Assembly (NCBI RefSeq): GCF_022808935.1
Contig: NZ_JAKZFR010000003.1
Span: 186,001-250,000 of the forward strand
DNA length: 64,000 bases
Source: Geothrix sp. SG200
GTDB taxonomy: Bacteria; Acidobacteriota; Holophagae; Holophagales; Holophagaceae
Direction of reading: 5' to 3'
The position numbers were made by a program, and so were the translations under genes. The first letter of the stretch is position 1, and each line of letters opens with the position of its first letter. The notes beneath the pieces are model-generated. The model did no database searches and had not been told where the DNA came from. It was given only the letters and a program-made list of their open reading frames with translations. Of this stretch, positions 1 through 64,000 are shown in pieces.

Positions 1-983
1 GCCACCGGTGAGGCCAGGGGCGGGGCGGAGGGCTGCGAGGTGCCCAGGAAGCAGACGGGCCCCACGAAGAAGACCTGGTCGGAGCCCGGTACATCCCCGA
101 AGTTGGGGAACAGAGACACCTTGTTGTAGGTGTAGCTGAAGTCGAGGGGATTGGTGCCGGCGGACGGGAGGGCCATGTCGAAGGTGAGGGTCTGCCAGCC
201 GAGCGTGGCGGTGGCGTCGCTCTCCACGGAGTGCCCGCCGTTGCTCGCATCCTCGACCTTGAGCTTGATGCTCGCGCCGGCGACGGGAGCATAGACCACG
301 GCGGTCAGCTTGGTGTGGAGGCTGGAGAAGGGAATGGCGCCCACCGAGTCCAGGTAGCCCACCGAAAGGGTGGTGCCGGCCCAGAACTGCGAGCCCGCGG
401 TCTTGTTGACCTGCAGCACCGGTGTGGACGGCCCGCCTGCCGGAGGGGCGGAGGCGGGGAAGGTGGACACGGTCCCGCCGAAGTCCGTGGCCTTGTAGGT
501 GAGCCCGGCGGTGTTGAAGTCCAGCACGGCGTACTGGACCGGCACGCTCACCGTGTTGAAGGCCTGGGAGGTGGCGGTGGCGGCCGTGTTGAGGTTCCCG
601 GCCAGGTCGCTGAAGGAGCCGGCTGGGACGCTGATGTCCATGGTGCCGCTGCTGTCGGGCGTGGGGCTCACGAGGAGGGTGTAGTGGGTGGGATCGACTC
701 GGACCAGAGAGGTCGCGGCCGTGCCGTTGGTGACGACCACATCGCCCAGGGTGAAGCTCGTGCCCACGGACTCACTGAAGGTGAAAGTCACTGTGATGGG
801 GGCAGAAACCGCGGAGGCGCTGGTGCCGCTGAGGGTGACAGTGGGAGGGGTCGTGTCGGCCGGCGTGGGCGCCGGGGCCGGGCTCTTGGACTTGCTGGAA
901 CATCCCACCGAGAGGGCGGTGAAGGCGGCTACGGCCAGGAGCGATCCAGCCAGGAGCATGCTCCGAGTGCGATCGGTCTTCAT
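1..983 (-). CDS. Carbohydrate-binding surface lipoprotein, 3' end cut by window
   Basis: Reading from 983 down to the window edge gives 327 codons without a stop, so the gene is partial at its C-terminus. AGGAG stands seven bases before the ATG. Residues 1-28 form a lipoprotein signal peptide with lipobox S-V-G-C (Cys28), followed by an SKSKSPAPAP linker. Residues about 45-140 resemble a bacterial Ig-like domain (TPPTVTLSG start, SESV, AGNLNTA). Residues about 150-320 look like a beta-sandwich carbohydrate-binding module (GWQTLTFDM, DQVFFVGPVCFLG). No catalytic motif is seen in the visible part. It lies downstream of two glycoside hydrolases on the same strand and has its own promoter region containing the locus A-tract motif. 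A glycan-binding surface protein is inferred. Confidence 0.7.
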   Translation of the reverse strand, partial: MKTDRTRSMLLAGSLLAVAAFTALSVGCSSKSKSPAPAPTPADTTPPTVTLSGTSASAVSAPITVTFTFSESVGTSFTLGDVVVTNGTAATSLVRVDPTHYTLLVSPTPDSSGTMDISVPAGSFSDLAGNLNTAATATSQAFNTVSVPVQYAVLDFNTAGLTYKATDFGGTVSTFPASAPPAGGPSTPVLQVNKTAGSQFWAGTTLSVGYLDSVGAIPFSSLHTKLTAVVYAPVAGASIKLKVEDASNGGHSVESDATATLGWQTLTFDMALPSAGTNPLDFSYTYNKVSLFPNFGDVPGSDQVFFVGPVCFLGTSQPSAPPLASPV

Positions 984-1134
984 GTGCTCTCCTTCTGTCG
1001 GGTTCGGCTGAAGGCCGAACGGGAACGGGAAACATGTGTTGGGAATCTGTGGCACGTTCAGCCGCAAGCCAGGCCGAAAGGCGGAGCCATCGCGAAAAGT
1101 GCTCCCAGGCTGTTCTCAAAAAATTGGTGGATCA

Positions 1135-1150
1135 ATGGTCTTTTTTGATT
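1135..1150 (-). promoter_or_regulatory. Candidate operator, A-tract motif copy 1
   Basis: On the minus strand this reads AATCAAAAAAGACCAT, about 150 bases before the start codon of the lipoprotein gene ending at 983. The same core occurs upstream of the GH16 gene and in the intergenic region of the regulator. Assignment to the XylR-type regulator at 3786-4973 is inference. Confidence 0.5.
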
Positions 1151-1165
1151 TTTCGGAGGCGAAGT

Positions 1166-2806
1166 TTACGGGGTTCCGCCACCGATCCGGATGGGGTCGG
1201 CCCAGGTCCCGGGATAGAGGAAGCGCTGGGCGCCAAGGGTGCGTACGAACCGTCCGAATCGCAGATCGACTCCCGCGTAGATGGCCACCATGGGACAGCC
1301 GTCAGGCAGGGTGCATTCGTCCGGGATCGTCTGCTCGGACCGCCCCGGAGCCAGCGGGTGGACGCGGGCCTCCGCCCGGTCCCAGCCCTTGTGGAAGGCG
1401 TAGGCGACCCGGAGTTCCGAACCGAGGGTGAACGGTCCCTGCTGGCGCACCCGAAAGGTCACGGGAAGGTTCCGGACCCCCTCGAGGTTGGTGACAGGCG
1501 TCGCGAGCTCCAGAGTGGGCCACTGGAGGGGTTCCGGGCCCGTCAGCACCATCAGGGTCTCGACCTTGAGCACCCGTCCCCTCCCGTCCCGGGCCTCCAG
1601 CACCAGCTCACGATCCAGGAGGGGCTGGCCCGCGAATGAGACGCGGCCTTCCGCATGCCCGTGGCGGTCGGGAGTCAGCTCCAGGATCACCCGGTCCTCG
1701 TGGATCACCCGGAGGCGCCTCACGGAAGGCTGGCAGAACGCCTCGATGGGCACCTCGTTGCGGTAGAAGGTCTGGTTCTTGGGAGAGGTCACCAGGGCTT
1801 GGTTGTACTGGCGGATGGCGTGCCAGGCGGGCCGCGGGAGCCCCTCCTCGTCGGCCAGGCTGGCGAAGCCCAGGAGGCCGAACCACTCCTCCGCCTCGTC
1901 GTTGTGGATCCCGGGTTCGCCGGCCTTCCACCAGCCGTCCGCGTAGTAGAACGGGCACAGCCCGGTGACCCCCGCGTCCAGCAAGTCCCGCGTGTTCCGC
2001 ACCAGGGCCTCCGCCTGCTCCTGCAGGGTGTTGCCGCCGTAAAGGCCGCCCCCCCGGCGCGATACGGAGCGGCCGAATTCGGTCAGGAGAACAGGCCTGG
2101 AACCGCCAAGGGCCTCGGTGATGGCGCGCTGAGCCTGCGCGAAGCCCACGGTGAAGTTGGCACCGTCCTTGTAGTCGTAGGCATTCCGGCCGTACACGTC
2201 GAAGAGGTTCATGTCCAGCCACTCGGTGATGGCCGTGTTGCCGGAGATGGTCACAGGCACGCCCGGGTGCAGCCGGTGGATGAGCTCGATGGCCTTCCGC
2301 CAGAGGTCGCGCGTGGCGCCGGCCCCCACCTTGCGGAGGTGCTCGGGCATGGGCTCGTTCATGATCAGGTAGGTGATCACGCAGTCGTACTTCCTGGTGT
2401 AGGCCACCACGCGCTGGATGAGGGCCAGGTCCCTGGCCACCACGGCCGCGTCTGAGAAATCCTCATCAGGCTTGAGCCAGATCCCGAACACCATCTTGAG
2501 GCCGGAGGCCTGAACCACCTTGAGCTCGGCCTCGGACATCTGGGACCAGGTGCGGATGCCGTTGAAGCCCGCCGCCTTGATCCGCGCCAGATCCCGCGCC
2601 ACCTGGCCCAGGTCGCGGGTGGCGGTCCCGTAGGGGGTTTCCCCTGGTCTCGCCCCGGACTCATATCCCAGGGCGTTGATCAGCCATCGGCGGCCGTCCA
2701 GGTAGTACCACCCGTCCTTGAGCTCGATTCGGGGTGGACTGGAGGCCCGGGCGGATGTCCAGGGCAGGCAGGCGAGGGCGAGCAGGAGCGCGAGGAGACG
2801 CGGCAT
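1166..2806 (-). CDS. Secreted clan GH-A (TIM-barrel) glycoside hydrolase
   Basis: The start was placed at 2806 rather than 2812 because GGAGG directly abuts the ATG at 2812 but is six bases from the ATG at 2806. The product has 546 residues. Residues 1-21 are a signal peptide. A (beta/alpha)8 barrel follows (DGRRWLINALGY, then AAGFNGIRTW). The probable acid/base Glu is in MNEP (Glu151) and the probable nucleophile in LLTEFGRS (Glu243), the usual clan GH-A arrangement on strands 4 and 7. The C-terminal 200 residues look like beta-sandwich domains. Family assignment (GH2-like, GH5-like or another clan GH-A family) could not be decided by eye. It follows the GH16 gene by 45 bases, so the two probably share a transcript, and it may trim glucan oligosaccharides in the periplasm. 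Confidence 0.75.
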   Translation of the reverse strand: MPRLLALLLALACLPWTSARASSPPRIELKDGWYYLDGRRWLINALGYESGARPGETPYGTATRDLGQVARDLARIKAAGFNGIRTWSQMSEAELKVVQASGLKMVFGIWLKPDEDFSDAAVVARDLALIQRVVAYTRKYDCVITYLIMNEPMPEHLRKVGAGATRDLWRKAIELIHRLHPGVPVTISGNTAITEWLDMNLFDVYGRNAYDYKDGANFTVGFAQAQRAITEALGGSRPVLLTEFGRSVSRRGGGLYGGNTLQEQAEALVRNTRDLLDAGVTGLCPFYYADGWWKAGEPGIHNDEAEEWFGLLGFASLADEEGLPRPAWHAIRQYNQALVTSPKNQTFYRNEVPIEAFCQPSVRRLRVIHEDRVILELTPDRHGHAEGRVSFAGQPLLDRELVLEARDGRGRVLKVETLMVLTGPEPLQWPTLELATPVTNLEGVRNLPVTFRVRQQGPFTLGSELRVAYAFHKGWDRAEARVHPLAPGRSEQTIPDECTLPDGCPMVAIYAGVDLRFGRFVRTLGAQRFLYPGTWADPIRIGGGTP

Positions 2807-2851
2807 GGACATCCTCCGGATGGGAGGCCCGCGGGCTGAGGGCGGCCCGTC

Positions 2852-3697
2852 CTAGGAGCGGCGGTAGACGCGCACGTAGTCCACCAGCATCTGCTGGGGG
2901 AAGACCGTGCTGCTGTCCGGGGAACCGGGCCAGTTGCCCCCCACCGCGACGTTCAGCAGGATGAAGAACGGATGGTCGAACACCCAGAGCGCTCCGTTCT
3001 TCGGAAGGTCCGCCGGAGTGCGGGTGACGTACAGGAAATTGTCCACGTAGAACCGGATCTGGGTGCCCTCCCACTCGACCGCATAGGTGTGGAAGGCATC
3101 CGCGTAGGTCCCGGTTCCCAGCTGGCTGCCAGTGCTGAGGCCCGAGGCGCCGCTGTAGCCGGGGCCGTGGATGGTGCCGTAGATCCAGGACGGCTGGGAG
3201 CCGATGCTCTCCATGATGTCGATCTCGCCACAGGTGGGCCAGCCGTTGGAGCTGATGTCGGTGCCGAGTAGCCAGAAGGCCGGCCAGATCCCGCGCCCCG
3301 AGGGGATCTTGATGCGCGCCTCGAACCGGCCGCTCGACTGGGAGAAGAGGCCCTGGGTCTTGAGCCGGGCCGACGTGTAGCTGCTGGGGATCCCATCGCC
3401 GCCTGTGTAGTTCTCCTTCAGGGCGGTGATCACCAGGTTCCCTCCCTGGACCACCACGTTCTGAGAACGATTGGTGTAGGACTCCAGCTCGCCGTTCCCC
3501 CAGCCTCCGGCGCCCAGGTCGTAGGTCCACTTGGTGGGGTCGGGGGCGCTGCCATCGGCGCCGTTGAACTCGTCGCTCCAGCTCAGCACCCAGGTGCCGC
3601 CGGATGGGGGCGGGCCCGCCACCTGGGGCGTGGAACTGCCGCCACAGCCCAGGAGAAGGAGCACCGCGGCCATGGAGAGCAGGTGCATGGGCTTCAT
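2852..3697 (-). CDS. GH16 family beta-glucanase (laminarinase-type) lipoprotein
   Basis: An in-frame GTG/ATG-rich extension reaches 3730, but GGAGG seven bases before the ATG at 3697 decides that start. The product has 281 residues. MKPMHLLSMAAVLLLLGC is a lipoprotein signal with Cys18. The GH16 fold is recognisable: LSWSDEFNG near residue 38, the nucleophile/acid-base motif E-I-D-I-M-E at 158-163 (Glu158, Asp160, Glu163), HTYAVEW, and a C-terminal VDYVRVYR typical of bacterial endo-beta-1,3(4)-glucanases. The Met within the motif (EIDIME) is usual for laminarinases. It is expected to cleave beta-1,3-glucan endolytically at the cell surface. Its promoter region carries A-tract motif copy 2. 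Confidence 0.9.
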   Translation of the reverse strand: MKPMHLLSMAAVLLLLGCGGSSTPQVAGPPPSGGTWVLSWSDEFNGADGSAPDPTKWTYDLGAGGWGNGELESYTNRSQNVVVQGGNLVITALKENYTGGDGIPSSYTSARLKTQGLFSQSSGRFEARIKIPSGRGIWPAFWLLGTDISSNGWPTCGEIDIMESIGSQPSWIYGTIHGPGYSGASGLSTGSQLGTGTYADAFHTYAVEWEGTQIRFYVDNFLYVTRTPADLPKNGALWVFDHPFFILLNVAVGGNWPGSPDSSTVFPQQMLVDYVRVYRRS

Positions 3698-3754
3698 GGA
3701 ACCTCCGTTGGAACCGACAGGCCCCAGCATGAGGTCACAAAAAGAGGCGATTAA

Positions 3755-3770
3755 ATAGTCTTTTTTAGTT
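3755..3770 (-). promoter_or_regulatory. Candidate operator, A-tract motif copy 2
   Basis: On the minus strand this reads AACTAAAAAAGACTAT, about 58 bases upstream of the GH16 start codon at 3697 and just after the stop of the regulator gene. The core AAAAAAGACYAT is shared with copies 1 and 3. Its place between the regulator and GH16 suggests that the hydrolase pair has its own regulated promoter. Confidence 0.5.
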
Positions 3771-3785
3771 TTCTGCGGTCCGTTT

Positions 3786-4973
3786 TCAACGCTTGAAGAC
3801 CCGGGACCGGTAGAGGGCGGGCGTGACCCCTGTCTCCCGCTTGAAGAACCGGCAGAAGTAGGTGGCCGACGTGAACCCGCAGGCCCGGCCCACCTCCTCG
3901 ACCGAGAGGCTGGTGTTCTCCAACAGGCGCTGACCCCGGTTGAGGCGCACCCGCAGCACCTCGCCCGCCACGGGGCGACCCAGGTGCTTCTTGAAGAGGC
4001 TGTCGAGGGTCGAACGGGAGCACCCCGACAGTTCGCAGACCTGCTCGACCGAGATGCCCTGGCAGGCCCGGTCGCGGATGACCCGGGATGCGGCCACCAC
4101 GACTGGGTGTTCGGCGGTGGTGATGTCGGTGGACTGGCGCTCCACCACCCGGAGGGGGGGATGGTAGTACAGCTTGGGTTCGATCACCTCGCCGTCCAGC
4201 AGGCGCATGAGCATGTCGGCGGCCCGTTGCCCGATGCCCTCGGTATCAGGGGCGATGCTGGTCAGGGTCGGGCGGCAGAGGCGGCAGAGGATGTCGTCGT
4301 TGTCCACGCCGATGACGCAGACCTCCGCCGGCATGGCGATGCCCTGGTCCCGGCAGGCGGTGATGATCTGCTGGCCCCGGCTGTCGTTGCAGGCCAGGAT
4401 GGCCACGGGCTTGGGAAGCTGGGCCAGCCAGGCCGCGAGCTCGGGCTCGTACTCGAGTCCCCGCCGCTCCTTGAACTGGGCCTTGATGCTGGCGGATACC
4501 TTGGTGGAGGGCTGGTAGACATGCGGGCTGCGGCCCCGCCGCTGGAGGATCGCAGAGAACGCGTCCGAACGCCGGTCGGAGAAGAAGAGTCCCGGGTAGC
4601 CGCAGAACGCAAGATGGATGAACCCCGCTTGGAGGAAGAAGTCGACCGCCATGTGGGCCACCACGTTGGGGTCGGTGTCGAGCACTGGGGAGCCGGGGCA
4701 GTTTCCTTCCCCCTGCACATCCACGAGGGGCACGCCCAGGGCGGTGATCTGGCGGCCCAGGTCGGGCGTGGTGATGAAGCCGATGACCCCATCGATGTTC
4801 CCCTTCTTCAGCCAGGACGGCAGGCGCATGAACTCGGCGCGCTCGTAGGGGAAGATCAGCAGGTCGTCCCGTTCCAGGGCATAGGTGGCCACCCCACGGC
4901 AAATGCCCCGGCTGTACCCGCCTCCAGCGGGCACCAGCAGCGCGATGTGACGGATGGGAGGCATGGCGATCAT
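3786..4973 (-). CDS. XylR-type AraC-family transcriptional regulator of the glucan locus
   Basis: The product has 395 residues and starts after a strong GGAGG four bases before the ATG. Residues about 6-270 form a periplasmic-binding-protein-like (LacI-type) sensor domain: IALLVPAGGGYSRGICRGV at the N-terminus, then VDVQGEGN, FCGYPG, and ILACNDSRGQQI near the hinge. Residues about 285-395 are an AraC-type double helix-turn-helix (VEQVCELSGCSRSTLDSLFKKHLG, then GFTSATYFCRFFKRETGVTP). This domain order matches XylR-type regulators, which sense a sugar directly. The gene is divergent from the plus-strand operon at 5277 and lies upstream of the GH16 gene, so it is the obvious local regulator. The ligand is unknown; a glucan-derived oligosaccharide or glucose is plausible. 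Confidence 0.88.
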   Translation of the reverse strand: MIAMPPIRHIALLVPAGGGYSRGICRGVATYALERDDLLIFPYERAEFMRLPSWLKKGNIDGVIGFITTPDLGRQITALGVPLVDVQGEGNCPGSPVLDTDPNVVAHMAVDFFLQAGFIHLAFCGYPGLFFSDRRSDAFSAILQRRGRSPHVYQPSTKVSASIKAQFKERRGLEYEPELAAWLAQLPKPVAILACNDSRGQQIITACRDQGIAMPAEVCVIGVDNDDILCRLCRPTLTSIAPDTEGIGQRAADMLMRLLDGEVIEPKLYYHPPLRVVERQSTDITTAEHPVVVAASRVIRDRACQGISVEQVCELSGCSRSTLDSLFKKHLGRPVAGEVLRVRLNRGQRLLENTSLSVEEVGRACGFTSATYFCRFFKRETGVTPALYRSRVFKR

Positions 4974-5037
4974 GTTACCTCCGGCCCCCAGGTGTTCCCG
5001 CCCGGGCGGAGGGGCACCGGAAAATTGGCGCTAAGGA

Positions 5038-5053
5038 AACCAAAAAAGACCAT
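5038..5053 (+). promoter_or_regulatory. Candidate operator, A-tract motif copy 3
   Basis: Reads AACCAAAAAAGACCAT on the plus strand in the 303-bp region between the divergent regulator (start 4973) and the plus-strand operon (start 5277). The 12-base core is identical to copy 1. No other gene is seen in this intergenic stretch. Confidence 0.5.
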
Positions 5054-5084
5054 ATACAAGTCCAATTTTAGAATACAGGCTTGC

Positions 5085-5100
5085 CCAGTCTTCTTTGATT
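5085..5100 (-). promoter_or_regulatory. Candidate operator, A-tract motif copy 4 (inverted, degenerate)
   Basis: On the minus strand this reads AATCAAAGAAGACTGG. It faces copy 3 in inverted orientation with centres about 43-45 bases apart, close to four helical turns, which would suit a looped or tandem dimer. It is a weaker match than copies 1-3. Confidence 0.35.
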
Positions 5101-5276
5101 CAGGGGATTGTGACCGTCCCACCTGGGGCTCGCCGACGACCGTTGGCCTCCCGGTCGGACTGGGCAGGATTCCCGGAGACCCGGTCGGAAGGCGCCATGG
5201 ACCCCCAGGCTGTCCCCGCCCCCCCCAGCAGCTTTTCTGATCCCTGCCCCATCGCGCCCCTCACAAGGAGAGCAAC

Positions 5277-6890
5277 ATGACGACCCAGCACTTCCGAGGC
5301 GTTCTGGCACTTCTGGTAACCACGGCCCTGGCCCTGACGGTCGATTGCGGCGGGACCACCAAGCCCAATACCTCCTCGGCCTACCTCTCGGTGGATCCCG
5401 TGACCCAGACCCTGTATCCGGGACAGGCCACCCAGCTCCGGGTCACCCTGCACGCCCCGGATGGATCGAGCTCCCAGGTGAGCTCGGGGGTCTCCTTCCG
5501 CGCTTCCGCGGACGGCGTGGCCACCGTGAGCGCCTCGGGCATCGTGACCGGGGTCGCGATCGGGATCGGGACCGTCACGGCCACCCTGGACGGGAAGTCC
5601 GCTGATGCCGTGGTGAAGGTGACCCCCCTGTTCCCCGGACCCGTGTTCATCGACGACTATGCCAGCGGAGTTGCCTTCGCGCCCTTTGGCGGCTCCACGA
5701 ACAGCCTCAGCGTCGATCCCCTGGAACACCACTCCTGGGCCACTTCCCTCAAGGTGGCCGTGCCCGCCTCCGGCTACACCGGTGGGACGCTCAAGGTCGC
5801 TTCCCCCCAGAACATGTCCCTGTACAACGCCGTGACCTTCTGGGCCAAGGCCAGCACGCCGACCTCTCTGGCGGTGGCGGGCTTCGGGGATGACGCGGCG
5901 GGCGACGTGCGCTTCAAGGCCGAGCTATCCGGCCTTCCGCTTTCCACCGAGTGGGCCAAGTTCGTGCTGCCCATCCCCGCGCCCGCGAAGCTCAGTGGGA
6001 ACACTGCCCTCTTCCACTTCGCCCAGGGGAGCTCCGGATCCGCCTACGCCATCTGGTTCGACGACATCCAGTACGAAGCGCTTCCCGCTTCCGAGCTGGG
6101 CGCTCCCACGGCCGCAGCTGTGGGCTGGACGCCCATCAACATCGACCTCGGCCGCACCGCCAAGCTGCCCAGCGGCAACGGCAGCGGAAACACCGCGACC
6201 TTTACCCTTCCCAGCGTGACCCTCACCAACCTCGGCATCGGGTACTTCGACCTCACCTCGAGCAACCCTGGCATCGCCCTCCCGGGCACGGACGGCACGG
6301 TGAAGGGACTGGCCTTTGGAACCGCGCAGTTGACGGCCACTCTGGGCGGCGTGCCTGCCGGGGTCGGGACCGTGACAGTGGCGCCTGCGACGCCCACCAC
6401 CCTCCCGCCTGCACCCACCCTCCCGGCCAGCAGCGTGATCTCCCTGCTCACCAAGGTCTACCCGAACAGTCCCGTGGACACCTGGAGCGCCTCCTGGGGC
6501 GTGGTGGGCGGCCACTCCGAGATGGTCATCGTCGGGCAGACCATGCAGAAGTACGCCAACCTCGGCTACGCCGGCATCGAGTTCACGAACCACCAGGTCG
6601 ACGCCAGCCAGATGGGCTACTTCCACGTGGACATCTGGACCCCCGACATGAGTGCCTTCCACGTCAAGCTCGTCGACTTCGGGGCCGATGGCATCTACTC
6701 ACCCTCTGTGGATGACACCGCCTTTGAGATCACCGTTCCCGTCACGGCCCTGAAGCAGTGGCAGAGCATCGACCTGCCGCTGAGCTCCTTCACCGGGATG
6801 AACTTCCGCAATCAGGCCCAGATCGTCATCGTGGGCGAGCCCTACCAGGCCGGAACGGTCTTCCTCACCAACGTCTACTACCACAAGTAG
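5277..6890 (+). CDS. Secreted Big_2-domain protein with carbohydrate-binding-like domains
   Basis: The product has 537 residues; AGGAG stands six bases before the ATG. The N-terminus is hydrophobic and ends TVDCGG, a non-canonical lipobox, so lipid attachment at Cys24 is possible but not certain. Residues about 36-120 match a bacterial Ig-like group 2 domain (LYPGQATQLRVT, GVATVSASGIVTGVAIG). Residues about 124-275 resemble a galactose-binding-like module (FIDDYASG, LYNAVTFWAKA, YAIWFDDIQYE). A second Ig-like stretch follows, and residues about 390-537 form another beta-sandwich ending in TVFLTNVYY. No catalytic residues are evident. It is the first gene of the plus-strand glucan operon, and a surface glycan-binding role, analogous to SGBPs of other glycan loci, is inferred. 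Confidence 0.7.
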   Translation: MTTQHFRGVLALLVTTALALTVDCGGTTKPNTSSAYLSVDPVTQTLYPGQATQLRVTLHAPDGSSSQVSSGVSFRASADGVATVSASGIVTGVAIGIGTVTATLDGKSADAVVKVTPLFPGPVFIDDYASGVAFAPFGGSTNSLSVDPLEHHSWATSLKVAVPASGYTGGTLKVASPQNMSLYNAVTFWAKASTPTSLAVAGFGDDAAGDVRFKAELSGLPLSTEWAKFVLPIPAPAKLSGNTALFHFAQGSSGSAYAIWFDDIQYEALPASELGAPTAAAVGWTPINIDLGRTAKLPSGNGSGNTATFTLPSVTLTNLGIGYFDLTSSNPGIALPGTDGTVKGLAFGTAQLTATLGGVPAGVGTVTVAPATPTTLPPAPTLPASSVISLLTKVYPNSPVDTWSASWGVVGGHSEMVIVGQTMQKYANLGYAGIEFTNHQVDASQMGYFHVDIWTPDMSAFHVKLVDFGADGIYSPSVDDTAFEITVPVTALKQWQSIDLPLSSFTGMNFRNQAQIVIVGEPYQAGTVFLTNVYYHK

Positions 6891-6935
6891 GCCGGAGGCT
6901 GGCGGCCCGGCGATTCCGGACCGCCAGCCTCCGGC
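6891..6935 (+). terminator. Strong hairpin after the first operon gene
   Basis: Arms GCCGGAGGCTGGCGG (6891-6905) and its exact complement (6921-6935) surround a 15-base loop, one base after the stop codon. No T-run follows. It may attenuate transcription or stabilise the upstream message rather than fully terminate. Confidence 0.5.
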
Positions 6936-7039
6936 CGGTTGGGGAAGGCTGCCTGCCGCCGACCGCTCTGAACCGATTCCAGAACCGCATTCAAGTTTCG
7001 TCCAGGGGCCACGCGCCTGGGCAACCACGGGAGGAAGAC

Positions 7040-7810
7040 ATGACCAAGGCATTGAACGCGCTCCGCAGTGGGCTCCTGGTGTGCATGTGCGGCTCGCTCA
7101 TGCCCCTGGCCGCCCAGGAGGAGACGGGGTTCTCGAAGGCCTTCAAGTTCCGCCTCGGGTACGCCCCGAGTCCCAAGGATCATCTCCGCGCGCCCTATTC
7201 CGGGTTCAGCCTGGACCTGGGCTACGGGCTGGGTCTGGGGCGGATCGGTCTTGAATTGGGCTACATCTACAAGACCGGCGACAACTACTTCACCCAGGCC
7301 GATCGGTCGCTGCTCTCCTCCTCCCAGCTGCCTGCGAATCCCGCCAAGTCCATGGAGGACAAGCGGAACCAGTTTGCCGGGTTCACCGTGCGCACGACCT
7401 TCAGCCGGGACCTCGGAGGGGATTGGCGGTGGCAGGCCGGTGTCCAGTTCGGTGGCACCTTCACCCACCAGTACGTGGGCGACACCCAGAGCAGCCCTTG
7501 GGACGCGACCACAGGTGCCGCGGGCTGGCGGGACTTCTACCTGGGCGTTCCCACCAAGGGTGGTCTGAACCCTTCGCCCTTCGGGGGCGTCACTTGGAAG
7601 GTGGACAAGGACTCGAGCGTGGAGCTGAACCTCATGCTCCTGAACTACACGGCCCTTGAGTACCACCACTTCGCGGGAACCGGGACGGTCTACGCGAACA
7701 GCGCCTCAGGGCCCTACTCCGATGGGACCACGGTCTACCCCCACGACCGCCTCGACAAGACCCGCAGGGTCGTGCCGCACTTCGAACTCGCCTACGTGTT
7801 CCGTTTCTAG
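7040..7810 (+). CDS. Outer-membrane beta-barrel protein
   Basis: The product has 256 residues. The ATG at 7040 is preceded by GGAGGAAGAC, while the longer open frame upstream lacks a ribosome site. MTKALNALRSGLLVCMCGSLMPLAAQEE is a signal peptide with likely cleavage after AAQ. The mature part alternates hydrophobic and polar residues in strands (FKFRLGYAPS, GFSLDLGYGLGLGRIGLELGYIY, WQAGVQFGGTFTHQY) and ends VPHFELAYVFRF with the terminal Phe used for BAM recognition. No enzymatic motif is seen. Placed directly before the TonB-dependent receptor (24-base gap), it probably acts with it in the outer membrane, but its exact function is unknown. Confidence 0.7.
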   Translation: MTKALNALRSGLLVCMCGSLMPLAAQEETGFSKAFKFRLGYAPSPKDHLRAPYSGFSLDLGYGLGLGRIGLELGYIYKTGDNYFTQADRSLLSSSQLPANPAKSMEDKRNQFAGFTVRTTFSRDLGGDWRWQAGVQFGGTFTHQYVGDTQSSPWDATTGAAGWRDFYLGVPTKGGLNPSPFGGVTWKVDKDSSVELNLMLLNYTALEYHHFAGTGTVYANSASGPYSDGTTVYPHDRLDKTRRVVPHFELAYVFRF

Positions 7811-7834
7811 GCCCCCGCACCCAGGAGATCGACC

Positions 7835-10800
7835 ATGAAGATGCGATACACCCTCCAGCTCCCCGTCCTGGCGGCGGTTCTCGCCGGTGGCGTGAGCCTC
7901 GTCGCCCAGACGACCACCGGGGCCGTTCGCGGGCGCGTCACCGATGAGGCCGGCCGCCCGGTGGCCGGCGCTCGCATCGCCTTCGAGAGCCCGGCCCTCT
8001 TCCAGACCCGCACGGTGGTTTCCGAGGCGGGTGGGGCCTACCACGCCTTGCTGCTGCCGGTCGGGAACTACACCATCCGCGTCAGCGCCGAGGGCAAGCT
8101 CGGTAAGACCGTGAAGGACTTCCGCGTGGGCGTGGGCTCCGACCTGTCCCTTCCGTTCGTCCTCAAGTCCCAGGAGACCGCCTCGGCAGTGGTCGAGGTG
8201 ACGAGCACCACCACCGCCGCGGAGGCCAAGACCAGTGACAAGGTCTCGGTGAACTACTCCGCGGAGCAGCTGCTGAAGCTGCCCGTGTCCATGCGGGGCT
8301 TTGACGACATCACCAACATGGCGCCCGGCGTGGCCGGCTATGGCACTGGAGCTCGCGTCCGCGGCTCGGACGCGAACCAGATCCTCTACAGCATCGATGG
8401 CATCAACGTGAAGGACGATTCGGGCCTGGCCGCCTCCCTGTACGCGCCGCTGCCCGACTCCATCGAGGATGTGCAGGTGGTCTCCTCCGCCCTGAATGCG
8501 CGAAACGGGCTCGTGTCCGGCGGCCAGGTGAATATGGTCACCAAGAGCGGCTCCAACAGCTTCGAAGGCACCGTGCGGGCCAACATGTCCCGCGCCTCCA
8601 TGGGGGCCGACTACTACCTCACGAACGCGTCCAATAACAGCAACCTGCTCCGGGAAGACCTGACCCACACCCTCGATGTGCTCCTGAGCGGGCCCATCCT
8701 CAAGGACCGCCTCTGGTTCACCCTCGGCACCCGGTTCACCCCCTCCCAGGCCACCACCGGCCTGCTGGGCTACACGGTGACGGGGATCCGGGCCGGGCAG
8801 TCCAGCCCGATCCCATGGAATACCGTCAGCACCATGCTCCATCCCATGTCCACCTACGGCCTCAACCCGGGCGTGGACTCGGCCGTGAACGCCGGCCCTG
8901 GCGGGAACTACATCGTGAGCCCGGAGGATGCGGGCACCCAGCTCAGCTCATCCATCCGGTTCCGCAAGCTCGAGGGCAAGCTCACGGGCATGGTCACGCC
9001 CAACCACGCCCTCAGCGTGACCTACCTCACGGAGAAGACCACCCAGGGTGGTGTCCAGGGCCAGAAGAACACCGATCCCTGGGAAGGCAACATCCTGCGG
9101 GGCATCGGTTCGATGACCACGGAAACCAAGGCCTACACCCTCTCCTGGAACGGCGTGCTGGCACCCAACTGGACCGTGGAAGCCCGGGCGACCCATGCGG
9201 ATGTGTCGGCCTATGACGTGCCCAATCCCAAGCCCGGAGTGGCCGTCGCCGGCTACTTCTCCACCGGCGATCCCACCCTCATGCTCCGGGGCGAGACGGG
9301 CCCGCACTCCTGGCTGGGCTCCCCGGACAGCTACGACTTCGGCCCGCTGCTCACCAACATGAGCACCTACATCAACCCTCTGAAGCGGGGGAACGACACC
9401 GTCTCTGTGAACGTGAAGACCATCCAGGACTTCCACGGAAGCCACGACATCGATTTGGGCATTGAGCGCGTGGCCACCCTCTACAACTTCGGCCGGACCA
9501 AGTACGGCAACCGCGGCGTCTTCACGGGCGGCTGGTACCTCGACCCCTCCACGGGTCAGTACCTCTACCCCGTGTTCCGCCGTGGCGAACCCGGAACGGA
9601 TCCCACGGAGATCCTCCAGATCGGTCCAGGGGAGGATCCCGTGGCCAACGGCTGGGCGGCCTGGGGCAACATGCCCAACGGCCTGGGCACCCAGGCCCCC
9701 TTCATCCACTGGGAAGCGATCCGCGGCCCCAGCGCCCACATGGAGCGGTTCTTCGACAACCCCGGCGACTCGAGGAACAGTACCACCTCGTTCTATGCGA
9801 ACGACAACTGGACCGTGAACGCCAACTGGAACCTCATGGTGGGCGCCCGGTTCAACAAGCTCGTGATGGAGGACCAGGGCGGCAACAAGCTCCAGGACAT
9901 GACCATCTTCGAGCCCCGCTTCCTCCTGAAGTTCAACCCCGACGGGCAGAACAAGGAGGTCTACTCCATCTCGGTGGCCAAGCTCGCCTCCGCATACTCA
10001 GATGCCATCGCCAACAACTTCCGGGGCAACGCCTGGGAAGTGCGCACCGTGCACCTCTGGAGCGGCGCCGCCCTCGGCACCCTGCAGCCCGGGTTCGACA
10101 CCCCTGGCGCCGCCTCGGACGCCCCGGTCGGAACCTACAACGGCTACACCTACACTGGCCAGAACATGAACGGCGTGCGCTTCGTCGACTACGCCACCCT
10201 CACCAACCCCGACAACTACGGACCGGCCTACGACATGCTCGATGCCCGGCAGACCTACCTGGCCCCGGGGCTGAGGGCGCCCTACGCCATCGAGGTCGGC
10301 CTGGGCTACCTGAGGAACTACGACACGGGATACTTCCGCCTCAACGCCACCCGGCGCGTCTACAAGGACAACATCGTCGGGCCCATCCACGACTACGGGA
10401 TGGACAGCATGGTGCACATGGTGAGCCCCGCTCCCGGCGATCCCCTGCGCATGTGGAAGCAGAAGACCATGTGGCTGAATTCCGAGTTCAACCGCATCTA
10501 CACGGGCCTCGAGGTGGCCTTCCAGAAGCAGCTCAGCTCGCGCTGGAGCGTCATGGGGTCCTACACCTGGGACCAGTCCACCGGTACCAACGACCTGGAC
10601 TACTACAACTACAAGACGCTCCGGGAGAAGCTGCTCACGCCGGCGCAGCAGAAGGCCGCGGTGGGGCAGGGCGTCCTCAGCCGCAACCAGATCTCCCACC
10701 TCTTCCTGACCTACACCCTGCCGGTCGGGAAGGGCAACGTCTCCTTCTCCCTGAAGGCCGACACCTGGACCGGCGGCGTCATCCAGGCCCAGGGCTGGAC

Positions 10801-11260
10801 GGACTACCGCACCCTCCCGGGCTTCGCCAACTTGCAGCTGCCCACGACGATCGGCGGGCAGCGCGTCATAGATGTGGACCAGCGCACCGGGAACTGGCAG
10901 ACCTTCTTCCCCACCTACTACGGCGACATGGGGGCCTTCAAGACGGGCGTGGACTACTACCAGGTGGGCGCCCAATTGCAGTGGGACATCCCCCTCGGGG
11001 TCGGGAAGGTGCACCTGATCGGCTATGTGAAGGTGGACAACATCTTCAACCACATGGTGATGACCAACGTGTACGGCTACTTCACCGGCGATTCGCCGAA
11101 CCAGAACGCCAACGTGGCCCCCGGCAGTCCCATGGCCCTCTTCATCAGCAACCGCTACTACGGGCAGACACCTGGGGATGTGGGCGCCAAGTACGGTGAC
11201 TACAACCTCGGGTACGGCGGACGCCGGGTCGGGGATTTCAGCATCGGGTTCAAGTTCTAA
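7835..11260 (+). CDS. TonB-dependent receptor of the glucan locus (Oar-like, carboxypeptidase-regulatory domain)
   Basis: The product has 1141 residues with a signal peptide ending SLVAQ. Residues about 27-110 are a carboxypeptidase-regulatory-like Ig domain (AVRGRVTDEAGRPVAGARIAF). The plug domain follows (LPVSMRGFDDITNMAPGVAG, ILYSIDGINVKDDSG, VNMVTKSGSN), then a 22-strand-type barrel ending DFSIGFKF. There is no SusD gene nearby, unlike Bacteroidota loci, which fits Acidobacteriota-type receptors. Flanked by two small barrels and followed by a sugar symporter and glucan-active enzymes, it most likely imports beta-glucan oligosaccharides with TonB energy. The substrate is inferred from context only. 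Confidence 0.88.
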   Translation: MKMRYTLQLPVLAAVLAGGVSLVAQTTTGAVRGRVTDEAGRPVAGARIAFESPALFQTRTVVSEAGGAYHALLLPVGNYTIRVSAEGKLGKTVKDFRVGVGSDLSLPFVLKSQETASAVVEVTSTTTAAEAKTSDKVSVNYSAEQLLKLPVSMRGFDDITNMAPGVAGYGTGARVRGSDANQILYSIDGINVKDDSGLAASLYAPLPDSIEDVQVVSSALNARNGLVSGGQVNMVTKSGSNSFEGTVRANMSRASMGADYYLTNASNNSNLLREDLTHTLDVLLSGPILKDRLWFTLGTRFTPSQATTGLLGYTVTGIRAGQSSPIPWNTVSTMLHPMSTYGLNPGVDSAVNAGPGGNYIVSPEDAGTQLSSSIRFRKLEGKLTGMVTPNHALSVTYLTEKTTQGGVQGQKNTDPWEGNILRGIGSMTTETKAYTLSWNGVLAPNWTVEARATHADVSAYDVPNPKPGVAVAGYFSTGDPTLMLRGETGPHSWLGSPDSYDFGPLLTNMSTYINPLKRGNDTVSVNVKTIQDFHGSHDIDLGIERVATLYNFGRTKYGNRGVFTGGWYLDPSTGQYLYPVFRRGEPGTDPTEILQIGPGEDPVANGWAAWGNMPNGLGTQAPFIHWEAIRGPSAHMERFFDNPGDSRNSTTSFYANDNWTVNANWNLMVGARFNKLVMEDQGGNKLQDMTIFEPRFLLKFNPDGQNKEVYSISVAKLASAYSDAIANNFRGNAWEVRTVHLWSGAALGTLQPGFDTPGAASDAPVGTYNGYTYTGQNMNGVRFVDYATLTNPDNYGPAYDMLDARQTYLAPGLRAPYAIEVGLGYLRNYDTGYFRLNATRRVYKDNIVGPIHDYGMDSMVHMVSPAPGDPLRMWKQKTMWLNSEFNRIYTGLEVAFQKQLSSRWSVMGSYTWDQSTGTNDLDYYNYKTLREKLLTPAQQKAAVGQGVLSRNQISHLFLTYTLPVGKGNVSFSLKADTWTGGVIQAQGWTDYRTLPGFANLQLPTTIGGQRVIDVDQRTGNWQTFFPTYYGDMGAFKTGVDYYQVGAQLQWDIPLGVGKVHLIGYVKVDNIFNHMVMTNVYGYFTGDSPNQNANVAPGSPMALFISNRYYGQTPGDVGAKYGDYNLGYGGRRVGDFSIGFKF

Positions 11261-11284
11261 CCAGTCGACGAGAAGGAGCCACCC

Positions 11285-11872
11285 ATGAACCTCGCACGCA
11301 CCTGCCTGCTCGGCCTCCTGGCCCTCCCGGCGCTCGCCCAATCCTCGCCGTTTTCGGTCGGCGGCGGGCTCATCCTTGGCCTGGATAGCTACAAGAAGGC
11401 CGTCAACAGCAGCACCGGATTCACCCTCAACGCGGGCTACGACACGAACCTGCTGAAGTCCGGGGTGCCTGCCCGCATCAGCTTCGGCCTCAGCCTGATG
11501 CCAGGCAAGGAGACCAACGGGCTGAAGACCTCCCTCACCCTGTACCAGCTGGCCGGGGACATCCTGGTGGACACCGGGGCCCGCAACCTCCGGGGTGTCA
11601 TCGGGCTCTCCCTGAACAGCTACACCGCCAAGTTCTCGGGCCAGGAGAGCCCCGCCGTCTACGACGTGGACCACCACTTCCCCTTCCATGACGCCAAGGG
11701 CCTGAAGGGCGGCCTGCGCCTCGGCCTGGAATACGCCACCGGGAGCCACTGGTCCGGTCAGGTGCTGCTCCAGACCACCGAGCTGTCGGGGCGCGACCGC
11801 AACGATCCCCTGATCCGGAGGGGCGGCATCAATCCCGCGTGGCTGGAGTTCGGGGTCCGTTACCGCTTCTGA
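11285..11872 (+). CDS. Small outer-membrane barrel protein
   Basis: The product has 195 residues; AAGGAG is six bases before the ATG. MNLARTCLLGLLALPALAQ is a signal peptide. The rest has barrel-like strands (FSVGGGLILGLDSY, GFTLNAGYDTNLL, LRLGLEYATGSHWSGQVLLQTTEL) and ends LEFGVRYRF with a terminal Phe. Size suits an eight-stranded barrel. It lies 24 bases after the TonB-dependent receptor and 41 bases before the symporter, so it belongs to the operon. No family could be named by eye. Confidence 0.65.
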   Translation: MNLARTCLLGLLALPALAQSSPFSVGGGLILGLDSYKKAVNSSTGFTLNAGYDTNLLKSGVPARISFGLSLMPGKETNGLKTSLTLYQLAGDILVDTGARNLRGVIGLSLNSYTAKFSGQESPAVYDVDHHFPFHDAKGLKGGLRLGLEYATGSHWSGQVLLQTTELSGRDRNDPLIRRGGINPAWLEFGVRYRF

Positions 11873-11913
11873 GGAGGGGGACCCCCCCCACCCGCCACCC
11901 CTGGGAGGACGAC

Positions 11914-13374
11914 ATGACTGGACAGGCCCCGGACACGGGATCGGCGACCGACGGCCGCCTCTCCTTCCGCGAGAAGGCGGGCTATGCCCTGGGTGACTCC
12001 GCCTCGAACTTCTACTGGAAGACCTTCGAGTTCTTCATCATCTTCTTCTACACGGATGTCTTCGGCATCTCCGCGGCCGCCGTGGGCACCATGATGCTGG
12101 TGACCCGGGTGGTGGACGCGGTGGCCGATCCGCTCATGGGTATGGTGGCGGACCGCACCCGCACGCGCTGGGGCCACTTCCGACCCTACCTGATCTGGTT
12201 CAGCGTGCCCCTGGCGGCGGCAGGCGTCCTCACCTTCACGACCCCGAACCTCGCGCCCGGCGGGAAGGTGGCCTATGCCTACGTCACCTACTGCCTGCTC
12301 ATGATCCTCTACACGGCCGTGAACATCCCCTACAGCGCCCTCTTGGGCGTGATGACGCCGAACTCCAAGGAGCGCACTTCGCTGGCCTCCTACCGCTTCG
12401 TGGGCGCCTTCTCCGTGGCCGTCGTCGTCCAGTACTGCACGCCCAGCCTCGCCCAGTGGTTCGGCATGGCGCCGGCCCTCCGGGCCCAGCAGTCCTTCCT
12501 GTCCCACCCCATCGGTTGGACGCGATGGGTCCTGTCCAAGGAGTTCCTGGCACTGCCTTCGGACCCGGCGCGCGGCTGGCAGTTCACCATGGTCCTCTAC
12601 GGGATCCTGGCCGTGCTGTTGTTCCTGCTCTGCTTCTTGACCACCCGGGAGCGCGTGGCCCCGCCTGCGAATCAGGGCGCCGACTTCAAGGGCGACCTCA
12701 AGGCGCTGCTCGGCAGCCGGTCCTTCGTGGTGATGCTGGCGGTCTGCGTGGTGATGATCACCTCCTTCGTGCTGAAGGGTTCCGTCTCCGCCTACTACTT
12801 CAAGTACTTCGTGCACCGGAACGACCTGCTGGGGCCCTTCCTGGTGAGCAACGCGCTGGCCTTCCTGGGGGCGGTCATGCTGGCCCCGGCGCTGGCCAAG
12901 CGCTTCGACAAGAAGGCCCTGTTCATGGCCTCCATTGGCATCGGGGGGGCCGTCATCGCGGGGTTCTGGTTCGCCGGGCCCGGGGACATCCCCGCGATGT
13001 TCCTCCTCCAGATCGCCTCTAGCTTCATCATCGGATTCAACTCGCCCCTGCTCTGGGCCATGTTCGCCGACACCGCCGACGATGCGGAATGGCGCACCGG
13101 TCGACGCAACACAGGACTGGTCTTCGCCTCGGCCATCTTCGGCACCAAGATCGGTCTGGCCATGGGAGCCTGGGTGACAGGCATCATCCTCACCGCCTTC
13201 GGCTATGTCGCGAACGTGGAGCAGACCGCGCGCTCCCTCACGGGCATCCGCCTGTCCATGAGCTTCATTCCGGCCGCTCTCCTGGTGGCCGCGGCGCTGA
13301 TGATGAAGGCCTACCCCCTGGACGATGCCACCATGGTCCGCATCGAGCAGGACCTGAAGGGCCGCAAGTCATGA
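11914..13374 (+). CDS. GPH-family sugar:cation symporter (MFS)
   Basis: The product has 486 residues. The ATG at 11914 follows GGGAGGACGAC; the upstream open extension has no ribosome site. About twelve membrane segments are visible. The N-terminus FREKAGYALGDSASNFYWKTFEFF and the following VVDAVADPLMGMVADRTRTRWGHFRPYL are hallmarks of the glycoside-pentoside-hexuronide:cation symporters (MelB-like), and DTADDAEWRTGRRNTGLVFA is the matching second-half motif. It is expected to move glucose, disaccharides or short glucan oligomers from periplasm to cytoplasm, feeding the phosphorylase-like enzyme two genes downstream. Its stop overlaps the next start by four bases (ATGA), suggesting coupled translation. 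Confidence 0.85.
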   Translation: MTGQAPDTGSATDGRLSFREKAGYALGDSASNFYWKTFEFFIIFFYTDVFGISAAAVGTMMLVTRVVDAVADPLMGMVADRTRTRWGHFRPYLIWFSVPLAAAGVLTFTTPNLAPGGKVAYAYVTYCLLMILYTAVNIPYSALLGVMTPNSKERTSLASYRFVGAFSVAVVVQYCTPSLAQWFGMAPALRAQQSFLSHPIGWTRWVLSKEFLALPSDPARGWQFTMVLYGILAVLLFLLCFLTTRERVAPPANQGADFKGDLKALLGSRSFVVMLAVCVVMITSFVLKGSVSAYYFKYFVHRNDLLGPFLVSNALAFLGAVMLAPALAKRFDKKALFMASIGIGGAVIAGFWFAGPGDIPAMFLLQIASSFIIGFNSPLLWAMFADTADDAEWRTGRRNTGLVFASAIFGTKIGLAMGAWVTGIILTAFGYVANVEQTARSLTGIRLSMSFIPAALLVAAALMMKAYPLDDATMVRIEQDLKGRKS

Positions 13375-14345
13375 TCAGGCGGACCCTCCTCGCGGTCGCG
13401 CTCGTGCTGTCCGGGGCCCTGCGGGCCGGCGGACCCGACCTCGCCAAGCCGGGCTGGCAGGGGCGCGCCCTGTGCTACTCCGGGTACCGGCGTGGCCAGG
13501 ATCCTGACAAGGGTCGCTTCCCCACCCAGGCCCAGGTGCTGGAGGACCTGCGCATCCTCGAGCGCCACTGGCAAATCATCCGCCTCTACGGCTCCGACCA
13601 GCACAGCCGGGACGTGCTCGAGGTGATCCGGTCGCAGGGGATCCGGCTCAAGGTCATGCTCGGCATCTGGCTCAGCGGCAAGCCTGGGAAGGCGGCGGCC
13701 AACCGCCAGCAGGTGGCCGAGGGCATCCGCCTCGCCCGGGCCTATCCCGAGGTCGTGATCGCCGTCAGCGTGGGCAACGAGACCCTCGTGGAGTGGTCCG
13801 ATCACCGCCTCACGGAGCCGGAGGTCATCGGTTTCGTGAAGGAGGTGAAGGCTGCCGTGCCCTGCCCGGTGACCGTCGCCGATGACTACCTCTACTGGTG
13901 CAAGCCCGGCAACCGCCTCGTCCCGCACCTGGATTTCATCACCCTGCACAGCTACCCCATCTGGGGCCGGCAGGACATCGACAAGGGCTTCAGCGGCACC
14001 ATCGACAAGCACGCCGAGATCCAGCGCCTCTATCCCGGCAAGCCCGTGGTCTTCGGCGAGGTGGGCTGGGCGACCTACACCGTGGGCGCCAAGCACACGC
14101 CCAGGGCCGGGAGCGAGGCCAAGCAGGCCCGCTACCTCCAGGAAATGGAAGCCTGGGCCCGGCGCGAGGGCGTCACCACATTCTTCTTCGAGGCCTTCGA
14201 CGAACCCTGGAAGGGAGAGGGCACCGAAGGCCACTGGGGGCTCTTCACGGTGGACCGGAAGGCCAAGCCCGCCGTTCAGGCCCTCTACCCCGACCTGAAG
14301 CCGGAAGGGCCGACCTCCCCCACGTACCCCAAGGAGGCACCATGA
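13371..14345 (+). CDS. GH17-type exo/endo-beta-1,3-glucosidase
   Basis: The product has 324 residues and overlaps the symporter stop by ATGA. A signal peptide is present (MIRRTLLAVALVLSGALRAG). GH17 features are visible: CYSGYRRGQDP near the start, IIRLYGSDQHS, the acid/base in VSVGNE (Glu137) and the nucleophile in VVFGEVGW (Glu230), with HSYPIWG between them. GH17 enzymes act on beta-1,3-glucans, and the length is usual for the family core. It should act in the periplasm on imported oligosaccharides. Its stop overlaps the next start by ATGA, forming a tight symporter-GH17-phosphorylase unit. Confidence 0.85.
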   Translation: MIRRTLLAVALVLSGALRAGGPDLAKPGWQGRALCYSGYRRGQDPDKGRFPTQAQVLEDLRILERHWQIIRLYGSDQHSRDVLEVIRSQGIRLKVMLGIWLSGKPGKAAANRQQVAEGIRLARAYPEVVIAVSVGNETLVEWSDHRLTEPEVIGFVKEVKAAVPCPVTVADDYLYWCKPGNRLVPHLDFITLHSYPIWGRQDIDKGFSGTIDKHAEIQRLYPGKPVVFGEVGWATYTVGAKHTPRAGSEAKQARYLQEMEAWARREGVTTFFFEAFDEPWKGEGTEGHWGLFTVDRKAKPAVQALYPDLKPEGPTSPTYPKEAP

Positions 14346-17300
14346 CCTTTCCGGGTGCCGTTGCCCGGGTGAATGGGAGGCCAGCCGAAGCGCCTGTGAC
14401 GGGCGAACTGGTGGAACTCGATGGCGTGCGCTGGTTCCGGGTGGCCAACCTGGACGGCCTGCCCCCCTTCTTCATGAGCCTGGTGAGCGACAGCGACCAC
14501 TGGCTCTTCGTCTCCAGCAACGGTGCGCTCACAGCCGGCCGACGGGATCCTGACCACGCCCTCTTCCCCTACCACGCCGATGACCGCATCCACGACAGCC
14601 AGGAGCACACCGGCAGTAAGACCGTGGTGCGCGTCCGGGCCGGCGGAGGCTTCCAGCTGTGGGAACCCTTATCGCAGCGGCTCGAGGGCCTCTGGCGGGT
14701 CCGGCGGAACCTCTACAAGAGCCTGCTCGGGAACCGCATCCTCTTCGAGGAGGTGAACGAGGACCTCGGCCTGTCCTTCCGCGTTGGCTGGACCACCAGC
14801 GAGCGCTTCGGCTTCGTCCGCCAGGCGGAGCTGAGGAACCTGGGCACCGAGGCGGTGGAGCTGGACCTCCTGGACGGCATCCAGAACGTGCTGCCCGCAG
14901 GCCTGGGCTGGCGGTTCCAGCTGGAGTACAGCACCCTCGGCGACGGGTACAAGCGCACCGAGTGGCTGGCGGAAGGGGGGCTGGCCCTCTTTCGGCTCAG
15001 TTCCCTTCCTGCGGACAAGCCCGAGCCCGCCGAGGCGCTGCGCGTGAACGTAGCCTGGTCCACGGGCCTGGAGGCCGGCGCCCGCCTCCTGAGCAGTGGC
15101 CAGATCGGAGCCTTCCGCCGAGGGAAGTCGCTGATCTCCGAGCAGGACCTGCTGGGCCGCAGAGGCGCCTTCCTGCAACAGGCGTCCCTGGAACTACCCG
15201 CGGGCAAGGCCCGATCCTGGCTGGTGGTGGCGGATGTGGACCTGGACGCCGCGGACGTGATCGCCCTCCGCCAGACGATCCAGGGGGCGGAGGATCCCGC
15301 CGCGCTGGTGCTGGCGGATCAGGCCAGGGGAGAGGCCGGGCTGGCCCGACGCGTGGCCGCGGCCGACGGCTTCCAGGCCACTGCCGACGAGCGCATGGAT
15401 GTCCGCCACATCTCCAACACCCTCTTCAACCTCATGAGGGGAGGCATGCCCGCGGACGGCTACGGCATGCCCCGGAGCGACTTCCAGGCGTTCCTGGCCG
15501 CCTCGAACCAGGAGGTTGCCGGCAGCCACGACGCCTTCCTCGGGAACCTCCCCGATCGGATGGACCGCGAGATTTGGCTGGCCCGCCTTGCCGCCACCGG
15601 GGATCCGGACCTGGAGCGCCTGGCGCGGGAATATCTCCCCTTCACCTTCAGTCGGCGTCACGGCGATCCCAGCCGCCCCTGGAACATCTTCTCGATCCAG
15701 GTGCGCCACCCAGACGGCCGGCCCATCTTCGCCTACCAGGGCAACTGGCGCGACCTCTTCCAAAATTGGGAGGCGCTGGCCTTCTCCTTTCCCGGCTACC
15801 TCGAGGGCATGATCTTCAAGTTCCTCAATGCCTCCACCGCGGATGGGCATAACCCCTACCGGGTGCTGCGCGAGGGCTTCGACTGGGAGACGGTGGATCC
15901 GCACGATCCCTGGAGCTTCATCGGGTACTGGGGGGATCACCAAGTGATCTACCTTCTCAAGCTGCTGGAGGCCTCGGAGCGGTACCGCCCGGGCGCCCTG
16001 GCGGGGCTGCTTGGGCGGCGGCTCTTCACCTACGCCGACGTGCCCTACCGGATCCGCCCCTATGAGGCGCTGCTGGCGGATCCCAGGGCCACCATCGACT
16101 TCGACGCGGAGGCCCACCGGGTGATTCTGGCGAGGGCCGCCCAGCTGGGTTCCGACGGCAAGCTCCTTCCAGGCCGCCAGGGGCTGGAGCGCGCCACCCT
16201 GGCGGAGAAGCTGCTGCTGGTGGCCCTCGCCAAGCTGGCCAACTTCATTCCCGGAGCCGGCATCTGGCTGAACACCCAGCGCCCCGAGTGGAACGACGCC
16301 AACAACGCCCTGGTGGGCTCCGGTGTCTCCGTGGTCACCCTGGCCTACCTCCGGCGCTACCTGACCTTCTGCCAAGCCCTTCTGGCTGGGGTGGGACCTT
16401 ATGAGGTCTCCGCCGAACTCGGGCGGTTCTTCCGGCGGGTGGGCGAGGCCCTGGAGGCCTACCGGCCGGCACCCGGCGTTCCCGTGGACGACCATGGCCG
16501 CAAGGTCCTGCTCGACCTGGTCGGGCAGGCCGCCTCAGCGTACCGCGGCGGCATCTACACTTCTGGCTTCTCGGGTGAGCGCACCCTGCTGCAGGCTGGT
16601 GAGGTCCAGGCCTTCCTCTCCTCCGCCCTGGCCCACGTGGATCACAGTCTCCGCGCCAACCGCCGGGAGGACGGCCTCTACCACGCCTACAACCTCCTGA
16701 GGCTTGAGGGGGACGCCATCGTGCTTCGGCGCCTCTATCCCATGCTCGAGGGCCAGGTGGCCGTGCTGAGCTCCGGCCTTCTGGGAGGCTCGGAGGCTGC
16801 GGACCTCCTGGATTCCCTTCGGGCCAGCCCCCTGCGGCGGCAGGATCTAGGGAGCTACCTGCTCTATCCAGACCGCACCCTGCCCTCCTTCCTCGACAAG
16901 AATCAGCTGCCTCCGGATGCGGAGGGTCGATCAGAGCTGATCCGGGCCATGCTGCGCGGCGGCGACACCCGGCTCGTGAAGCGGGATCCCCAGGGGCGCC
17001 TGCGGTTCAACGCAGACCTCCGGAGCGCACGGAGCCTGGCTGAGGCGCTGGACCGGCTCGCCACCTCGGAGTTCGGCTCCCTGGCGGTGCGGGAGCGCGA
17101 CCTCCTCCTGGACCTGTACGAAGCAACCTTCGACCACCAGTCGTTCACCGGCCGGTCTGGGACCTTCTACAAGTACGAGGGCCTGGGCTGCATCTACTGG
17201 CACATGGTGTCCAAGCTGCGGCTGGCCGTGGACGAGGCGCTGCTTGCGTCGGACCTGACCCCTGCACTCCGGGCCCGCCTGGAGGCCCACGCCGAGGACA

Positions 17301-17767
17301 TCCGCGAAGGGCTTGGCGTCCATCGTGGCCCCGCGGAGTACGGCGCCATCCCGACGGATCCCTACTCCCACACCCCCGGGTTCGCCGGGGCCCAGCAGCC
17401 GGGCATGACCGGGCAGGTGAAGGAGGACTTCCTCGCCCGGTTCCTCGAGCTGGGGGTGTCTGTGGAGGATGGGCGACTTGGTCTCCATCCACACCGCATC
17501 CCGCCTGGCCTCCTGCTCTCCGCCGCCCGCCCCTTCCGCTGGCAGGACGTCAGGGGCCAGTGGCAGGAGGAGCTACTGGCGCCGGGGTCGCTGGCCTTTA
17601 CGATCTGCCAGGTGCTGGTGGTCGTGAGGTCCCTCACCGCCGGGCGCCTCCGTCTGGTGGAAGCCGACGGGACCAGCCGGATTCTCGACGAGTGTCGGCT
17701 CAGCACCGTGGACTCGGCCGCCGTATTCATGCGAACCGGCCGTGTGGCGCGGCTCGAGGTAGGTTGA
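14342..17767 (+). CDS. Large GH94/GH149-like beta-glucan phosphorylase (putative)
   Basis: The product has 1141 residues; AAGGAGGCACC precedes the ATG at 14342, which overlaps the GH17 stop. No signal peptide is seen, so the enzyme is cytoplasmic. The N-terminal 300 residues look like the beta-sandwich of inverting disaccharide phosphorylases (DDRIHDSQEHTGSKTVVRV, EYSTLGDGYKRTEW). The central and C-terminal parts are alpha-helical (alpha/alpha)6-like and include RPEWNDANNALVG near residue 647, where Asp652 sits like the catalytic acid of GH94 enzymes (WND). The length fits GH149 or GH161 beta-1,3-glucan phosphorylases better than GH94 cellobiose phosphorylase (about 800 residues). In context it would phosphorolyse imported oligosaccharides to glucose-1-phosphate. 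Family choice is inference. Confidence 0.65.
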   Translation: MTFPGAVARVNGRPAEAPVTGELVELDGVRWFRVANLDGLPPFFMSLVSDSDHWLFVSSNGALTAGRRDPDHALFPYHADDRIHDSQEHTGSKTVVRVRAGGGFQLWEPLSQRLEGLWRVRRNLYKSLLGNRILFEEVNEDLGLSFRVGWTTSERFGFVRQAELRNLGTEAVELDLLDGIQNVLPAGLGWRFQLEYSTLGDGYKRTEWLAEGGLALFRLSSLPADKPEPAEALRVNVAWSTGLEAGARLLSSGQIGAFRRGKSLISEQDLLGRRGAFLQQASLELPAGKARSWLVVADVDLDAADVIALRQTIQGAEDPAALVLADQARGEAGLARRVAAADGFQATADERMDVRHISNTLFNLMRGGMPADGYGMPRSDFQAFLAASNQEVAGSHDAFLGNLPDRMDREIWLARLAATGDPDLERLAREYLPFTFSRRHGDPSRPWNIFSIQVRHPDGRPIFAYQGNWRDLFQNWEALAFSFPGYLEGMIFKFLNASTADGHNPYRVLREGFDWETVDPHDPWSFIGYWGDHQVIYLLKLLEASERYRPGALAGLLGRRLFTYADVPYRIRPYEALLADPRATIDFDAEAHRVILARAAQLGSDGKLLPGRQGLERATLAEKLLLVALAKLANFIPGAGIWLNTQRPEWNDANNALVGSGVSVVTLAYLRRYLTFCQALLAGVGPYEVSAELGRFFRRVGEALEAYRPAPGVPVDDHGRKVLLDLVGQAASAYRGGIYTSGFSGERTLLQAGEVQAFLSSALAHVDHSLRANRREDGLYHAYNLLRLEGDAIVLRRLYPMLEGQVAVLSSGLLGGSEAADLLDSLRASPLRRQDLGSYLLYPDRTLPSFLDKNQLPPDAEGRSELIRAMLRGGDTRLVKRDPQGRLRFNADLRSARSLAEALDRLATSEFGSLAVRERDLLLDLYEATFDHQSFTGRSGTFYKYEGLGCIYWHMVSKLRLAVDEALLASDLTPALRARLEAHAEDIREGLGVHRGPAEYGAIPTDPYSHTPGFAGAQQPGMTGQVKEDFLARFLELGVSVEDGRLGLHPHRIPPGLLLSAARPFRWQDVRGQWQEELLAPGSLAFTICQVLVVVRSLTAGRLRLVEADGTSRILDECRLSTVDSAAVFMRTGRVARLEVG

Positions 17768-17801
17768 GGCTATCGGGCTCGTCCCACGATTCTTATGCTT
17801 C

Positions 17802-17844
17802 CCACCACAAAAAAGCCCCCGCGAGCGGGGGTTTTTTGTGGTGG
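17802..17844. terminator. Bidirectional terminator shared by the glucan operon and tmRNA
   Basis: A 43-base perfect inverted repeat: CCACCAC and A6, stem CCCCCGC, loop GA, stem GCGGGGG, then T6 and GTGGTGG. It gives a canonical hairpin plus T-run on both strands, ending the plus-strand operon (stop at 17767) and the minus-strand tmRNA. Its outer arm overlaps the CCA end of the tmRNA. Confidence 0.9.
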
Positions 17845-18229
17845 AGGTGGTGGGACTCGAACCCACGTCCAAGACATGCCGGATGGCGGCTCTTCCACAG
17901 GCTTGGTCCGCTCTTGAAACCTCCCGGCGGGGAACGGACGAGCCGCTCGGGACGTGTGCCCCCTGGTCTCGGCCGCCGTCAGGGGGCGTCGCGGCGGCCC
18001 ATCTGGTGCCTCTGTCCGGCAGGCCGAAGCCACCCTTTCAGAGGTTTAACGAGCCCGGTACCCAGAGATCCCGGGGACTCGCTCGGAACCTAGGTTGCCC
18101 TAGGCAGCGAGAGCCAGTTCGAAGTTATCGTTGGCAGTTTGTTTTGGGCGGCTTGATGAGGGGGCCAGCCGTCCAACCCCCGCCTGCACCAGGCACCCGG
18201 ATCACGACCTGTCGAAACCGGTCACCCCC
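17839..18229 (-). ncRNA. ssrA: tmRNA (transfer-messenger RNA)
   Basis: The RNA is 391 bases and is read on the minus strand. Its 5' end GGGGGTGACCGGTTTCGAC pairs with the 3' acceptor strand CACCTCC, followed by ACCA, giving a seven-pair stem with one G-U. The T-arm GTGGGTTCGAGTCCCAC is present. The tag frame at 18135-18100 reads GCC then Asn-Asp-Asn-Phe-Glu-Leu-Ala-Leu-Ala-Ala and TAG, so the peptide is ANDNFELALAA with a GCC resume codon. The LALAA end is the usual ClpXP/ClpAP degron. It rescues stalled ribosomes with SmpB. No protein gene is credible in this stretch. Confidence 0.95.
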
Positions 18230-18346
18230 GTGTGTGGTGATCACCTCCCGAGGAAGGGCGGTGCCGTCGTCTCGTTCCCCCTCAAGGGTGCGAATCGGGC
18301 GGATCCTGAGTATGGGGGCGGGAGAGCGCCTGCACAAGGCTCCGCT

Positions 18347-18550
18347 TCAGTGCCCCTGCTTCCGCCGGGCGGTGACAGTCTCGCCGCCGATGCCCCAGTT
18401 GTCCGTTTCCACCTCGTCGATGACGACGAGGGTGGTCTGGGGATTCTTGCCCAGCACGTCCACGAGGAGCTGGGTGGCGCCCTGGATGAGCCGAGCCTTC
18501 TGGTCGGCGGTGGCGCCTTCGCGGGTGATGCGGATGTTCACGTAGGGCAT
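18347..18550 (-). CDS. 4-oxalocrotonate tautomerase family protein
   Basis: The product has 67 residues; AGGAGG is six bases before the ATG. After Met removal Pro would be N-terminal (M-P-Y-V-N-I), the catalytic Pro1 of the tautomerase superfamily. The fold signature VNIRITREGATADQKARLI and the VIDEVETDNWGIGGETV block match 4-oxalocrotonate tautomerase-like proteins of 60-70 residues. It would tautomerise a 2-hydroxydienoate or related substrate, but the physiological substrate is unknown. It is 33 bases downstream of the DNA glycosylase gene and may share its transcript. Confidence 0.88.
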   Translation of the reverse strand: MPYVNIRITREGATADQKARLIQGATQLLVDVLGKNPQTTLVVIDEVETDNWGIGGETVTARRKQGH

Positions 18551-18583
18551 GGCGGCCTCCTGGACGTCTCCAAGATAGGCACC

Positions 18584-19162
18584 TCAGCGAGGGAGGAGGG
18601 CGGCCCGCTGCAGCACGGCCCGGCTGTCCCCGTCGGCGAAACGCCAGAGGCGGGCCTGATCCTCGGGGGTGGCGAAAGCGATGCCCAGGCGCGGGCCCTT
18701 GAGAATGGCTGCGGGGGCCGGGCCGGGCCGCAGCTCCAGGCCGCCGGGGGCCAGGAGGTCGTGGCCGTCGAAGGCGCGGTCGAGGCCCAGGGCCTGGGCC
18801 ACCTTGCCGGGTCCCGCGCAGAGCTGGGGCGAGGCCTTGGCCGCCCGACGCCGCGCCAGCACGGTCTCGAGCCCGGAGACCACCTCCGCCCCGCGGATGA
18901 GCACGGCGGAAGCCTCGCCTTCGGGGCCCGTCACCACGTTCAGCATCCAATGCATGCCGTAGCAGAAGTAGAGGTAGGCCCGACCCGGCGGCCCCCACAT
19001 GGGCGCGTTGCGGGGCGTGCGCCCGTGGCGGGCGTGGCTGGCGCTGTCCCCGGGCCCGCCATAGGCCTCCACTTCGGTGATGCGCAGGACGACGCCTTCG
19101 CGGGCGAGGTGCGCGCCCAGCAGGCCGGGCGCCGCGTCCTGGACAGGGCCGGCGAGGTTCAT
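18584..19162 (-). CDS. 3-methyladenine DNA glycosylase (AAG/MPG family)
   Basis: The product has 192 residues. The start at 19162 overlaps the upstream stop by ATGA; the long upstream open frame is a shadow of the neighbouring gene. Family features include LLGAHLAREGVVLRITEVEAY, whose EVEAY contains the catalytic Glu, then SHARHGRTPRNAPMWGPPGRAYLYFCYGMHWMLNVV, which forms the DNA-intercalating and base-pocket region. The C-terminus GPRLGIAFATPEDQARLWRF is typical. The enzyme removes alkylated purines such as 3-methyladenine in base-excision repair. The start region is slightly shorter than many homologues (LAGPVQDAAPGLLG), but the core is complete. Confidence 0.93.
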   Translation of the reverse strand: MNLAGPVQDAAPGLLGAHLAREGVVLRITEVEAYGGPGDSASHARHGRTPRNAPMWGPPGRAYLYFCYGMHWMLNVVTGPEGEASAVLIRGAEVVSGLETVLARRRAAKASPQLCAGPGKVAQALGLDRAFDGHDLLAPGGLELRPGPAPAAILKGPRLGIAFATPEDQARLWRFADGDSRAVLQRAALLPR

Positions 19163-19638
19163 CGCCCCATCAGGCCGCGGCCCCGGAGGAAGGCCTCCAG
19201 GTCCGCGGCGGCTGGGGCCTCCAAGGCCCGCTCGGGCACAAGCACGGCCTGGGAGGGGCCAACCCGGAAGATCCAGAATCCGCTGCGGCGGACGACCCGG
19301 GTGAAGGCGCCCCAGGGCAGGCCGCCCTCGGTGGCCGTCGTGCTCAGGGAGAGGCCTTCGTCGTCCAGGCGCACCTCCATGGGCGGGTAGGGCTGGCTGC
19401 CGCGGCGCCGGCGTCCCCAGCGGAGCACCGCCTCCGGAAGGGCGATCAGGAGCAGGCCGTTGAAGGCCAGGAAGAGGCCCGGGCCCGGCTGTCCAGGCGC
19501 GAGCCCGATCCGGCCGAGGCCCCCCATCAGCAGCAGGGCGCCGCACAGGACCGACAGGGCGTACCAGAGGCGCTTGAAGGCGCGGGTGCCCCGCAGGGCC
19601 TCATCGGGCGTCAGGGTGTAGGTGGCCGTGATCTGCAT
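19159..19638 (-). CDS. Small membrane protein with YcxB-like C-terminal domain
   Basis: The product has 159 residues. Two adjacent hydrophobic segments (about residues 26-45 and 53-70) form a membrane hairpin. The C-terminal soluble part, with VRLDDEGLSLSTTATEGGLPWGAFTRVVRRSGFWIF, resembles the YcxB-like domain, a PH-like fold. A weak ribosome site (GGGGCG) precedes the ATG. It overlaps the DNA glycosylase start by four bases. Function is unknown; the pairing with a repair gene is probably just operon packing. Confidence 0.7.
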   Translation of the reverse strand: MQITATYTLTPDEALRGTRAFKRLWYALSVLCGALLLMGGLGRIGLAPGQPGPGLFLAFNGLLLIALPEAVLRWGRRRRGSQPYPPMEVRLDDEGLSLSTTATEGGLPWGAFTRVVRRSGFWIFRVGPSQAVLVPERALEAPAAADLEAFLRGRGLMGR

Positions 19639-19693
19639 GGGCGCCCCGGAAGGCTAGGGCCGCTGCGCGGCCCTAGCAGAGAAAGGATTCCAC

Positions 19694-19723
19694 GAGAAAG
19701 GGCCCGCAAGCGGGCCCTTTCTC
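19694..19723. terminator. Intrinsic terminator
   Basis: Stem GAGAAAGGGCCCG and its exact complement (13 pairs) with loop CAAG. It lies 150 bases after the stop of the GAPDH-like gene and before the start of the YcxB-like gene, so it ends minus-strand transcription from the GAPDH-like gene. Confidence 0.75.
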
Positions 19724-19784
19724 CCTTAGTCGAACCGCGAAGCGATTCGAGACTGCGGGCGTGGCGACCCACGCCGGCATGATT

Positions 19785-19851
19785 CTGATCCGTGCGGGGC
19801 CCCGCTTCGTGAAGCCCCCCGGGCTTCACTGCGCGACCCGCATCGAATCAG
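19785..19851. repeat. REP-like palindromic element with variable inner hairpin
   Basis: The outer ends CTGATCCGTGCGGGG and CCCGCATCGAATCAG are near complements. Inside is GCGGGGCCCCGC and an inner hairpin GTGAAGCCC / GGGCTTCAC. It overlaps the stop codon of the GAPDH-like gene. The flanks GTGCGGGGCCCCGCT and GCGACCCGCATC recur, around a different inner hairpin (GGACAGGCC / GGCCTGTCC), in the 178-bp repeats near 58.98 and 59.16 kb. Confidence 0.6.
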
Positions 19852-20903
19852 ACCTCGTCGAAGAAGTAGGGCTTCAGCACCTGGATGCGCTGCTCGAAGT
19901 CGTCCGGGTGGATGAAGTGCAGGGCGGCGGCCACGCTGGAGAGGAGGCTGTTGCCGTCCTGGGGGGTGAAGCAGAAGCCCACCACGCGGGTCTCGCTGGG
20001 CATGGTGAGGGTGCTGAGGGGGATCACGGTCTGGTTGAGGATGCGGCCGTAGTGGCCCTGGTCGCGGCCGAAGGAGAACACGGTGTTGGCGTCCTTCTTC
20101 TCGGTGATGGCGATGCGGTCGTTGGCCTTGATGCGGGCCTTGAGGCTCTCCAGCGTGGTGGGGCGCTTGAGGCGCAGGTCGAACCAGAGGCTGTGCATGT
20201 ACTGGGTGGAGAGCTTGATGGCGCTGCTGAAGAGGTTCAGCTCCAGGCCGCGGGTCTGGAACAGGTGGTAGGCGTCCCGGGCGTGGTGGGTGCCGAACTT
20301 GCCGTCCTTGTGGGTGCCCACCTGGGGCGCGGGGCAGAAGTCCTTCACCTGGCTGATGTCGTTCGCGCGGCGCATGCAGACAAAGCTGCCTTCCAGCAGG
20401 TTGTCGTCGCCCTCGGCCAGGGCCAGGGTGTCGATGATGCAGGAGAGGTTGTGGGTGTTGCAGCTCACGACCTGCACGTACTGGCCGCTCTTCTTGAGCA
20501 CGTCGTCGTTGATGCCGCGGGCGTACATGGTGCCGAAGCCGAACTCGCTGCCCTGGGCGATGAAGCCCTTGGTGTTGTGCTCGTAGTGGGTGTAGAGCTT
20601 CTCCTTCATGTCCAGGCCCTTGGGGCTGCAGTCGATGACGACCGTGGCGTCGTTGAGGGCCTGGTCGTGCAGCATGGCGGGCTCGATGCCCCAGGCCTTG
20701 AAGCCGTCGACCTTGTCGGCGTCCACCACCAGCTTCGCGCCGCGGCGCAGCAGGGCCTTCACCTTGGGGCGGTCGCTGACGCTGTTCTTGTGGAACGTCA
20801 CGTCATCGATGCCCAGTTCCTTCTTGTACTCGGTCAGCAGGCCGATCAGCGGCTCGCCGATGGTGCCCGTGCCGACCACGTGCACGATGTTCTTCTTGGA
20901 CAT
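19848..20903 (-). CDS. Type II (archaeal-type) glyceraldehyde-3-phosphate dehydrogenase-like protein
   Basis: The product has 351 residues. GGAGG precedes the ATG at 20903, whereas the longer frame to 20987 has no ribosome site. The N-terminus VHVVGTGTIGEPLIG is a Rossmann dinucleotide-binding motif. The candidate catalytic Cys148 is in VVSCNTHNL, corresponding to SCNTTGL of archaeal-type GAPDH, and the length is typical of that family (about 340). The sequence is clearly not of the usual bacterial GapA type. It may be a phosphorylating GAPDH or a paralogue using another aldehyde; substitution of the Thr-Gly after SCNT by His-Asn leaves activity open. It is followed by a terminator and a REP-like element. 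Confidence 0.6.
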   Translation of the reverse strand: MSKKNIVHVVGTGTIGEPLIGLLTEYKKELGIDDVTFHKNSVSDRPKVKALLRRGAKLVVDADKVDGFKAWGIEPAMLHDQALNDATVVIDCSPKGLDMKEKLYTHYEHNTKGFIAQGSEFGFGTMYARGINDDVLKKSGQYVQVVSCNTHNLSCIIDTLALAEGDDNLLEGSFVCMRRANDISQVKDFCPAPQVGTHKDGKFGTHHARDAYHLFQTRGLELNLFSSAIKLSTQYMHSLWFDLRLKRPTTLESLKARIKANDRIAITEKKDANTVFSFGRDQGHYGRILNQTVIPLSTLTMPSETRVVGFCFTPQDGNSLLSSVAAALHFIHPDDFEQRIQVLKPYFFDEV

Positions 20904-21021
20904 GGGTCCTCCCTGGCCGGATTTTCGGGACGCCCCCCGGCCCAACTGAGGATTTTCCCAGGCGGCCGTAGGAAAAGCCACCCGCAAACGCCGGATGCGG
21001 ATCCCTTGTGACGGGGAATCC

Positions 21022-22269
21022 CTACCATCCCCTCAATTCGTTGGCCTTCCGGACGCGGTCCAGGGCCAGGACCAGGGCCCCGGTGCGCCAGGTGCAGTGG
21101 TGCCGGCGCACCTGCTCCTCGACGTCGCGGAAGGCCTGGAGGAGGACCTTTTCTTCCTTCTCGAAGATCTCGGCCTCCTCCCAGAAGAGGTGCTGGAGGT
21201 TCTGCACCCACTCGAAGTAGGACACCGTGGCCCCGCCGGCATTGGCCAGGATGTCGGGCATCAGCAGGATGCCCCGCTCGAGGAAGATCCGGTCGGCCTC
21301 CGGGGTGGTGGGGGCGTTCGCGCCCTCGACGATGAGGCTGGCTCTCACGGTCGGGGCTGTGGTTTCGGTGAGCACCCCGCCGAGGGCCGCGGGGACGAGG
21401 ATGTCGCCCTCCTGGGCCCAGATCTCGACGGAATCGAAGGGTTCGCCGCCCGGGAAGCCTGCCACGGTGCCCCGGTTCTGCCGTGCGTGGGCCAGGAGGG
21501 CCGGCACGTCCAGGCCCTCCTGGCGCCGGACCGCGCCGCCGAGATCGGCCACGGCCACCACGCGGGCGCCCATCTCGTGCAGGAAGCGCGCGCTGTGGCC
21601 CCCCACGTTGCCGAAGCCCTGGAGGATCACCCGGGCGCCCCTCAGGTCGCGGCCCAGCACGCGCGTCCAGGCTTCCCGTGCGCAGAGGGCCACGCCCCGG
21701 CCGGTGGCGGCCTCGCGGCCCTGGCTGCCGCCCAGCTCCAGGGGCTTGCCCGTCACGCAGGCGGGCTGGTGGCCGTTCTTCCGGCCGTACTCGTCCATGA
21801 CCCAGGCCATGATCTGGGCGTTGGTGTTCAGGTCGGGGGAGATGATGTCCCGGGTGGGGCCCAGCACCATGGAGATCTTGGAGATGTAGCGGCGCGTGAG
21901 CATCTCCAGCTCGTGCGGGGACATCTTCGAGGGGTCGCACTGGATGCCCCCCTTGGCGCCGCCGAAGGGGATGTTCACCACGGCGGTCTTCCAGGTGTTG
22001 AGGCTGGCCAGGGCCCGCACGTCGTCCAGGGCCAGGTCCGGGTGGAAGCGGATGCCGCCCTTCTGGGGGCCGCGCACGCCGTTGTGCTGCACGCGGTAGC
22101 CCTTGAACACGCGCAGCGTCCCGTCCTCCATGCGGATGGGCATGGCCACGGTGATCTCCCGGTAGGGCGTCTTGAGGAGTTCGCGGAGCTCGTGCGAGAA
22201 GCCCAGGATGTCCGCGGCCTCGTCGAACTGCCGGTTCACGTTCTCGAAGAGGTTGGTCTGCCCGGCCAT
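21022..22269 (-). CDS. gdhA: Glutamate dehydrogenase (Glu/Leu/Phe/Val dehydrogenase family)
   Basis: The product has 415 residues, the usual size for hexameric enzymes of this group. The start is placed at 22269 after GAGAGGGGCACCC, giving the N-terminus MAGQTNLFENV. Motifs are present: VQHNGVRGPQKGGIRFHP for substrate binding, the catalytic Lys in PFGGAKGGIQCDP, DIISPDLNTNAQIMAW, and the nucleotide-binding QGFGNVGGHSARFLHEMGA. The C-terminus contains the VEGANAPTTPEAD and LANAGGATVSYFEW blocks. It interconverts glutamate and 2-oxoglutarate with ammonium; cofactor preference cannot be judged by eye. The next gene on this strand starts 118 bases downstream. Confidence 0.93.
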   Translation of the reverse strand: MAGQTNLFENVNRQFDEAADILGFSHELRELLKTPYREITVAMPIRMEDGTLRVFKGYRVQHNGVRGPQKGGIRFHPDLALDDVRALASLNTWKTAVVNIPFGGAKGGIQCDPSKMSPHELEMLTRRYISKISMVLGPTRDIISPDLNTNAQIMAWVMDEYGRKNGHQPACVTGKPLELGGSQGREAATGRGVALCAREAWTRVLGRDLRGARVILQGFGNVGGHSARFLHEMGARVVAVADLGGAVRRQEGLDVPALLAHARQNRGTVAGFPGGEPFDSVEIWAQEGDILVPAALGGVLTETTAPTVRASLIVEGANAPTTPEADRIFLERGILLMPDILANAGGATVSYFEWVQNLQHLFWEEAEIFEKEEKVLLQAFRDVEEQVRRHHCTWRTGALVLALDRVRKANELRGW

Positions 22270-22317
22270 GGGTGCCCCTCTCGCGCCCGGCCGACGCCGG
22301 GCCGCCCCAAGCATAGC

Positions 22318-22341
22318 GCGGCCCCGGGGGACCGGGGCCGC
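22318..22341. terminator. GC-rich hairpin between lipoprotein gene and gdhA
   Basis: Arms GCGGCCCCGG and CCGGGGCCGC, ten pairs, with loop GGGA. It follows the minus-strand lipoprotein gene ending at 22364. No T-run follows, so termination strength is uncertain. Confidence 0.5.
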
Positions 22342-22363
22342 ACGAAAGGGACCGGCGCAGGGG

Positions 22364-22984
22364 CTACTGCTTCAGGCCCTGGAGGGAGACCAGGTAGCGC
22401 ATGAAGGAGACGCCGTAGGTGCCATCGGGCTTCTTGAGGCAGCTGACGGAGAGGATCTTGTTGCCGTCAAAGCCCAGGGACATGTCCTTCACGATGGTCT
22501 GGGAGCCGAACTGGCGGGCGGCCGTGTTGTCCACGATGCCCATGTGCCGCATCTTGCCCCAGGACTTGGCGGTGAGGCCCTTGGTCAGGCGGTAGATGCC
22601 GGCGTTGTAGGCCAGCCGGGCGTCCTTGATGGTGTAGTCCGGGAAGTTGACGGGGTCGGGACCGCCCGGCAGGGAATCGAGCTTGTCGGCCAGGTGCTCG
22701 ACGCCCAGGCCCTTCAGTTCCTCGGGGGTGAGCGTGAGGCCCAGGGCCTTGGCGTCCATGTGCATCTGCCGCGCGGAGGGGAACACCACGTCCGGCGTGA
22801 TGGGCGCGATCAGGGTCACGTGCTTGTAGTCCTTCCGCACCGCCAGGTACTGCAGGTGATAGAGGATGTCGGCGGGTTCGGTGGCGGCGGGTGGGGGCGT
22901 GGTGGGGATTTCGTCACCGCCGCAGCTGATGAACGCGGGCACGAGGAGCAGGCTGGCAAGGGGTAGCATCAGGGTACGTCGCAT
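22364..22984 (-). CDS. Hypothetical lipoprotein
   Basis: The product has 206 residues. CCGGAGG precedes the ATG at 22984; the longer frame beyond is a shadow of rlmH. The N-terminus MRRTLMLPLASLLLVPAFISCGG is a lipoprotein signal with Cys21, followed by a Pro/Thr-rich linker (EIPTTPPPAATEP). The mature part is mixed alpha/beta with no motif that I recognise. It ends VSFMRYLVSLQGLKQ. It is divergent from rlmH with about 90 bases between starts. Function is unknown. Confidence 0.7.
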   Translation of the reverse strand: MRRTLMLPLASLLLVPAFISCGGDEIPTTPPPAATEPADILYHLQYLAVRKDYKHVTLIAPITPDVVFPSARQMHMDAKALGLTLTPEELKGLGVEHLADKLDSLPGGPDPVNFPDYTIKDARLAYNAGIYRLTKGLTAKSWGKMRHMGIVDNTAARQFGSQTIVKDMSLGFDGNKILSVSCLKKPDGTYGVSFMRYLVSLQGLKQ

Positions 22985-23074
22985 GGATAAGCCTCCGGAA
23001 CGGGGTGGTCTGGATGATTGTGAGGATGCAGTCTTCCCACTGCGCTGCCAAGGGAAATTCATCACAATGGGATC

Positions 23075-23533
23075 GTGTATCCCATCGGTCTCATCGCCTT
23101 CGGACGCCTGCGCCTGGAACCCTGCCGGGGGCTGGAGCGGCACTACCTGGATATGCTGCGGCCCTACGCCCGGATGGACGTGACGGAACTGGCGGAGGGG
23201 AAGGGGGATCCGGTCCGGGGGCTCCGGGAGGAGGCCGAGCGCCTGCGGCCGAAGCTGAAGGCGGTGACCTGTCCGGTCCTGCTCACGCCGGAAGGAAAAC
23301 TCCGGGACAGCGAGGCCCTGGCCAGGTGGCTGGGCGAGCGCATGGACCGGGGCGAGAGCCTGGCCTTCGTCCTCGGCAGCAGCCACGGCTTCGACCCGGC
23401 CCTCAAGGCCGAGGTGAAAGAGCAGCTCAGCCTCTCGCCCCTGACCTTCCCCCACGAGCTGAGCCGGGTGATGCTCCTGGAGCAGCTCTACCGGGCCTTC
23501 ACGATCCTTCGCGGCAAGGAGTATCACAAATAA
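23075..23533 (+). CDS. rlmH: 23S rRNA (pseudouridine1915-N3)-methyltransferase RlmH
   Basis: The product has 152 residues and begins with GTG (VYPIGLIAFGRLR). The SPOUT-type C-terminus is clear: LAFVLGSSHGFDPALK for SAM binding in the trefoil knot, and LTFPHELSRVMLLEQLYRAFTILRGKEYHK, which is the near-invariant end of RlmH proteins. The length is usual (about 155). It methylates pseudouridine 1915 in helix 69 of 23S rRNA as a late ribosome-maturation step. The ribosome site before the GTG is weak, so the exact start is less certain than the end. Confidence 0.92.
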   Translation: MYPIGLIAFGRLRLEPCRGLERHYLDMLRPYARMDVTELAEGKGDPVRGLREEAERLRPKLKAVTCPVLLTPEGKLRDSEALARWLGERMDRGESLAFVLGSSHGFDPALKAEVKEQLSLSPLTFPHELSRVMLLEQLYRAFTILRGKEYHK

Positions 23534-23657
23534 TCAAGGGGGGACGCAGCGCCCGGTCCAGGCGAGCCTGTCTCGGGCGCCGAGGCATAGCCGATCCCTG
23601 CGACCCACACGAGCAAGGCCATTCGCCCTTTTTCCGCCTTTGAGGGACACTGGGAAG

Positions 23658-25706
23658 ATGGCGCATCCCATGGACCGCTACTTCGCCCCGCCGGAGGGAC
23701 GGATCTTCGCCTGCTTTCCCGGGGCCGAGGACCGGCCCGGACAGCGGCGCATGGCGGAGCTGGTCCACAACGCGGTGGTGGAGGGCAGCGCCCGATTCCA
23801 GGCCTGGCGCAACCAGGGCGGCGAGCCTGAGGACCGGCCCGAGGCCGTCATCCAGGCGGTGGAGGCGGGCACGGGCACGGGCAAGAGCCTGGGCTACCTG
23901 GTGCCGGCCCTGGCCGCCGGCCGCCACCCCATCCTGGTGGCCACCCGCACCAAGCAGCTCCAGCGCCAGCTGCTGGAGGAGGATGTGCCCCGGGCCTCGG
24001 GCATCCTGGGCCGGCCTGTGAAGGCCGTGCTCGCCAAGGGCCGGGCCAACTACCTCTGCCGCACGGCCTGGGAGGCGGTCTCCACGGATGCGCACCTGGA
24101 GTTCACCCGCGCCGACCAGCAGCTCTGGCTGGCGCTCCAGCGCTGGACCCGCGAGACCCAGGACGGCGACCGGGAGGGCCTGGGCCGCTTCGGCGAGGGC
24201 GAGTCGCCCCTGTGGGACAAGATCAACGCCCGGGCCGAGCGCTGCACGGGCCGCCAGTGCCCCCGCTTCGAGGACTGCTACCTCACGAAACTGCGGGCGG
24301 AGGTGGCCGAGGCCGACCTCATCATCGTCAACCATGCGCTGCTGCTGGCGGACCGCGTGCTCCGCGAATCCGCCTTCGGCCAGGTGCTGCCGGACGCGCC
24401 GGTGCTCATCCTCGACGAGGCCCACGACCTGGAGGAGCAGCTCACGGAGAGCTGCGCCGAGGCCTGGTCCAGCCGCGCCATGCAGCTGCTCTTCACGGAT
24501 CTGCGCGACGCGGCCAAGGGATCGGGTGCGGGCCTGATGGCGCTCCTGGAGCCCTGGGAACGCGCCTGGGGAGACCTCCTCACCTGGGTTCCCCTCGAAA
24601 GCGGCGTGCTGCCCCTGCTCTCGCCGGGCCCGGAGATGAAGGCCCTCGCGGACGCCGTGGGGGCCTGGGTGGAGGCGGGGCATCCCCTCTGGATGGAGGC
24701 GCGGCGCCTGGCGGGGGCCGATCCCGAGAACCCGCTGTGGATGCGCCTGGCGGAGCGCGTGGGGACGGCGTTCTCGCGCATGGAGCAGATCTTCGCCCAG
24801 CCCGAGGGCTGGGTGTCCACGGTGAACCGGGAGGGCTCGCACCTCGTCCACTTCAAGTCCAACCCGGTGGACGTGCGGCCCTTCTTCCACCAGCACGTGC
24901 GCCGCGGCTTCGAGAGCGTGGTGCTGACCAGCGCCACCCTGCGCGACGGCCGGGGCTTCAACGGCCTGGGCCTGCGCCTGGGGCTCACGCGGCCGGAGGT
25001 GGAGCAGGCCGAGCACGTGGAAAGCCCCTTCGACTTCGAGGCGCAGGGCCTGCTCTTCGTCCCGCCGGATCTGCCGGAACGCCGGGCCTCCGGGGGCGGC
25101 GTGGGCGATCCCGCCTGGATCGAAGCCTCGCTCTCCGCCATGGAGCGCATGCTGCGGGCCAGCCGCGGCCGGGCCCTCCTGCTCTTCACCAGCCGCAAGA
25201 TGCTGGCGGCCTTCCGCCCCCGGCTGGAGGACGCGCTGCCGGAGTTCACGTTCTTCGTGCAGGGCGACGGCCTCTCCCGCACCCAGCTGCTGGACCGCTT
25301 CCGGGCCACGCCCTCGGCCGTGCTGCTGGGCCTGGCCAGCTTCTGGCAGGGCGTGGACCTGCCGGGCGACGCGCTCAGCCTGGTGGTGGTCTCGGCCCTC
25401 CCCTTCGCGCCCCCGGACGATCCGGTGCTCCAGGCCCGCATCCGCGAGGCGGACGCCCAGCGCGACGGTCTCGGCTTCATCGGCATCCAGGTCCCCCAGA
25501 TGACCCTGAAGCTCAAGCAGGGCATCGGCCGCCTCATCCGCACCCGAGGCGACCGCGGCGTGGTGGCCGTGTTGGACCCCCGCCTCATGCTGCCCAGCGA
25601 GGACCGCCTGGGGAAGCGCTACGCCGCCCAGGTCCGCGCGGCCCTGCCGCCCTTCCCGGTGACCCGGGACTGGGAGCGGGTGGAAGCGTTCCTGCGCCTG
25701 CTGTGA
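23658..25706 (+). CDS. DinG-family ATP-dependent DNA helicase (XPD-like, Fe-S)
   Basis: The product has about 682 residues from the ATG at 23658; a TTG at 23640 in the same frame is less likely. Walker A is AGTGTGKS near residue 76 and the DEAH box is ILDEAHDLEEQ. Between them lie four Cys (LCRTAW, RCTGRQC, EDCYL), the pattern that binds the Fe-S cluster in XPD/DinG helicases. C-terminal helicase motifs include LTSATLRD, LLLFTSRKML, SFWQGVDLPGD and the final QGIGRLIRTRGDRG. It should unwind DNA 5'-3' in repair or at R-loops. Its stop lies inside a 36-base palindrome. Confidence 0.92.
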   Translation: MAHPMDRYFAPPEGRIFACFPGAEDRPGQRRMAELVHNAVVEGSARFQAWRNQGGEPEDRPEAVIQAVEAGTGTGKSLGYLVPALAAGRHPILVATRTKQLQRQLLEEDVPRASGILGRPVKAVLAKGRANYLCRTAWEAVSTDAHLEFTRADQQLWLALQRWTRETQDGDREGLGRFGEGESPLWDKINARAERCTGRQCPRFEDCYLTKLRAEVAEADLIIVNHALLLADRVLRESAFGQVLPDAPVLILDEAHDLEEQLTESCAEAWSSRAMQLLFTDLRDAAKGSGAGLMALLEPWERAWGDLLTWVPLESGVLPLLSPGPEMKALADAVGAWVEAGHPLWMEARRLAGADPENPLWMRLAERVGTAFSRMEQIFAQPEGWVSTVNREGSHLVHFKSNPVDVRPFFHQHVRRGFESVVLTSATLRDGRGFNGLGLRLGLTRPEVEQAEHVESPFDFEAQGLLFVPPDLPERRASGGGVGDPAWIEASLSAMERMLRASRGRALLLFTSRKMLAAFRPRLEDALPEFTFFVQGDGLSRTQLLDRFRATPSAVLLGLASFWQGVDLPGDALSLVVVSALPFAPPDDPVLQARIREADAQRDGLGFIGIQVPQMTLKLKQGIGRLIRTRGDRGVVAVLDPRLMLPSEDRLGKRYAAQVRAALPPFPVTRDWERVEAFLRLL

Positions 25707-25736
25707 ATCGGGCCCGCATGCGGGCCCGATTCACAG
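25701..25736. terminator. 36-bp perfect palindrome, bidirectional terminator
   Basis: Arms begin CTGTGAATCGGGCCCGCA and meet at the centre with no loop, so both strands form the same long hairpin. The TGA of the helicase gene (25704-25706) is inside the left arm. It separates converging transcription from the helicase and the M56 peptidase genes. No T-run is seen on either side. Confidence 0.7.
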
Positions 25737-25752
25737 GTGGAGGCAGATCTGG

Positions 25753-27783
25753 TCAGTGTCCGGGATCCGCGGGCGGCGCGGGCGGCGCGGGCGGCGCGGG
25801 CGGTGCCGGCGGGGCCTCGGGCGCCGGGGGCGGCGGCGGGGGAAGGGGTGGAGCCTCGGGGGCCCTGGGTGCCATGGGGGTCTTGGGCGGCTTCGGAGTG
25901 GTGGCCACCTGCTTCTGGAGCTGATCCAGGCGCTTCTGCATGGACGTCATGGCCGCCTGCAGGGCGCGGATCTCCGCCTGGGGATCGGCCTCGACACCCG
26001 GGTGGTTGATGTGGATCTCGGGGATGTGGATGGGGGGGATGTCGATGTCCCCGGGGACTCCCACGACCATGTCTTCCTCATCGGGGCCCACGAAGGTCCA
26101 GGTGCCGCCCTCGCCCTTCTTCTCCCCTCGAACCTTCACGCGCTTCTCGATGACGTCCTTGCCGTCCACCCGCTTGTGGATCACGACGGTGCCTGAGCCC
26201 ACGTCCTCGGTGAGGATCTCCACGTTGTTTCCCCCCTCGGACTTTCTCCGGATCACCTCCATCCGCACCTTTCGGCGCTCCGCCCGGGCCTTCTCGATCT
26301 CGGCCCGCGCCTTGTCAATGTCGGCGCGGACCTTGGCGCGCTCCTCGGGGCTCAGCTCCGGGAGACGGTCCAGGTCCTTCAGGTGCACGTCCAGGTCCTT
26401 CAGGTGAGTGTCCAGCTCGCGGGTCTGGGCATCCAGATGCCGCGTGCGGATCTCGATGCGCTGGGCCTTGTCGCGGGCCTTCTGGGCCTTGGCGGCATCC
26501 TTCACGGCCTCGCGCAGCCAGGCCTCGCCTTCGGCGTCGAGGGGCTGCGCCTTGCCGTCCACGGTGTAGGTGCGCTGGCCCTTGGAGGCGCTGTAGGCAC
26601 GGGTCTTTCCGGCCTTCTTCTCCTCCACGCGGAAGCTGCCGTCGCCGGGCACGGCCACGGGGTCCTTGGCGGTCGCATCGAGCTTCACGTCACCCTTCAT
26701 CTGGAGATCGAGCTTCCGGTCCCCGTCGATGACCTTCATGCGGGTGGCCGGCTCGGCCTTGGGGGTGGATTCCTGACCCTTGTCCTGGAGGACCACGCCG
26801 GCGCCCAGGATCGAGGCGGCCAGCAGGGCCAGGGCCGCGGCCCGGGCGGCGTTGGAGGCGGGAAGGGCGGGCTGGAGCAGGTGGCGGACACGGTGCATGA
26901 GGGAACCTCCATTGGCGGCCAGGGCGAGGTGGGGGGCGGGGGACGCGGCCTCGCGCAAGGCCTCCAGATCGGTGAGGGCGCGGGCCAGGAGCAGGGGATC
27001 GCCGCAGAGGGCGGCCGCCACGTCGTCGCAGCAGAGCTCGCGCTCGTGCCGGATACGGGCCGACAGCCACCACACGGCGGGGTGGTAGAAGAGGGCGACC
27101 TCCACCAGGGACTGGAGCAGGTTCACCAGGAAGTCGCCCCGGCGGATGTGGGCCAGCTCGTGGGCCAGGATGGCCTCCAGCTGCTGAGGCGCGAGGCCCG
27201 CCAGGGCGCAGGCGGGCAGCAGGATGACAGGGCGCAGCCACCCCAGGGCCGTGGGCACCTCCACCGCCGCGGACCGGAGCAGGCGCACGGTGCGGGAGAG
27301 CTTCAGCTCCCGGCAGAGCCGCGACAGCACCAGGTGCCACTCCGCAGGAGCCGGCGTGATCCCTTCGCGGCGCAGGCGCTGCACGCGGGCCCAGCCGCCG
27401 AGGAACCGGGCGGAGAGCAGGACCACGCCCAGGGCCCAAACGCCCAGCAGCCAGGGCAGGGCGGGATCCAGGGCCATCTTCAGCCGCAGGGGCAGCGGCG
27501 CGTCGGAAACCAGGACCGCGGAGGCCTCCGCGCCCAGGCGGAGGGGCTCCGCCGGGACGATCTGACGCTGAAGGACCAGGAAGGTGGCCACGGGTGCGGC
27601 CGCCATCAGGAGGAGGGCGGCGCAGGCCACGCCGTAGCGGGCCCGGGCGCTGGCGCCCCGCAGCAGGGCCAGTGCCAGCCAGGCCAGCAGGCCCAGGGCG
27701 GCGCCCTGCCACAGGAAGTGGATCAGGCTCCAGCCCAGGGCCTGGGCCCAGGGCTCGTGGACGACAGAGAGCAGGGGGTTCAT
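25753..27783 (-). CDS. BlaR1/MecR1-like M56 membrane metallopeptidase
   Basis: The product has 676 residues. Four membrane segments fit the BlaR1 layout (about 15-42, 48-72, 108-128, and one after the zinc site near 310-325). The zinc motif is HELAH at 208-212, with the downstream ligand block RHERELCCDD near 246. The C-terminal half replaces the beta-lactam sensor of true BlaR1: there is no SxxK transpeptidase domain but a charged region with probable coiled coil (about 445-530), then a second predicted coiled stretch and a Pro/Ala-rich tail. It overlaps the BlaI-like gene by four bases. It probably cleaves or triggers loss of that repressor in response to an unknown envelope signal. Confidence 0.85.
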   Translation of the reverse strand: MNPLLSVVHEPWAQALGWSLIHFLWQGAALGLLAWLALALLRGASARARYGVACAALLLMAAAPVATFLVLQRQIVPAEPLRLGAEASAVLVSDAPLPLRLKMALDPALPWLLGVWALGVVLLSARFLGGWARVQRLRREGITPAPAEWHLVLSRLCRELKLSRTVRLLRSAAVEVPTALGWLRPVILLPACALAGLAPQQLEAILAHELAHIRRGDFLVNLLQSLVEVALFYHPAVWWLSARIRHERELCCDDVAAALCGDPLLLARALTDLEALREAASPAPHLALAANGGSLMHRVRHLLQPALPASNAARAAALALLAASILGAGVVLQDKGQESTPKAEPATRMKVIDGDRKLDLQMKGDVKLDATAKDPVAVPGDGSFRVEEKKAGKTRAYSASKGQRTYTVDGKAQPLDAEGEAWLREAVKDAAKAQKARDKAQRIEIRTRHLDAQTRELDTHLKDLDVHLKDLDRLPELSPEERAKVRADIDKARAEIEKARAERRKVRMEVIRRKSEGGNNVEILTEDVGSGTVVIHKRVDGKDVIEKRVKVRGEKKGEGGTWTFVGPDEEDMVVGVPGDIDIPPIHIPEIHINHPGVEADPQAEIRALQAAMTSMQKRLDQLQKQVATTPKPPKTPMAPRAPEAPPLPPPPPPAPEAPPAPPAPPAPPAPPADPGH
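25769..25804 (-). repeat. Tandem 9-bp repeat coding for Ala-Pro-Pro
   Basis: Four copies of GCGGGCGGC (the last with a final T) in the 3' end of the M56 peptidase gene, encoding APPAPPAPP on the minus strand. Such in-frame repeats can change copy number by slippage without breaking the frame. Confidence 0.85.
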
Positions 27784-28163
27784 CGCTTCCCTCCTTCGGC
27801 CTGGTCGAGCAGTTTCCGCATCTCCGCCAGCTCCTCGCGGCTGGCCCGGCGGGTGGCCAGGGCCTGCATGACGAGGCTCAGGGAGGAGCCCCCGAAGGCC
27901 TTGTCCAGCAGGTCGTCCAGCAGATGCCGCTGGGTCTGGACCTGGGTCTCGCAGGCGGAGAACACATGGGTCCGGTCCGTGACGTCCCGCGCCACCAGGC
28001 CCTTGTCATGCATGATCTGGAGCATCTTCAGCACCGTGGTGTAGCCCAGCTCCCGCTCCGCCGCCAGCACCTCGAAGACCTGCCGAACCGTGCTGGGCCC
28101 CCGCTCCCAGAGCACCCGGAGGATGGCGAGCTCGGCGTCGGTGGGCCTGGGGGCAGAGGTCAT
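27780..28163 (-). CDS. BlaI/MecI/CopY-family transcriptional repressor
   Basis: The product has 127 residues from the ATG at 28163; the open frame continues to 28205 but the shorter form matches family length. The winged helix is clear: PTDAELAILRVLWERGPSTVRQVFEVLA, then GYTTVLKMLQIMHDKGLVARD. The C-terminal dimerisation helices include LLDDLLDKAFGGSSLSLVMQAL. It lies directly upstream of the M56 gene with an ATGA overlap, the classic repressor-sensor pair. Two matching dyad sites at 28198-28235 stand in its promoter region, so autoregulation is likely. Confidence 0.93.
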   Translation of the reverse strand: MTSAPRPTDAELAILRVLWERGPSTVRQVFEVLAAERELGYTTVLKMLQIMHDKGLVARDVTDRTHVFSACETQVQTQRHLLDDLLDKAFGGSSLSLVMQALATRRASREELAEMRKLLDQAEGGKR

Positions 28164-28197
28164 GGGAAGGGGCTCCGGAAGGGGGATGCGGAAAAGA

Positions 28198-28213
28198 TAC
28201 GACAAGTTTCGTA
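28198..28213. promoter_or_regulatory. BlaI-type operator, site 1
   Basis: Reads TACGACAAGTTTCGTA, a dyad with arms TACGA / TCGTA and a six-base centre. It lies 35 bases upstream of the repressor start codon. Its arms resemble the TACA/TGTA-type arms of known BlaI/MecI operators. Confidence 0.7.
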
Positions 28214-28219
28214 GCTGTC

Positions 28220-28235
28220 AACGAAGATTGTCGTA
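28220..28235. promoter_or_regulatory. BlaI-type operator, site 2
   Basis: On the minus strand this reads TACGACAATCTTCGTT, matching site 1 at all but three positions. Centres are 22 bases apart, two helical turns, so repressor dimers would sit on the same DNA face. The site is 100 bases upstream of the divergent PIG-L gene, which may also be affected. Confidence 0.68.
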
Positions 28236-28335
28236 CTCGGTTTAGTCGCTCGGCTGAAAAACACTCCCCCCATGCCCCGGGTCCCCGCCCTTCCCTGGCC
28301 CGGCGGTATGCTGGCCGTCCTGATCGAGGAGCCCC

Positions 28336-30930
28336 ATGCCGCGTCCTGCCGCCCTGCGCCCGACCCTTCCTGTCCACGGCGCCGCATGGCGGAACGCGTC
28401 CTCGGCGCTGGGCCGGGCGCTCCTCCTGGCGCCCCTCCTGGCGCTGGGCGTGGGACTGGGGCCCGGACTTTCGGCCCAGGTGCCGGTGCGGGACGCGGCG
28501 GAGCTGGAGAAACAGCTGGATCGTCTCCAGACCGTGGGCAGCGTCCTCTACCTCGCGGCTCACCCGGATGACGAGAACACCGCCGTGCTGGCCACCCTCT
28601 CCAAGGGGCGCAACCTCCGCACGGCCTACCTGGCCATCACCCGGGGCGGGGGCGGGCAGAACCTCATCGGCCCCGAGCTGGGCGACGGCCTCGCGGCCAT
28701 CCGCACCCAGGAGCTGCTGGCCGCGCGCCGAATCGATGGCGCCGAGCAGTACTTCACCTCGGCCGTGGACTTCGGGTTCTCCAAGACGGCGGAGGAGAGC
28801 CTGCGGATGTGGGGCCACGACCGGATCCTCGCCGAGGTGGTGCGGACCATCCGCACCTTCCGGCCGGACGTCATCCTCACGCGGTTCCCGCCGGATGCGC
28901 GGGCGGGGCATGGGCACCACGCCGCCTCGGCCCTGCTGGCCATCGAGGCCTTCAAGGCCGCCGCCGATCCGGACCGCTTCCCAGAACAGATCGCGGCCGG
29001 CCTCCGCCCCTGGCAGGCCACGCGCCTGCTGTGGAACCACTACCTCTTCACCGACGAGGCCCCCGCGCCGCCAGCCGGGAGCCTGACCCTGGAGGTCGGC
29101 GCCTACGACCCCCTGCTGGGGCGATCGTACGGCGAGTTGGCCGCCGAGAGCCGCAGCCAGCACCGTAGCCAGGGCTTCGGGGTGCTGGCCCAGCGGGGCC
29201 GGCGGCTGGAGACCTTCGAACGCCTGGAGGGCCGCCCCGCAACGGCGGACCTCTTCGAGGGGATCGACCTCACCTGGTCCCGCTTCCGGGGGACCCGCGG
29301 CCTCGCCACCCTCCTGCGCGAGGCCCGCGAGGGCTTCCGTCCGGAGCATCCCGCCGGCGTCCTCTCGCCGCTGATCCGCGCCCGGCAGGCCCTTGGCGCG
29401 CTGCCGGCCGGGACCCTGGCCGAGCCCCTGGTCCAGGCCAAGGCCGCGGAGTTGGAGGACGCGATCCGCGCGGCGGCCGGGCTCTGGGTGGAGGCCATCG
29501 CCGACCGCCAGCGCCTGGCGCCCGGTGACCGGCTCACGGTGCATGCCGCCCTGTTGGCGCGCGGAGACGGTGCCCTGGCACTCGAGTCCCTCGCGCTGGA
29601 ATCGGTCCGGCCGGAGGGAAGCCGTGTCCTGGAGTCCCGGAGGGAGGGAGCAATCCTGCCCGGCAATGCACCCTGGAAGGCGGCCTTCTCCTTCGCCGTG
29701 CCGGCGGACACGCCCCTGAGCCAGCCCCACTGGCTGGGAGGGCCGGGCGCGGAGGCCTGGGCGGGCCTGCCCGAATCCCCGGCGCCCTTCCGCCTCCGGG
29801 CCCGTCTGAAGACCTCTGACGGCTCCTTCGAGGTCACGGTGCCCGTGCAGTACCGGTTCCGGGATCCGGTCCTGGGCGAGCGGTACCAGCCGCTGGCGGT
29901 GGTGCCGGCCGCGCTCGTGACCTTCGCAGACCCGGTCCTGGCCTTCGAGACGCAGGCCGCAAAGGAGCTGCGCCTCCAGGTGCTCGCTGGCGGCGCGGCC
30001 GCCACCGGGCGCGTGCGCCTCCGGGTGCCCGCGGGCTGGGCGGTGGACCCGTCCGAGCAGACCTTCGCCCTGGCCCATGCCGGCGAGAAGAAGGAGCTGA
30101 GCTTCCGCATCACGCCGCCGGCCTCGGCCGCGTCCGGCGCGCTCCTCGCCGAGGTGGACTTGGGCGCTGGCTTCTCGGGCGCCCGCGGCCTCGTGGTGGT
30201 GGACCACCCGCACATTCCCCTGCAGACGCTGCTGCCCGAGGCGCGCGTGCGCCTGGAGCGCTTCGACCTGAAGCACGACGGCCGGCGCATCGGCTATGTC
30301 ATGGGGGCAGGCGACGACATCCCCCAGGCGCTGCGCCGCATCGGCTACGAGGTGGACCTCCTCACGGACGAGGCGCTGGCGCGGGAGGACCTGGCTCGCT
30401 TCGACGCCATCGTGCTGGGCATCCGCGCCTTCAACACCCGTCCGGCCCTCCAGACCCTCAAGGAGCGGCTCCACGCCTACGTCGCCGCAGGCGGGACCGA
30501 GCTGGTGCTCTACACGGTGAACACCGGCTTCCCGGGGATCAACGCCGCCATGGTCACGGAGGCTATCGGCCCCTACCCCTTCAAGGTGGGCCGGAAGCGC
30601 GTCACCGTGGAGACGGTGCCGGTGCGCCTCCTGAAGCCCGACCATCCCGTGTTCCACTGGCCCAACGAAATCAGAGCGGCGGACTTCGACGGTTGGGTGC
30701 AGGAACGCAGCCTCTACCACGCCGAGGGCTGGGATGCCCGCTACACGCCCCTGCTGGGCATGGCGGATCCCGGCGAGGCCGAGGACGCCGGGGCCCTGAT
30801 CGTGGCGCGGCACGGGAAGGGTCACTACGTCTACACGGGGCTCTCCTTCTTCCGCCAGCTGCCGGACGGCGTGCCCGGCGCCACCCGGCTCTTCGCCAAC
30901 CTGCTGGCCCTGGGGCATGCCCATGACTGA
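28336..30930 (+). CDS. Secreted PIG-L family deacetylase with C-terminal NEW3/ThuA-like regions
   Basis: The product has 864 residues; GAGGAG precedes the ATG. A long signal peptide ends near residue 48 (GLSAQVP). The PIG-L zinc motif AHPDDE is at 75-80 and the second ligand block HGHHAAS near 193-199. PIG-L enzymes remove N-acetyl groups from sugar conjugates. Residues about 380-620 are beta-rich and resemble NEW3 (alpha-galactosidase-like) domains. Residues about 640-860 (VLGIRAFNTRPAL, LVLYTVNTGFPGIN, HYVYTGLSFFRQLPDGV) resemble a glutamine-amidotransferase-like/ThuA fold without an evident catalytic Cys. The overlapping downstream microprotein and symporter suggest a system for importing a deacetylated or released sugar. 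Confidence 0.82.
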   Translation: MPRPAALRPTLPVHGAAWRNASSALGRALLLAPLLALGVGLGPGLSAQVPVRDAAELEKQLDRLQTVGSVLYLAAHPDDENTAVLATLSKGRNLRTAYLAITRGGGGQNLIGPELGDGLAAIRTQELLAARRIDGAEQYFTSAVDFGFSKTAEESLRMWGHDRILAEVVRTIRTFRPDVILTRFPPDARAGHGHHAASALLAIEAFKAAADPDRFPEQIAAGLRPWQATRLLWNHYLFTDEAPAPPAGSLTLEVGAYDPLLGRSYGELAAESRSQHRSQGFGVLAQRGRRLETFERLEGRPATADLFEGIDLTWSRFRGTRGLATLLREAREGFRPEHPAGVLSPLIRARQALGALPAGTLAEPLVQAKAAELEDAIRAAAGLWVEAIADRQRLAPGDRLTVHAALLARGDGALALESLALESVRPEGSRVLESRREGAILPGNAPWKAAFSFAVPADTPLSQPHWLGGPGAEAWAGLPESPAPFRLRARLKTSDGSFEVTVPVQYRFRDPVLGERYQPLAVVPAALVTFADPVLAFETQAAKELRLQVLAGGAAATGRVRLRVPAGWAVDPSEQTFALAHAGEKKELSFRITPPASAASGALLAEVDLGAGFSGARGLVVVDHPHIPLQTLLPEARVRLERFDLKHDGRRIGYVMGAGDDIPQALRRIGYEVDLLTDEALAREDLARFDAIVLGIRAFNTRPALQTLKERLHAYVAAGGTELVLYTVNTGFPGINAAMVTEAIGPYPFKVGRKRVTVETVPVRLLKPDHPVFHWPNEIRAADFDGWVQERSLYHAEGWDARYTPLLGMADPGEAEDAGALIVARHGKGHYVYTGLSFFRQLPDGVPGATRLFANLLALGHAHD

Positions 30931-31036
30931 CGCCCCGCCCCTCCTGGGCACCTGGAAGCGCCTCTACCTGATGGTTCTCGGCGAGCTGCTGCTCTGCATC
31001 CTGGGCCTCCGCCTCCTCGCCTGGGCCTTCTCGTGA
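30923..31036 (+). CDS. 37-residue single-pass membrane microprotein
   Basis: The ATG at 30923 overlaps the end of the PIG-L gene by eight bases and the TGA at 31034-31036 overlaps the GTG of the symporter. The product begins MTDAPPLLGTWKRLYLMVLG and has one hydrophobic helix from about residue 15 to 35, ending AWAFS. The double overlap (PIG-L/microprotein/symporter) makes translational coupling likely. Small one-helix partners occur beside some sodium:solute symporters, so an accessory subunit is plausible. It is too short for many annotation cut-offs and could be missed. Confidence 0.72.
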   Translation: MTDAPPLLGTWKRLYLMVLGELLLCILGLRLLAWAFS

Positions 31037-32745
31037 GCCGGCTCGACTGGCTCGTTCTCGGCGGCGCCCTGCTGGTCGTCGTGTGCTGGGGCCTCTACAA
31101 GGGCCGTGGCGCCACCTCGGGCGAAGCCTACATCGGCGGCGGGCGCGATCATCGCTGGTGGCTCATCGGCCTTTCGATCATCGCGACGCAGATGAGCGCC
31201 ATCACCTTCCTCTCCACGCCGGGCCTGGCCTACGTGGACGGCATGCGGTTCGTGCAGTTCTACTTTGGCCTGCCGCTGGCCGCCATCGTGCTGTCGATGA
31301 CGGCGCTTCCGCTCTACCACCGCCTGAAGGTCTCCACCGCCTACGAGATCCTCGAGGCCCGCTTCGACCTGAAGACCCGGCTCCTCGCCGCCGGCCTCTT
31401 CCTGATCCAGCGCAGCCTCTCGGTCGGCATCACGATCTTCGCCCCGGCCCTGGTCCTCTCGGTGCTGCTGGGCTGGAGCATCCATGCCAACATCCTGTTG
31501 GTGGGCGTGCTGGTCATGACCTACACGGTGGCGGGCGGCACCCGGGCCGTGGCCTGGGCCCACAGCTCGCAGATGGTGATCATCGCCTTCGGGATGATCC
31601 TGGCGGGCGTGATGACCGTCCACCGCCTGCCCGCCCATGTGAGCCTCGGCGACGCCTTGCATGTGGCGGGAGGCCTTGGGCGGTTGAACGCCGTCGATCT
31701 GCGCTTCGACCTGAACAACCGCTACAACCTGTGGTCGGGGCTCATCGGAGGCTTCTTCCTCATGCTTTCCTATTTCGGCACAGACCAGTCCCAGGTGCAG
31801 CGCTACCTCGCGGGCAGCTCGCTCACCCAGGGGCGCCTCGGGCTCCTGCTGAACGGCATGGTGAAGGTGCCGCTGCAGTTCCTCATTCTGCTGCTGGGCG
31901 TGATGGTCTTCGCCTTCTACCAGTTCCACGCGCCGCCGCTCTTCTTCAACCCGGGGCCCGTGAAGCAGGCCCTGGCGGGCCCGGAGGGCCCGGCCTACCG
32001 GGCCCTCGAGACCGACTACGCGAAGGCCAGGGACCTGCAGCGCCAGCGGGCCGAGGCCTTCGTGGCCGCCCGGCACGCCGGGGAGGCAGGGGCGATCGCC
32101 GCCGCCAAACGGCAGCTCCAGCAGGCGCAGGCGGAGAGCGAGGCGGTACGGCAGAAGGGGCTGGCCCTCATCGAGAAGGCCAATCCGGGCACCCGCCCCA
32201 GCGACGTCAACTACATCTTCCTCGCCTACGTGCTGAGCAGCCTGCCCGCCGGCCTGGTGGGCCTGGTGCTCGCCGCCGTGTTCTCGGGCTCCATGTCCTC
32301 CATGTCGGGGGAGATCAGCGCCCTGGGCGCGACCACGGTGGTGGACTTCTGGCGCCGCCTCATCGGCGGCAGTCGTGGCGTGCGCGAGGTGTGGGTGGGC
32401 CGCGCCGCCACGTTCGCCTGGGGCTGCTTCGGCATGGCCTTCGCCGAATACGCGGCCCGCCTCGGCTCCCTCATCGAGGCCGTGAACATCCTCGGGTCGC
32501 TGTTCTACGGCACCATCCTGGGCATCTTCATCACGGCCTTCTACGTGAAGCGGGCCCGCGGCGGCACGGCGTTCTACGCGGCCCTGGCGGCCGAGGCCGC
32601 CGTCCTGCTCTGCTTCGCGTTCACCTCCATCTCCTTCCTCTGGTACAACGTGGTCGGCTGTGTGGCGGTGGTGGGACTCGCATATGCGTTCAGCTTCCTT
32701 CAGCCGTCGGCCGAGGCACCGGGAGATCCGCTCGAAACCGCGTGA
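31033..32745 (+). CDS. Sodium:solute symporter (SSS family) with an inserted helical loop
   Basis: The product has 570 residues, begins with GTG and overlaps the microprotein stop by GTGA. About thirteen membrane segments are visible. SSS features include [36 protein letters not shown] in the first helices, [37 protein letters not shown], and [22 protein letters not shown]. Between residues about 300 and 395 lies a charged, helical insertion ([11 protein letters not shown] to [16 protein letters not shown]) not found in the minimal SSS core. It should import an organic solute with sodium. The substrate is probably linked to the PIG-L enzyme upstream, but it is not identified. Confidence 0.87.
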
Positions 32746-32791
32746 CCTCCCAGGTGGAAGGACTACACTACTGGCCCCGGAGGATTCCGCC

Positions 32792-35059
32792 ATGGCGCAG
32801 ATCGAATCCACCCCCACGTTCGCGAAGGCCGTCTACGACCGCATGGCCGCCCGCCTGGCGGTGGTGCGCCGGCGGCTGAACCGGCCCCTCTCCCTGGCCG
32901 AGAAGATCGTCTACGGCCACCTCGAGGATCCAGAGGCGGCCGAGATCGTCCGGGGGAAGAGCTACCTGGAGCTGCGCCCGGACCGCGTGGCCATGCAAGA
33001 TGCCACGGCCCAGATGGCCCTCCTCCAGTTCATGACCTCGGGCCTGCCCGAGGTGGCGGTGCCTTCCACGGTCCACTGCGACCACCTGATCCAGGCCGAG
33101 GTGGGCTCCGGGCCGGACCTGGTGCGGGCCAACACCGAGAACCAGGAGGTCTACGACTTCCTGTCGTCCGTGTGCGACAAGTACGGCCTGGGCTTCTGGC
33201 GCCCCGGCAGCGGCATCATCCACCAGGTGGTGTTGGAGAATTACGCCTTCCCCGGCGGCCTCATGATCGGCACGGACTCGCACACGCCCAATGCGGGCGG
33301 CCTGGGCATGGTGGCCATCGGCGTGGGCGGGGCGGACGCCGTGGACGTCATGGCCGGCCTGCCCTGGGAGCTGAAGGCGCCCAAGCTCATCGGCGTGAAG
33401 CTGACCGGCGCCTTCCGCGGATGGACCTCCCCCAAGGACGTCATCCTCAGGCTGGCGGGCATCCTCACGGTGAAAGGCGGCACCGGCGCCATCGTGGAGT
33501 ACTTCGGCCCCGGCGTGGACGCCATCTCCTGCACGGGCATGGGCACCATCTGCAACATGGGCGCCGAGATCGGAGCCACCACCAGCCTCTTCCCCTTCAA
33601 CCACCGCATGGCCGACTACCTGCGGGCCACGGGCCGAGGCGAGCTTGCGGCGCTGGCCGAGGGCTTCGCTGAGCACCTGCGGGCCGACGAGGGCTGTCAG
33701 TACGACCAGGTGGTGGAGATCGACCTCAGCACCCTGGAACCCCACATCAACGGCCCCTTCACGCCGGACCTGGCCTGGCCACTGTCCAAGTTCGCGGCGG
33801 CCGTGAAGGAGAAGGGCTATCCCGAGGAGCTGAAGGTGGGCCTCATCGGCAGCTGCACCAACTCGAGCTACGAGGACATGGAGCGGGCCGCCAGCGTGGC
33901 GCGGCAGGCCCTGGACCACGGCGTGAAGGCCAGATCCACCTTCACCATCACACCGGGCAGCGAACAGATCCGAGCCACCATCGAGCGCGACGGGCAGATG
34001 GCCGTCTTCACGCAGGTGGGCGGGACCGTGCTGGCCAACGCCTGCGGGCCCTGCATCGGCCAGTGGAAGCGCCACGACATCCAGAAGGGCGAGCGGAACT
34101 CCATCATCACGAGCTTCAACCGGAACTTCGCCGCGCGGAACGACGCCAACCCCGAGACCTGCGCCTTTGTGGCCTCGCCGGAGATCGTCACGGCCTTCGC
34201 CCTGGCGGGCCGCCTCACCTTCAACCCCGAGACGGACACGCTCACGGGCGCGGATGGCAAGCCCTTCAAGCTCCAGCCGCCCAGCGGCGACAGCCTCCCG
34301 AAGAAGGGCTACGACCCCGGCCAGGCCACCTACCAGGCGCCCCCCGCGGACCGTCACCGCGTCGAGGTGAAGATTGATCCCGCCAGCCAGCGCCTCCAGA
34401 AGCTGGAGCCCTTCAAGGCCTGGGAAGGGAAGGATCTGGCGGACCTGCGCATCCTCATCAAGGCCCAGGGCAAGTGCACCACCGACCACATCTCCGCCGC
34501 CGGACCCTGGCTGCGCTTCCGGGGGCACTTGGACAACATCAGCAACAACCTCCTCATCGGCGCCACCAACGCCTTCAACGGCTCCGTCAACCGCGTGAAG
34601 AACCTGCTCACCGGCGACACCGACGAGGTGCCCAAGGTGGCCCGGGCCTACAAGGCCGCGGCCGAACGCGGAGAAATGGGCGGCTGGGTGGTCATCGGCG
34701 ACGAGAACTACGGCGAGGGCTCCAGCCGCGAGCACGCGGCCATGGAGCCGCGGCACCTGGGCGGTCGCGCCATCATCGTGAAGAGCTTCGCCCGCATCCA
34801 CGAGACCAACCTCAAGAAGCAGGGCATGCTGCCCCTCACCTTCGCGGACCCCCAGGACTACGACAAGCTCCAGGAGGACGACCGCCTCGCCATCCAGGGC
34901 CTCACCGCCTTCTCGCCCGGCCAGCCCCTCACCCTGGTGGCGTCGCACGCGGATGGAACCGAAGACCGGATCACCCTGAACCACACCTTCAACGAGGGCC
35001 AGATCGCCTGGTTCAAGGCGGGCTCGGCCCTGAACCTCATGGGCAAAGCCCGGACGTAG
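32792..35059 (+). CDS. Aconitate hydratase
   Basis: The product has 755 residues from the ATG at 32792, which follows GGAGGATTCCGCC; the upstream extension runs into the symporter gene. The [4Fe-4S] ligands are Cys355 (SCTNSS) and Cys418/Cys421 (ACGPC). Other blocks are [42 protein letters not shown], and the swivel-domain [15 protein letters not shown]. Length and N-terminal sequence resemble the mitochondrial-type aconitase (about 750-780 residues) rather than the 890-residue AcnA type. It isomerises citrate and isocitrate in the TCA cycle. Confidence 0.93.
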
Positions 35060-35065
35060 GCCCGC

Positions 35066-35689
35066 TCAGGCAGTCCGCCGGCCGAAGCGGGGCATGTTCC
35101 ACCCGAACCGCAGCGACAGGTAGCGCAACCCGAAGCAGGCCAGGAGGCCGGGCCAGGTGGCCCAGGCCGGGCCTCCGTGGAAGTGGTGCGCCAGCACCAC
35201 CAACAGGGCGCCCAGCAGGGCCGCGGAGGCGTAGATCTCGCGCTCCAGCACCACGGCCACCCGGTTGAGCAGCATGTCGCGGAGGATGCCCCCGCCCACG
35301 GCAGTCATCATTCCCAGGAGGATAGCGGTCTCGGCGTTGCGGCCCATTCCCAGCGCCTTCTGGGTGCCGGCCACGGCGAACATGGCCATGCCCAGCGCAT
35401 CGAAGAGGAGCACGGGGTAGCGCAGGCGCCGCACCCAGCTGTAGGCGCCGATGGTGGCCAGGGCGCCCAGGGTGGCGCAGGCCAGGTAGCGCCAGTCCGC
35501 CAGGCCCACGGGGGGCAGCGCGCCCAGGCAGAGGTCGCGCACGATGCCCCCACCGCAGGCGGTGACGAAGGCCAGGGCCACGATGCCGAACAGATCCAGG
35601 TCCCGTTCCCGAGCCGCGGCCGCGCCGCTGATGGCGAAGACGAAGATGCCCCCCAGGTCGAGGAACTCGAAGATCGCATGCTCAGGCAT
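35066..35689 (-). CDS. TRIC-type (UPF0126/YadS) trimeric cation channel protein
   Basis: The product has 207 residues and seven membrane segments. The ATG at 35689 lies inside the 3' end of the M20 gene (eight-base overlap). The two TRIC repeats are visible, each with the GGG kink: AFVTACGGGIVRDLCLG and MMTAVGGGILRDMLLNR. Between them are LFDALGMAMFAVAGTQKAL motifs. Prokaryotic TRIC channels conduct K+ or Na+ across the inner membrane. It converges with the aconitase gene, six bases apart, with no clear terminator between them. Confidence 0.88.
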   Translation of the reverse strand: MPEHAIFEFLDLGGIFVFAISGAAAARERDLDLFGIVALAFVTACGGGIVRDLCLGALPPVGLADWRYLACATLGALATIGAYSWVRRLRYPVLLFDALGMAMFAVAGTQKALGMGRNAETAILLGMMTAVGGGILRDMLLNRVAVVLEREIYASAALLGALLVVLAHHFHGGPAWATWPGLLACFGLRYLSLRFGWNMPRFGRRTA

Positions 35690-36956
35690 GGTCGGCGGAC
35701 TCCCCATCACAGAGCCAGGCCCCGGCGGCCGCCAGCATGGCCTGGAGTCCGGTCTTCAGGGTGGGATGCAGCACCGGGGCGAACCGGGAGGAGTGGTTGC
35801 TGGGGATGCGGTTGACCTGTCCCTCGGCTTTCGCCTCGGCGTAGACCTCAGGATCGGTGCCGCCCACGATCCAGAACACGTAGGGCGTCTTCCAGGCACG
35901 GCCGAAGAGGCTGAAGTCCTCGCTGGCGGCGGCGGGCGCCGTCTCGTAGGCCCGCTCGCCGAACTGGGCCTGGAAGGCCTTCGTCACCCGGGCCGTGGCG
36001 GCGGCGTCGTTCACGGTCATGGGATAGCTGTTCAGGGGGGTGAACTCAGGCTCCCGCGGCGCGTTCGAGGCCGCGCACTCCGCGCAGCAGATCCGTTTCA
36101 CCGCGGACAGGACATGGTCGCGGACGCCCTCGTCGTAGGTGCGGATGTTCAGCTTGAGGGTGGCGTCCTCGGGGATGATGTTCTCCTTGGTGCCGGCCTG
36201 GAGCGAGCCGATGGTCAGCACCGCGCTGTCCAGCGGCCCCACCTCACGGGAGACGATGGTCTGAAGGCGCAGGACCGTGGAGGCCGCCATGACCACCGGG
36301 TCGATGGACGTCTGGGGCTGGGAGCCGTGGGAGCCCCGCCCGAAGAGCCGGACCTGGAGGCTGTCCCCGGCGGAAAGGATGGTGCCGCTGCGGGTGCCCA
36401 CGGTGCCGGCCGCTCCCACCATCACGTGCTGGCCCAGGATGACGTCGGGCCGGGGGAAGCGCGTGGTCATGCCGTCGTCCACCATGCCCTGGGCGCCGCG
36501 GCCGACCTCCTCGCCGGGCTGGAACACGGCCAGGAGGGTCCCCCTCCAAAGGTCCCGGTGCTGGCTGAGCACTTGGGTCGCGCCCATGAGCCAGGTCACG
36601 TGCAGGTCGTGGCCGCAAGCGTGCGAGACCCCCACGTCCGCGCCTTCGTCGTTCGTGGCCCGGGCCGTGCTCGCGTAGGGCAGGCCGGTGGCTTCTGTGA
36701 CTGGCAGGGCGTCCATGTCCGCCCGCAGCATCACCGTGGGCCCAGGCCCGTTGTGCAGGAGGCCCACCACGCCCGTGCCGCCCACCCCGGATGTCACCTC
36801 GAAGCCTTGCTCGGCAAGGTGCGCGGCCGCCCGTCTCGCCGTGCGCACCTCCTGCATGGACAGCTCCGGATGGCTGTGCAGGTCCTTGTAGATGGCCTCC
36901 AGCTCCGGCAGGAGCGCCTCCAGATGGGAATCGAGCGCCTTGGCCAGCGGGTCCAT
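35682..36956 (-). CDS. M20D family amidohydrolase/peptidase
   Basis: The product has 424 residues from the ATG at 36956 (GGAGGCTCC before it). The much longer antisense frame to 39797 is a shadow of leuS. Metal-binding and family motifs are DLHSHPELSMQE, VMLRADMDALPVTE, SHACGHDLHVTWLMGA (the CGHD of M20D), FQPGEEVGRGAQGMVDDG, and a C-terminal SEDFSLFG. Such enzymes deacylate N-acyl amino acids or related amides. Its transcript continues into the TRIC gene. The substrate is unknown. Confidence 0.9.
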   Translation of the reverse strand: MDPLAKALDSHLEALLPELEAIYKDLHSHPELSMQEVRTARRAAAHLAEQGFEVTSGVGGTGVVGLLHNGPGPTVMLRADMDALPVTEATGLPYASTARATNDEGADVGVSHACGHDLHVTWLMGATQVLSQHRDLWRGTLLAVFQPGEEVGRGAQGMVDDGMTTRFPRPDVILGQHVMVGAAGTVGTRSGTILSAGDSLQVRLFGRGSHGSQPQTSIDPVVMAASTVLRLQTIVSREVGPLDSAVLTIGSLQAGTKENIIPEDATLKLNIRTYDEGVRDHVLSAVKRICCAECAASNAPREPEFTPLNSYPMTVNDAAATARVTKAFQAQFGERAYETAPAAASEDFSLFGRAWKTPYVFWIVGGTDPEVYAEAKAEGQVNRIPSNHSSRFAPVLHPTLKTGLQAMLAAAGAWLCDGESADHA

Positions 36957-37103
36957 GGAGCCTCCGTGGGCAAGTATCCTGCCCTGATTCCAGATCCAGG
37001 TGGGGAATTCCGTGAGATGAAGCGGTTGTCCTGCCTGCGGCAAGCCGTGGCTGGAGGCAGGAGGGTTTCCTTGTAGAATCAAGGGTTCTAGCGGAGTTTC
37101 GCC

Positions 37104-39530
37104 ATGCCCTTCCAGCCCCTGACCCAGGAACCCGAGATCCAGCGCCGCTGGCTCGAGTCCGGCGCCTTCCGCGCCAAGCGGGCCTCGGAGCTGCTGCCCG
37201 GGTCGAAGACCTTCTACATGCTGGTGATGCTGCCCTACCCCAGCGGCCGCATCCACATGGGCCACGTGCGGAACTACACCCTGGGCGACGTCACGGCCCG
37301 CTTCCGCCGCATGCGGGGCTGCGAGGTCATGCATCCGCTCGGCTGGGACAGCTTCGGCCTGCCGGCGGAGAACGCTGCCATCAAGCACGGCATTCACCCC
37401 GCCATCTGGACTCGCAAGAACATCGAGGAGATGAAGGGCCAGATCCAGAAGATGGGCATCAGCTACGACTGGGACCGTGAGATCGCCAGCTTCCAGGACG
37501 ACTACTACCGCTGGAACCAGTGGCTCTTCCTCAAGATGTGGGAGGCGGGCGACGTGTTCCGCGCCATGCGCACCGTGAACTGGTGCGAGGAGCTGGGCAC
37601 CGTGCTGGCCAACGAGCAGGTGGTGGACGGCAAGGACGAACGTACGGGGTTCCCCGTCGTGCAGAAGCCCCTGGAGCAGTATTTCTTCAAGACCACGAAG
37701 TACGCGGACGAGCTGCTCGAGTGCCTGGACGGCCTGGACTGGCCCGAGAACGTGAAGACGATGCAGCGCAACTGGATCGGCCGCTCCGAGGGCGCGCGCC
37801 TGGCCTTCGACCTCGAAGGCGATGGCCGGATAGAGGTCTTCACCACGCGCCTGGACACGCTCTTCGGCGTCACCTTCATGGCCCTCAGCACCGAGCATCC
37901 CGCCATCGAAAAGGCCGCCGAGACCGATGCGGCGCTGAAGGCCTTCTGCGATCAGGTGGCCTCGGTGAGCCGCGAGGAGCGCCTCACCAGCGATGTGAAG
38001 CTGGGCCACCGCACGTCGCTTTCCGCCATCCACCCGTTCACGGGCGAGAAGGTCCCGGTCTTCGCTGCCAACTACGTGCTCATGGACTACGGCACCGGGG
38101 CCGTCATGGGCGTGCCCGCCCACGACGAACGCGACCACGACTTCGCGAAGAAGTACGGCCTGCCCATTCCCCAGGTCATCGAATCGGAAAGCGAATGGGA
38201 CCTCGGCACCCTGGTGAACAGCGGCGAGTTCACGGGCATGAAGAGCGAGGATGCCGTCGCGGCCATGATCGCCAAGCTCGGCGCCCGCGCCGAGAAGACC
38301 ACCACCTACAAGCTCAAGGACTGGGGCCTCAGTCGCCAGCGCTACTGGGGCACGCCCATCCCGACGGTACACTGCTCGGCCTGCGGGGTCGTTCCCGAGA
38401 AGCCCGAGAACCTCCCTGTGCGTCTGCCCGAGGATGTGGCCTTCACCGGCGTTGGTCCCTCGCCCCTGACGACGTCTTCCTCCTTCTTGGACACGACGTG
38501 TCCAAGCTGTGGCAAGCCGGCCAAGCGCGAGACCGACACCATGGACACCTTCGTGGACTCGAGCTGGTACTGGCTTCGCTACCTGGATCCCAGGAACACG
38601 GAGCTGCCCTTCGCCAAGGCCGAGAGCGACGCCTGGATGCCCGTGGACCTGTATGTGGGCGGCATCGAGCATGCCACCATGCACCTCATCTACGCCCGCT
38701 TCTTCTACAAGGTGCTGCGCGACCTGGGCCTGGCCAGCGGCCCTGAGCCTTTCCAGAAGCTCATCTGCCAGGGCATGGTGCTGAAGGACGGCTCGAAGAT
38801 GAGCAAGTCCAAGGGCAACATCGTCGATCCCGACGAGGTGATCTCCAAATACGGTGCGGACGCCCTGCGCCTCTTCATGATCTTCGCCGCCCCCATCGAG
38901 AAGGAGATCGACTGGACGGGCTTCGAGGGCATCGAAGGCGCCAGCCGCTTCCTCAAGCGCGTCACGCGCATGGTGGAAGACCACGAGGTGACCGCGGATG
39001 CTATGCCGGCCAAGGATCAGCTCGCCCCTGCGGAGAAGACCCTCCTCATCAAGCTCAACCAGACCATTGCCCGGCTCACGGACGACCTGGAGCGACGCTA
39101 CCAGTTCAACACCGTGGTGTCGGGCCTCATGGAGCTGTCCAACGCCCTGGGTGACCTGCCCGCGGACGCGCCGCACCGCCGGGCCGTCATGCAACACGCC
39201 CTCGACGCCTTCGTGCGCATGATGTCGCCCGTGGCGCCCCACCTGGCCGAGCAGCTCTGGAATCAGCTCGGGAAGGCGGGCCTCTGCATGCAGGCGGCCT
39301 GGCCCGAGGCTGACCCGGCCTTCCTGGAGGCCGACGAGGTGCTGGTGGTGGTGCAGGTGAACGGCAAAGTGCGCGGCCGCATCACCGTGCCGGCCCACGC
39401 CGGCGAGGCGCAGCGCCGCGAGGCCGCCCTGGCCTGCGCCGAGGCCCAGCCCCACCTGGCGGGCAAGGAGATCGTGAAAGTGGTTCTTCCTCCGGGCGGC
39501 AAGCTCGTGAGCATCGTGGTGAAAGGCTGA
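37104..39530 (+). CDS. leuS: Leucyl-tRNA synthetase
   Basis: The product has 808 residues; CGGAG precedes the ATG. The class I signatures are HMGH at 51-54 and KMSKS at 565-569. The editing domain is present (residues about 220-400, with MGVPAHDERDHDF), as are the zinc-like Cys pairs CSACG and CPSCG in the ZN-1 region. The C-terminal anticodon-binding helices end with EIVKVVLPPGGKLVSIVVKG. The length is normal for bacterial LeuRS, slightly short. It is the first gene of a leuS-cysK-pyrE cluster with four-base spacing to the next gene. Confidence 0.97.
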   Translation: MPFQPLTQEPEIQRRWLESGAFRAKRASELLPGSKTFYMLVMLPYPSGRIHMGHVRNYTLGDVTARFRRMRGCEVMHPLGWDSFGLPAENAAIKHGIHPAIWTRKNIEEMKGQIQKMGISYDWDREIASFQDDYYRWNQWLFLKMWEAGDVFRAMRTVNWCEELGTVLANEQVVDGKDERTGFPVVQKPLEQYFFKTTKYADELLECLDGLDWPENVKTMQRNWIGRSEGARLAFDLEGDGRIEVFTTRLDTLFGVTFMALSTEHPAIEKAAETDAALKAFCDQVASVSREERLTSDVKLGHRTSLSAIHPFTGEKVPVFAANYVLMDYGTGAVMGVPAHDERDHDFAKKYGLPIPQVIESESEWDLGTLVNSGEFTGMKSEDAVAAMIAKLGARAEKTTTYKLKDWGLSRQRYWGTPIPTVHCSACGVVPEKPENLPVRLPEDVAFTGVGPSPLTTSSSFLDTTCPSCGKPAKRETDTMDTFVDSSWYWLRYLDPRNTELPFAKAESDAWMPVDLYVGGIEHATMHLIYARFFYKVLRDLGLASGPEPFQKLICQGMVLKDGSKMSKSKGNIVDPDEVISKYGADALRLFMIFAAPIEKEIDWTGFEGIEGASRFLKRVTRMVEDHEVTADAMPAKDQLAPAEKTLLIKLNQTIARLTDDLERRYQFNTVVSGLMELSNALGDLPADAPHRRAVMQHALDAFVRMMSPVAPHLAEQLWNQLGKAGLCMQAAWPEADPAFLEADEVLVVVQVNGKVRGRITVPAHAGEAQRREAALACAEAQPHLAGKEIVKVVLPPGGKLVSIVVKG

Positions 39531-39534
39531 TCCC

Positions 39535-40473
39535 GTGACCAAGACCCTCCCTTCCGTCGTCGATACCGTCCTTGACCTGGTGGGGAACACCCCCCTGCTG
39601 CGCCTGACCCGCTTCGCGCCGGGCCTCCAGCTCTTCTCCAAGCTCGAGTACCTGAACCCCGGCGGCAGCGTGAAGGACCGCATCGGCGTGGGGATGATCA
39701 AGGCCGCGGAGGCGCTCGGCCAGATCAAGCCCGGCGTGAGCACCATCATCGAGCCCACCGCCGGGAACACCGGCGTGGGCCTGGCCATCGCCGCCAAGGC
39801 CCTGGGCTACCGCTGCATCCTCTGCGTGCCGACGAAGTACAGCCGGGAGAAGATGATGCTCATGAAGGCCCTGGGGGCGGAGCTGGTGCTCATCCCCAAG
39901 GAGCAGGGCATGAAGGGCGCCATCGCCAAGTGCCAGGAGCTGGCGGCGAGCATTCCCCACGCCTTCGTGCCCCAGCAGTTCGACAACCCCAGCAACCCCG
40001 ACAGCCACTACGCCACCACGGGCCCCGAGATCTGGCAGCAGATGGAGGGCCGCGTGGACGCCGTGGTGCTGGGCGCCGGCAGCGGCGGCACCTTCACAGG
40101 CATCGCCCGCTACCTCAAGGAGAAGAACCCCGCCCTCAAGGCCGTGGTGGTGCAGCCCGTGGGCTCAGTCTACTGCGGCGCTCCCGTGGGCGAGTGGGTG
40201 GTGGAGGGCGTGGGCAACGGCTTCATTCCCGCCAGCCTCGACCTTTCCATCGCCGACCGGATCATCGACGTGGCGGACGCCGACAGCCTGGCCACGGCCC
40301 GGGAGCTCATCGCCACCGAGGGCTGCCTGGTGGGCGCCTCCGCCGGCGCCAATGCCTGGGCGGCCCGCGAGTATGCGAATACCCTGCCCGCCGGTTCCCG
40401 GGTGGTGACGCTCTTCCCAGACGGGGCCGAGCGCTACATGTCCAAGCAGCCCGTGGCCGACCTGGAGCTCTGA
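39535..40473 (+). CDS. cysK: Cysteine synthase (O-acetylserine sulfhydrylase family)
   Basis: The product has 312 residues and begins with GTG four bases after the leuS stop. PLP-binding Lys47 is in NPGGSVKDRIG, the phosphate loop is PTAGNTGVGLA, and GAGSGGTFTGIARYLKEKNP is typical of CysK/CBS-fold enzymes. It would form cysteine from O-acetylserine and sulfide. A cystathionine beta-synthase-like specificity cannot be excluded, as no regulatory domain is present. The stop overlaps the pyrE start (TGATG). Confidence 0.9.
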   Translation: MTKTLPSVVDTVLDLVGNTPLLRLTRFAPGLQLFSKLEYLNPGGSVKDRIGVGMIKAAEALGQIKPGVSTIIEPTAGNTGVGLAIAAKALGYRCILCVPTKYSREKMMLMKALGAELVLIPKEQGMKGAIAKCQELAASIPHAFVPQQFDNPSNPDSHYATTGPEIWQQMEGRVDAVVLGAGSGGTFTGIARYLKEKNPALKAVVVQPVGSVYCGAPVGEWVVEGVGNGFIPASLDLSIADRIIDVADADSLATARELIATEGCLVGASAGANAWAAREYANTLPAGSRVVTLFPDGAERYMSKQPVADLEL

Positions 40474-41114
40474 TGTCGCTCTCGCCCCGAGACCTCGCCG
40501 CCTGCCTGCTGGACGCCGGCGCGGTGCGCCTCCAGCCCCTGGACCCCTTCACCTGGGCCAGCGGCCTGAAGGCGCCCATCTACTGCGACAACCGCCAGCT
40601 CCTGGGCTTTCCCGAGGCCCGCGGCCAGATCGTGGCGGCCCTGGCGGAGCGGGCCGCCAGCTTCACCCCCACGCTCGTGGCCGGCGCCGCCACCGCAGGC
40701 GTGCCCTGGGCGGCCATGGTGGCGGACCGCCTGGGCCTGCCCATGGCCTACGTACGCCCCACGCCCAAGAACCACGGCATGGGTCGTCAGGTGGAGGGCC
40801 CCCTGGCCAAGGGACACCGCGCGGTGCTCATCGAGGACCTGATCTCCACGGGCATGTCCAGCCTCAAGTGCGCGGACGCACTTCGGGCCGAGGGCGCGGA
40901 GGTGCCGGCGGTGCTGGCCCTCTTCAGCTACGGCCTGCCCCAGGCGGAACAGGCCTTCGCCTCGGCTCACATTCCGTTCGAGGTGCTCGGCTCCTTCCAG
41001 GTGCTGTCCGAGGAAGCCGAACACCGCGGCATCCTGGATGCCGCCGGCCTGGCCGACCTGGCGGACTGGCGGATGGATACTGTGGCCTGGAGCCGCGCCC
41101 GTGGCGGGGCGTAG
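40473..41114 (+). CDS. pyrE: Orotate phosphoribosyltransferase
   Basis: The product has 213 residues; its ATG shares a base with the cysK stop. The N-terminus SGLKAPIYCDNRQLLGFP and the VRPTPKNHGMGRQVEGPL loop are characteristic of PyrE. The PRPP-binding motif is AVLIEDLISTGMSS. It converts orotate and PRPP to orotidine monophosphate in pyrimidine synthesis. Grouping with leuS and cysK seems to be transcriptional rather than pathway-based. Confidence 0.93.
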   Translation: MSLSPRDLAACLLDAGAVRLQPLDPFTWASGLKAPIYCDNRQLLGFPEARGQIVAALAERAASFTPTLVAGAATAGVPWAAMVADRLGLPMAYVRPTPKNHGMGRQVEGPLAKGHRAVLIEDLISTGMSSLKCADALRAEGAEVPAVLALFSYGLPQAEQAFASAHIPFEVLGSFQVLSEEAEHRGILDAAGLADLADWRMDTVAWSRARGGA

Positions 41115-41146
41115 GCGCCGACCCGCATCGGCGAAAGTCGCGGACA

Positions 41147-41259
41147 GGATTAACAGGATGGAAAGATGGATTAACAGGATGAATGAAGAAAAACAGTTCT
41201 GATGTTGCTTCCGTCATTTGTTTTTGAATCCTGTTCATCCTTCAAAATCCTGTTCATCC
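41147..41259. repeat. Dispersed ATCCTGTTcATCC-type repeat, inverted pair of tandem units
   Basis: Two copies of GGATTAACAGGATG (41147, 41168) are followed by two copies of AATCCTGTTCATCC (41227, 41246) in inverted orientation. The four units can pair across the 169-bp gap between pyrE and cobO. Closely similar sequences are known as dispersed intergenic repeats in many unrelated bacteria. No gene is seen in the gap. Confidence 0.75.
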
Positions 41260-41283
41260 TGTCCTGTTTTTTGGGGTCCAGTC

Positions 41284-41841
41284 ATGAAGCTCTACACACG
41301 CACCGGCGATGACGGCTCCTCGGGTCTCTTCGGGGGGGAGCGGGTCAGCAAGTCCCATCTGCGGCTGGTGGCCTACGGCACACTGGACGAGCTGAACAGC
41401 GTCATGGGCCTGCTGCTGCTCCACGCCACGGCTCCCTGCGCCACGCAGGAGACCCTGCAGCGCATCCAGCACGATCTCTTCGTGCTGGGGGCCATCCTCG
41501 CCACGCCGGCCAACCGCCAGGAGCTGCTGGGCGCTCGCATGAGCACCCCCACCTGGGCCCTGGCGGACATGGAGGCGGACATCGACCGCCTGACCGCCCT
41601 GGCGCCGCCCATGACGGCCTTCGTGCTGCCTGGAGGCACGTCCGCCTCGGCCCACGCCCACCTGGCCCGCACGGTCTGCCGCCGGGCCGAGCGCGAGGTG
41701 GTGGCCCTCACCCACGAGGAGCCGCTGAACCCCGCTGTCCTGGCCTACCTGAACCGACTCAGCGACTGGCTCTTCGCCCTCGCCCGCGCCGAGAACGCCA
41801 CCGCCGGCGTGCCCGACATCCAGTGGGTGCCGAAGGACTGA
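41284..41841 (+). CDS. PduO-type ATP:cob(I)alamin adenosyltransferase
   Basis: The product has 185 residues. The ATP-binding N-terminus TRTGDDGSSGLFGGERVSKS is diagnostic for the PduO type. The YGTLDELNS motif and the C-terminal RRAERE and LNRLSDWLFALAR blocks complete the five-helix bundle. It makes adenosylcobalamin from cob(I)alamin and ATP. The ribosome site is weak (GGGG). No cobalamin riboswitch was recognised upstream, and no cobalamin biosynthesis genes are in the window. Confidence 0.93.
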   Translation: MKLYTRTGDDGSSGLFGGERVSKSHLRLVAYGTLDELNSVMGLLLLHATAPCATQETLQRIQHDLFVLGAILATPANRQELLGARMSTPTWALADMEADIDRLTALAPPMTAFVLPGGTSASAHAHLARTVCRRAEREVVALTHEEPLNPAVLAYLNRLSDWLFALARAENATAGVPDIQWVPKD

Positions 41842-41870
41842 CGGCGCCATTCCCGGGGCGGCGGTACATG

Positions 41871-41896
41871 GCTCGGCCCCCTTCCGGGGGCCGAGC
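41871..41896. terminator. Terminator between cobalamin adenosyltransferase and TonB receptor 1
   Basis: Arms GCTCGGCCCCC and GGGGGCCGAGC, eleven pairs, with loop TTCC, then TTT on plus. Genes converge here, so it may serve both strands. Confidence 0.75.
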
Positions 41897-41917
41897 TTTG
41901 CGGATTGGAGATCCGGG

Positions 41918-44900
41918 CTAGAAGGAGAACTTCACGCCCACGTTCCAGCGGCGGGGCGGAATCCAGGCGTAGGCCTGGCCCACGCTGAGGCCGCTGAAGG
42001 GGAAGTTCTGGGCCGCGGCCACGTCGGTGGCCAGCTGCCGGTTGAAGAAGTTGAACACATCCAGGGAGACCGAGCCCTTGGTCTTCTGCCAGACCTTGAA
42101 GTCGTACTGGAGGTGGACATCCATCGTGTCGTAGCGGGGGCTCATGTTCTTGCCGAGGGTCTCGGTGTCGACCATGGCCGGGTCCTTAGGAGCGAGCAGC
42201 AGCAGGCGGCTGGAGAAGACCTGCCCGTCGCTGTAGTGATAGCCGGAGACCACGTTGTAGGTGGCGCCGATGAGGAAGCCGGAGTCCCACTTGTAGTAGG
42301 CGTACGCCTTGCCCATCCAGTCGAGGGAGCCTTCGAGGCTGCCGTTGTTGTAGCCCAGCCGCGGGTCGAAACGGGCCAGATCGCCCTGGTAGTCGGCGTT
42401 GCCTGAGCTGTTGGAGTTGCCCGTGGCCCGGATGCGGCTGAAGGTGGCGAAGCCGCCCCAGTGATCCTGGAGACGGCGGGTAACCGTCAAGTCCACCGTG
42501 TTGTAGTAGCGGAAGCCGCCGGGCAGGTTGGCGAGCACGAAGTTCAGAGTGCCGCCATTCACGCGGGCCACATTCTGGGCGCCTGAGTAGCCGCCGCCCG
42601 CGAAGTAGTTCGGGTCGATGGCCAGGGAACGGAAGCGATTCACGGCTTTGAGCTGCGCGGAAGTCAGCTGGGAATAGGGAATGGGCACATCGAGCTTGCC
42701 GGTCGTGGGATTGGCCGTGTACAGCCCGTACAAGGACCGGGCCTCGGCTTCCAGCCGGTCCGCGCTTGTGTAGAGGGTGGGATCCCAGTCCTCGACGATG
42801 TCGTAGTCGCGGCGGTAGGTGTAGGTGGCTTCCGCGGTCCAGGCATTGCCGAAGTCCTGGGCGAAGCCCAGTCGGAATTCATCGGTCTTGGGCAGCTTGA
42901 AGGAATCCGCGAACACGGCGTCTACCGTCTTGCTGCCGCCTCGCGTGTTCTCGGTGACCCACACGCCGGCAAGGCGGATGTCCTCGGTCTGGACCGAGCT
43001 GGTGAGGCTCCCAGTGAAGCGCACCATGTCCAGCTTGATGGGGTCGATGTAGCGGCCGAAGTAGGCGTAGGCCTTGGTGCGGCCGTTGCCCTTCACGTCC
43101 CAGGTGACGCCGAGACGGGGTGCCCAGTTCGCGCCGGTCTTGAAGAGGGACTGGCCATTGTCCGCCTTGTATTCGTAGGAATCGAAGCGGACGCCGGGGC
43201 TGAAGGTCCAGGTACCGATCTGCCACTGATCCTGGATGTAGCCGCCCTGGGTCTCCATGCGGGGAGACGAGGTGGCCTTGCTGGCCAGGTTGCGGCGGTA
43301 GCCGTAGTAGCCGAGGTACGGGCGGGCGGGGTCGAAGAGCTCATTGAATTGATAGGCATCCAGCTCGCTCGCGGAAACGACGCCGTCGCCGTTCGAATCA
43401 AGCGCGGTGCGGACCGAGTTGTAGTTGCCGCTGTTGATGGCCGTGAGGAGGCGGCTCCCGGTCCCGGGCACATAGCCCCCGTAGGGCGGGATCTTGGGGG
43501 TCGTCGAGGTGGCGGCGACGCCCTGGTCGACCAGGTTGAAGGTCGGGCCGTTGCTCCCCGTGGCCGCGGCGTTCTGCGAGGCGGTCAGGTTGTCGTACCA
43601 GGTGCCGTTGACGATGAAGATGGTCTGCGTGAGCTCTGATTTGCCCTTCTGGATGCCCATCTTGAGGGTGTGGCTGCCGGCGGCCTCGAAGAGATACGTG
43701 AAGTCCACGCGGCCGTTGTCCACCTGGTACTTGCGGGCGGTGCCGGCGGAGCCGCCGCCGAAAGTCCTCTGGATGGAGGGGATGGCGACATTGGATTCCA
43801 GAATGATCTGGGGACCGAGGTCGGCGCGGAGGGCCTGGGTGGTGTCCGCCTCTTCATGCCGAAGGAAGCGGGCATCGAGGATGAACTTGGATTCCTGCCA
43901 CGTGTAGGACAGGTTGTAGTTGTTGCCGCCACGCTCGGTCCGGGTGGCCTGGCTGGACACGACGAGGGGGCTCGCAAGGTTGTCGAAGGTGCTGGGATTG
44001 CGGTTGAAGCCGCCCACCACCGTGTGGCCCGGGGCGATGGCCCAGGTTAGCTTGAAGAAGTAGCGGGACTCGTCGTTGATGACGGTGCTCCGCGTCTCGC
44101 CGGGGGTCAGAGTCGCGGAGGGGTCTACCTTGGCGGTGCCGTCCTCCTTGACTTTCTGGCCCGAGGCGACGATCCACAGCTTGTCCTTCAGGATGGGACC
44201 GGAGAAGTAGACCGTGGTGTCGTTCAGCTGGGAAGGCACGACGGCCAGGCGATAGCGACCCACCGAGTTCCACCAATCCGACGAGCGGTGGTAGTAGTTG
44301 ATGCCGCCGCTCCAGTCGTTGGACCCGGAGATGGTGGTGGTGTTGGAGAACAGGCCGGCGCGGGCCGTGTACTCGGCCGTGATGGCCCCAGTCTTGATGT
44401 CCTGGGCGGCCACCAGCTCGGGGGCGATGGTCGTGCGGTAAAGGCCCGATTCCGGGCTGGTCACATCGATGCCATCGATGAGGTAGGTGTTGTTGCGTGC
44501 GCCGTTGTTGCCGAAGTTGTCTCGGTTGAGTCCGGCGGCCAGTGAGGGGTTGCCGCCGACGCTGACAACGCCGGGGGCCAGGTTGATGGTGGCCATCTGG
44601 TTGCGGGCCACGGGCAGGCTGGTCAGTTCCTCCTGGGTGAGCTGAGTGCCGGCCGTGACGGTGGTGACGTCCACGGCGCTGATGCTGCTGACCACCTCGA
44701 CCACCGCCGCGCCCAGAGGCGCCAGACGGGCGTTCACGCTCTGGGTCTGGTCCACGAGCACATCCACCTTCTCGATGGTCGCCGTCTGGTATTCCTTGGC
44801 CGTGACCAGGACCCGGAACCTGCCGGGGATGAGGCGCAGGAAGCGGGCCTTTCCATCATGGTCAGCGACTTCGGTGCGGGCGCCGCCGATCTGGGTGGGG

Positions 44901-45052
44901 CTGGAGATGATGACCGTGGCCCCGGGGACGGGCGCACCGGCGGTGTTGGTCACTGTGACGGTGATGCCGCCATCGCCGGCCGCGTGGAGCGCGGCGCCCA
45001 TGGCCACAAGAAGGGCCGTGGTGCGGGCCATTCGGGAGGGGGAGAGATGCAT
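41918..45052 (-). CDS. TonB-dependent receptor 1 (Oar-like) with an EF-hand loop
   Basis: The product has 1044 residues. CAGGAG stands eight bases before the ATG at 45052; the in-frame extension to 45169 has none. A signal peptide ends near ALHAAG. Residues about 30-105 are a carboxypeptidase-regulatory-like domain (VTVTNTAGAPVPGATVIISS). The plug carries LPVARNQMATINLAPGVVS and NNTYLIDGIDVTSPESG. The barrel ends WNVGVKFSF. An extracellular-loop region contains DSNGDGVVSASE at 552-563 (codons 43364-43399), which has D1, N3, D5, G6 and E12 of a canonical EF-hand. The transported substrate is unknown. Confidence 0.87.
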   Translation of the reverse strand: MHLSPSRMARTTALLVAMGAALHAAGDGGITVTVTNTAGAPVPGATVIISSPTQIGGARTEVADHDGKARFLRLIPGRFRVLVTAKEYQTATIEKVDVLVDQTQSVNARLAPLGAAVVEVVSSISAVDVTTVTAGTQLTQEELTSLPVARNQMATINLAPGVVSVGGNPSLAAGLNRDNFGNNGARNNTYLIDGIDVTSPESGLYRTTIAPELVAAQDIKTGAITAEYTARAGLFSNTTTISGSNDWSGGINYYHRSSDWWNSVGRYRLAVVPSQLNDTTVYFSGPILKDKLWIVASGQKVKEDGTAKVDPSATLTPGETRSTVINDESRYFFKLTWAIAPGHTVVGGFNRNPSTFDNLASPLVVSSQATRTERGGNNYNLSYTWQESKFILDARFLRHEEADTTQALRADLGPQIILESNVAIPSIQRTFGGGSAGTARKYQVDNGRVDFTYLFEAAGSHTLKMGIQKGKSELTQTIFIVNGTWYDNLTASQNAAATGSNGPTFNLVDQGVAATSTTPKIPPYGGYVPGTGSRLLTAINSGNYNSVRTALDSNGDGVVSASELDAYQFNELFDPARPYLGYYGYRRNLASKATSSPRMETQGGYIQDQWQIGTWTFSPGVRFDSYEYKADNGQSLFKTGANWAPRLGVTWDVKGNGRTKAYAYFGRYIDPIKLDMVRFTGSLTSSVQTEDIRLAGVWVTENTRGGSKTVDAVFADSFKLPKTDEFRLGFAQDFGNAWTAEATYTYRRDYDIVEDWDPTLYTSADRLEAEARSLYGLYTANPTTGKLDVPIPYSQLTSAQLKAVNRFRSLAIDPNYFAGGGYSGAQNVARVNGGTLNFVLANLPGGFRYYNTVDLTVTRRLQDHWGGFATFSRIRATGNSNSSGNADYQGDLARFDPRLGYNNGSLEGSLDWMGKAYAYYKWDSGFLIGATYNVVSGYHYSDGQVFSSRLLLLAPKDPAMVDTETLGKNMSPRYDTMDVHLQYDFKVWQKTKGSVSLDVFNFFNRQLATDVAAAQNFPFSGLSVGQAYAWIPPRRWNVGVKFSF

Positions 45053-45217
45053 GCAAAACTCCTGGTGGGTGCGGTAGGCCGCACGGGTGAAGGTTGTCGA
45101 GACATCGAGCCTGCCTTCGCCTAGACCGCGGCCGACCTCCAACCAGGATTCATGGAGGCGGGACGACAAGCCCCGGGAGTAACAGGACGTCGAGATCGAA
45201 AGAGCGGAAAGTGCGAT

Positions 45218-45295
45218 AAGGATAGGACAGGTTCTCGAGTTTCTTCATGCTTTTCTTGACCTTTTCATGCGTTACATCGCAACGCGATATTAATG
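45218..45295 (-). promoter_or_regulatory. Promoter region of TonB receptor 1
   Basis: Contains two blocks that recur upstream of receptor 2. One is the dyad ATCGCAACGCGAT (45276-45288) within a 21-base match (45275-45295). The other is AAGGATAGGACAGGTTC (45218-45234), whose minus strand includes TATCCT as a possible -10. The leader to the start codon would be about 160 bases. The rest of the 391-bp gap (45053-45443) holds no credible gene. Confidence 0.5.
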
Positions 45296-45392
45296 AGTCA
45301 GGCGACTGAAAGCCCGGGAAATAGAAGAAGATTGACGCCCTCTTGTTGAAAGAATAGGCGATTGATACATCATCAATAATGGCGTGGCGCCC

Positions 45393-45426
45393 AATGAAAA
45401 CGGGCCCCGAAGGGCCCGTTTTCATT
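45393..45426 (-). terminator. Terminator of TonB receptor 2
   Basis: Arms AATGAAAACGGGCCC and the complementary GGGCCCGTTTTCATT, 15 pairs, with loop CGAA, 18 bases after the receptor stop. The AT-rich base of the stem provides the U-tract on the minus strand. Confidence 0.85.
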
Positions 45427-45443
45427 GCGGTCGTGGGTTCCGA

Positions 45444-48400
45444 TTAGAACTGGAACTTCACGCCGAACCGGTAGCGGCGGCCGACCTGCCAGCCGTTGGC
45501 AGCGCCGTAGCGGACATCTGCGGTGCCGCCCTGGTCGGTGGCCTGCTGGAGCTGGCCAGTGGCGTAGCGGGTGTTGAACAGGTTGAACACGTCCACGCTG
45601 GGGATCAGCTTGTACTTCTTGCCGATCTTGTAGGCCCAGTCGAGGTGCAGGTCCACGTTGTTGAGCGCGGGCGAGCGACCAGCGTCGCCCTGCTTCCCGT
45701 TGGTGGCCACGGCATCGCCGTAGAAGCCGATGTCGAGGAAATTGTAGGTGTCGGACGCGGGGCCGATCCACTGGGTGCCAACGCCATCCGGACCCCAGTT
45801 GTTGACATCGTTGTAGGCGGCCTCGGAGGAGATGACGACGGGGTTGCCACTCAGGGTGGTGTTGTTGTCGTAATCGAGGTAGCCGAGGTGGGCCGTGTCG
45901 TAGCCCGGGGCCTTGCCGTGGGTGAGGGAGCCGTCATCCCAGGCGCTGTTGGGGGTGCCGCTCTGGTAGGTCCAGTTGACGCCCACGTTCAGATCGCCAC
46001 CGAAGAAGTCGAAGCGGTGGCTGGCGAAGAGCTTGACCACGTGGGTGCGGTCGTTGGGCAGCAGGCCCCAGCCCACATAGGGGAAGTAGTCGAAGCTGGC
46101 GGTGATGTTGCCATCCGCCTGGCCATTGGAGCTGGACACCACACCCTCGTAGTTGCCTTCCAGGCGGCTCCAGGTGTAGCTGAAGCTGAAGGTGTCACGG
46201 TCGGTCTTCTTGTCCAGGGTGAAGTCCACGCTGGAGTACTTGTTGCCGGCCTTCTCATACCCGGTGTTCTGGACCGTGAAGAGACCCGTGGCGGGGTTGT
46301 AGTAGTCCAGGATGTTGATGCCGTAGCTGTTGTAGGGGTAGGGATAGCCGAAATACGTGGAGCTGCCGGGCCCGCCCGCGAGGATCACGTTGGTCATGCT
46401 CTTCGCATTCGGACGCCACTGCTGGAAGGCGCCGGGATTGCCGATGACGGCCGCGCCAGCGCCGTAGCGGGGAGTGCCGCCGGCGGTGTAGGAGATGGCC
46501 GGACCCTCATCGTAGGGGTTGCCGTACTGATCGGTGAACACCATGTCTTCCATGGGGTTCTTCAGCTCGCGGTACTTGGCGTGGACGCCCGCGGTCCAGC
46601 CGCTGGCGAAGGTGTGGTCCACGCCCAGGATGTACTCATTGCGCTCGGGGAGCTTGGTGCCCTCGGCAATGGGGTCGAAGCTGAAGGGCGTGCCGTAGTC
46701 GGTGATGGTGTTCGGCGTGGCCCCGTAGGTGTAGGCACCGGTGGCATTGTCGTAGGTGGAGTTGGAGGGACGGTAGTTGTAGCGCAGGTAGGTCTCGTTC
46801 GCGTAGACGCGAATGGCCATGCGCTGGGGGATCTGCTCGAAGTACTTGGCGTAGTTGCCGCTGACCTTGGTCTTGCCATCCTGGTTCACGTCCCAGGTGA
46901 AGCCCAGGCGGGGCTGGATGTAGTCGCTGAACTTGTCAAACTTCATGAAGGACTTGTCGTGGAGATCCCGCTGGTCCTGGGTCTCGAAGCGGAAGCCATA
47001 CATGAGCTTGACGCCGGCGCCCACATCCCAGGTGTCCTGGGCGTAGACGGCGCTGATGATCGCCTTCACGGTGGCGTTGGTGTGAAGGAACTGGCGGATG
47101 ATCTGGGTGGACGAGCCCAGAGGGTTGATCGAAACGCGCTCACCACCGGAGGTGGCAGCGACTTCCGTGTACTTGGAGGTGAGCTGGGACACGCCGAACT
47201 TCATGTTGTGGTTGCCCACGAACCAGCTCAGGTCCACACGGGCCTGGGTGGTCTGAGTCTTGTCTTCACCCACGTAGTAGCCCGCGCCGCCACGCGCAAA
47301 GGCCAGGCCGCTGCCGGCATTGGGATCGCCGTTGAGGAAGCCGGGGCCGGTCTCCTCCCAGAGGTAGTCAGTCACGCGGACATGCGTGGTATCCGTGGGA
47401 TTGTTGGTGGTCTTGTACTGGGTGGTGCCCAACTTGGCGCTGAGGAACAGGCTGGGGCTGATGTTCCAGTCGTAGTTCAGCACGAAGTTCTGGACAGTGT
47501 CCTTCCGGTTGTAGCCGAGCTGGGCGTTGCCCAGGGTGCCCGGGTACTGGTTGGGGAAATCGTCCTTCGAGTTGTTCACGTTGGCGGAGAAGGTGATCTG
47601 CTGGTCCTGGGTCAGGTACCAGTTGATCTTGCCGATGACCTGGAAGGCGTCGATCGTCTCGTCGCCGTTGCGCAGGCCGCTACGGTTGGGGAGGTTGTTG
47701 CTCTCGGGGGCCTCGGTCTTGCTGCCGTCCACGCCGACGAAGAAGAAGAGCTTGTCCTTGATGATGGGACCGCTCACCTCACCGCCGAGGTCGTAGCGGC
47801 TGTTGGGGGGGGCCTGCTTGAAGTAGTCGTTCCTCTTGGGCAGGGCCTGGATGCCGATGGCGTCCCAGGTGGCCCAGGCGGAGCCCTTGAAGGCGTTGGT
47901 GCCGGACTTGGTGATGGCATTGATCACGCCGCCGAGGGCGCTGAACTCGGGCTTGAAGCCGCCGGTCTGGACTTCCACCTGGTCGATGAAGTCGGTGACG
48001 AGGGAGGCGCCCTGGAAGCCCTTGGCCGTGTTGGTGGTGGAGAGGCCGTCCACGACGTAGCTGTTCTCAGCCGAGGAGCCGCCGCCGATGGAAGGGTCGT
48101 TGCCGAAGCCGCCAGTGACCACGCCAGGGGCCAGCATGGCGACGGTGCTCATGTCGCGGCCCTTGGGGATGGCGGACAGGTTGTCCATGGAGGTCACCAG
48201 ACCCGTCTGGGTGGTGGTGGTGTCCACGGTGGCGGTGGTGCCGAGCACCTCGACCACGGTGGCCGCCTCAGAGGCCATCTTGATATTGACGGGCTGGGTC
48301 TGGTTCACCAGGACGCTGAGGTTCTGGGTGAATTTCTGAAGGCCCGACTTGGTGACCTCGATGGTCCAGGCACCGGGGTTCAGGAGGCCGAGGCGGAAGG

Positions 48401-48602
48401 AGCCGTCGGCGCCCGTCACCGCCTGGCGCGTGGTCTGGGCGGAGGTCAGGCGGACGGTCGCACCGGCGATCGGGGCGCCCTTGCCATCCGTCACTGCGCC
48501 GCTGACGGCACCGGTGGTGGCCGTCTGCGCGTGCGCGACGATGCCGCTCCCGGCGACGATGGCGGCGGCCGTGAAGCCCAGCCGGGTTAAGACACGATTC
48601 AT
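45444..48602 (-). CDS. TonB-dependent receptor 2 (Oar-like)
   Basis: The product has 1052 residues. AAAGGAG precedes the ATG at 48602, and the longer frame to 48824 lacks a ribosome site. Residues 1-25 are a signal peptide (ending AHAQ). Then comes a carboxypeptidase-regulatory-like domain (GAVSGAVTDGKGAPIAGATVRLTS). The plug has IPKGRDMSTVAMLAPGVVTGGFGNDPS, NSYVVDGLSTTNTAKG and GGVINAITKSGTNAFKG. The barrel ends RYRFGVKFQF. It is closely similar in layout to the two following receptors. No accessory gene lies beside it; substrate is unknown. Confidence 0.9.
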   Translation of the reverse strand: MNRVLTRLGFTAAAIVAGSGIVAHAQTATTGAVSGAVTDGKGAPIAGATVRLTSAQTTRQAVTGADGSFRLGLLNPGAWTIEVTKSGLQKFTQNLSVLVNQTQPVNIKMASEAATVVEVLGTTATVDTTTTQTGLVTSMDNLSAIPKGRDMSTVAMLAPGVVTGGFGNDPSIGGGSSAENSYVVDGLSTTNTAKGFQGASLVTDFIDQVEVQTGGFKPEFSALGGVINAITKSGTNAFKGSAWATWDAIGIQALPKRNDYFKQAPPNSRYDLGGEVSGPIIKDKLFFFVGVDGSKTEAPESNNLPNRSGLRNGDETIDAFQVIGKINWYLTQDQQITFSANVNNSKDDFPNQYPGTLGNAQLGYNRKDTVQNFVLNYDWNISPSLFLSAKLGTTQYKTTNNPTDTTHVRVTDYLWEETGPGFLNGDPNAGSGLAFARGGAGYYVGEDKTQTTQARVDLSWFVGNHNMKFGVSQLTSKYTEVAATSGGERVSINPLGSSTQIIRQFLHTNATVKAIISAVYAQDTWDVGAGVKLMYGFRFETQDQRDLHDKSFMKFDKFSDYIQPRLGFTWDVNQDGKTKVSGNYAKYFEQIPQRMAIRVYANETYLRYNYRPSNSTYDNATGAYTYGATPNTITDYGTPFSFDPIAEGTKLPERNEYILGVDHTFASGWTAGVHAKYRELKNPMEDMVFTDQYGNPYDEGPAISYTAGGTPRYGAGAAVIGNPGAFQQWRPNAKSMTNVILAGGPGSSTYFGYPYPYNSYGINILDYYNPATGLFTVQNTGYEKAGNKYSSVDFTLDKKTDRDTFSFSYTWSRLEGNYEGVVSSSNGQADGNITASFDYFPYVGWGLLPNDRTHVVKLFASHRFDFFGGDLNVGVNWTYQSGTPNSAWDDGSLTHGKAPGYDTAHLGYLDYDNNTTLSGNPVVISSEAAYNDVNNWGPDGVGTQWIGPASDTYNFLDIGFYGDAVATNGKQGDAGRSPALNNVDLHLDWAYKIGKKYKLIPSVDVFNLFNTRYATGQLQQATDQGGTADVRYGAANGWQVGRRYRFGVKFQF

Positions 48603-48759
48603 AGAAACTCCTTTTGGGGGGAAGGCGGCAATGCCGCATGGTGCAGGTAAAAAGCGAGAAAAAGCGAAGTCGAGTGGGGGTAAACAAGTCCGCCGCAGGG
48701 TCTGCGGCGGCGGCGGTTCCGAATTCGGGGGACTGCCAAAGAGCGGGGACGAGTGTCGA

Positions 48760-48842
48760 AAGGATAGGCCAGGTTCCAAGAACTTTACAAATAAATTTGA
48801 CCTTGAGTCCGGGAATACAGGCATCGCAACGTGATGCTAATG
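48760..48842 (-). promoter_or_regulatory. Promoter region of TonB receptor 2
   Basis: Contains the same two blocks as the region upstream of receptor 1. These are ATCGCAACGTGAT (within 48822-48842, 18 of 21 positions shared) and AAGGATAGGCCAGGTTC (48760-48776, 16 of 17 shared). The spacing between blocks is about 46 bases here against 41 there. A possible -10 TATCCT lies about 160 bases before the start codon. The remainder of the 322-bp gap holds no gene. Confidence 0.5.
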
Positions 48843-48880
48843 GATCTAGATCTTTCGACAGGTTTTCCTTAGTACATAAG

Positions 48881-48906
48881 GAAAGAGGCCCTTGCGGGCC
48901 TCTTTC
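48881..48906 (-). terminator. Terminator of TonB receptor 3
   Basis: Arms GAAAGAGGCCC and GGGCCTCTTTC, eleven pairs, with loop TTGC, just after the receptor stop at 48925. Confidence 0.8.
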
Positions 48907-48924
48907 CGAAAGCGGCGTTCCCGA

Positions 48925-51873
48925 TTAGAAGCGGAAGCCGGCGGATGCGGTGATGGTGCGGGCCGTGCCGTAGCTGAGGTAGCTGGTCGGTTTGCCGAAG
49001 GCGGAGGTGCGAATCCAGGGGGAGTTCACACTGCCGCCGGCCACGGCCTGAGGCGCCGAGTTGTAGGACGTGTCGAAGGTGACGAGCTGCTGGTGGTTGA
49101 ACACGTTGCCGATGACCACCTTGCCGAAGGCCGTCACGTCCTTGCCCGCCACCTTGAACAGGGGGAAGTCGTGGGTGATGGCCAGGTCCAGGTAGGAGGC
49201 GGCGTTGTAGACGCCGGTGCCGCGCTGCTGGTTCATGTACTGAGTGGCCGCGGTGCCGAACTGGCTGCTGAGGTTCGTCAGGTAGGGGTTGTTGGTGTCA
49301 CTGAGAGCGCGGGTGGGATCGTAATTCGGGTCCGCGATTGTGCTCGTACCACCCAGGGCCCGCGGGGTGATGTTGCGGGTGTCGCTGTAGTGGGAACCGG
49401 CGTCGAATCGGTAGACCAGGCCGATGGAGGTCTTGCCGAAGGAGTTCAGGTAGGTGCGGTTGCCCGTGACGCGCATGCGGATGGGCACGTGGCCGGAGAG
49501 GTAGCCTTCGGGGGTGGTCCAGTTGCGGTCGTAGAGGGCCACGCCATCCTGGACGTTGAAGTTGTTCAGGCCCTCGCCACGGCCGGGGGAGTTGGTGCTC
49601 TCGCCCTCGTAGTTGCCCTTGAGCTCGCTCCAGGTGATGTTGCCCAGGAAGCTCCACTCATTGCGGTTGTAGCTGCCCTCGAGCTCCAGGCCCTTGTACT
49701 TGCGCTGGGCATCCGGGTTGTTGTCCCACACGCGGATATAGATCGGGGTGCCCGTGGGATCGGACACGGTGCCCATGTTGCCCACGCTGTAGTCGATGAG
49801 GTTCTTCCACTTCTTGTAGACGCCGGTGACCTTGACGTAGCCGTCGCCCATGGGGCCGTAGTTGAAGGAGTAGGCGTAGCTGCCCTGCACTTCATCCACG
49901 GTGGGGGCCTTGAGGTTGCTGCTCAGGCGGACGTTCAGCTTGGGGTCGTTGTAGTAGGTGGGCGTGCCGCCGATGTCGTAGAGGGACAGGTCCTGCAGGG
50001 CCGTCAGGCTCATGGGCTGCCAGGGTCCGATGTAGGCGTAGTCGATCTCGGTGGGATTGCCCTGGCTGGTGACGGAGTTGGTGATACCCTCCAGCACCTT
50101 GGCATTGTACCGGGCGAAGCTCAGACCGAAGATGTGCTTGCTGTCGCCGAAGAGGTCGTACTTCAGGCCCAGGCGGGGGGACAGGCCGTCGGCGCCGGCG
50201 GTCTCGGTGCCGCCCTCGTTCTTGGCCTTGTACTTGTCGAAGCGCAGACCCAGCTGGAAATTCCAGTGCTGGTTGAGGCTCCACTTGTCGTTGACGTAGA
50301 GGCCGTAGGAGTAGTTCTTGGCGGAGCCGGACCCGCTCTGGTAGGTCCAGACGTCGGCGCCAAAGGCCTGACGGGTGGCCAGGTTCAGACCATAGACACC
50401 GAAGATGTAGCCAGTGGGGGTCTGCTCGTTCTTGGCCTGGCGCTTGCCCTCGTAGTAGTCGATGCCGAAGTCGGTCTGGTGGCTGCCGGCGGCATCCCAG
50501 AAGAGGCTGGCCTTGATGTTGTAGGTGCGGTTGTCGCGCTCGTCGCCGCCGTCGGCGCTGTTGAAGATGCCGTTGTTGCTGTAGCCGCCGATGCCGTAGG
50601 TGTAGAAGGGGCTCTCGCCGTTGGGCGAGCCGCCGGCAGAGAGGTTCTGCTTCTTGTTGCCGATGTTCAGTTCTGTGGTGAAGTTGGTGGCCCAGGCAGC
50701 GCGCCAGGACAGCTTCCAGAACTCGCTGGTGTTGATCTGGGGCACCAGGGAACGCAGCTCGGCCGCGGAGTAGTTGCGGTTGATCTGGTCAGTGCTGGAG
50801 TTCATGAACGACGCGATGACCGTGTGGTCCTGATTGACGGACCAGGTCAGCTTCGCCTGCCGGCGGATTTCCTTGGAGGTCGCGGTGTAGCCGGCGTTCA
50901 GGCCCTCGGGACCGTTCAGGTTGGTGCCGGCGGGCCAGAGGCCGTAGACATCCTTCTGGTTGCGCGTGATGGCGCCGGCGGTGGCCTGATCCGTCTTGAA
51001 GAAGGAGGCGGCGAACCACAGACGGTCCTTGAGGATGGGGCCGCTCAGGAAGAGGGTCTTCTCTTCGTTGAGCACGTTGTTGATCTTGGTGCGGTCCTGC
51101 GTGGGGGCCGTGGCATTCCACGCGGCGTTGCTCAGTTCCCAGCGGAGGGAGCCGGAGAACTCGTTGCCGCCCGAGCGGGTGATGGAGTTGATGACGCCGC
51201 CGTCCACGTCGCCGTACTCGGCGGACATGGCGCCGGTGATGACCTGGGTCTCTTCGATGGAGTCATCGATGGTGCGGACGCCGCGGTTGTTGTAGGCGTT
51301 GTCAGCGATGTTCTGGCCGTCCAGCAGGTAGAGGTTGCCGGAGGTCATGGCGCCGCGGATCTGCACGCGGCCGCCCACGCCGGCCGTGACGCCGGGGGTG
51401 AGGAGGGCGACGCCTTCCATCGTGCGGGCGTTGGGCAGGAGATCGACAGTGTCGTTGCGGTAGTTGCTGGCGGTCTTGACGTCAGTCTTGTCCACGGCGG
51501 GAGCGGCGGCGATCACTTCGACCACGGCGCCACCGGCCTTGCTCAGGGTGACCTTGGGGCTGAAGGTCTGGTCGATGCCGATCTGCTCGGTGATCTTCCG
51601 GGTCTCGAGGCCGTCCTTGGTGTACTGGATGGTGTAGAGGCCGGGAGGCAGCAGGCGGGCGATGAACTTGCCCGTCGCGTCCGTGACGTAGGTGCGGACG
51701 CCCTGGAGGGCGGGGGAGGTGAGGCGGACAGTGACGCCAGCCACGGGGGCGCCAGCGGCGTCGACCACCGTGCCGGTGATGTTCGCAGTCTGGGTGCCCT
51801 GCGAGTACAGCGCTGCCCCGCCCAGGGCGATGAGGGCCGTGAGGCGGCCCAGGCGGTTGTTCAAGAGATGCAT
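48925..51873 (-). CDS. TonB-dependent receptor 3 (Oar-like)
   Basis: The product has 982 residues from the ATG at 51873 (GGAGG six bases before it). The signal peptide MHLLNNRLGRLTALIALGGAALYSQG is followed by a carboxypeptidase-regulatory-like domain (ITGTVVDAAGAPVAGVTVRLTS). The plug contains LLPNARTMEGVALLTPGVTAGVGGRVQIRG, NLYLLDGQNIADNAYNNRG and GGVINSITRSGGNEFSG. The barrel ends ARTITASAGFRF. The N-terminal segment NNRLGRLTALIALGG closely matches receptor 4 (LGRLTALLALGG), so receptors 3 and 4 look like recent duplicates at least at this end. Substrate is unknown. Confidence 0.9.
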   Translation of the reverse strand: MHLLNNRLGRLTALIALGGAALYSQGTQTANITGTVVDAAGAPVAGVTVRLTSPALQGVRTYVTDATGKFIARLLPPGLYTIQYTKDGLETRKITEQIGIDQTFSPKVTLSKAGGAVVEVIAAAPAVDKTDVKTASNYRNDTVDLLPNARTMEGVALLTPGVTAGVGGRVQIRGAMTSGNLYLLDGQNIADNAYNNRGVRTIDDSIEETQVITGAMSAEYGDVDGGVINSITRSGGNEFSGSLRWELSNAAWNATAPTQDRTKINNVLNEEKTLFLSGPILKDRLWFAASFFKTDQATAGAITRNQKDVYGLWPAGTNLNGPEGLNAGYTATSKEIRRQAKLTWSVNQDHTVIASFMNSSTDQINRNYSAAELRSLVPQINTSEFWKLSWRAAWATNFTTELNIGNKKQNLSAGGSPNGESPFYTYGIGGYSNNGIFNSADGGDERDNRTYNIKASLFWDAAGSHQTDFGIDYYEGKRQAKNEQTPTGYIFGVYGLNLATRQAFGADVWTYQSGSGSAKNYSYGLYVNDKWSLNQHWNFQLGLRFDKYKAKNEGGTETAGADGLSPRLGLKYDLFGDSKHIFGLSFARYNAKVLEGITNSVTSQGNPTEIDYAYIGPWQPMSLTALQDLSLYDIGGTPTYYNDPKLNVRLSSNLKAPTVDEVQGSYAYSFNYGPMGDGYVKVTGVYKKWKNLIDYSVGNMGTVSDPTGTPIYIRVWDNNPDAQRKYKGLELEGSYNRNEWSFLGNITWSELKGNYEGESTNSPGRGEGLNNFNVQDGVALYDRNWTTPEGYLSGHVPIRMRVTGNRTYLNSFGKTSIGLVYRFDAGSHYSDTRNITPRALGGTSTIADPNYDPTRALSDTNNPYLTNLSSQFGTAATQYMNQQRGTGVYNAASYLDLAITHDFPLFKVAGKDVTAFGKVVIGNVFNHQQLVTFDTSYNSAPQAVAGGSVNSPWIRTSAFGKPTSYLSYGTARTITASAGFRF

Positions 51874-52072
51874 TGCATCCTCCGAAGACCAGAGCCGGAC
51901 AGGGCGGCTCTGCGTTGAAAAAACATCCGCGATCTCCGAGGGCGCCCAGGGAATTGCCCAGGCATCGGGGACGGCAGAAGGCATTAAAGGGGAGAAAGAT
52001 CAGAGCACGATGATGCGGCCATTGTCTTGCGAGGGATATTAATTTTTGTTAATTCGGCCAGAAAGTTGGGAA

Positions 52073-52090
52073 CCGATTCGACCGAATCGG
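52073..52090. promoter_or_regulatory. Perfect operator-like palindrome upstream of TonB receptor 3
   Basis: CCGATTCG-AC-CGAATCGG lies 200 bases upstream of the receptor 3 start codon in a 418-bp gap (51874-52291) without any credible gene. An AT-rich stretch with ATTAA / TTAAT arms is 20-35 bases away. This is a likely binding site for a dimeric regulator not encoded here. Confidence 0.5.
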
Positions 52091-52249
52091 CACTCCACTT
52101 TAGCTTCGAAGGCATGCCTCTACTTGCGAGGTTATCGCAGTGTCAAGAAGCTGCCTGAAGGGGTGAGACGGTATTTTCTTTGGTCTATCCGGAAGACCAT
52201 GCGGGTCGGGTCGAGCCTGCAGGTTTGACCGGGTTTGGCGGACGTAAAA

Positions 52250-52269
52250 CGGGCCCCCGAAGGGGCCCG
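52250..52269 (-). terminator. Terminator of TonB receptor 4
   Basis: Arms CGGGCCCC and GGGGCCCG with loop CGAA, followed by TTTTA on the minus strand, 22 bases after the receptor stop. Confidence 0.8.
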
Positions 52270-52291
52270 GAATCCTCGTGGCGAGGGTGGA

Positions 52292-55200
52292 TCAGAACTG
52301 GTACTTCAGACCCAACCGGATCCGGCGGGCTGTCTGGTAGGTCAGCACGTTCATGAAGTTGCCGTTGGGGGCATCCACCGAGGCCTCATAGTCCTGGTCG
52401 TAGGTGACCGGCTTGTGGACGTTCCACAGGTTGAACACATCGATGCGGGCGGAGATCTGGTGCTTGTTGGCCAGCTTCCAGACGTACTGGCCGCTCAGAT
52501 CGAAGTTCAGGGTGTTGGGGGTGCGCCCCATGGATCCTCGTCCACCGGCAGCGAGCTCGCCGCTGTTGTCGTAGTCGATCAGGCCATAGAGCTTGTTCAG
52601 GGGCGTGCCTGTCTGGAACTTGACCAGGGTGGTGAGAGAGAAGCCGAAGTCCCACTGGTAGGTAAAGCCACCATTGGCCACGACGGTGCGGTCGTTGGGG
52701 AGGGGGCCCGAGGCGAAGGCCTCGTCACCCGTCAAGCCACGGGGGTGGTAATCGGGATTGCCCGGGGTCTCGTACTTCTTCATGTACTCCAGGGAGAAGT
52801 CAAAGAGCGAGGTGATGTTCGGATCGCTCTGGCCGTTGTCATTGCGGAACAGGCCCTCATAGTTTCCCTCGAGCCGGGAGAGCCGGAGGTTGAAGAAGGC
52901 CATCCAGTTCTTGGCGTTCTTCGTCGCCTCGAATTCGAAGGCCCAGTAATCACGCTTGGGTTTGGGCCAGGAAGCGGTGGGGGTGATGCTGTTTCCCAGG
53001 GTGGGGTCGATGGCCGCCGCCATGGAGGTGATCACGTCGGTGTTCTCGCCGGGGTTGCCGATGAAATAGGGCAGGTTGTTGCCGCCGTCGATGCCCAGGT
53101 CCTCGAGGACGCGGCCCACGGAGCGGTAGATGATCCGGTTGCTGAGGGTGAGCCCATCGGAGGGGCGCATGTCCCAGCCGAGGACATACTCGTTCGTGTA
53201 GGGAAGTTTGGTATTGGGAAGCACGGGCGTCAGGAACCCCTGGCTCCCGATGAAGTGGGTGGAGTTGGTGCTGCCGGCGATGCCGTAGCCATTGACCGTG
53301 TCCGGACGGACGTCGCGGATGGACACGCCATTCTCGATGGGGTTGCTGAGGCCGTTGTAGCCGCTGCTGATGTTGTAGAAGTCGGACCGGCTCACGCCGA
53401 CCTCGGTGCTGAGGGAGCGGACCGCGAGATCCAGGGGGACCTTCTCGAAGTACTTGCCGTAGAAGGCGTAGATCTTGTTCCGCCCGTCGCCTTCCGGATC
53501 CCAGGTGATGGAGATGCGGGGCGCCATGGCGTCCTGGGCCTTGAACTTGTAGGTCTGCTGCAGGCCCTTCATGTCCTCCTGCTCCCAGCGGAACCCGGCC
53601 TTCACGAACAGGCGGTTGTTCCAGGAGTACTTCGCCTGGATGAAGTAGCCTTCCCAAGGCGCGGAGGTGGGGATGAGGGGAGGCGAGGTGCGGGCGCGGG
53701 TGATGCGCCAGTAGGGGGCGATGTTGTTGAGGGGCGTGTGCCCGTTCACATCGACAAGGGTGGGATCCAGCATATAGTAGCGCTGGCTGACCAGGGCGCC
53801 GCTGGAGTAGGGCTGGCCGGTGGCGGTGGTGTGCGGATCCACGAAGCCCGGGGGGCCTTGATAGGTGTTGCCGCCCTTGTGGTCGATGTCCTCCTTGAAG
53901 TAGCCCACCTTCATTTCGACGGGGCCGAAGGTCTTGGTCAGCTTGAGGTCGTACTGGCGGTTACGGTCGTCGGTGCCATCCACGAATCCGGGGCCGGGGG
54001 CATAGGCGAAGCCGGTGTAGACGTCCGTCACCCGGAAGGTGGCCTGCACGGCGGGATCCAGCTTCCGCCGGAACTTGTTGTTGGCCTGGGAGACCCGGGC
54101 CTCCACCAGGAAGTCGTTGAAGAACACACCGTTGTATTTCAAGGTCCAGTTGCGGCCGCCGAACTCCACTTCCTCCCAGGAATAGGGGGCGTTGTAGATG
54201 GCGTTGGTGAGGTTGGGGCCGAAGGGCAGCTTGCCGGGATCCCCGAAGATGCTGAATTCCAACGACTGGGTGGTGGTGATCATCCAGTTCAGTTTTCCGT
54301 AGTAGGTGTCCGTCTCGGTCTTCTGCTCGACCTGCCGGCCGTAGTAGGGCTGGTCGGGATCCACCTGAGTCCGCTTCACCTTGGTGCGGATGGGGTTGTA
54401 TCCGATGAAGTAGAAAAGGCGGTCCTTGATGATGGGGCCGGAGACCGTGAAGCCGATTTCATAGCGGTCCCTGCTGTCGAAGGACGGAGTGATCCGGAGG
54501 GTCGGATCGATCCGGGGCGGGACCTTGTCCTTGGCCTGGAGGCTGTCGATGTCGAAATAGGCAAAGACCTGGGCATGCAAGGAGTTGTCACCGGTCTTGG
54601 TGACAGCGTTGACCATGCCGCCGGTGGCGCCGCCGAACTCGGCGTCCATGCCGAAGCTCTTGATCTGCACTTCGCTGATGAAGTCGGTGTTGATGCCGGT
54701 TCCGAGGGACCCGTAGACGATGGAATACGATCCGCTGGCCCCATAGCCGGCGCCGGTGGTGTTGACGCCATCGATGATGTACTGGTTCTCAAGGCCGGAT
54801 GAACCGCCCACGGAGGGGTTGTTGGCGTCGATGCCGCTGCTGGAGACGCCAGGGGCCAGGTTCACCACGGAGGAGAAGGACCGGCCCAGGGGGAGGGCGG
54901 AGATGGTCTCGGCGGTGTAGGTCGAACCCGAGGTCTGGGTGGTGGTGTCCAGGACCTGGGAGGCGGCGATCACCTCGACCACGGCGCCTGCCGCCTTGGT
55001 CATGGTGACCCGGACGGGCGTCAGGGTGTTGATGGAGGCGGTGGCGATGAGCTTCGTCGCCGTCTCGTAGCCGGCCGCTGTCACCGTGAGGTGGTACTGG
55101 CCGGGAATCAGGGCGGACGCCTTGAAGGCACCGTTGGCGTCGGTCACGCGCACGATCTGGCCGCGGCCACCGTCAAGGATGACCTTCGCGCCGGCGACCG

Positions 55201-55327
55201 GGGCCCCGTTCGGGGCGGTCACCGTCCCCGAGATGGCGCCCGTCGTGGCGTCCTGTGCGCACAGGATCACTCCGCCGAGGGCGAGGAGGGCCGTCAGACG
55301 GCCGAGGTGGGAAAAACGTCCATGCAT
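52292..55327 (-). CDS. TonB-dependent receptor 4 (Oar-like)
   Basis: The product has 1011 residues; GGAGG precedes the ATG at 55327. A signal peptide (RFSHLGRLTALLALGGVILCAQ) is followed by a carboxypeptidase-regulatory-like domain (ISGTVTAPNGAPVAGAKVILDG). The plug carries LPLGRSFSSVVNLAPGVSSSG, NQYIIDGVNTTGAGYG and GGMVNAVTKTGDNSLHA. The barrel ends ARRIRLGLKYQF. Its upstream region differs from those of receptors 1-3 and carries a nested inverted repeat and an A-tract motif like the glucan locus, so it may be regulated differently. Substrate is unknown. Confidence 0.9.
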   Translation of the reverse strand: MHGRFSHLGRLTALLALGGVILCAQDATTGAISGTVTAPNGAPVAGAKVILDGGRGQIVRVTDANGAFKASALIPGQYHLTVTAAGYETATKLIATASINTLTPVRVTMTKAAGAVVEVIAASQVLDTTTQTSGSTYTAETISALPLGRSFSSVVNLAPGVSSSGIDANNPSVGGSSGLENQYIIDGVNTTGAGYGASGSYSIVYGSLGTGINTDFISEVQIKSFGMDAEFGGATGGMVNAVTKTGDNSLHAQVFAYFDIDSLQAKDKVPPRIDPTLRITPSFDSRDRYEIGFTVSGPIIKDRLFYFIGYNPIRTKVKRTQVDPDQPYYGRQVEQKTETDTYYGKLNWMITTTQSLEFSIFGDPGKLPFGPNLTNAIYNAPYSWEEVEFGGRNWTLKYNGVFFNDFLVEARVSQANNKFRRKLDPAVQATFRVTDVYTGFAYAPGPGFVDGTDDRNRQYDLKLTKTFGPVEMKVGYFKEDIDHKGGNTYQGPPGFVDPHTTATGQPYSSGALVSQRYYMLDPTLVDVNGHTPLNNIAPYWRITRARTSPPLIPTSAPWEGYFIQAKYSWNNRLFVKAGFRWEQEDMKGLQQTYKFKAQDAMAPRISITWDPEGDGRNKIYAFYGKYFEKVPLDLAVRSLSTEVGVSRSDFYNISSGYNGLSNPIENGVSIRDVRPDTVNGYGIAGSTNSTHFIGSQGFLTPVLPNTKLPYTNEYVLGWDMRPSDGLTLSNRIIYRSVGRVLEDLGIDGGNNLPYFIGNPGENTDVITSMAAAIDPTLGNSITPTASWPKPKRDYWAFEFEATKNAKNWMAFFNLRLSRLEGNYEGLFRNDNGQSDPNITSLFDFSLEYMKKYETPGNPDYHPRGLTGDEAFASGPLPNDRTVVANGGFTYQWDFGFSLTTLVKFQTGTPLNKLYGLIDYDNSGELAAGGRGSMGRTPNTLNFDLSGQYVWKLANKHQISARIDVFNLWNVHKPVTYDQDYEASVDAPNGNFMNVLTYQTARRIRLGLKYQF

Positions 55328-55389
55328 ACAGCCTCCATGGAAATCGGGGCCATGCATCGCAGGTCCCGAGGGTGAACACGGGTCCTCCA

Positions 55390-55440
55390 CCAGACGTCGT
55401 CGATCAAGGGTCCGCTCGGACCCCCAGGCTTGACGTCTGG
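55390..55440 (-). promoter_or_regulatory. Nested inverted repeats in the leader of TonB receptor 4
   Basis: The outer arms CCAGACGTC (55390-55398) and GACGTCTGG (55432-55440) enclose an inner hairpin GGGTCCG-CT-CGGACCC (55408-55423). The block lies between the likely -10 at 55484 and the start codon. It may be an RNA structure that controls expression or a regulator site. Confidence 0.45.
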
Positions 55441-55478
55441 GACTTCATCGTGGAAAAGATCGATTCTGGTTGGGTCGC

Positions 55479-55514
55479 ATTATAGCGGCTGGACCCAGGT
55501 CAATCGTCTTTTTT
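55479..55514 (-). promoter_or_regulatory. Probable promoter of TonB receptor 4 with A-tract motif
   Basis: On the minus strand TATAAT (55484-55479) is a consensus -10. About 20 bases upstream lies AAAAAAGACGAT (55514-55503), which matches eleven of twelve bases of glucan-locus motif copies 1 and 3. TTGACC at 55503-55498 would leave a spacer of only 13 bases, so the -35 assignment is unclear. Confidence 0.45.
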
Positions 55515-55569
55515 TATAAATTTCTGGGAACCCTTGCCGACAAGGGCGCACTTGCCCGCTTATTGAGAC

Positions 55570-56874
55570 TCAGCAGCCGATGGTGTCCAGCAGCCAGGGG
55601 GCCTCCGCGGGCCGCGCCGCCGCGAGCTCCAAGGTGGCCAGGAATGCGTCCGGCTTCAGCGAGTAGCCGGCCTTGGCATGGGCCGTGAAGACCACGTCCC
55701 CCGGTTCGACCCGCTGGCCGACGGTGGCGCGAACCCGGATTCCCACGCCGAGATCCAGCACGTCCTTCTGATCCTTTCGCCCCGCGCCCAGTTCCATGGC
55801 GAGGAGGCCCAGGGCGCGGCCGTCGATGGCGGACACGTAGCCGGCCCGATCGGCCCGGATGTCCACCGTCTGACCGGCCTGGGGCAGGCGGCTGAAGTCG
55901 TCCAGGGCCGTCGCATCCCCGCCGTTGAGGGTCACGAAGCGCCGCAGGGTCTCCAGGGCCGAGCCGTCCTGGATGCTGGCCTCGACCAGGGCCTGGGCCT
56001 CGGGAAGCGTCTTGGCGGCGCCGCCCATGATCAGCATCTCCGCAGCGAGGCGGAAGCTCATCTGGGCCAGCTCGGAATCGGCGTGCTGACCGCTTAGGAT
56101 CTCCACGGACTCCATGACCTCCAGGGCATTGCCGATGGCCCAGCCGAGGGGCGCGTCCATGCGGGTGATGAGGGCCCGGATCTGCATGCCGTGGGCGGTG
56201 CCCACGTCCACCATGCTCTGGGCCAGGGTCCGGGCGTCCTCCAAGGTCTTCATGAAGGCGGTCGGGCCGCACTTCACGTCCAGCACCAGCGCGTCGGCGC
56301 CCCCGGCCAGCTTCTTCGACATGATGCTGGCGGTGATGAGGGGGATGCTTTCGACGGTGGCGGTGGTGTCGCGCAGGGCGTAGAGCTTCTTGTCCGCGGG
56401 GGCGATGTTCCCCGTGGGCGCGGAGTTGGCGAAGCGGGTCTCCTTCAGGCTGCGGATGAATTCCGCGTCCGTGAGTTCCACCTTGAGGCCGGGGATGGCG
56501 GCGAACTTGTCCACGGTGCCCCCGGTGTGGCCCAGGCCGCGCCCGCTGAACATGGGGCAGGGCACGCCGCAGGCCGCCACGATGGGGCCGAGGATGAGGG
56601 TGGTCTTGTCGCCCACGCCGCCGGTGCTGTGCTTGTCCACCTTGGTGCCGGGCACGGCGGAGAGGTCCATCCGCTTGCCGGAATCCCGCATGGCCAGGGT
56701 GAGGGCCAGGGTCTCCTCGGTGGTCATGCCGCGCCAGCAGATGGCCATCAGCAGCGAGGCGCTCTGCTCGTCGGGGAGGCTGCCGTCGGCCGCTCCCTTG
56801 ACCCAGAAGGCGATCTGCTCAGGCGACAGGGCGCCGCCCAGCTTCTTGGTGTAGATCAGGTCGTACATCCGCAT
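55570..56874 (-). CDS. Thymidine/pyrimidine-nucleoside phosphorylase
   Basis: The product has 434 residues; GAGGAG is seven bases before the ATG. The N-terminus DLIYTKKLGGALSPEQI and GMTTEETLALTLAM are typical. The phosphate-binding KHSTGGVGDKTTLILGPIVAACG and the SGRGLGHTGGTVDKFAAIPG blocks are well conserved. The C-terminal alpha/beta domain carries GYVSAIDGRALGLLAMELGAGR. It splits pyrimidine nucleosides to base and (deoxy)ribose-1-phosphate. Whether it is DeoA or Pdp (specificity for thymidine only or uridine too) cannot be decided here. It is 25 bases downstream of the next minus-strand gene and may share its transcript. Confidence 0.92.
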   Translation of the reverse strand: MRMYDLIYTKKLGGALSPEQIAFWVKGAADGSLPDEQSASLLMAICWRGMTTEETLALTLAMRDSGKRMDLSAVPGTKVDKHSTGGVGDKTTLILGPIVAACGVPCPMFSGRGLGHTGGTVDKFAAIPGLKVELTDAEFIRSLKETRFANSAPTGNIAPADKKLYALRDTTATVESIPLITASIMSKKLAGGADALVLDVKCGPTAFMKTLEDARTLAQSMVDVGTAHGMQIRALITRMDAPLGWAIGNALEVMESVEILSGQHADSELAQMSFRLAAEMLIMGGAAKTLPEAQALVEASIQDGSALETLRRFVTLNGGDATALDDFSRLPQAGQTVDIRADRAGYVSAIDGRALGLLAMELGAGRKDQKDVLDLGVGIRVRATVGQRVEPGDVVFTAHAKAGYSLKPDAFLATLELAAARPAEAPWLLDTIGC

Positions 56875-56899
56875 GGGATGACTCCTCGGCCGTAGGCCC

Positions 56900-57580
56900 T
56901 CAGATGCTCTGGATCAGGCTTTCGAAGGTGCCGGCGTCACCGCGGCCCTTGAAGCGGGCCTTGTACTCGGCCAGGTCCTTCATGGCCTGCGCACGGTCAC
57001 CGGCCAGACGGTCCACATCCATCTGGCTGGCCCAAAAGGCTTCCGCCCAGGGCTCGCCGGGGGTGGCCTTGGCGCGGAGGCCGTCCAGCTGGGCCCGCGC
57101 GGCATCGGCCTGCCCCAGGGCCAGGGCCCGCTGGGCGAGGCGGATCTTGCCCCAGGGGTCGACAGCCTTGCTCGGGGCCTGCTCTTTCCCGTCCAGGGCC
57201 AGTCGCCAGCTGCTCAGCAATCCGGCGGTGGCGGCCTTCCGCGACGAGGGCGCCTGGTTCACCAGGGCCTCCAGGCGGCCCAGGCGTTCCCGCATGCGCT
57301 TCTCCACCTCGGCGGGGGGGACGGGCGTCACGCCATCACCCTCGACTTCCATTTCCAGCGCCGAGAGGGCGGCCTCGTGCTTCTCCACGGCCTGGGTCTG
57401 ATAGGCGCTCCAGCCGCCGTAGGTGAGCCCCGCCAGCACCAGGACCCCGATGCCGATGAGGATGGGCTTCAGAAGGCCCCCGTCCTCGTCCTCGTTCTTG
57501 CCCAGCTTGGTCTGGAAGTGGGCCAGGCTCTGCGCCGGCTTCTGGACCTGGATCTCGCGGTTTTTGGTGGGACGGGCCAT
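56900..57580 (-). CDS. Single-pass membrane protein with TPR-like C-terminus
   Basis: The product has 226 residues from the ATG at 57580 (GAGAGG before it); the extension to 57817 crosses the tRNA gene and is not real. A basic, cytoplasmic N-terminus (MARPTKNREIQVQKPAQ) leads to one membrane helix at about 43-62 (LIGIGVLVLAGLTYGG). The rest is helical and alanine-rich, with IRLAQRALALGQADAARAQLDGLRA resembling a YfgM/TPR_21-type repeat. YfgM-like proteins help envelope protein folding, but this match is by eye only. The function is unknown. Confidence 0.65.
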   Translation of the reverse strand: MARPTKNREIQVQKPAQSLAHFQTKLGKNEDEDGGLLKPILIGIGVLVLAGLTYGGWSAYQTQAVEKHEAALSALEMEVEGDGVTPVPPAEVEKRMRERLGRLEALVNQAPSSRKAATAGLLSSWRLALDGKEQAPSKAVDPWGKIRLAQRALALGQADAARAQLDGLRAKATPGEPWAEAFWASQMDVDRLAGDRAQAMKDLAEYKARFKGRGDAGTFESLIQSI

Positions 57581-57685
57581 GGCGGACCTCTCAGATGGAG
57601 CAGCACTCAAACCATTGAGGATGCACCAATCCCCTCGGTTCCGGCACTTGAAAATGCGCCGCTGCCTGATATGCTGGCTCTTCCC

Positions 57686-57761
57686 GCCTGGGTAGCTCAG
57701 TTGGTAGAGCAATGGATTGAAAATCCATGTGTCGGCGGTTCGATTCCGTCTCCAGGCACCA
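57686..57761 (+). tRNA. tRNA-Phe (anticodon GAA)
   Basis: The gene is 76 bases with CCA encoded. The acceptor GCCTGGG pairs with TCCAGGC, leaving discriminator A. The D-arm AGCTCAGTTGGTAGAGC is standard. The anticodon stem ATGGA/TCCAT encloses TTGAAAA, giving GAA. The T-arm has GGCGGTTCGATTCCGTC. A perfect terminator hairpin begins at the last A of CCA. Confidence 0.97.
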
Positions 57762-57957
57762 AAATCAAGGCCCCCGCATGGGGGCCTTGATTTTGGCGGA
57801 GACGGAATCGAAATCACAGGGCGGTTGGGCTGCGTTCTGACCGAGTCGGACGCATGCGTCCGGCGAGGGAAGCGGCCCTAGCGCCCGTGCGGCCCGGGGG
57901 AGGCGCGCAGCGCCGGAGGAGGGGATTCCGTCTCCAGGCACCAAAATCAAGGCCCCC
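57742..57957 (+). repeat. Direct repeat of the tRNA-Phe 3' end plus terminator arm
   Basis: The 34 bases at 57742-57775 (GATTCCGTCTCCAGGCACC, AAAATCAAGG, CCCCC) recur exactly at 57924-57957. The 148-base segment between the copies has no reading frame of note and contains the palindrome GGACGCATGCGTCC. This is the arrangement left when DNA inserts at a tRNA 3' end, here with only a tiny remnant, or a local duplication. Confidence 0.85.
57761..57794 (+). terminator. Terminator of tRNA-Phe
   Basis: Arms AAAATCAAGGCCCCC and GGGGGCCTTGATTTT, 15 pairs, with loop GCAT; the T-tract is in the right arm. Further out, GGAGACGGAATCG mirrors the tRNA T-arm CGATTCCGTCTCC. Confidence 0.88.
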
Positions 57958-57971
57958 AACCGGGGGCCTTG
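57948..57971 (-). terminator. Terminator of the SurA-like lipoprotein gene
   Basis: Arms CAAGGCCCCC and GGGGGCCTTG with loop AACC, followed by ATTTT on the minus strand. It is built from the second copy of the tRNA-Phe 3' repeat. Confidence 0.75.
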
Positions 57972-57994
57972 GTTTGCGAGCGCGCGAAAGGTTC

Positions 57995-58606
57995 CTATTC
58001 CGCCCCCGCCGGCCGGTAGTCGTCGGCCAGGGTGACGGGGACCTTCTGCTTGACCTCGTTCTGGATCTGGTCGCTGAGGGTTTGCATGTGCTGCTGGCGC
58101 CAGAGCTCGGGCAGCTGGGACTTGACCGTCTCGAAGGGGGGGATGCCCTGGGCGCGGCCCTGAGTCTTGAGCGCTTCGACGCGCTCCTTGTAGAAGGCCT
58201 GGAGCTGCTCGTCGGTGGGGTTCATGCCCGCCATGCGCTTCTTCATCAGGGCCTGGAAGTAGACGTTGGCCTGCTGCTGCTCCAGCTGGCGCTTCACGGA
58301 GGGATCCTGGTCGAGCCCCGTCTGCGCGGCATAGGTGGTGATGGCCCTCGACATGGCGATGCGCTGGGCGAGCTGGGCCCGGTCGTTGCGCGCGGCGGCG
58401 TCCGTCAGGAAGGCCTGGGCTTCCTTGGGATCCGGAGACAGGCTCTTCACGATGTCCTGGAACTCGGCTTCGGTGAGCTTGCTCCCGCCGATGTTGGCAA
58501 TGACGCGGCTGGAATCCGGCTTGACGGCCTTGCCGCAGCCCAGGGCGAGGGCGAGGAACAGGGCCGGCACCGCGATCAGGCCGGCTCGATGGGTCATCTT
58601 GGACAT
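57995..58606 (-). CDS. SurA_N/peptidyl-prolyl-isomerase-like lipoprotein
   Basis: The product has 203 residues from the ATG at 58606; the longer frame to 58663 lacks a ribosome site. The signal peptide has lipobox ALGCGK (Cys24). The N-terminal domain (VIANIGGSKLTEAEFQDIVKSLS, then AAARNDRAQLAQRIAMSRAIT) resembles the SurA/PrsA chaperone helical region. No parvulin catalytic domain follows, so it is probably a chaperone-type protein or a truncated relative. It ends KQKVPVTLADDYRPAGAE. A divergent glutaredoxin-like gene lies 55 bases away. Confidence 0.7.
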   Translation of the reverse strand: MSKMTHRAGLIAVPALFLALALGCGKAVKPDSSRVIANIGGSKLTEAEFQDIVKSLSPDPKEAQAFLTDAAARNDRAQLAQRIAMSRAITTYAAQTGLDQDPSVKRQLEQQQANVYFQALMKKRMAGMNPTDEQLQAFYKERVEALKTQGRAQGIPPFETVKSQLPELWRQQHMQTLSDQIQNEVKQKVPVTLADDYRPAGAE

Positions 58607-58661
58607 GGAACCCCCAACAAAGGCATCTAAGACTCCAGAATGACAGGTCCGGGAGGATCGC

Positions 58662-58955
58662 ATGAGTCGAATTGATGACCTGAAGGGCCTAGATCTGGCG
58701 GTCTACAGCGCCGCCTGGTGCCCGGATTGCCGCCGCCTGGAGACTTGGCTGGCGGGTCAGGGCGTGGGTCACCGGAAGGTGGACATCGAGACGACCCCGG
58801 GTGCCGCGGAAAAACTCGAGATGGAGACCGGGAAGCGGGCCATTCCGTTCGTGCTGGTGAACGGGAGGCGCTGGGTCCGGGGCTACCACAAGGAGCTGCC
58901 CCAGCGGCTGGACGGGAACCTGCTGGTGGAGGAGCTGCTGGCCGCGGGGATGTAA
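58662..58955 (+). CDS. Glutaredoxin/mycoredoxin-like protein
   Basis: The product has 97 residues; GGAGG is five bases before the ATG. A redox motif C-P-D-C is at 20-23 (YSAAWCPDCRRLETWL), followed by the cis-Pro block GKRAIPFVLVNG. The C-terminus GYHKELPQRL fits a glutaredoxin fold. The protein would reduce disulfides; whether the thiol partner is glutathione or another low-molecular thiol is unknown. Its last 27 codons are the first unit of a tandem 178-bp repeat, and two more copies of this 3' end follow. Confidence 0.85.
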   Translation: MSRIDDLKGLDLAVYSAAWCPDCRRLETWLAGQGVGHRKVDIETTPGAAEKLEMETGKRAIPFVLVNGRRWVRGYHKELPQRLDGNLLVEELLAAGM

Positions 58956-59052
58956 CGCCGCCCCGGACACGCGCCCGATGCTCACCGGTGCGGGGCCCCG
59001 CTCGGGACAGGCCGTCTGGCCTGTCCGCTCGCGACCCGCATCCGGTTCGCGG

Positions 59053-59133
59053 GTCCGGGGCTACCACAAGGAACTGCCCCAGCGGCTGGACGGGAACCTG
59101 CTGATGGAGGAATTGCTGGCCGCGGGGATGTAA
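59053..59133 (+). pseudogene. Second copy of glutaredoxin C-terminus
   Basis: Encodes 26 residues matching the end of the gene at 58662-58955 (V-R-G-Y-H-K-E-L-P) with one change, Val to Met, and the TAA stop. There is no start or redox motif, so it is a fragment. Confidence 0.75.
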
Positions 59134-59230
59134 CGCCGCCCCGGACACGCGCCTGATGCTCACCGGTGCGGGGCCCCGCTCGGGACAGGCCGTCTGGCCT
59201 GTCCGCTCGCGACCCGCATCCGGTTCGCGG

Positions 59231-59311
59231 GTCCGGGGCTACCACAAGGAATTGCCCCAGCGGCTGGACGGGGATCTGCTGGTGGCGGAGCTGTTGGCGG
59301 CGGGGAAGTAG
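59231..59311 (+). pseudogene. Third copy of glutaredoxin C-terminus
   Basis: Encodes the same end with Asn to Asp, Glu to Ala and a final Lys instead of Met, then TAG. It lacks a start and redox motif. The next 106 bases (59312-59417) contain no gene and lead to mreB. Confidence 0.7.
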
Positions 59312-59417
59312 CGCCATGCCGCGGGCCTGCCTGGATCCATCCGGGCAAGGGCTGCTCTGTTCCCTGGCCGGGGAGGGGTGGTTCGTGGCACTCTAGGAGG
59401 TTCTCCGGGAGCCGCCA

Positions 59418-60461
59418 GTGGCCAGCATTTTTTCCAGCCAGTTCTGGTCCAACATCTTCAATTCGGACCTCGCCATCGACCTCGGCACGGCGTCGACCCT
59501 GATCCATACGAAGCAGGCGGGCCGCATTGTCATCTACGAGCCCTCCATCGTGGCCGTGAACACGGTCACCCATGACGTGGAGGCCGTGGGCGACGAGGCC
59601 AAGCAGCTGCTGGGCCGGGCCCCCCAGGGCGTGCGCACCATCCGACCCATGAAGGACGGCATGATCTTCGAGGTGGACGCCGCCGAGAAGATGCTGGCCC
59701 AGTTCATCTCCAAGGCCCGGCCCAACCGCGGCATCGCCCGCACCCGCATCGTGGTGAGCGTGCCGCCCCGGGCCCACCAGGTGGCGCGCCGGGCCGTGAA
59801 GCAGGTCTGCTACGACGCCAAGGCCGGCGAGGTCTTCATCGTGGACCAGACCATGGTGGCGGCCATCGGCGCGGGCCTGGCCATCAACGAGAAGCGCGGC
59901 TGCATGATCGTCGACATCGGCGGCGGCACCACGGACGTGGCCGTCATCAGCTACAACGGCAAGGTGTTCTCGGATTCCATCCTCATCGCCGGCGACGAGA
60001 TGGACGAGGCGGTGATCAAGTACATCCGCGAGAAGTACAACGTGCTGATCTCCGAGGCCTCGGCCGAGGAGGTGAAGTGGACGCTGGGCTCGGCCTTCCC
60101 CTCGGAGCTGACGCGCACCATGGAGGTGAGCGGCCGGGACCAGTTCGAGGGCCTGCCCAAGACCCTGACGCTCAACGACGCGGAGATCCGCGAGGCGCTG
60201 GCCGAGCCCATCAACGCCATCATCGACCTGGTCCGCAAGGCCCTCAACGAGACGCCACCCCAGCTGGCGGCGGACCTCATCGATCGCGGCATCTGCCTCA
60301 CGGGCGGCGGTTCGCTGATCCAGGGCCTCGACGAGCGGCTACGCAAGGAGACCCACCTGCCGGTCTTCCGCGCCGAGGATCCCCAGACCGCCGTGGTTCG
60401 GGGAACCGCGCTCCTGCTGGAGAACATCCCGCTCCTGCGCCGCATCCAGATCCTCGACTAG
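59418..60461 (+). CDS. mreB: Rod shape-determining protein MreB
   Basis: The product has 347 residues and starts with GTG (VASIFSSQFW). Actin-fold motifs are clear: phosphate-1 SDLAIDLGTASTLIH, phosphate-2 MIVDIGGGTTDVAVIS, and the adenosine region GICLTGGGSLIQGLDERL. VSVPPRAHQVARRAVKQV is typical of MreB. It forms membrane-attached filaments that guide lateral wall synthesis. It heads the cluster mreB-mreC-mreD-mrdA-rodA. Its promoter region follows the 178-bp repeats. Confidence 0.96.
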   Translation: MASIFSSQFWSNIFNSDLAIDLGTASTLIHTKQAGRIVIYEPSIVAVNTVTHDVEAVGDEAKQLLGRAPQGVRTIRPMKDGMIFEVDAAEKMLAQFISKARPNRGIARTRIVVSVPPRAHQVARRAVKQVCYDAKAGEVFIVDQTMVAAIGAGLAINEKRGCMIVDIGGGTTDVAVISYNGKVFSDSILIAGDEMDEAVIKYIREKYNVLISEASAEEVKWTLGSAFPSELTRTMEVSGRDQFEGLPKTLTLNDAEIREALAEPINAIIDLVRKALNETPPQLAADLIDRGICLTGGGSLIQGLDERLRKETHLPVFRAEDPQTAVVRGTALLLENIPLLRRIQILD

Positions 60462-60480
60462 CTGGCGGGAGGTTCGACAG

Positions 60481-61368
60481 ATGGCCCTCCGCGCAGCCAA
60501 GTGGGGATGGAGCCACACGGGCTGGCAGCGCCTGCTCGTCCTCCTCCTGTGGCTGGGCCACGGAACCTGGGTCCTGCTGGGCCCGCATCCCGGCCGGCAC
60601 TGGGCGCGCGCCGCCGATGTCCTCTCGAAGCCCGGCCAGGGGCTGGCATCCCGGTGGGCACAGTGGCGGGCGGCCCGGCGGGTGTCGGCCCGCAGCTTCG
60701 CGGAGACCCAGGCCGAGAACGAACGGTTGCGCGCAGAGCTGGCGCAGTTGCGGACCCAGATGGCACAGGAGGCGCCCCGGCTGATGGAGGCGGACGAGGC
60801 CGTGCGGCTCCTGGGGCTGAAGCGGCAGGTCCCCCTGGATCTGAAGGGGGCACGGGTGATCTTCAGCACGCGGCCCGCCGCCTTCGGGGGGCTCATCCTG
60901 GACCGGGGCCAGGACCTGGGCCTGGTGGCGGATCAGGGCGTGCTGGTGCCTGAGGGCATCGTGGGTCGCCTCTGGTCCGTGGGGCCCACCCAGTCGAAGA
61001 TCCTGCCAGCGGACGCGCCGAACGCTTCCGTGGCCGTCATGCTCATGCGCAGCCGCGCGACGGGCGTGCTCCAGGGCCTGGGGTCCGGGCGCGCCCTGAT
61101 CCGCTACATCAGCAACCAGGAGGTGGTGCAGGTGGGCGAAGCCGTCCTCACGTCGGGCCTGGACCGCGTGTTCCCCCGGGGCCTCCTGGTGGGCTACGTG
61201 GCCGAGGTGGCGCCCGGCGACCTGGAGCTGAAGGTGCAGGTGAACCTGTCGGCGCCTCTGGATCGGATCTCCACCGTGCTGCTGCTGCCCGCCCAGCCGC
61301 CGCTGGAAGTGCAGCCGCCCTTCGTGGCGCCGGAGCAGAAGCCGCAGCGCAAGCGGGGGACGCCATGA
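60481..61368 (+). CDS. mreC: Rod shape-determining protein MreC
   Basis: The product has 295 residues; GGGAGG is eight bases before the ATG. One N-terminal membrane helix (LLVLLLWLGHGTWVLLG) is followed by a coiled coil (AETQAENERLRAELAQLRTQM). The beta-rich core has FGGLILDRGQDLGLVADQGVLVPEGIVG and VGEAVLTSGLDRVFPRGLLVGYV, both MreC signatures. It links MreB filaments to PBP2. The end is Lys/Arg-rich. Its stop overlaps mreD (ATGA). Confidence 0.93.
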   Translation: MALRAAKWGWSHTGWQRLLVLLLWLGHGTWVLLGPHPGRHWARAADVLSKPGQGLASRWAQWRAARRVSARSFAETQAENERLRAELAQLRTQMAQEAPRLMEADEAVRLLGLKRQVPLDLKGARVIFSTRPAAFGGLILDRGQDLGLVADQGVLVPEGIVGRLWSVGPTQSKILPADAPNASVAVMLMRSRATGVLQGLGSGRALIRYISNQEVVQVGEAVLTSGLDRVFPRGLLVGYVAEVAPGDLELKVQVNLSAPLDRISTVLLLPAQPPLEVQPPFVAPEQKPQRKRGTP

Positions 61369-61853
61369 GGATCCCGGCTCCTTCCGCCCTGCGTCAGAAC
61401 CTCCTGTGCGCAGCCGCCCTGGGCCTGGTGTTCCTCTGCGCCCCCTTCCCGCGGCTCCAGGCCGTGGTGCATGTCCTGCTGGTGCTGGCCCTGGCGCCCC
61501 GGGCGGGCTCTCCCCTGACGGGCGTCCTCTGGGCCGCGGCCGCTGGCTGGGCCTTCGAGGGGTCCCTGCGACTCTATCCGCACCTGGGCGGGACGGCCTG
61601 GGCGGACATGACCCTGACCTTGGCGGCCGGCTGGATGGCGGGCCGCTGGCCGCTGGAGGGTCTGAAGGGTTGGCTGGCGCGGCTGGCCTGCCTGGTCGTC
61701 GCGCACACCCTGCTGGTCCACACGGCCGTCCGCCTGGCCGCGGGCCCGCACGCCTGGGGTCCCGGATGGTTCTGGGCCCTCCTCAGCCTGCCCCTCTGGG
61801 GCTGGGCGACCTGGCGCCTGCTGCACTCCGGGCCTTCTCCGCGGCTGGGCTGA
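61365..61853 (+). CDS. mreD: Rod shape-determining protein MreD (putative)
   Basis: The product has 162 residues with about five membrane segments. Sequence conservation of MreD is low, so the call rests on hydrophobicity, length (usually about 160-180), and position between mreC and the PBP2 gene. Both ends overlap neighbours (ATGA with mreC, TGATG with mrdA). Confidence 0.75.
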   Translation: MRIPAPSALRQNLLCAAALGLVFLCAPFPRLQAVVHVLLVLALAPRAGSPLTGVLWAAAAGWAFEGSLRLYPHLGGTAWADMTLTLAAGWMAGRWPLEGLKGWLARLACLVVAHTLLVHTAVRLAAGPHAWGPGWFWALLSLPLWGWATWRLLHSGPSPRLG

Positions 61854-63739
61854 TGGATCCCCGGCAGCGCCCCCTCCTCCACCGCCGCCTCGGGGTGTTC
61901 AAGGGCCTGGCCTGGAGCCTGGTGGCCCTGCTGGTGCTGATCTACGCCTGGCTCCAGATCGTCCGGCACGGCGAGTTCAAGCAGCTGGCCATGCAGCAGG
62001 CCGTGAAGATCCGCCCCATCGCCGCGCCGCGGGGCCTGGTGCTGGACCGCAACGGCTACCGCCTCGTGGACAACCGCCGCGCGCTGCATCTCGTCATCCA
62101 GCGGGAGGATCTCCCCACCCGACCGGAAGTCGTGCAGAGCCTGGCCCAGGCCCTGGAGCTGGACCCGGCCGGGCTCATGCGGAAGATCCAGAGCTACCGT
62201 CTGGCCGGGAAGGGCCGTCCGCTGGTGCTCAAGGAGAACCTGGATGATGTGGGCATCGCCCAGGCGGAGCGAGTCCGGGCCCGCTTCCCCTTCCTCAGCG
62301 TGGACGTGGCGCCGCGGCGTGTGTATCTCGGCGACGAGCTGGCGGGTCACGTGCTGGGTTACGTGGGTGAGGTGGACGAGCCGATGATGAAGGCCAATCC
62401 CGATGTCTTCCGGCTGGGCGAGACCATCGGGAAGGAGGGCTTCGAAGCCAGCGGCAACGACAAGCTCAAGGGCGTAGATGGCCAGAAACGCATCCTCGTG
62501 GACCAGCTCGGAACGGAAGTCGCCCATTTCGGCCAGACGGACGCCGTCGCGGGTCACAGCCTCTACCTCACCCTGGACGCGGGCCTCCAGAAGGTCATGC
62601 AGGACGCCTACGGTGAGGAGGCGGGCGCGGCCGTGGTGCTCGACCTGCGGGACGGCGGCATCCTGGCCATGTACTCCAGCCCCTCGTACGATCCGAACCT
62701 CTTCCTCAACCGCCTCAGCCAGGAGATGGTGGACCGCTACCTGAACAATCCCGCTCGCCCCATGATCAACCGGGCCATCCAGGGCATCTACGCGCCGGGC
62801 TCCACCTTCAAGCTGCTGGTGGCTCTGGCGGGTCTGGAGAAGGGCGTCATCACCCCCCAGACCGTGATCTACTGCGCCGGGAAGAAGAACTTCTACGGCC
62901 GCGACTTCCGCTGCGACAAGCCCACGGGCCACGGGGGCCTGAACCTGGTCCAGGCCATCGCCCAGAGCTGCGACGTCTACTTCTACGAAGTGGCCTCCCG
63001 GCTGGACGTGGACGACATCTACGCCACGGCGGAGAAGTACGGCCTGACGGAGCGCACGGGCATCGACCTCCCCCGGGAGAAGCGCACCCGCATCCCCAGC
63101 CGGGCCTGGAAGCGCAAGGCCGTGCCCAAGGATCCCAAGTGGTATGCCGGCGAGACCATCAGCGTGGGCATCGGCCAGGGGGCCGTGGGCGTCACGCCCA
63201 TCGGCCTGGCGCGGTTCTACGCCACGCTGGCCACCCGGGGGAAGGTGCTCACGCCCCACCTCTTCTACGGCTTCCGCAGCGACCAGACCAACCAGCTGGA
63301 GCCCGCGCCTCCCCCGGGCACCAAGGAGACACCGCTCGATCCGAGGCTCTGGGCGGTGCTGGACGAGGGGCTGTACGAGGTGGTCCAGAGCGGAACCGCC
63401 GCGGCCAACCCCTTTATCCGGGAGATCGCACGGGAAGCCCCCTTCGTGGGCAAGACCGGCACGGCCCAGGTGGCCACCTTCGTGGACAAGAGCCACTATG
63501 CCCGCCAGGCCAAGCACCTGAAGGACCACGCCCTCTTTGCGGGCTACGCGCCCCACGACAAGCCCCAGATCGCCTTCGCCGTGGTGGTGGAGAACGCCGG
63601 CTTCGGCTCCACCGCCGCCGCGCCCATCGCCGCCAAGCTCGTGAAGTACTGGTTCGTGGATCGCGTGAAGAACCCCATCCCGCCCCCGAGGGGCCGCATG
63701 GTGGATCCCTTCGCCCCTCCTGCGGAGGCGGCGGAATGA
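61853..63739 (+). CDS. mrdA: Penicillin-binding protein 2
   Basis: The product has 628 residues from the ATG at 61853, which shares a base with the mreD stop. An N-terminal membrane helix (LAWSLVALLVLIYAWLQIV) is followed by the pedestal domain (RGLVLDRNGYRLVDNR). The transpeptidase motifs are SxxK in APGSTFKLL, SxN-type SCD in AIAQSCDVYFYE, and KTGTAQ. It cross-links peptidoglycan during elongation with RodA, whose gene overlaps downstream (ATGA). Confidence 0.94.
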   Translation: MDPRQRPLLHRRLGVFKGLAWSLVALLVLIYAWLQIVRHGEFKQLAMQQAVKIRPIAAPRGLVLDRNGYRLVDNRRALHLVIQREDLPTRPEVVQSLAQALELDPAGLMRKIQSYRLAGKGRPLVLKENLDDVGIAQAERVRARFPFLSVDVAPRRVYLGDELAGHVLGYVGEVDEPMMKANPDVFRLGETIGKEGFEASGNDKLKGVDGQKRILVDQLGTEVAHFGQTDAVAGHSLYLTLDAGLQKVMQDAYGEEAGAAVVLDLRDGGILAMYSSPSYDPNLFLNRLSQEMVDRYLNNPARPMINRAIQGIYAPGSTFKLLVALAGLEKGVITPQTVIYCAGKKNFYGRDFRCDKPTGHGGLNLVQAIAQSCDVYFYEVASRLDVDDIYATAEKYGLTERTGIDLPREKRTRIPSRAWKRKAVPKDPKWYAGETISVGIGQGAVGVTPIGLARFYATLATRGKVLTPHLFYGFRSDQTNQLEPAPPPGTKETPLDPRLWAVLDEGLYEVVQSGTAAANPFIREIAREAPFVGKTGTAQVATFVDKSHYARQAKHLKDHALFAGYAPHDKPQIAFAVVVENAGFGSTAAAPIAAKLVKYWFVDRVKNPIPPPRGRMVDPFAPPAEAAE

Positions 63740-64000
63740 AGGATCGCGTCCGAGCCCTGGATTCCCGGTTGCTGTGGGTCATCCTCGCCCTCATGGCCCT
63801 GGGCACGCTGACCCTCTATTCGGCGGGCCGGAACACGCCCCAGGCCACCATCTGGCTCAAGCAGACCGTCTGGAACCTCATGGGGCTGGCGCTGATGCTC
63901 CTGCTGGCGAACACGAACCCCCGCCGCGTCCTCCGCTACAGCTTCCCCGCCTACCTGCTGGGCTTGGCGGCCCTGGCGGCGGTGCTGGTGGTGGGCAAGA
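63736..64000 (+). CDS. rodA: Rod shape-determining protein RodA, cut by window end
   Basis: Only the first 88 codons are in the window. They show MKDRVRALDSRLLWVILAL, then YSAGRNTPQATIWLKQTVWNLMGL and further membrane helices, matching the start of the RodA/FtsW (SEDS) family. RodA is the glycosyltransferase partner of PBP2. It overlaps the mrdA stop by ATGA. Confidence 0.9.
   Translation, partial: MKDRVRALDSRLLWVILALMALGTLTLYSAGRNTPQATIWLKQTVWNLMGLALMLLLANTNPRRVLRYSFPAYLLGLAALAAVLVVGK

Follow-up and report, generated by a model that had tools for sequence, protein, structure and literature searches.

The locus considered here raises the question of what a single-helix protein of 37 residues does between the genes of a PIG-L/LmbE-type enzyme and an SSS-family symporter, and whether the three products serve one pathway. 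The window, i.e. the whole stretch of DNA that was analysed (64,000 nucleotides of Geothrix sp. SG200), contains the following features.

28336..30930, + strand: PIG-L/LmbE-type enzyme, predicted exported, 864 residues (open reading frame, PF02585)
28534..29247, + strand: PIG-L metallohydrolase domain, residues 67-304, with HPDD and HGxH motifs (PF02585)
29965..30141, + strand: NEW3 (NPCBM-associated) Ig-like domain (PF10633)
30277..30927, + strand: predicted ThuA-like / glutamine-amidotransferase-like fold, C-terminal, residues 648-864 (structure-model comparison)
30923..31036, + strand: single-helix microprotein, 37 residues, or 39 from ATG 30917 (open reading frame, profile, selection)
31033..32745, + strand: SSS-family symporter, 570 residues, GTG start (PF00474, model)
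31987..32181, + strand: helical hairpin of the symporter, residues 319-383 (model, alignment)

As originally predicted, the PIG-L and microprotein genes overlap by 8 bases and the microprotein and symporter genes by 4 bases, and the three form a conserved unit in homologous loci. The further claim of joint translation is in keeping with the overlaps seen here, but in other loci 2 to 170 nt can separate the HMM matches of microprotein and symporter. Translation of the microprotein may start at ATG 30923 (37 residues, 8-base overlap) or at ATG 30917 (39 residues); the shorter form is safer, because L023, a near-identical homologue, has no in-frame start ahead of the one 8 bases before the PIG-L stop. 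A fusion of the three genes, considered for apparently long open frames (L046, L066), was ruled out: these frames proved to be read-through artefacts, and separate stops and microprotein frames are present there. The divergent BlaI/BlaR1 pair, considered as the regulator, is not counted as part of the system, since a search of the loci, a good part of them short on the upstream side, gave an adjoining BlaI homologue in only four: the window itself (L022), L023, L024 and L171.

Conservation of the microprotein

The one-helix microprotein is borne out, and its frame, the absence of which from homologous loci had been set beforehand as the refuting outcome, was found to be kept in them. Within Geothrix it is under purifying selection (median dN/dS 0.38), with a pN/pS of 0.46 in frame, whereas the two alternative readings of these bases give 0.92 and 2.51; the variability by codon position also counts for selection on the peptide. 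A profile built from Acidobacteriota only matches the Bacteroidota copies with up to 66 bits (L219), and this match, together with the lower in-frame pN/pS, excludes chance. Going by record titles, the microprotein occurs in Acidobacteriota, Bacteroidota, Ignavibacteria, Eisenbacteria and Myxococcota, which makes five phyla if Ignavibacteria are taken as one of their own and four otherwise. Its median length is 42 residues, and on average its flanks show no difference in charge that would point to one orientation in the membrane. Ahead of the helix lies the motif PP..(G)(S/T)W...Y, in which the W is kept and the Y mostly kept across phyla.

No catalogued family in Pfam and NCBIfam fits the microprotein at E<=1 (two alignments of 28 and 27 rows, which share two sequences; HMMER filtering removes the majority of matches with E beyond about 0.1), and DUF4212, DUF485 and DUF997, which we take to be the names of known SSS small-subunit families, are absent from these matches. 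The profiles A1 and A5 gave 0 and 3 matches, respectively, to PDB chain sequences at E<=10, with no SGLT-MAP17 entry. Judged from its sequence, the microprotein appears to represent a so far uncatalogued family of one-helix membrane proteins.

The symporter as probable partner of the microprotein

In the original prediction the microprotein was coupled to both the PIG-L enzyme and the symporter. By gene neighbourhood it belongs to the symporter rather than to PIG-L, and it stays with the symporter where the two part. Among 41 genomes (that of the window included, E<=1e-7) the microprotein was found in 14, exactly those with PIG-L. The symporter is present in 113 of the 179 loci chosen for PIG-L alone, and in all of these a microprotein lies ahead of it, 112 being matched by HMM and the last one recognised on re-inspection; the microprotein is found in 2 of the 66 such loci without a symporter match. 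By HMM these pairs comprise 63/63 loci from Acidobacteriota and 49/50 from named genomes, the fiftieth (L226) having the microprotein before an apparently frame-broken symporter. Where loci were chosen by the microprotein (80 picked from profile matches, nearly all Bacteroidota), the symporter comes next in 78, the exceptions being L396, with a decayed symporter, and the orphan L330; microproteins without a symporter are also seen in L183 and L276. The microprotein lies ahead of the symporter with PIG-L upstream, downstream or outside the view, and pairs with no PIG-L in view make up L150-L165. PIG-L is also found without microprotein or symporter, and the microprotein was not matched in 7 of the 44 named genomes that have PIG-L. 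The position of the microprotein is nearly exclusive to the front of this symporter, and the two proteins may be in physical contact. A coevolution analysis of the pair (192 rows with an effective number of 130, 601 columns, reduced alphabet) gave a best inter-protein score of 0.70, which does not stand clearly above the maximum of 0.68 in 12 shuffles, and several of the top within-symporter pairs looked implausible.

The symporter, the sole SSS gene found in the genome of the window (E<=0.001), exceeds the cut-offs of PF00474 SSF (109.8 bits, cut-off 22.8) and TIGR00813 (193.7 bits, cut-off 184) and stays far under those of TIGR03648 and ActP. Among solved structures, SiaT 5nva comes closest to its model (pLDDT 87), with Z 45.5, rmsd 2.4 and 467 residues aligned. 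Profiles and model both point to a member of the SSS/SLC5 family with a predicted LeuT-type fold. The extra helical loop, put at about 95 residues in the original prediction, is confirmed as a hairpin of about 85 residues, with helices 319-349 and 352-383 (pLDDT about 95) inserted between the core helices 264-296 and 408-444. A loop of 57-86 residues is found in 48/48 symporters of an alignment for which PIG-L neighbours served as the selection, whereas SiaT (5nv9/5nva) lacks the hairpin in the alignment; we know of no comparable one-helix partner of SiaT. By homology, the hairpin is probably periplasmic. The SiaT residues S342/S345/S346, which we take to be the Na2-site serines, align to S422/S425/G426 of the symporter; the family consensus has S and A at the first two of these positions and varies at the third. 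Sodium coupling can therefore not be taken for granted. A substrate arginine common to both transporters was rejected, R127 of the symporter being out of register with R135 of SiaT, presumably its substrate arginine.

The PIG-L enzyme and the bacillithiol genes

The PIG-L domain of the enzyme matches PF02585 with 61.2 bits (cut-off 28.2). Residues H76, D78, D79, H192 and H195 are invariant in 47 aligned PIG-L proteins; the HPDD and HGxH motifs are presumed here to have their usual role in PIG-L domains. The predicted NEW3 part is present (PF10633, above its cut-off). The ThuA-like part holds as a fold but not as a sequence match, the latter being below cut-off (E 0.13): the model of residues 648-864 is comparable to STM3548 2gk3 (Z 16.3, rmsd 3.2, 192 aligned) and to ThuA-like 1t0b (Z 14.8, rmsd 3.5, 195 aligned). 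The N-terminal 48 residues are modelled with low confidence; judged by eye, about residues 1-48 are apparently signal-like, and translation may in fact begin downstream of 28336.

The best fold match of the PIG-L domain is MshB 4ewl (Z 22.7, rmsd 2.9, 223 aligned), with which LnmX is tied; B. subtilis BshB 6ull gave Z 20.2 (rmsd 2.7, 197 aligned). In NCBIfam the best match is the mycothiol amidase Mca, and the enzyme is under the equivalog cut-offs of Mca (53.3/277.15 bits), MshB (29.2/224.35), BshB1 (25.7/182.5) and BshB2 (27.1/195.25). It has the fold and motifs of Mca, MshB, BshB and Bca and adjoins bsh genes, but differs from them in its length of ~860 residues, in its additional NEW3 and ThuA-like domains and in what looks like an export signal. 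Detoxification by cleavage of thiol S-conjugates is described for Mca and Bca (PMC4360819, PMC4101496).

The order bshC-bshB1-bshA-PIG-L-microprotein-symporter is observed in L064, L066, L067 and L070, the genomes of which all have BshC above cut-off; L067 is the only one in which a profile confirms bshB1. BshA and BshC adjoin PIG-L in Myxococcota L231 and L249, and BshC lies within 9 kb of PIG-L, on the same strand, in at least 17 Acidobacteriota genomes. Outside Holophagaceae, and in counts that ignore phylogeny, BshC was found in 139/143 genomes with PIG-L vs 35/127 without, and in 53/58 genomes with the microprotein vs 121/212 without; PIG-L follows BshC more closely than the microprotein does, and the co-occurrence of PIG-L with BshC is strong in Acidobacteriota. 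The microprotein count includes G314, whose locus L168 ends at a contig end, and leaves out G157 and G196 (L166, L167; matches before an iron-type permease by eye) and the remaining weak matches, G180, G211, G270 and G306 among them. With five genomes added by hand, whose microproteins are true ones by locus (G180, L092; G211, L087; G270, L118; G306, L075; G203, L084), it becomes 58/63 vs 116/207. BshC is nearly universal in Bacteroidota (384 of 395 sampled) and therefore discriminates nothing there. Geothrix BshA scores 493 bits, and a divergent Geothrix BshC matches PF10079 with 58 bits (cut-off 27); the BshC of the genome of the window is under the NCBIfam cut-off, and no BshC was found in the family at E<=1e-20. 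With bshA, bshB1 and bshC beside PIG-L in several lineages, and with the co-occurrence of BshC, the originally predicted salvage of an N-acetylated sugar is better specified as bacillithiol metabolism. It has been proposed that no bacterial thiols are more widespread than bacillithiol and its derivatives (PMC6282198).

Proposed role and alternatives

On balance, we lean towards an outer module for bacillithiol metabolism with three parts, namely exported enzyme, symporter and microprotein subunit. The sequences show that the microprotein is conserved, that it lies nearly exclusively before this symporter and that PIG-L is linked to the bsh genes; the export side, substrate, transport direction, coupling ion and physical contact are what we infer. 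The LmbE/PIG-L enzyme would act in the periplasm on bacillithiol-type compounds, with Cys-GlcN-malate, its S-conjugates or GlcNAc-malate as candidate substrates. Its likeliest activity is that of an amidase or a deacetylase, by which glucosaminyl-malate or an amino-acid part would be freed, and the symporter would return a freed product to the cell. Made just before the symporter, the microprotein would be its obligate accessory subunit, stabilising or placing it in a role likened to that of the single MAP17 helix on human SGLT2. Only tentatively do we extend this to many Gram-negative bacteria, as an extracytoplasmic bacillithiol cycle in which PIG-L splits exported bacillithiol or its conjugates and a symporter with an obligate microprotein recovers glucosaminyl-malate; the microprotein might also dock the enzyme on the hairpin. 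Such a cycle would be the counterpart of the gamma-glutamyl cycle of glutathione. If true, bacillithiol and its derivatives gain a periplasmic recycling or detoxification arm, none being found described; no description of the module was found in the open-licence PMC literature.

The enzyme could instead deacetylate external N-acetylated sugars (chitin or wall fragments) for import by the symporter, the bacillithiol link being one of neighbourhood only. Foldseek does place diacetylchitobiose deacetylases near the top of its matches to the PIG-L domain, their fold score is near that of MshB (Z 20.9, rmsd 2.2, 193 aligned), and the nearest structure of the symporter is a sialic acid transporter; nevertheless, we find such general salvage rather unlikely, as it does not account for an operon that also carries bshA, bshB1 and bshC, or for the 139/143 co-occurrence with BshC. 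The separation of the microprotein-symporter pair from PIG-L in many genomes, and the symporter-less PIG-L that still adjoins bshA (L094, L095, L097, L100, L112), would also suit a real symporter subunit in a thiol or stress operon where enzyme and symporter are co-regulated and their substrates unrelated. This seems improbable to us with the symporter within the fetched stretch in 113/179 PIG-L-selected loci, in two gene orders. Lastly, the microprotein could be a translation coupler only, a short leader frame bringing ribosomes to the symporter start, its peptide having no role. Its match runs into that of the symporter (gap -1) in 76 of 207 pairs and is 2 nt away in 40, but it persists at loci with gaps of tens of nt, and its amino acids are conserved across phyla (W, and mostly Y), which, with the dN/dS and the codon-position variability, makes a mere coupler very improbable.

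For the microprotein as symporter subunit of a bacillithiol module, SGLT2-MAP17 offers a likeness, namely a one-helix partner of a same-fold transporter; the symporter model matches SGLT2 as seen in 8hez, its complex with MAP17 (Z 37.5, rmsd 2.5, 479 aligned). MAP17 is described as an auxiliary subunit whose single helix contacts TM13 (PMC10803289). The microprotein differs from it in being about 40 residues long, operon-encoded and without a profile match to SGLT-MAP17 PDB entries. If the subunit role is true, this overlooked family would be a ready model for one-helix control of SSS transporters, which matters to medicine because of SGLT2-MAP17. Bacterial SSS small subunits (DUF4212/TIGR03647, YjcH/DUF485, YhdT/DUF997) are small membrane proteins encoded beside the symporter, with two or more helices and families of their own; the microprotein, likewise encoded beside a symporter of this superfamily, differs from them in having one helix.

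The locus and its surroundings

The host is a Geothrix-like member of the Holophagaceae, and its long PIG-L enzyme shares 91% identity with the Geothrix paludis counterpart. The genes of the locus are arranged as follows:

28336-30930, + strand, long PIG-L/LmbE-type enzyme (864 residues)
30923-31036, + strand, one-helix microprotein frame (37 residues); an alternative ATG at 30917 gives two residues more
31033-32745, + strand, SSS-family symporter (570 residues)
5' of PIG-L, opposite strand, BlaI and BlaR1 homologues
3' of the symporter, aconitase

The original prediction described the first three as coupled genes overlapping by 8 and 4 bases, and both overlaps are confirmed by the coordinates of the three plus-strand genes. 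The genome yielded one SSS gene. An inverted repeat (TACGACA...TGTCGTA, 28198-28235) overlaps the beginning of the divergently oriented BlaI gene and probably serves BlaI/BlaR1 as an operator; the same positions also contain a promoter-like minus-strand match.

The microprotein and its partner

A search of 41 genomes, drawn from the same class and including the window's own genome and others of its genus, matched the microprotein at E<=1e-7 in 14. This PIG-L is present in precisely those 14, and a further five genomes show matches at E 0.17 or above only. Nineteen genus-level copies, window included, were compared over their last 34 codons. Read in frame, they give a pooled pN/pS of 0.46 and a median dN/dS of 0.38, with the highest variability at third codon positions; the two other frames of the same bases give pN/pS of 0.92 and 2.51. 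W13, Y17 and L24 are kept in all 28 rows of the Acidobacteriota alignment, and in a second, mostly Bacteroidota alignment the W is invariant and the Y present in at least 90%.

Judged by gene order, the partner of the microprotein is the symporter, since the two keep together across the locus sets, of which the PIG-L-chosen ones alone were assembled independently of the microprotein. In 99 Acidobacteriota loci fetched through PIG-L (mostly the best of the matches listed), the symporter is present in 63, with the microprotein directly 5' of it in 63/63. Named genomes were scanned with the PIG-L alignment, and of the best 80 loci among the matches listed 50 contain the symporter, preceded by the microprotein in 49 according to the HMM rule; in the 50th (L226) 61 nt separate the microprotein from the symporter downstream of it, which appears frame-broken. 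The copy in L236 is very short and divergent. PIG-L loci with no symporter match contain the microprotein in 2/66 cases (L054, where the contig ends inside the symporter, and L183). In the 80 loci hand-picked from microprotein matches (named genomes and Bacteroidota), a few of which represent the same genome as a PIG-L-chosen locus, the symporter adjoins the microprotein in 78, and the remaining two show symporter remnants (L396) or no symporter (L330).

The position of PIG-L varies. Some Acidobacteriota have the order microprotein, symporter, PIG-L (12 loci of L075-L092, plus L096 and L104), and in L150-L165 the microprotein and symporter occur with no PIG-L within the fetched stretch; the latter symporters are perhaps paralogues for another thiol product. 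BshC is found on the same stretch in L154 and L156. Named genomes searched whole gave a microprotein match in 37/44. In nine named genomes whose PIG-L has no neighbouring symporter, the microprotein is located elsewhere with the symporter directly after it; it likewise precedes a symporter in L328 and L329, and does not in L276 and L330. The seven genomes with no match in this search (L182, L186, L200, L208, L221, L238, L239) also have PIG-L without an adjoining symporter. Orphan microproteins lacking an adjoining symporter were observed in L183, L276 and L330. A 60-residue one-helix gene on the minus strand (L166 6001-6117, L167 6001-6111), weakly matching the microprotein profile, lies immediately 5' of a gene that by eye resembles an iron-siderophore-type permease, and probably encodes another small subunit.

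The microprotein profile matched 107/297 Acidobacteriota genomes (E<=0.1), with the model's own members making up many of the top matches; 72 were counted as true by score or locus, with at least five true and two false ones left out. In Chitinophaga's phylum (Bacteroidota in the wide sense) it is found in at least 121/395 genomes at E<=0.001, a lower bound, with at most 18 candidates scored per genome. By record titles, the best 80 PIG-L loci place it in Acidobacteriota, Bacteroidota, Ignavibacteria, Candidatus Eisenbacteria and Myxococcota.

Relation to known families and structures

Scans of the window's microprotein and the rows of both alignments (28 and 27 rows, two common to both) against Pfam and NCBIfam gave scattered matches only, none with E<0.0068 and none common to more than two rows; the microprotein profiles gave nothing below E 0.89 against PDB chains. 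The symporter is an SSS family member, and its model (pLDDT 87) best matches SiaT (Z 45.5, rmsd 2.4, 467 aligned). Its hairpin at residues 319-383 is conserved in length and little in sequence. The Na2 site, at what we take to be its positions, is kept only partly, so that sodium coupling is not assured. Small subunits with several helices are known from bacterial transporters of this kind. The model also resembles SGLT2 of the SGLT2-MAP17 complex (Z 37.5, rmsd 2.5, 479 aligned), in which MAP17 (PMC10803289) is a precedent for a one-helix subunit of an SSS-fold transporter.

Bacillithiol genes and a possible role

The PIG-L domain is closest in fold to MshB (Z 22.7, rmsd 2.9, 223 aligned), tied with LnmX (Z 22.2, rmsd 2.7, 202 aligned), and is followed closely by a diacetylchitobiose deacetylase (Z 20.9, rmsd 2.2, 193 aligned) and then BshB (Z 20.2, rmsd 2.7, 197 aligned). 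These matches do not single out a substrate, but the gene neighbours do. In L064, L066, L067 and L070 the symporter is the last of a run of genes that begins with bshC and continues with a short PIG-L gene, bshA, the long PIG-L and the microprotein. For the short gene of L067 the BshB1 profile gives 254 bits, above its cut-off of 182.5; in the other three loci this gene was assigned by eye. Five further loci, which lack the symporter, have BshA ahead of PIG-L (L094, L095, L097, L100, L112). BshC adjoins PIG-L in L041 and L102, and in Myxococcota L231 and L249 BshA and BshC both lie upstream on the opposite strand. In at least 17 Acidobacteriota genomes, our own choice among the matches listed, BshC and PIG-L share a strand and are separated by 0.1 to 8.7 kb.

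Of 297 Acidobacteriota genomes, 157 have PIG-L, 174 BshC and 139 both. Outside Holophagaceae, BshC occurs in 139/143 PIG-L genomes versus 35/127 others (counts uncorrected for kinship). BshC is present in 384/395 Bacteroidota genomes, and co-occurrence is therefore uninformative there. An argininosuccinate-lyase-like gene, assigned by a profile run on one locus's fragment, follows microprotein, symporter and PIG-L in 12 loci (L075, L077, L078, L081, L083, L084, L086-L090, L092).

The LmbE enzymes of thiol metabolism act either by GlcNAc precursor deacetylation or by S-conjugate cleavage (PMC4360819, PMC4101496). Since the long PIG-L looks exported and coexists with BshB1 where seen, it likely has a second task, outside the cell. 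There it would probably cleave bacillithiol or its conjugates, the symporter would recover a product, and the microprotein would be a one-helix subunit in contact with the symporter; direction, ion and substrate are all putative. The individual parts belong to familiar types. A search of open-licence papers gave none on the module, and as far as these papers show, what is new is the one-helix family, the strict association of that family with a single symporter group, and the link to bacillithiol genes.

In the window's genome, BshC was not found at E<=1e-20. BshA is present (493 bits), and a 571-residue frame matches BshC with E 1.7e-11; with the Pfam BshC Rossmann model, whose cut-off is 27, this frame reaches 58 bits. 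The Geothrix feature (L255) is:

G000:C1:998929-1000014, - strand, divergent BshC-like protein, under the curated NCBIfam cut-off and over that of Pfam

Given BshA and the divergent BshC-like frame, bacillithiol or a derivative is plausibly made in this genome. PMC6282198 and PMC12719100 list Acidobacteria among the predicted bacillithiol producers.
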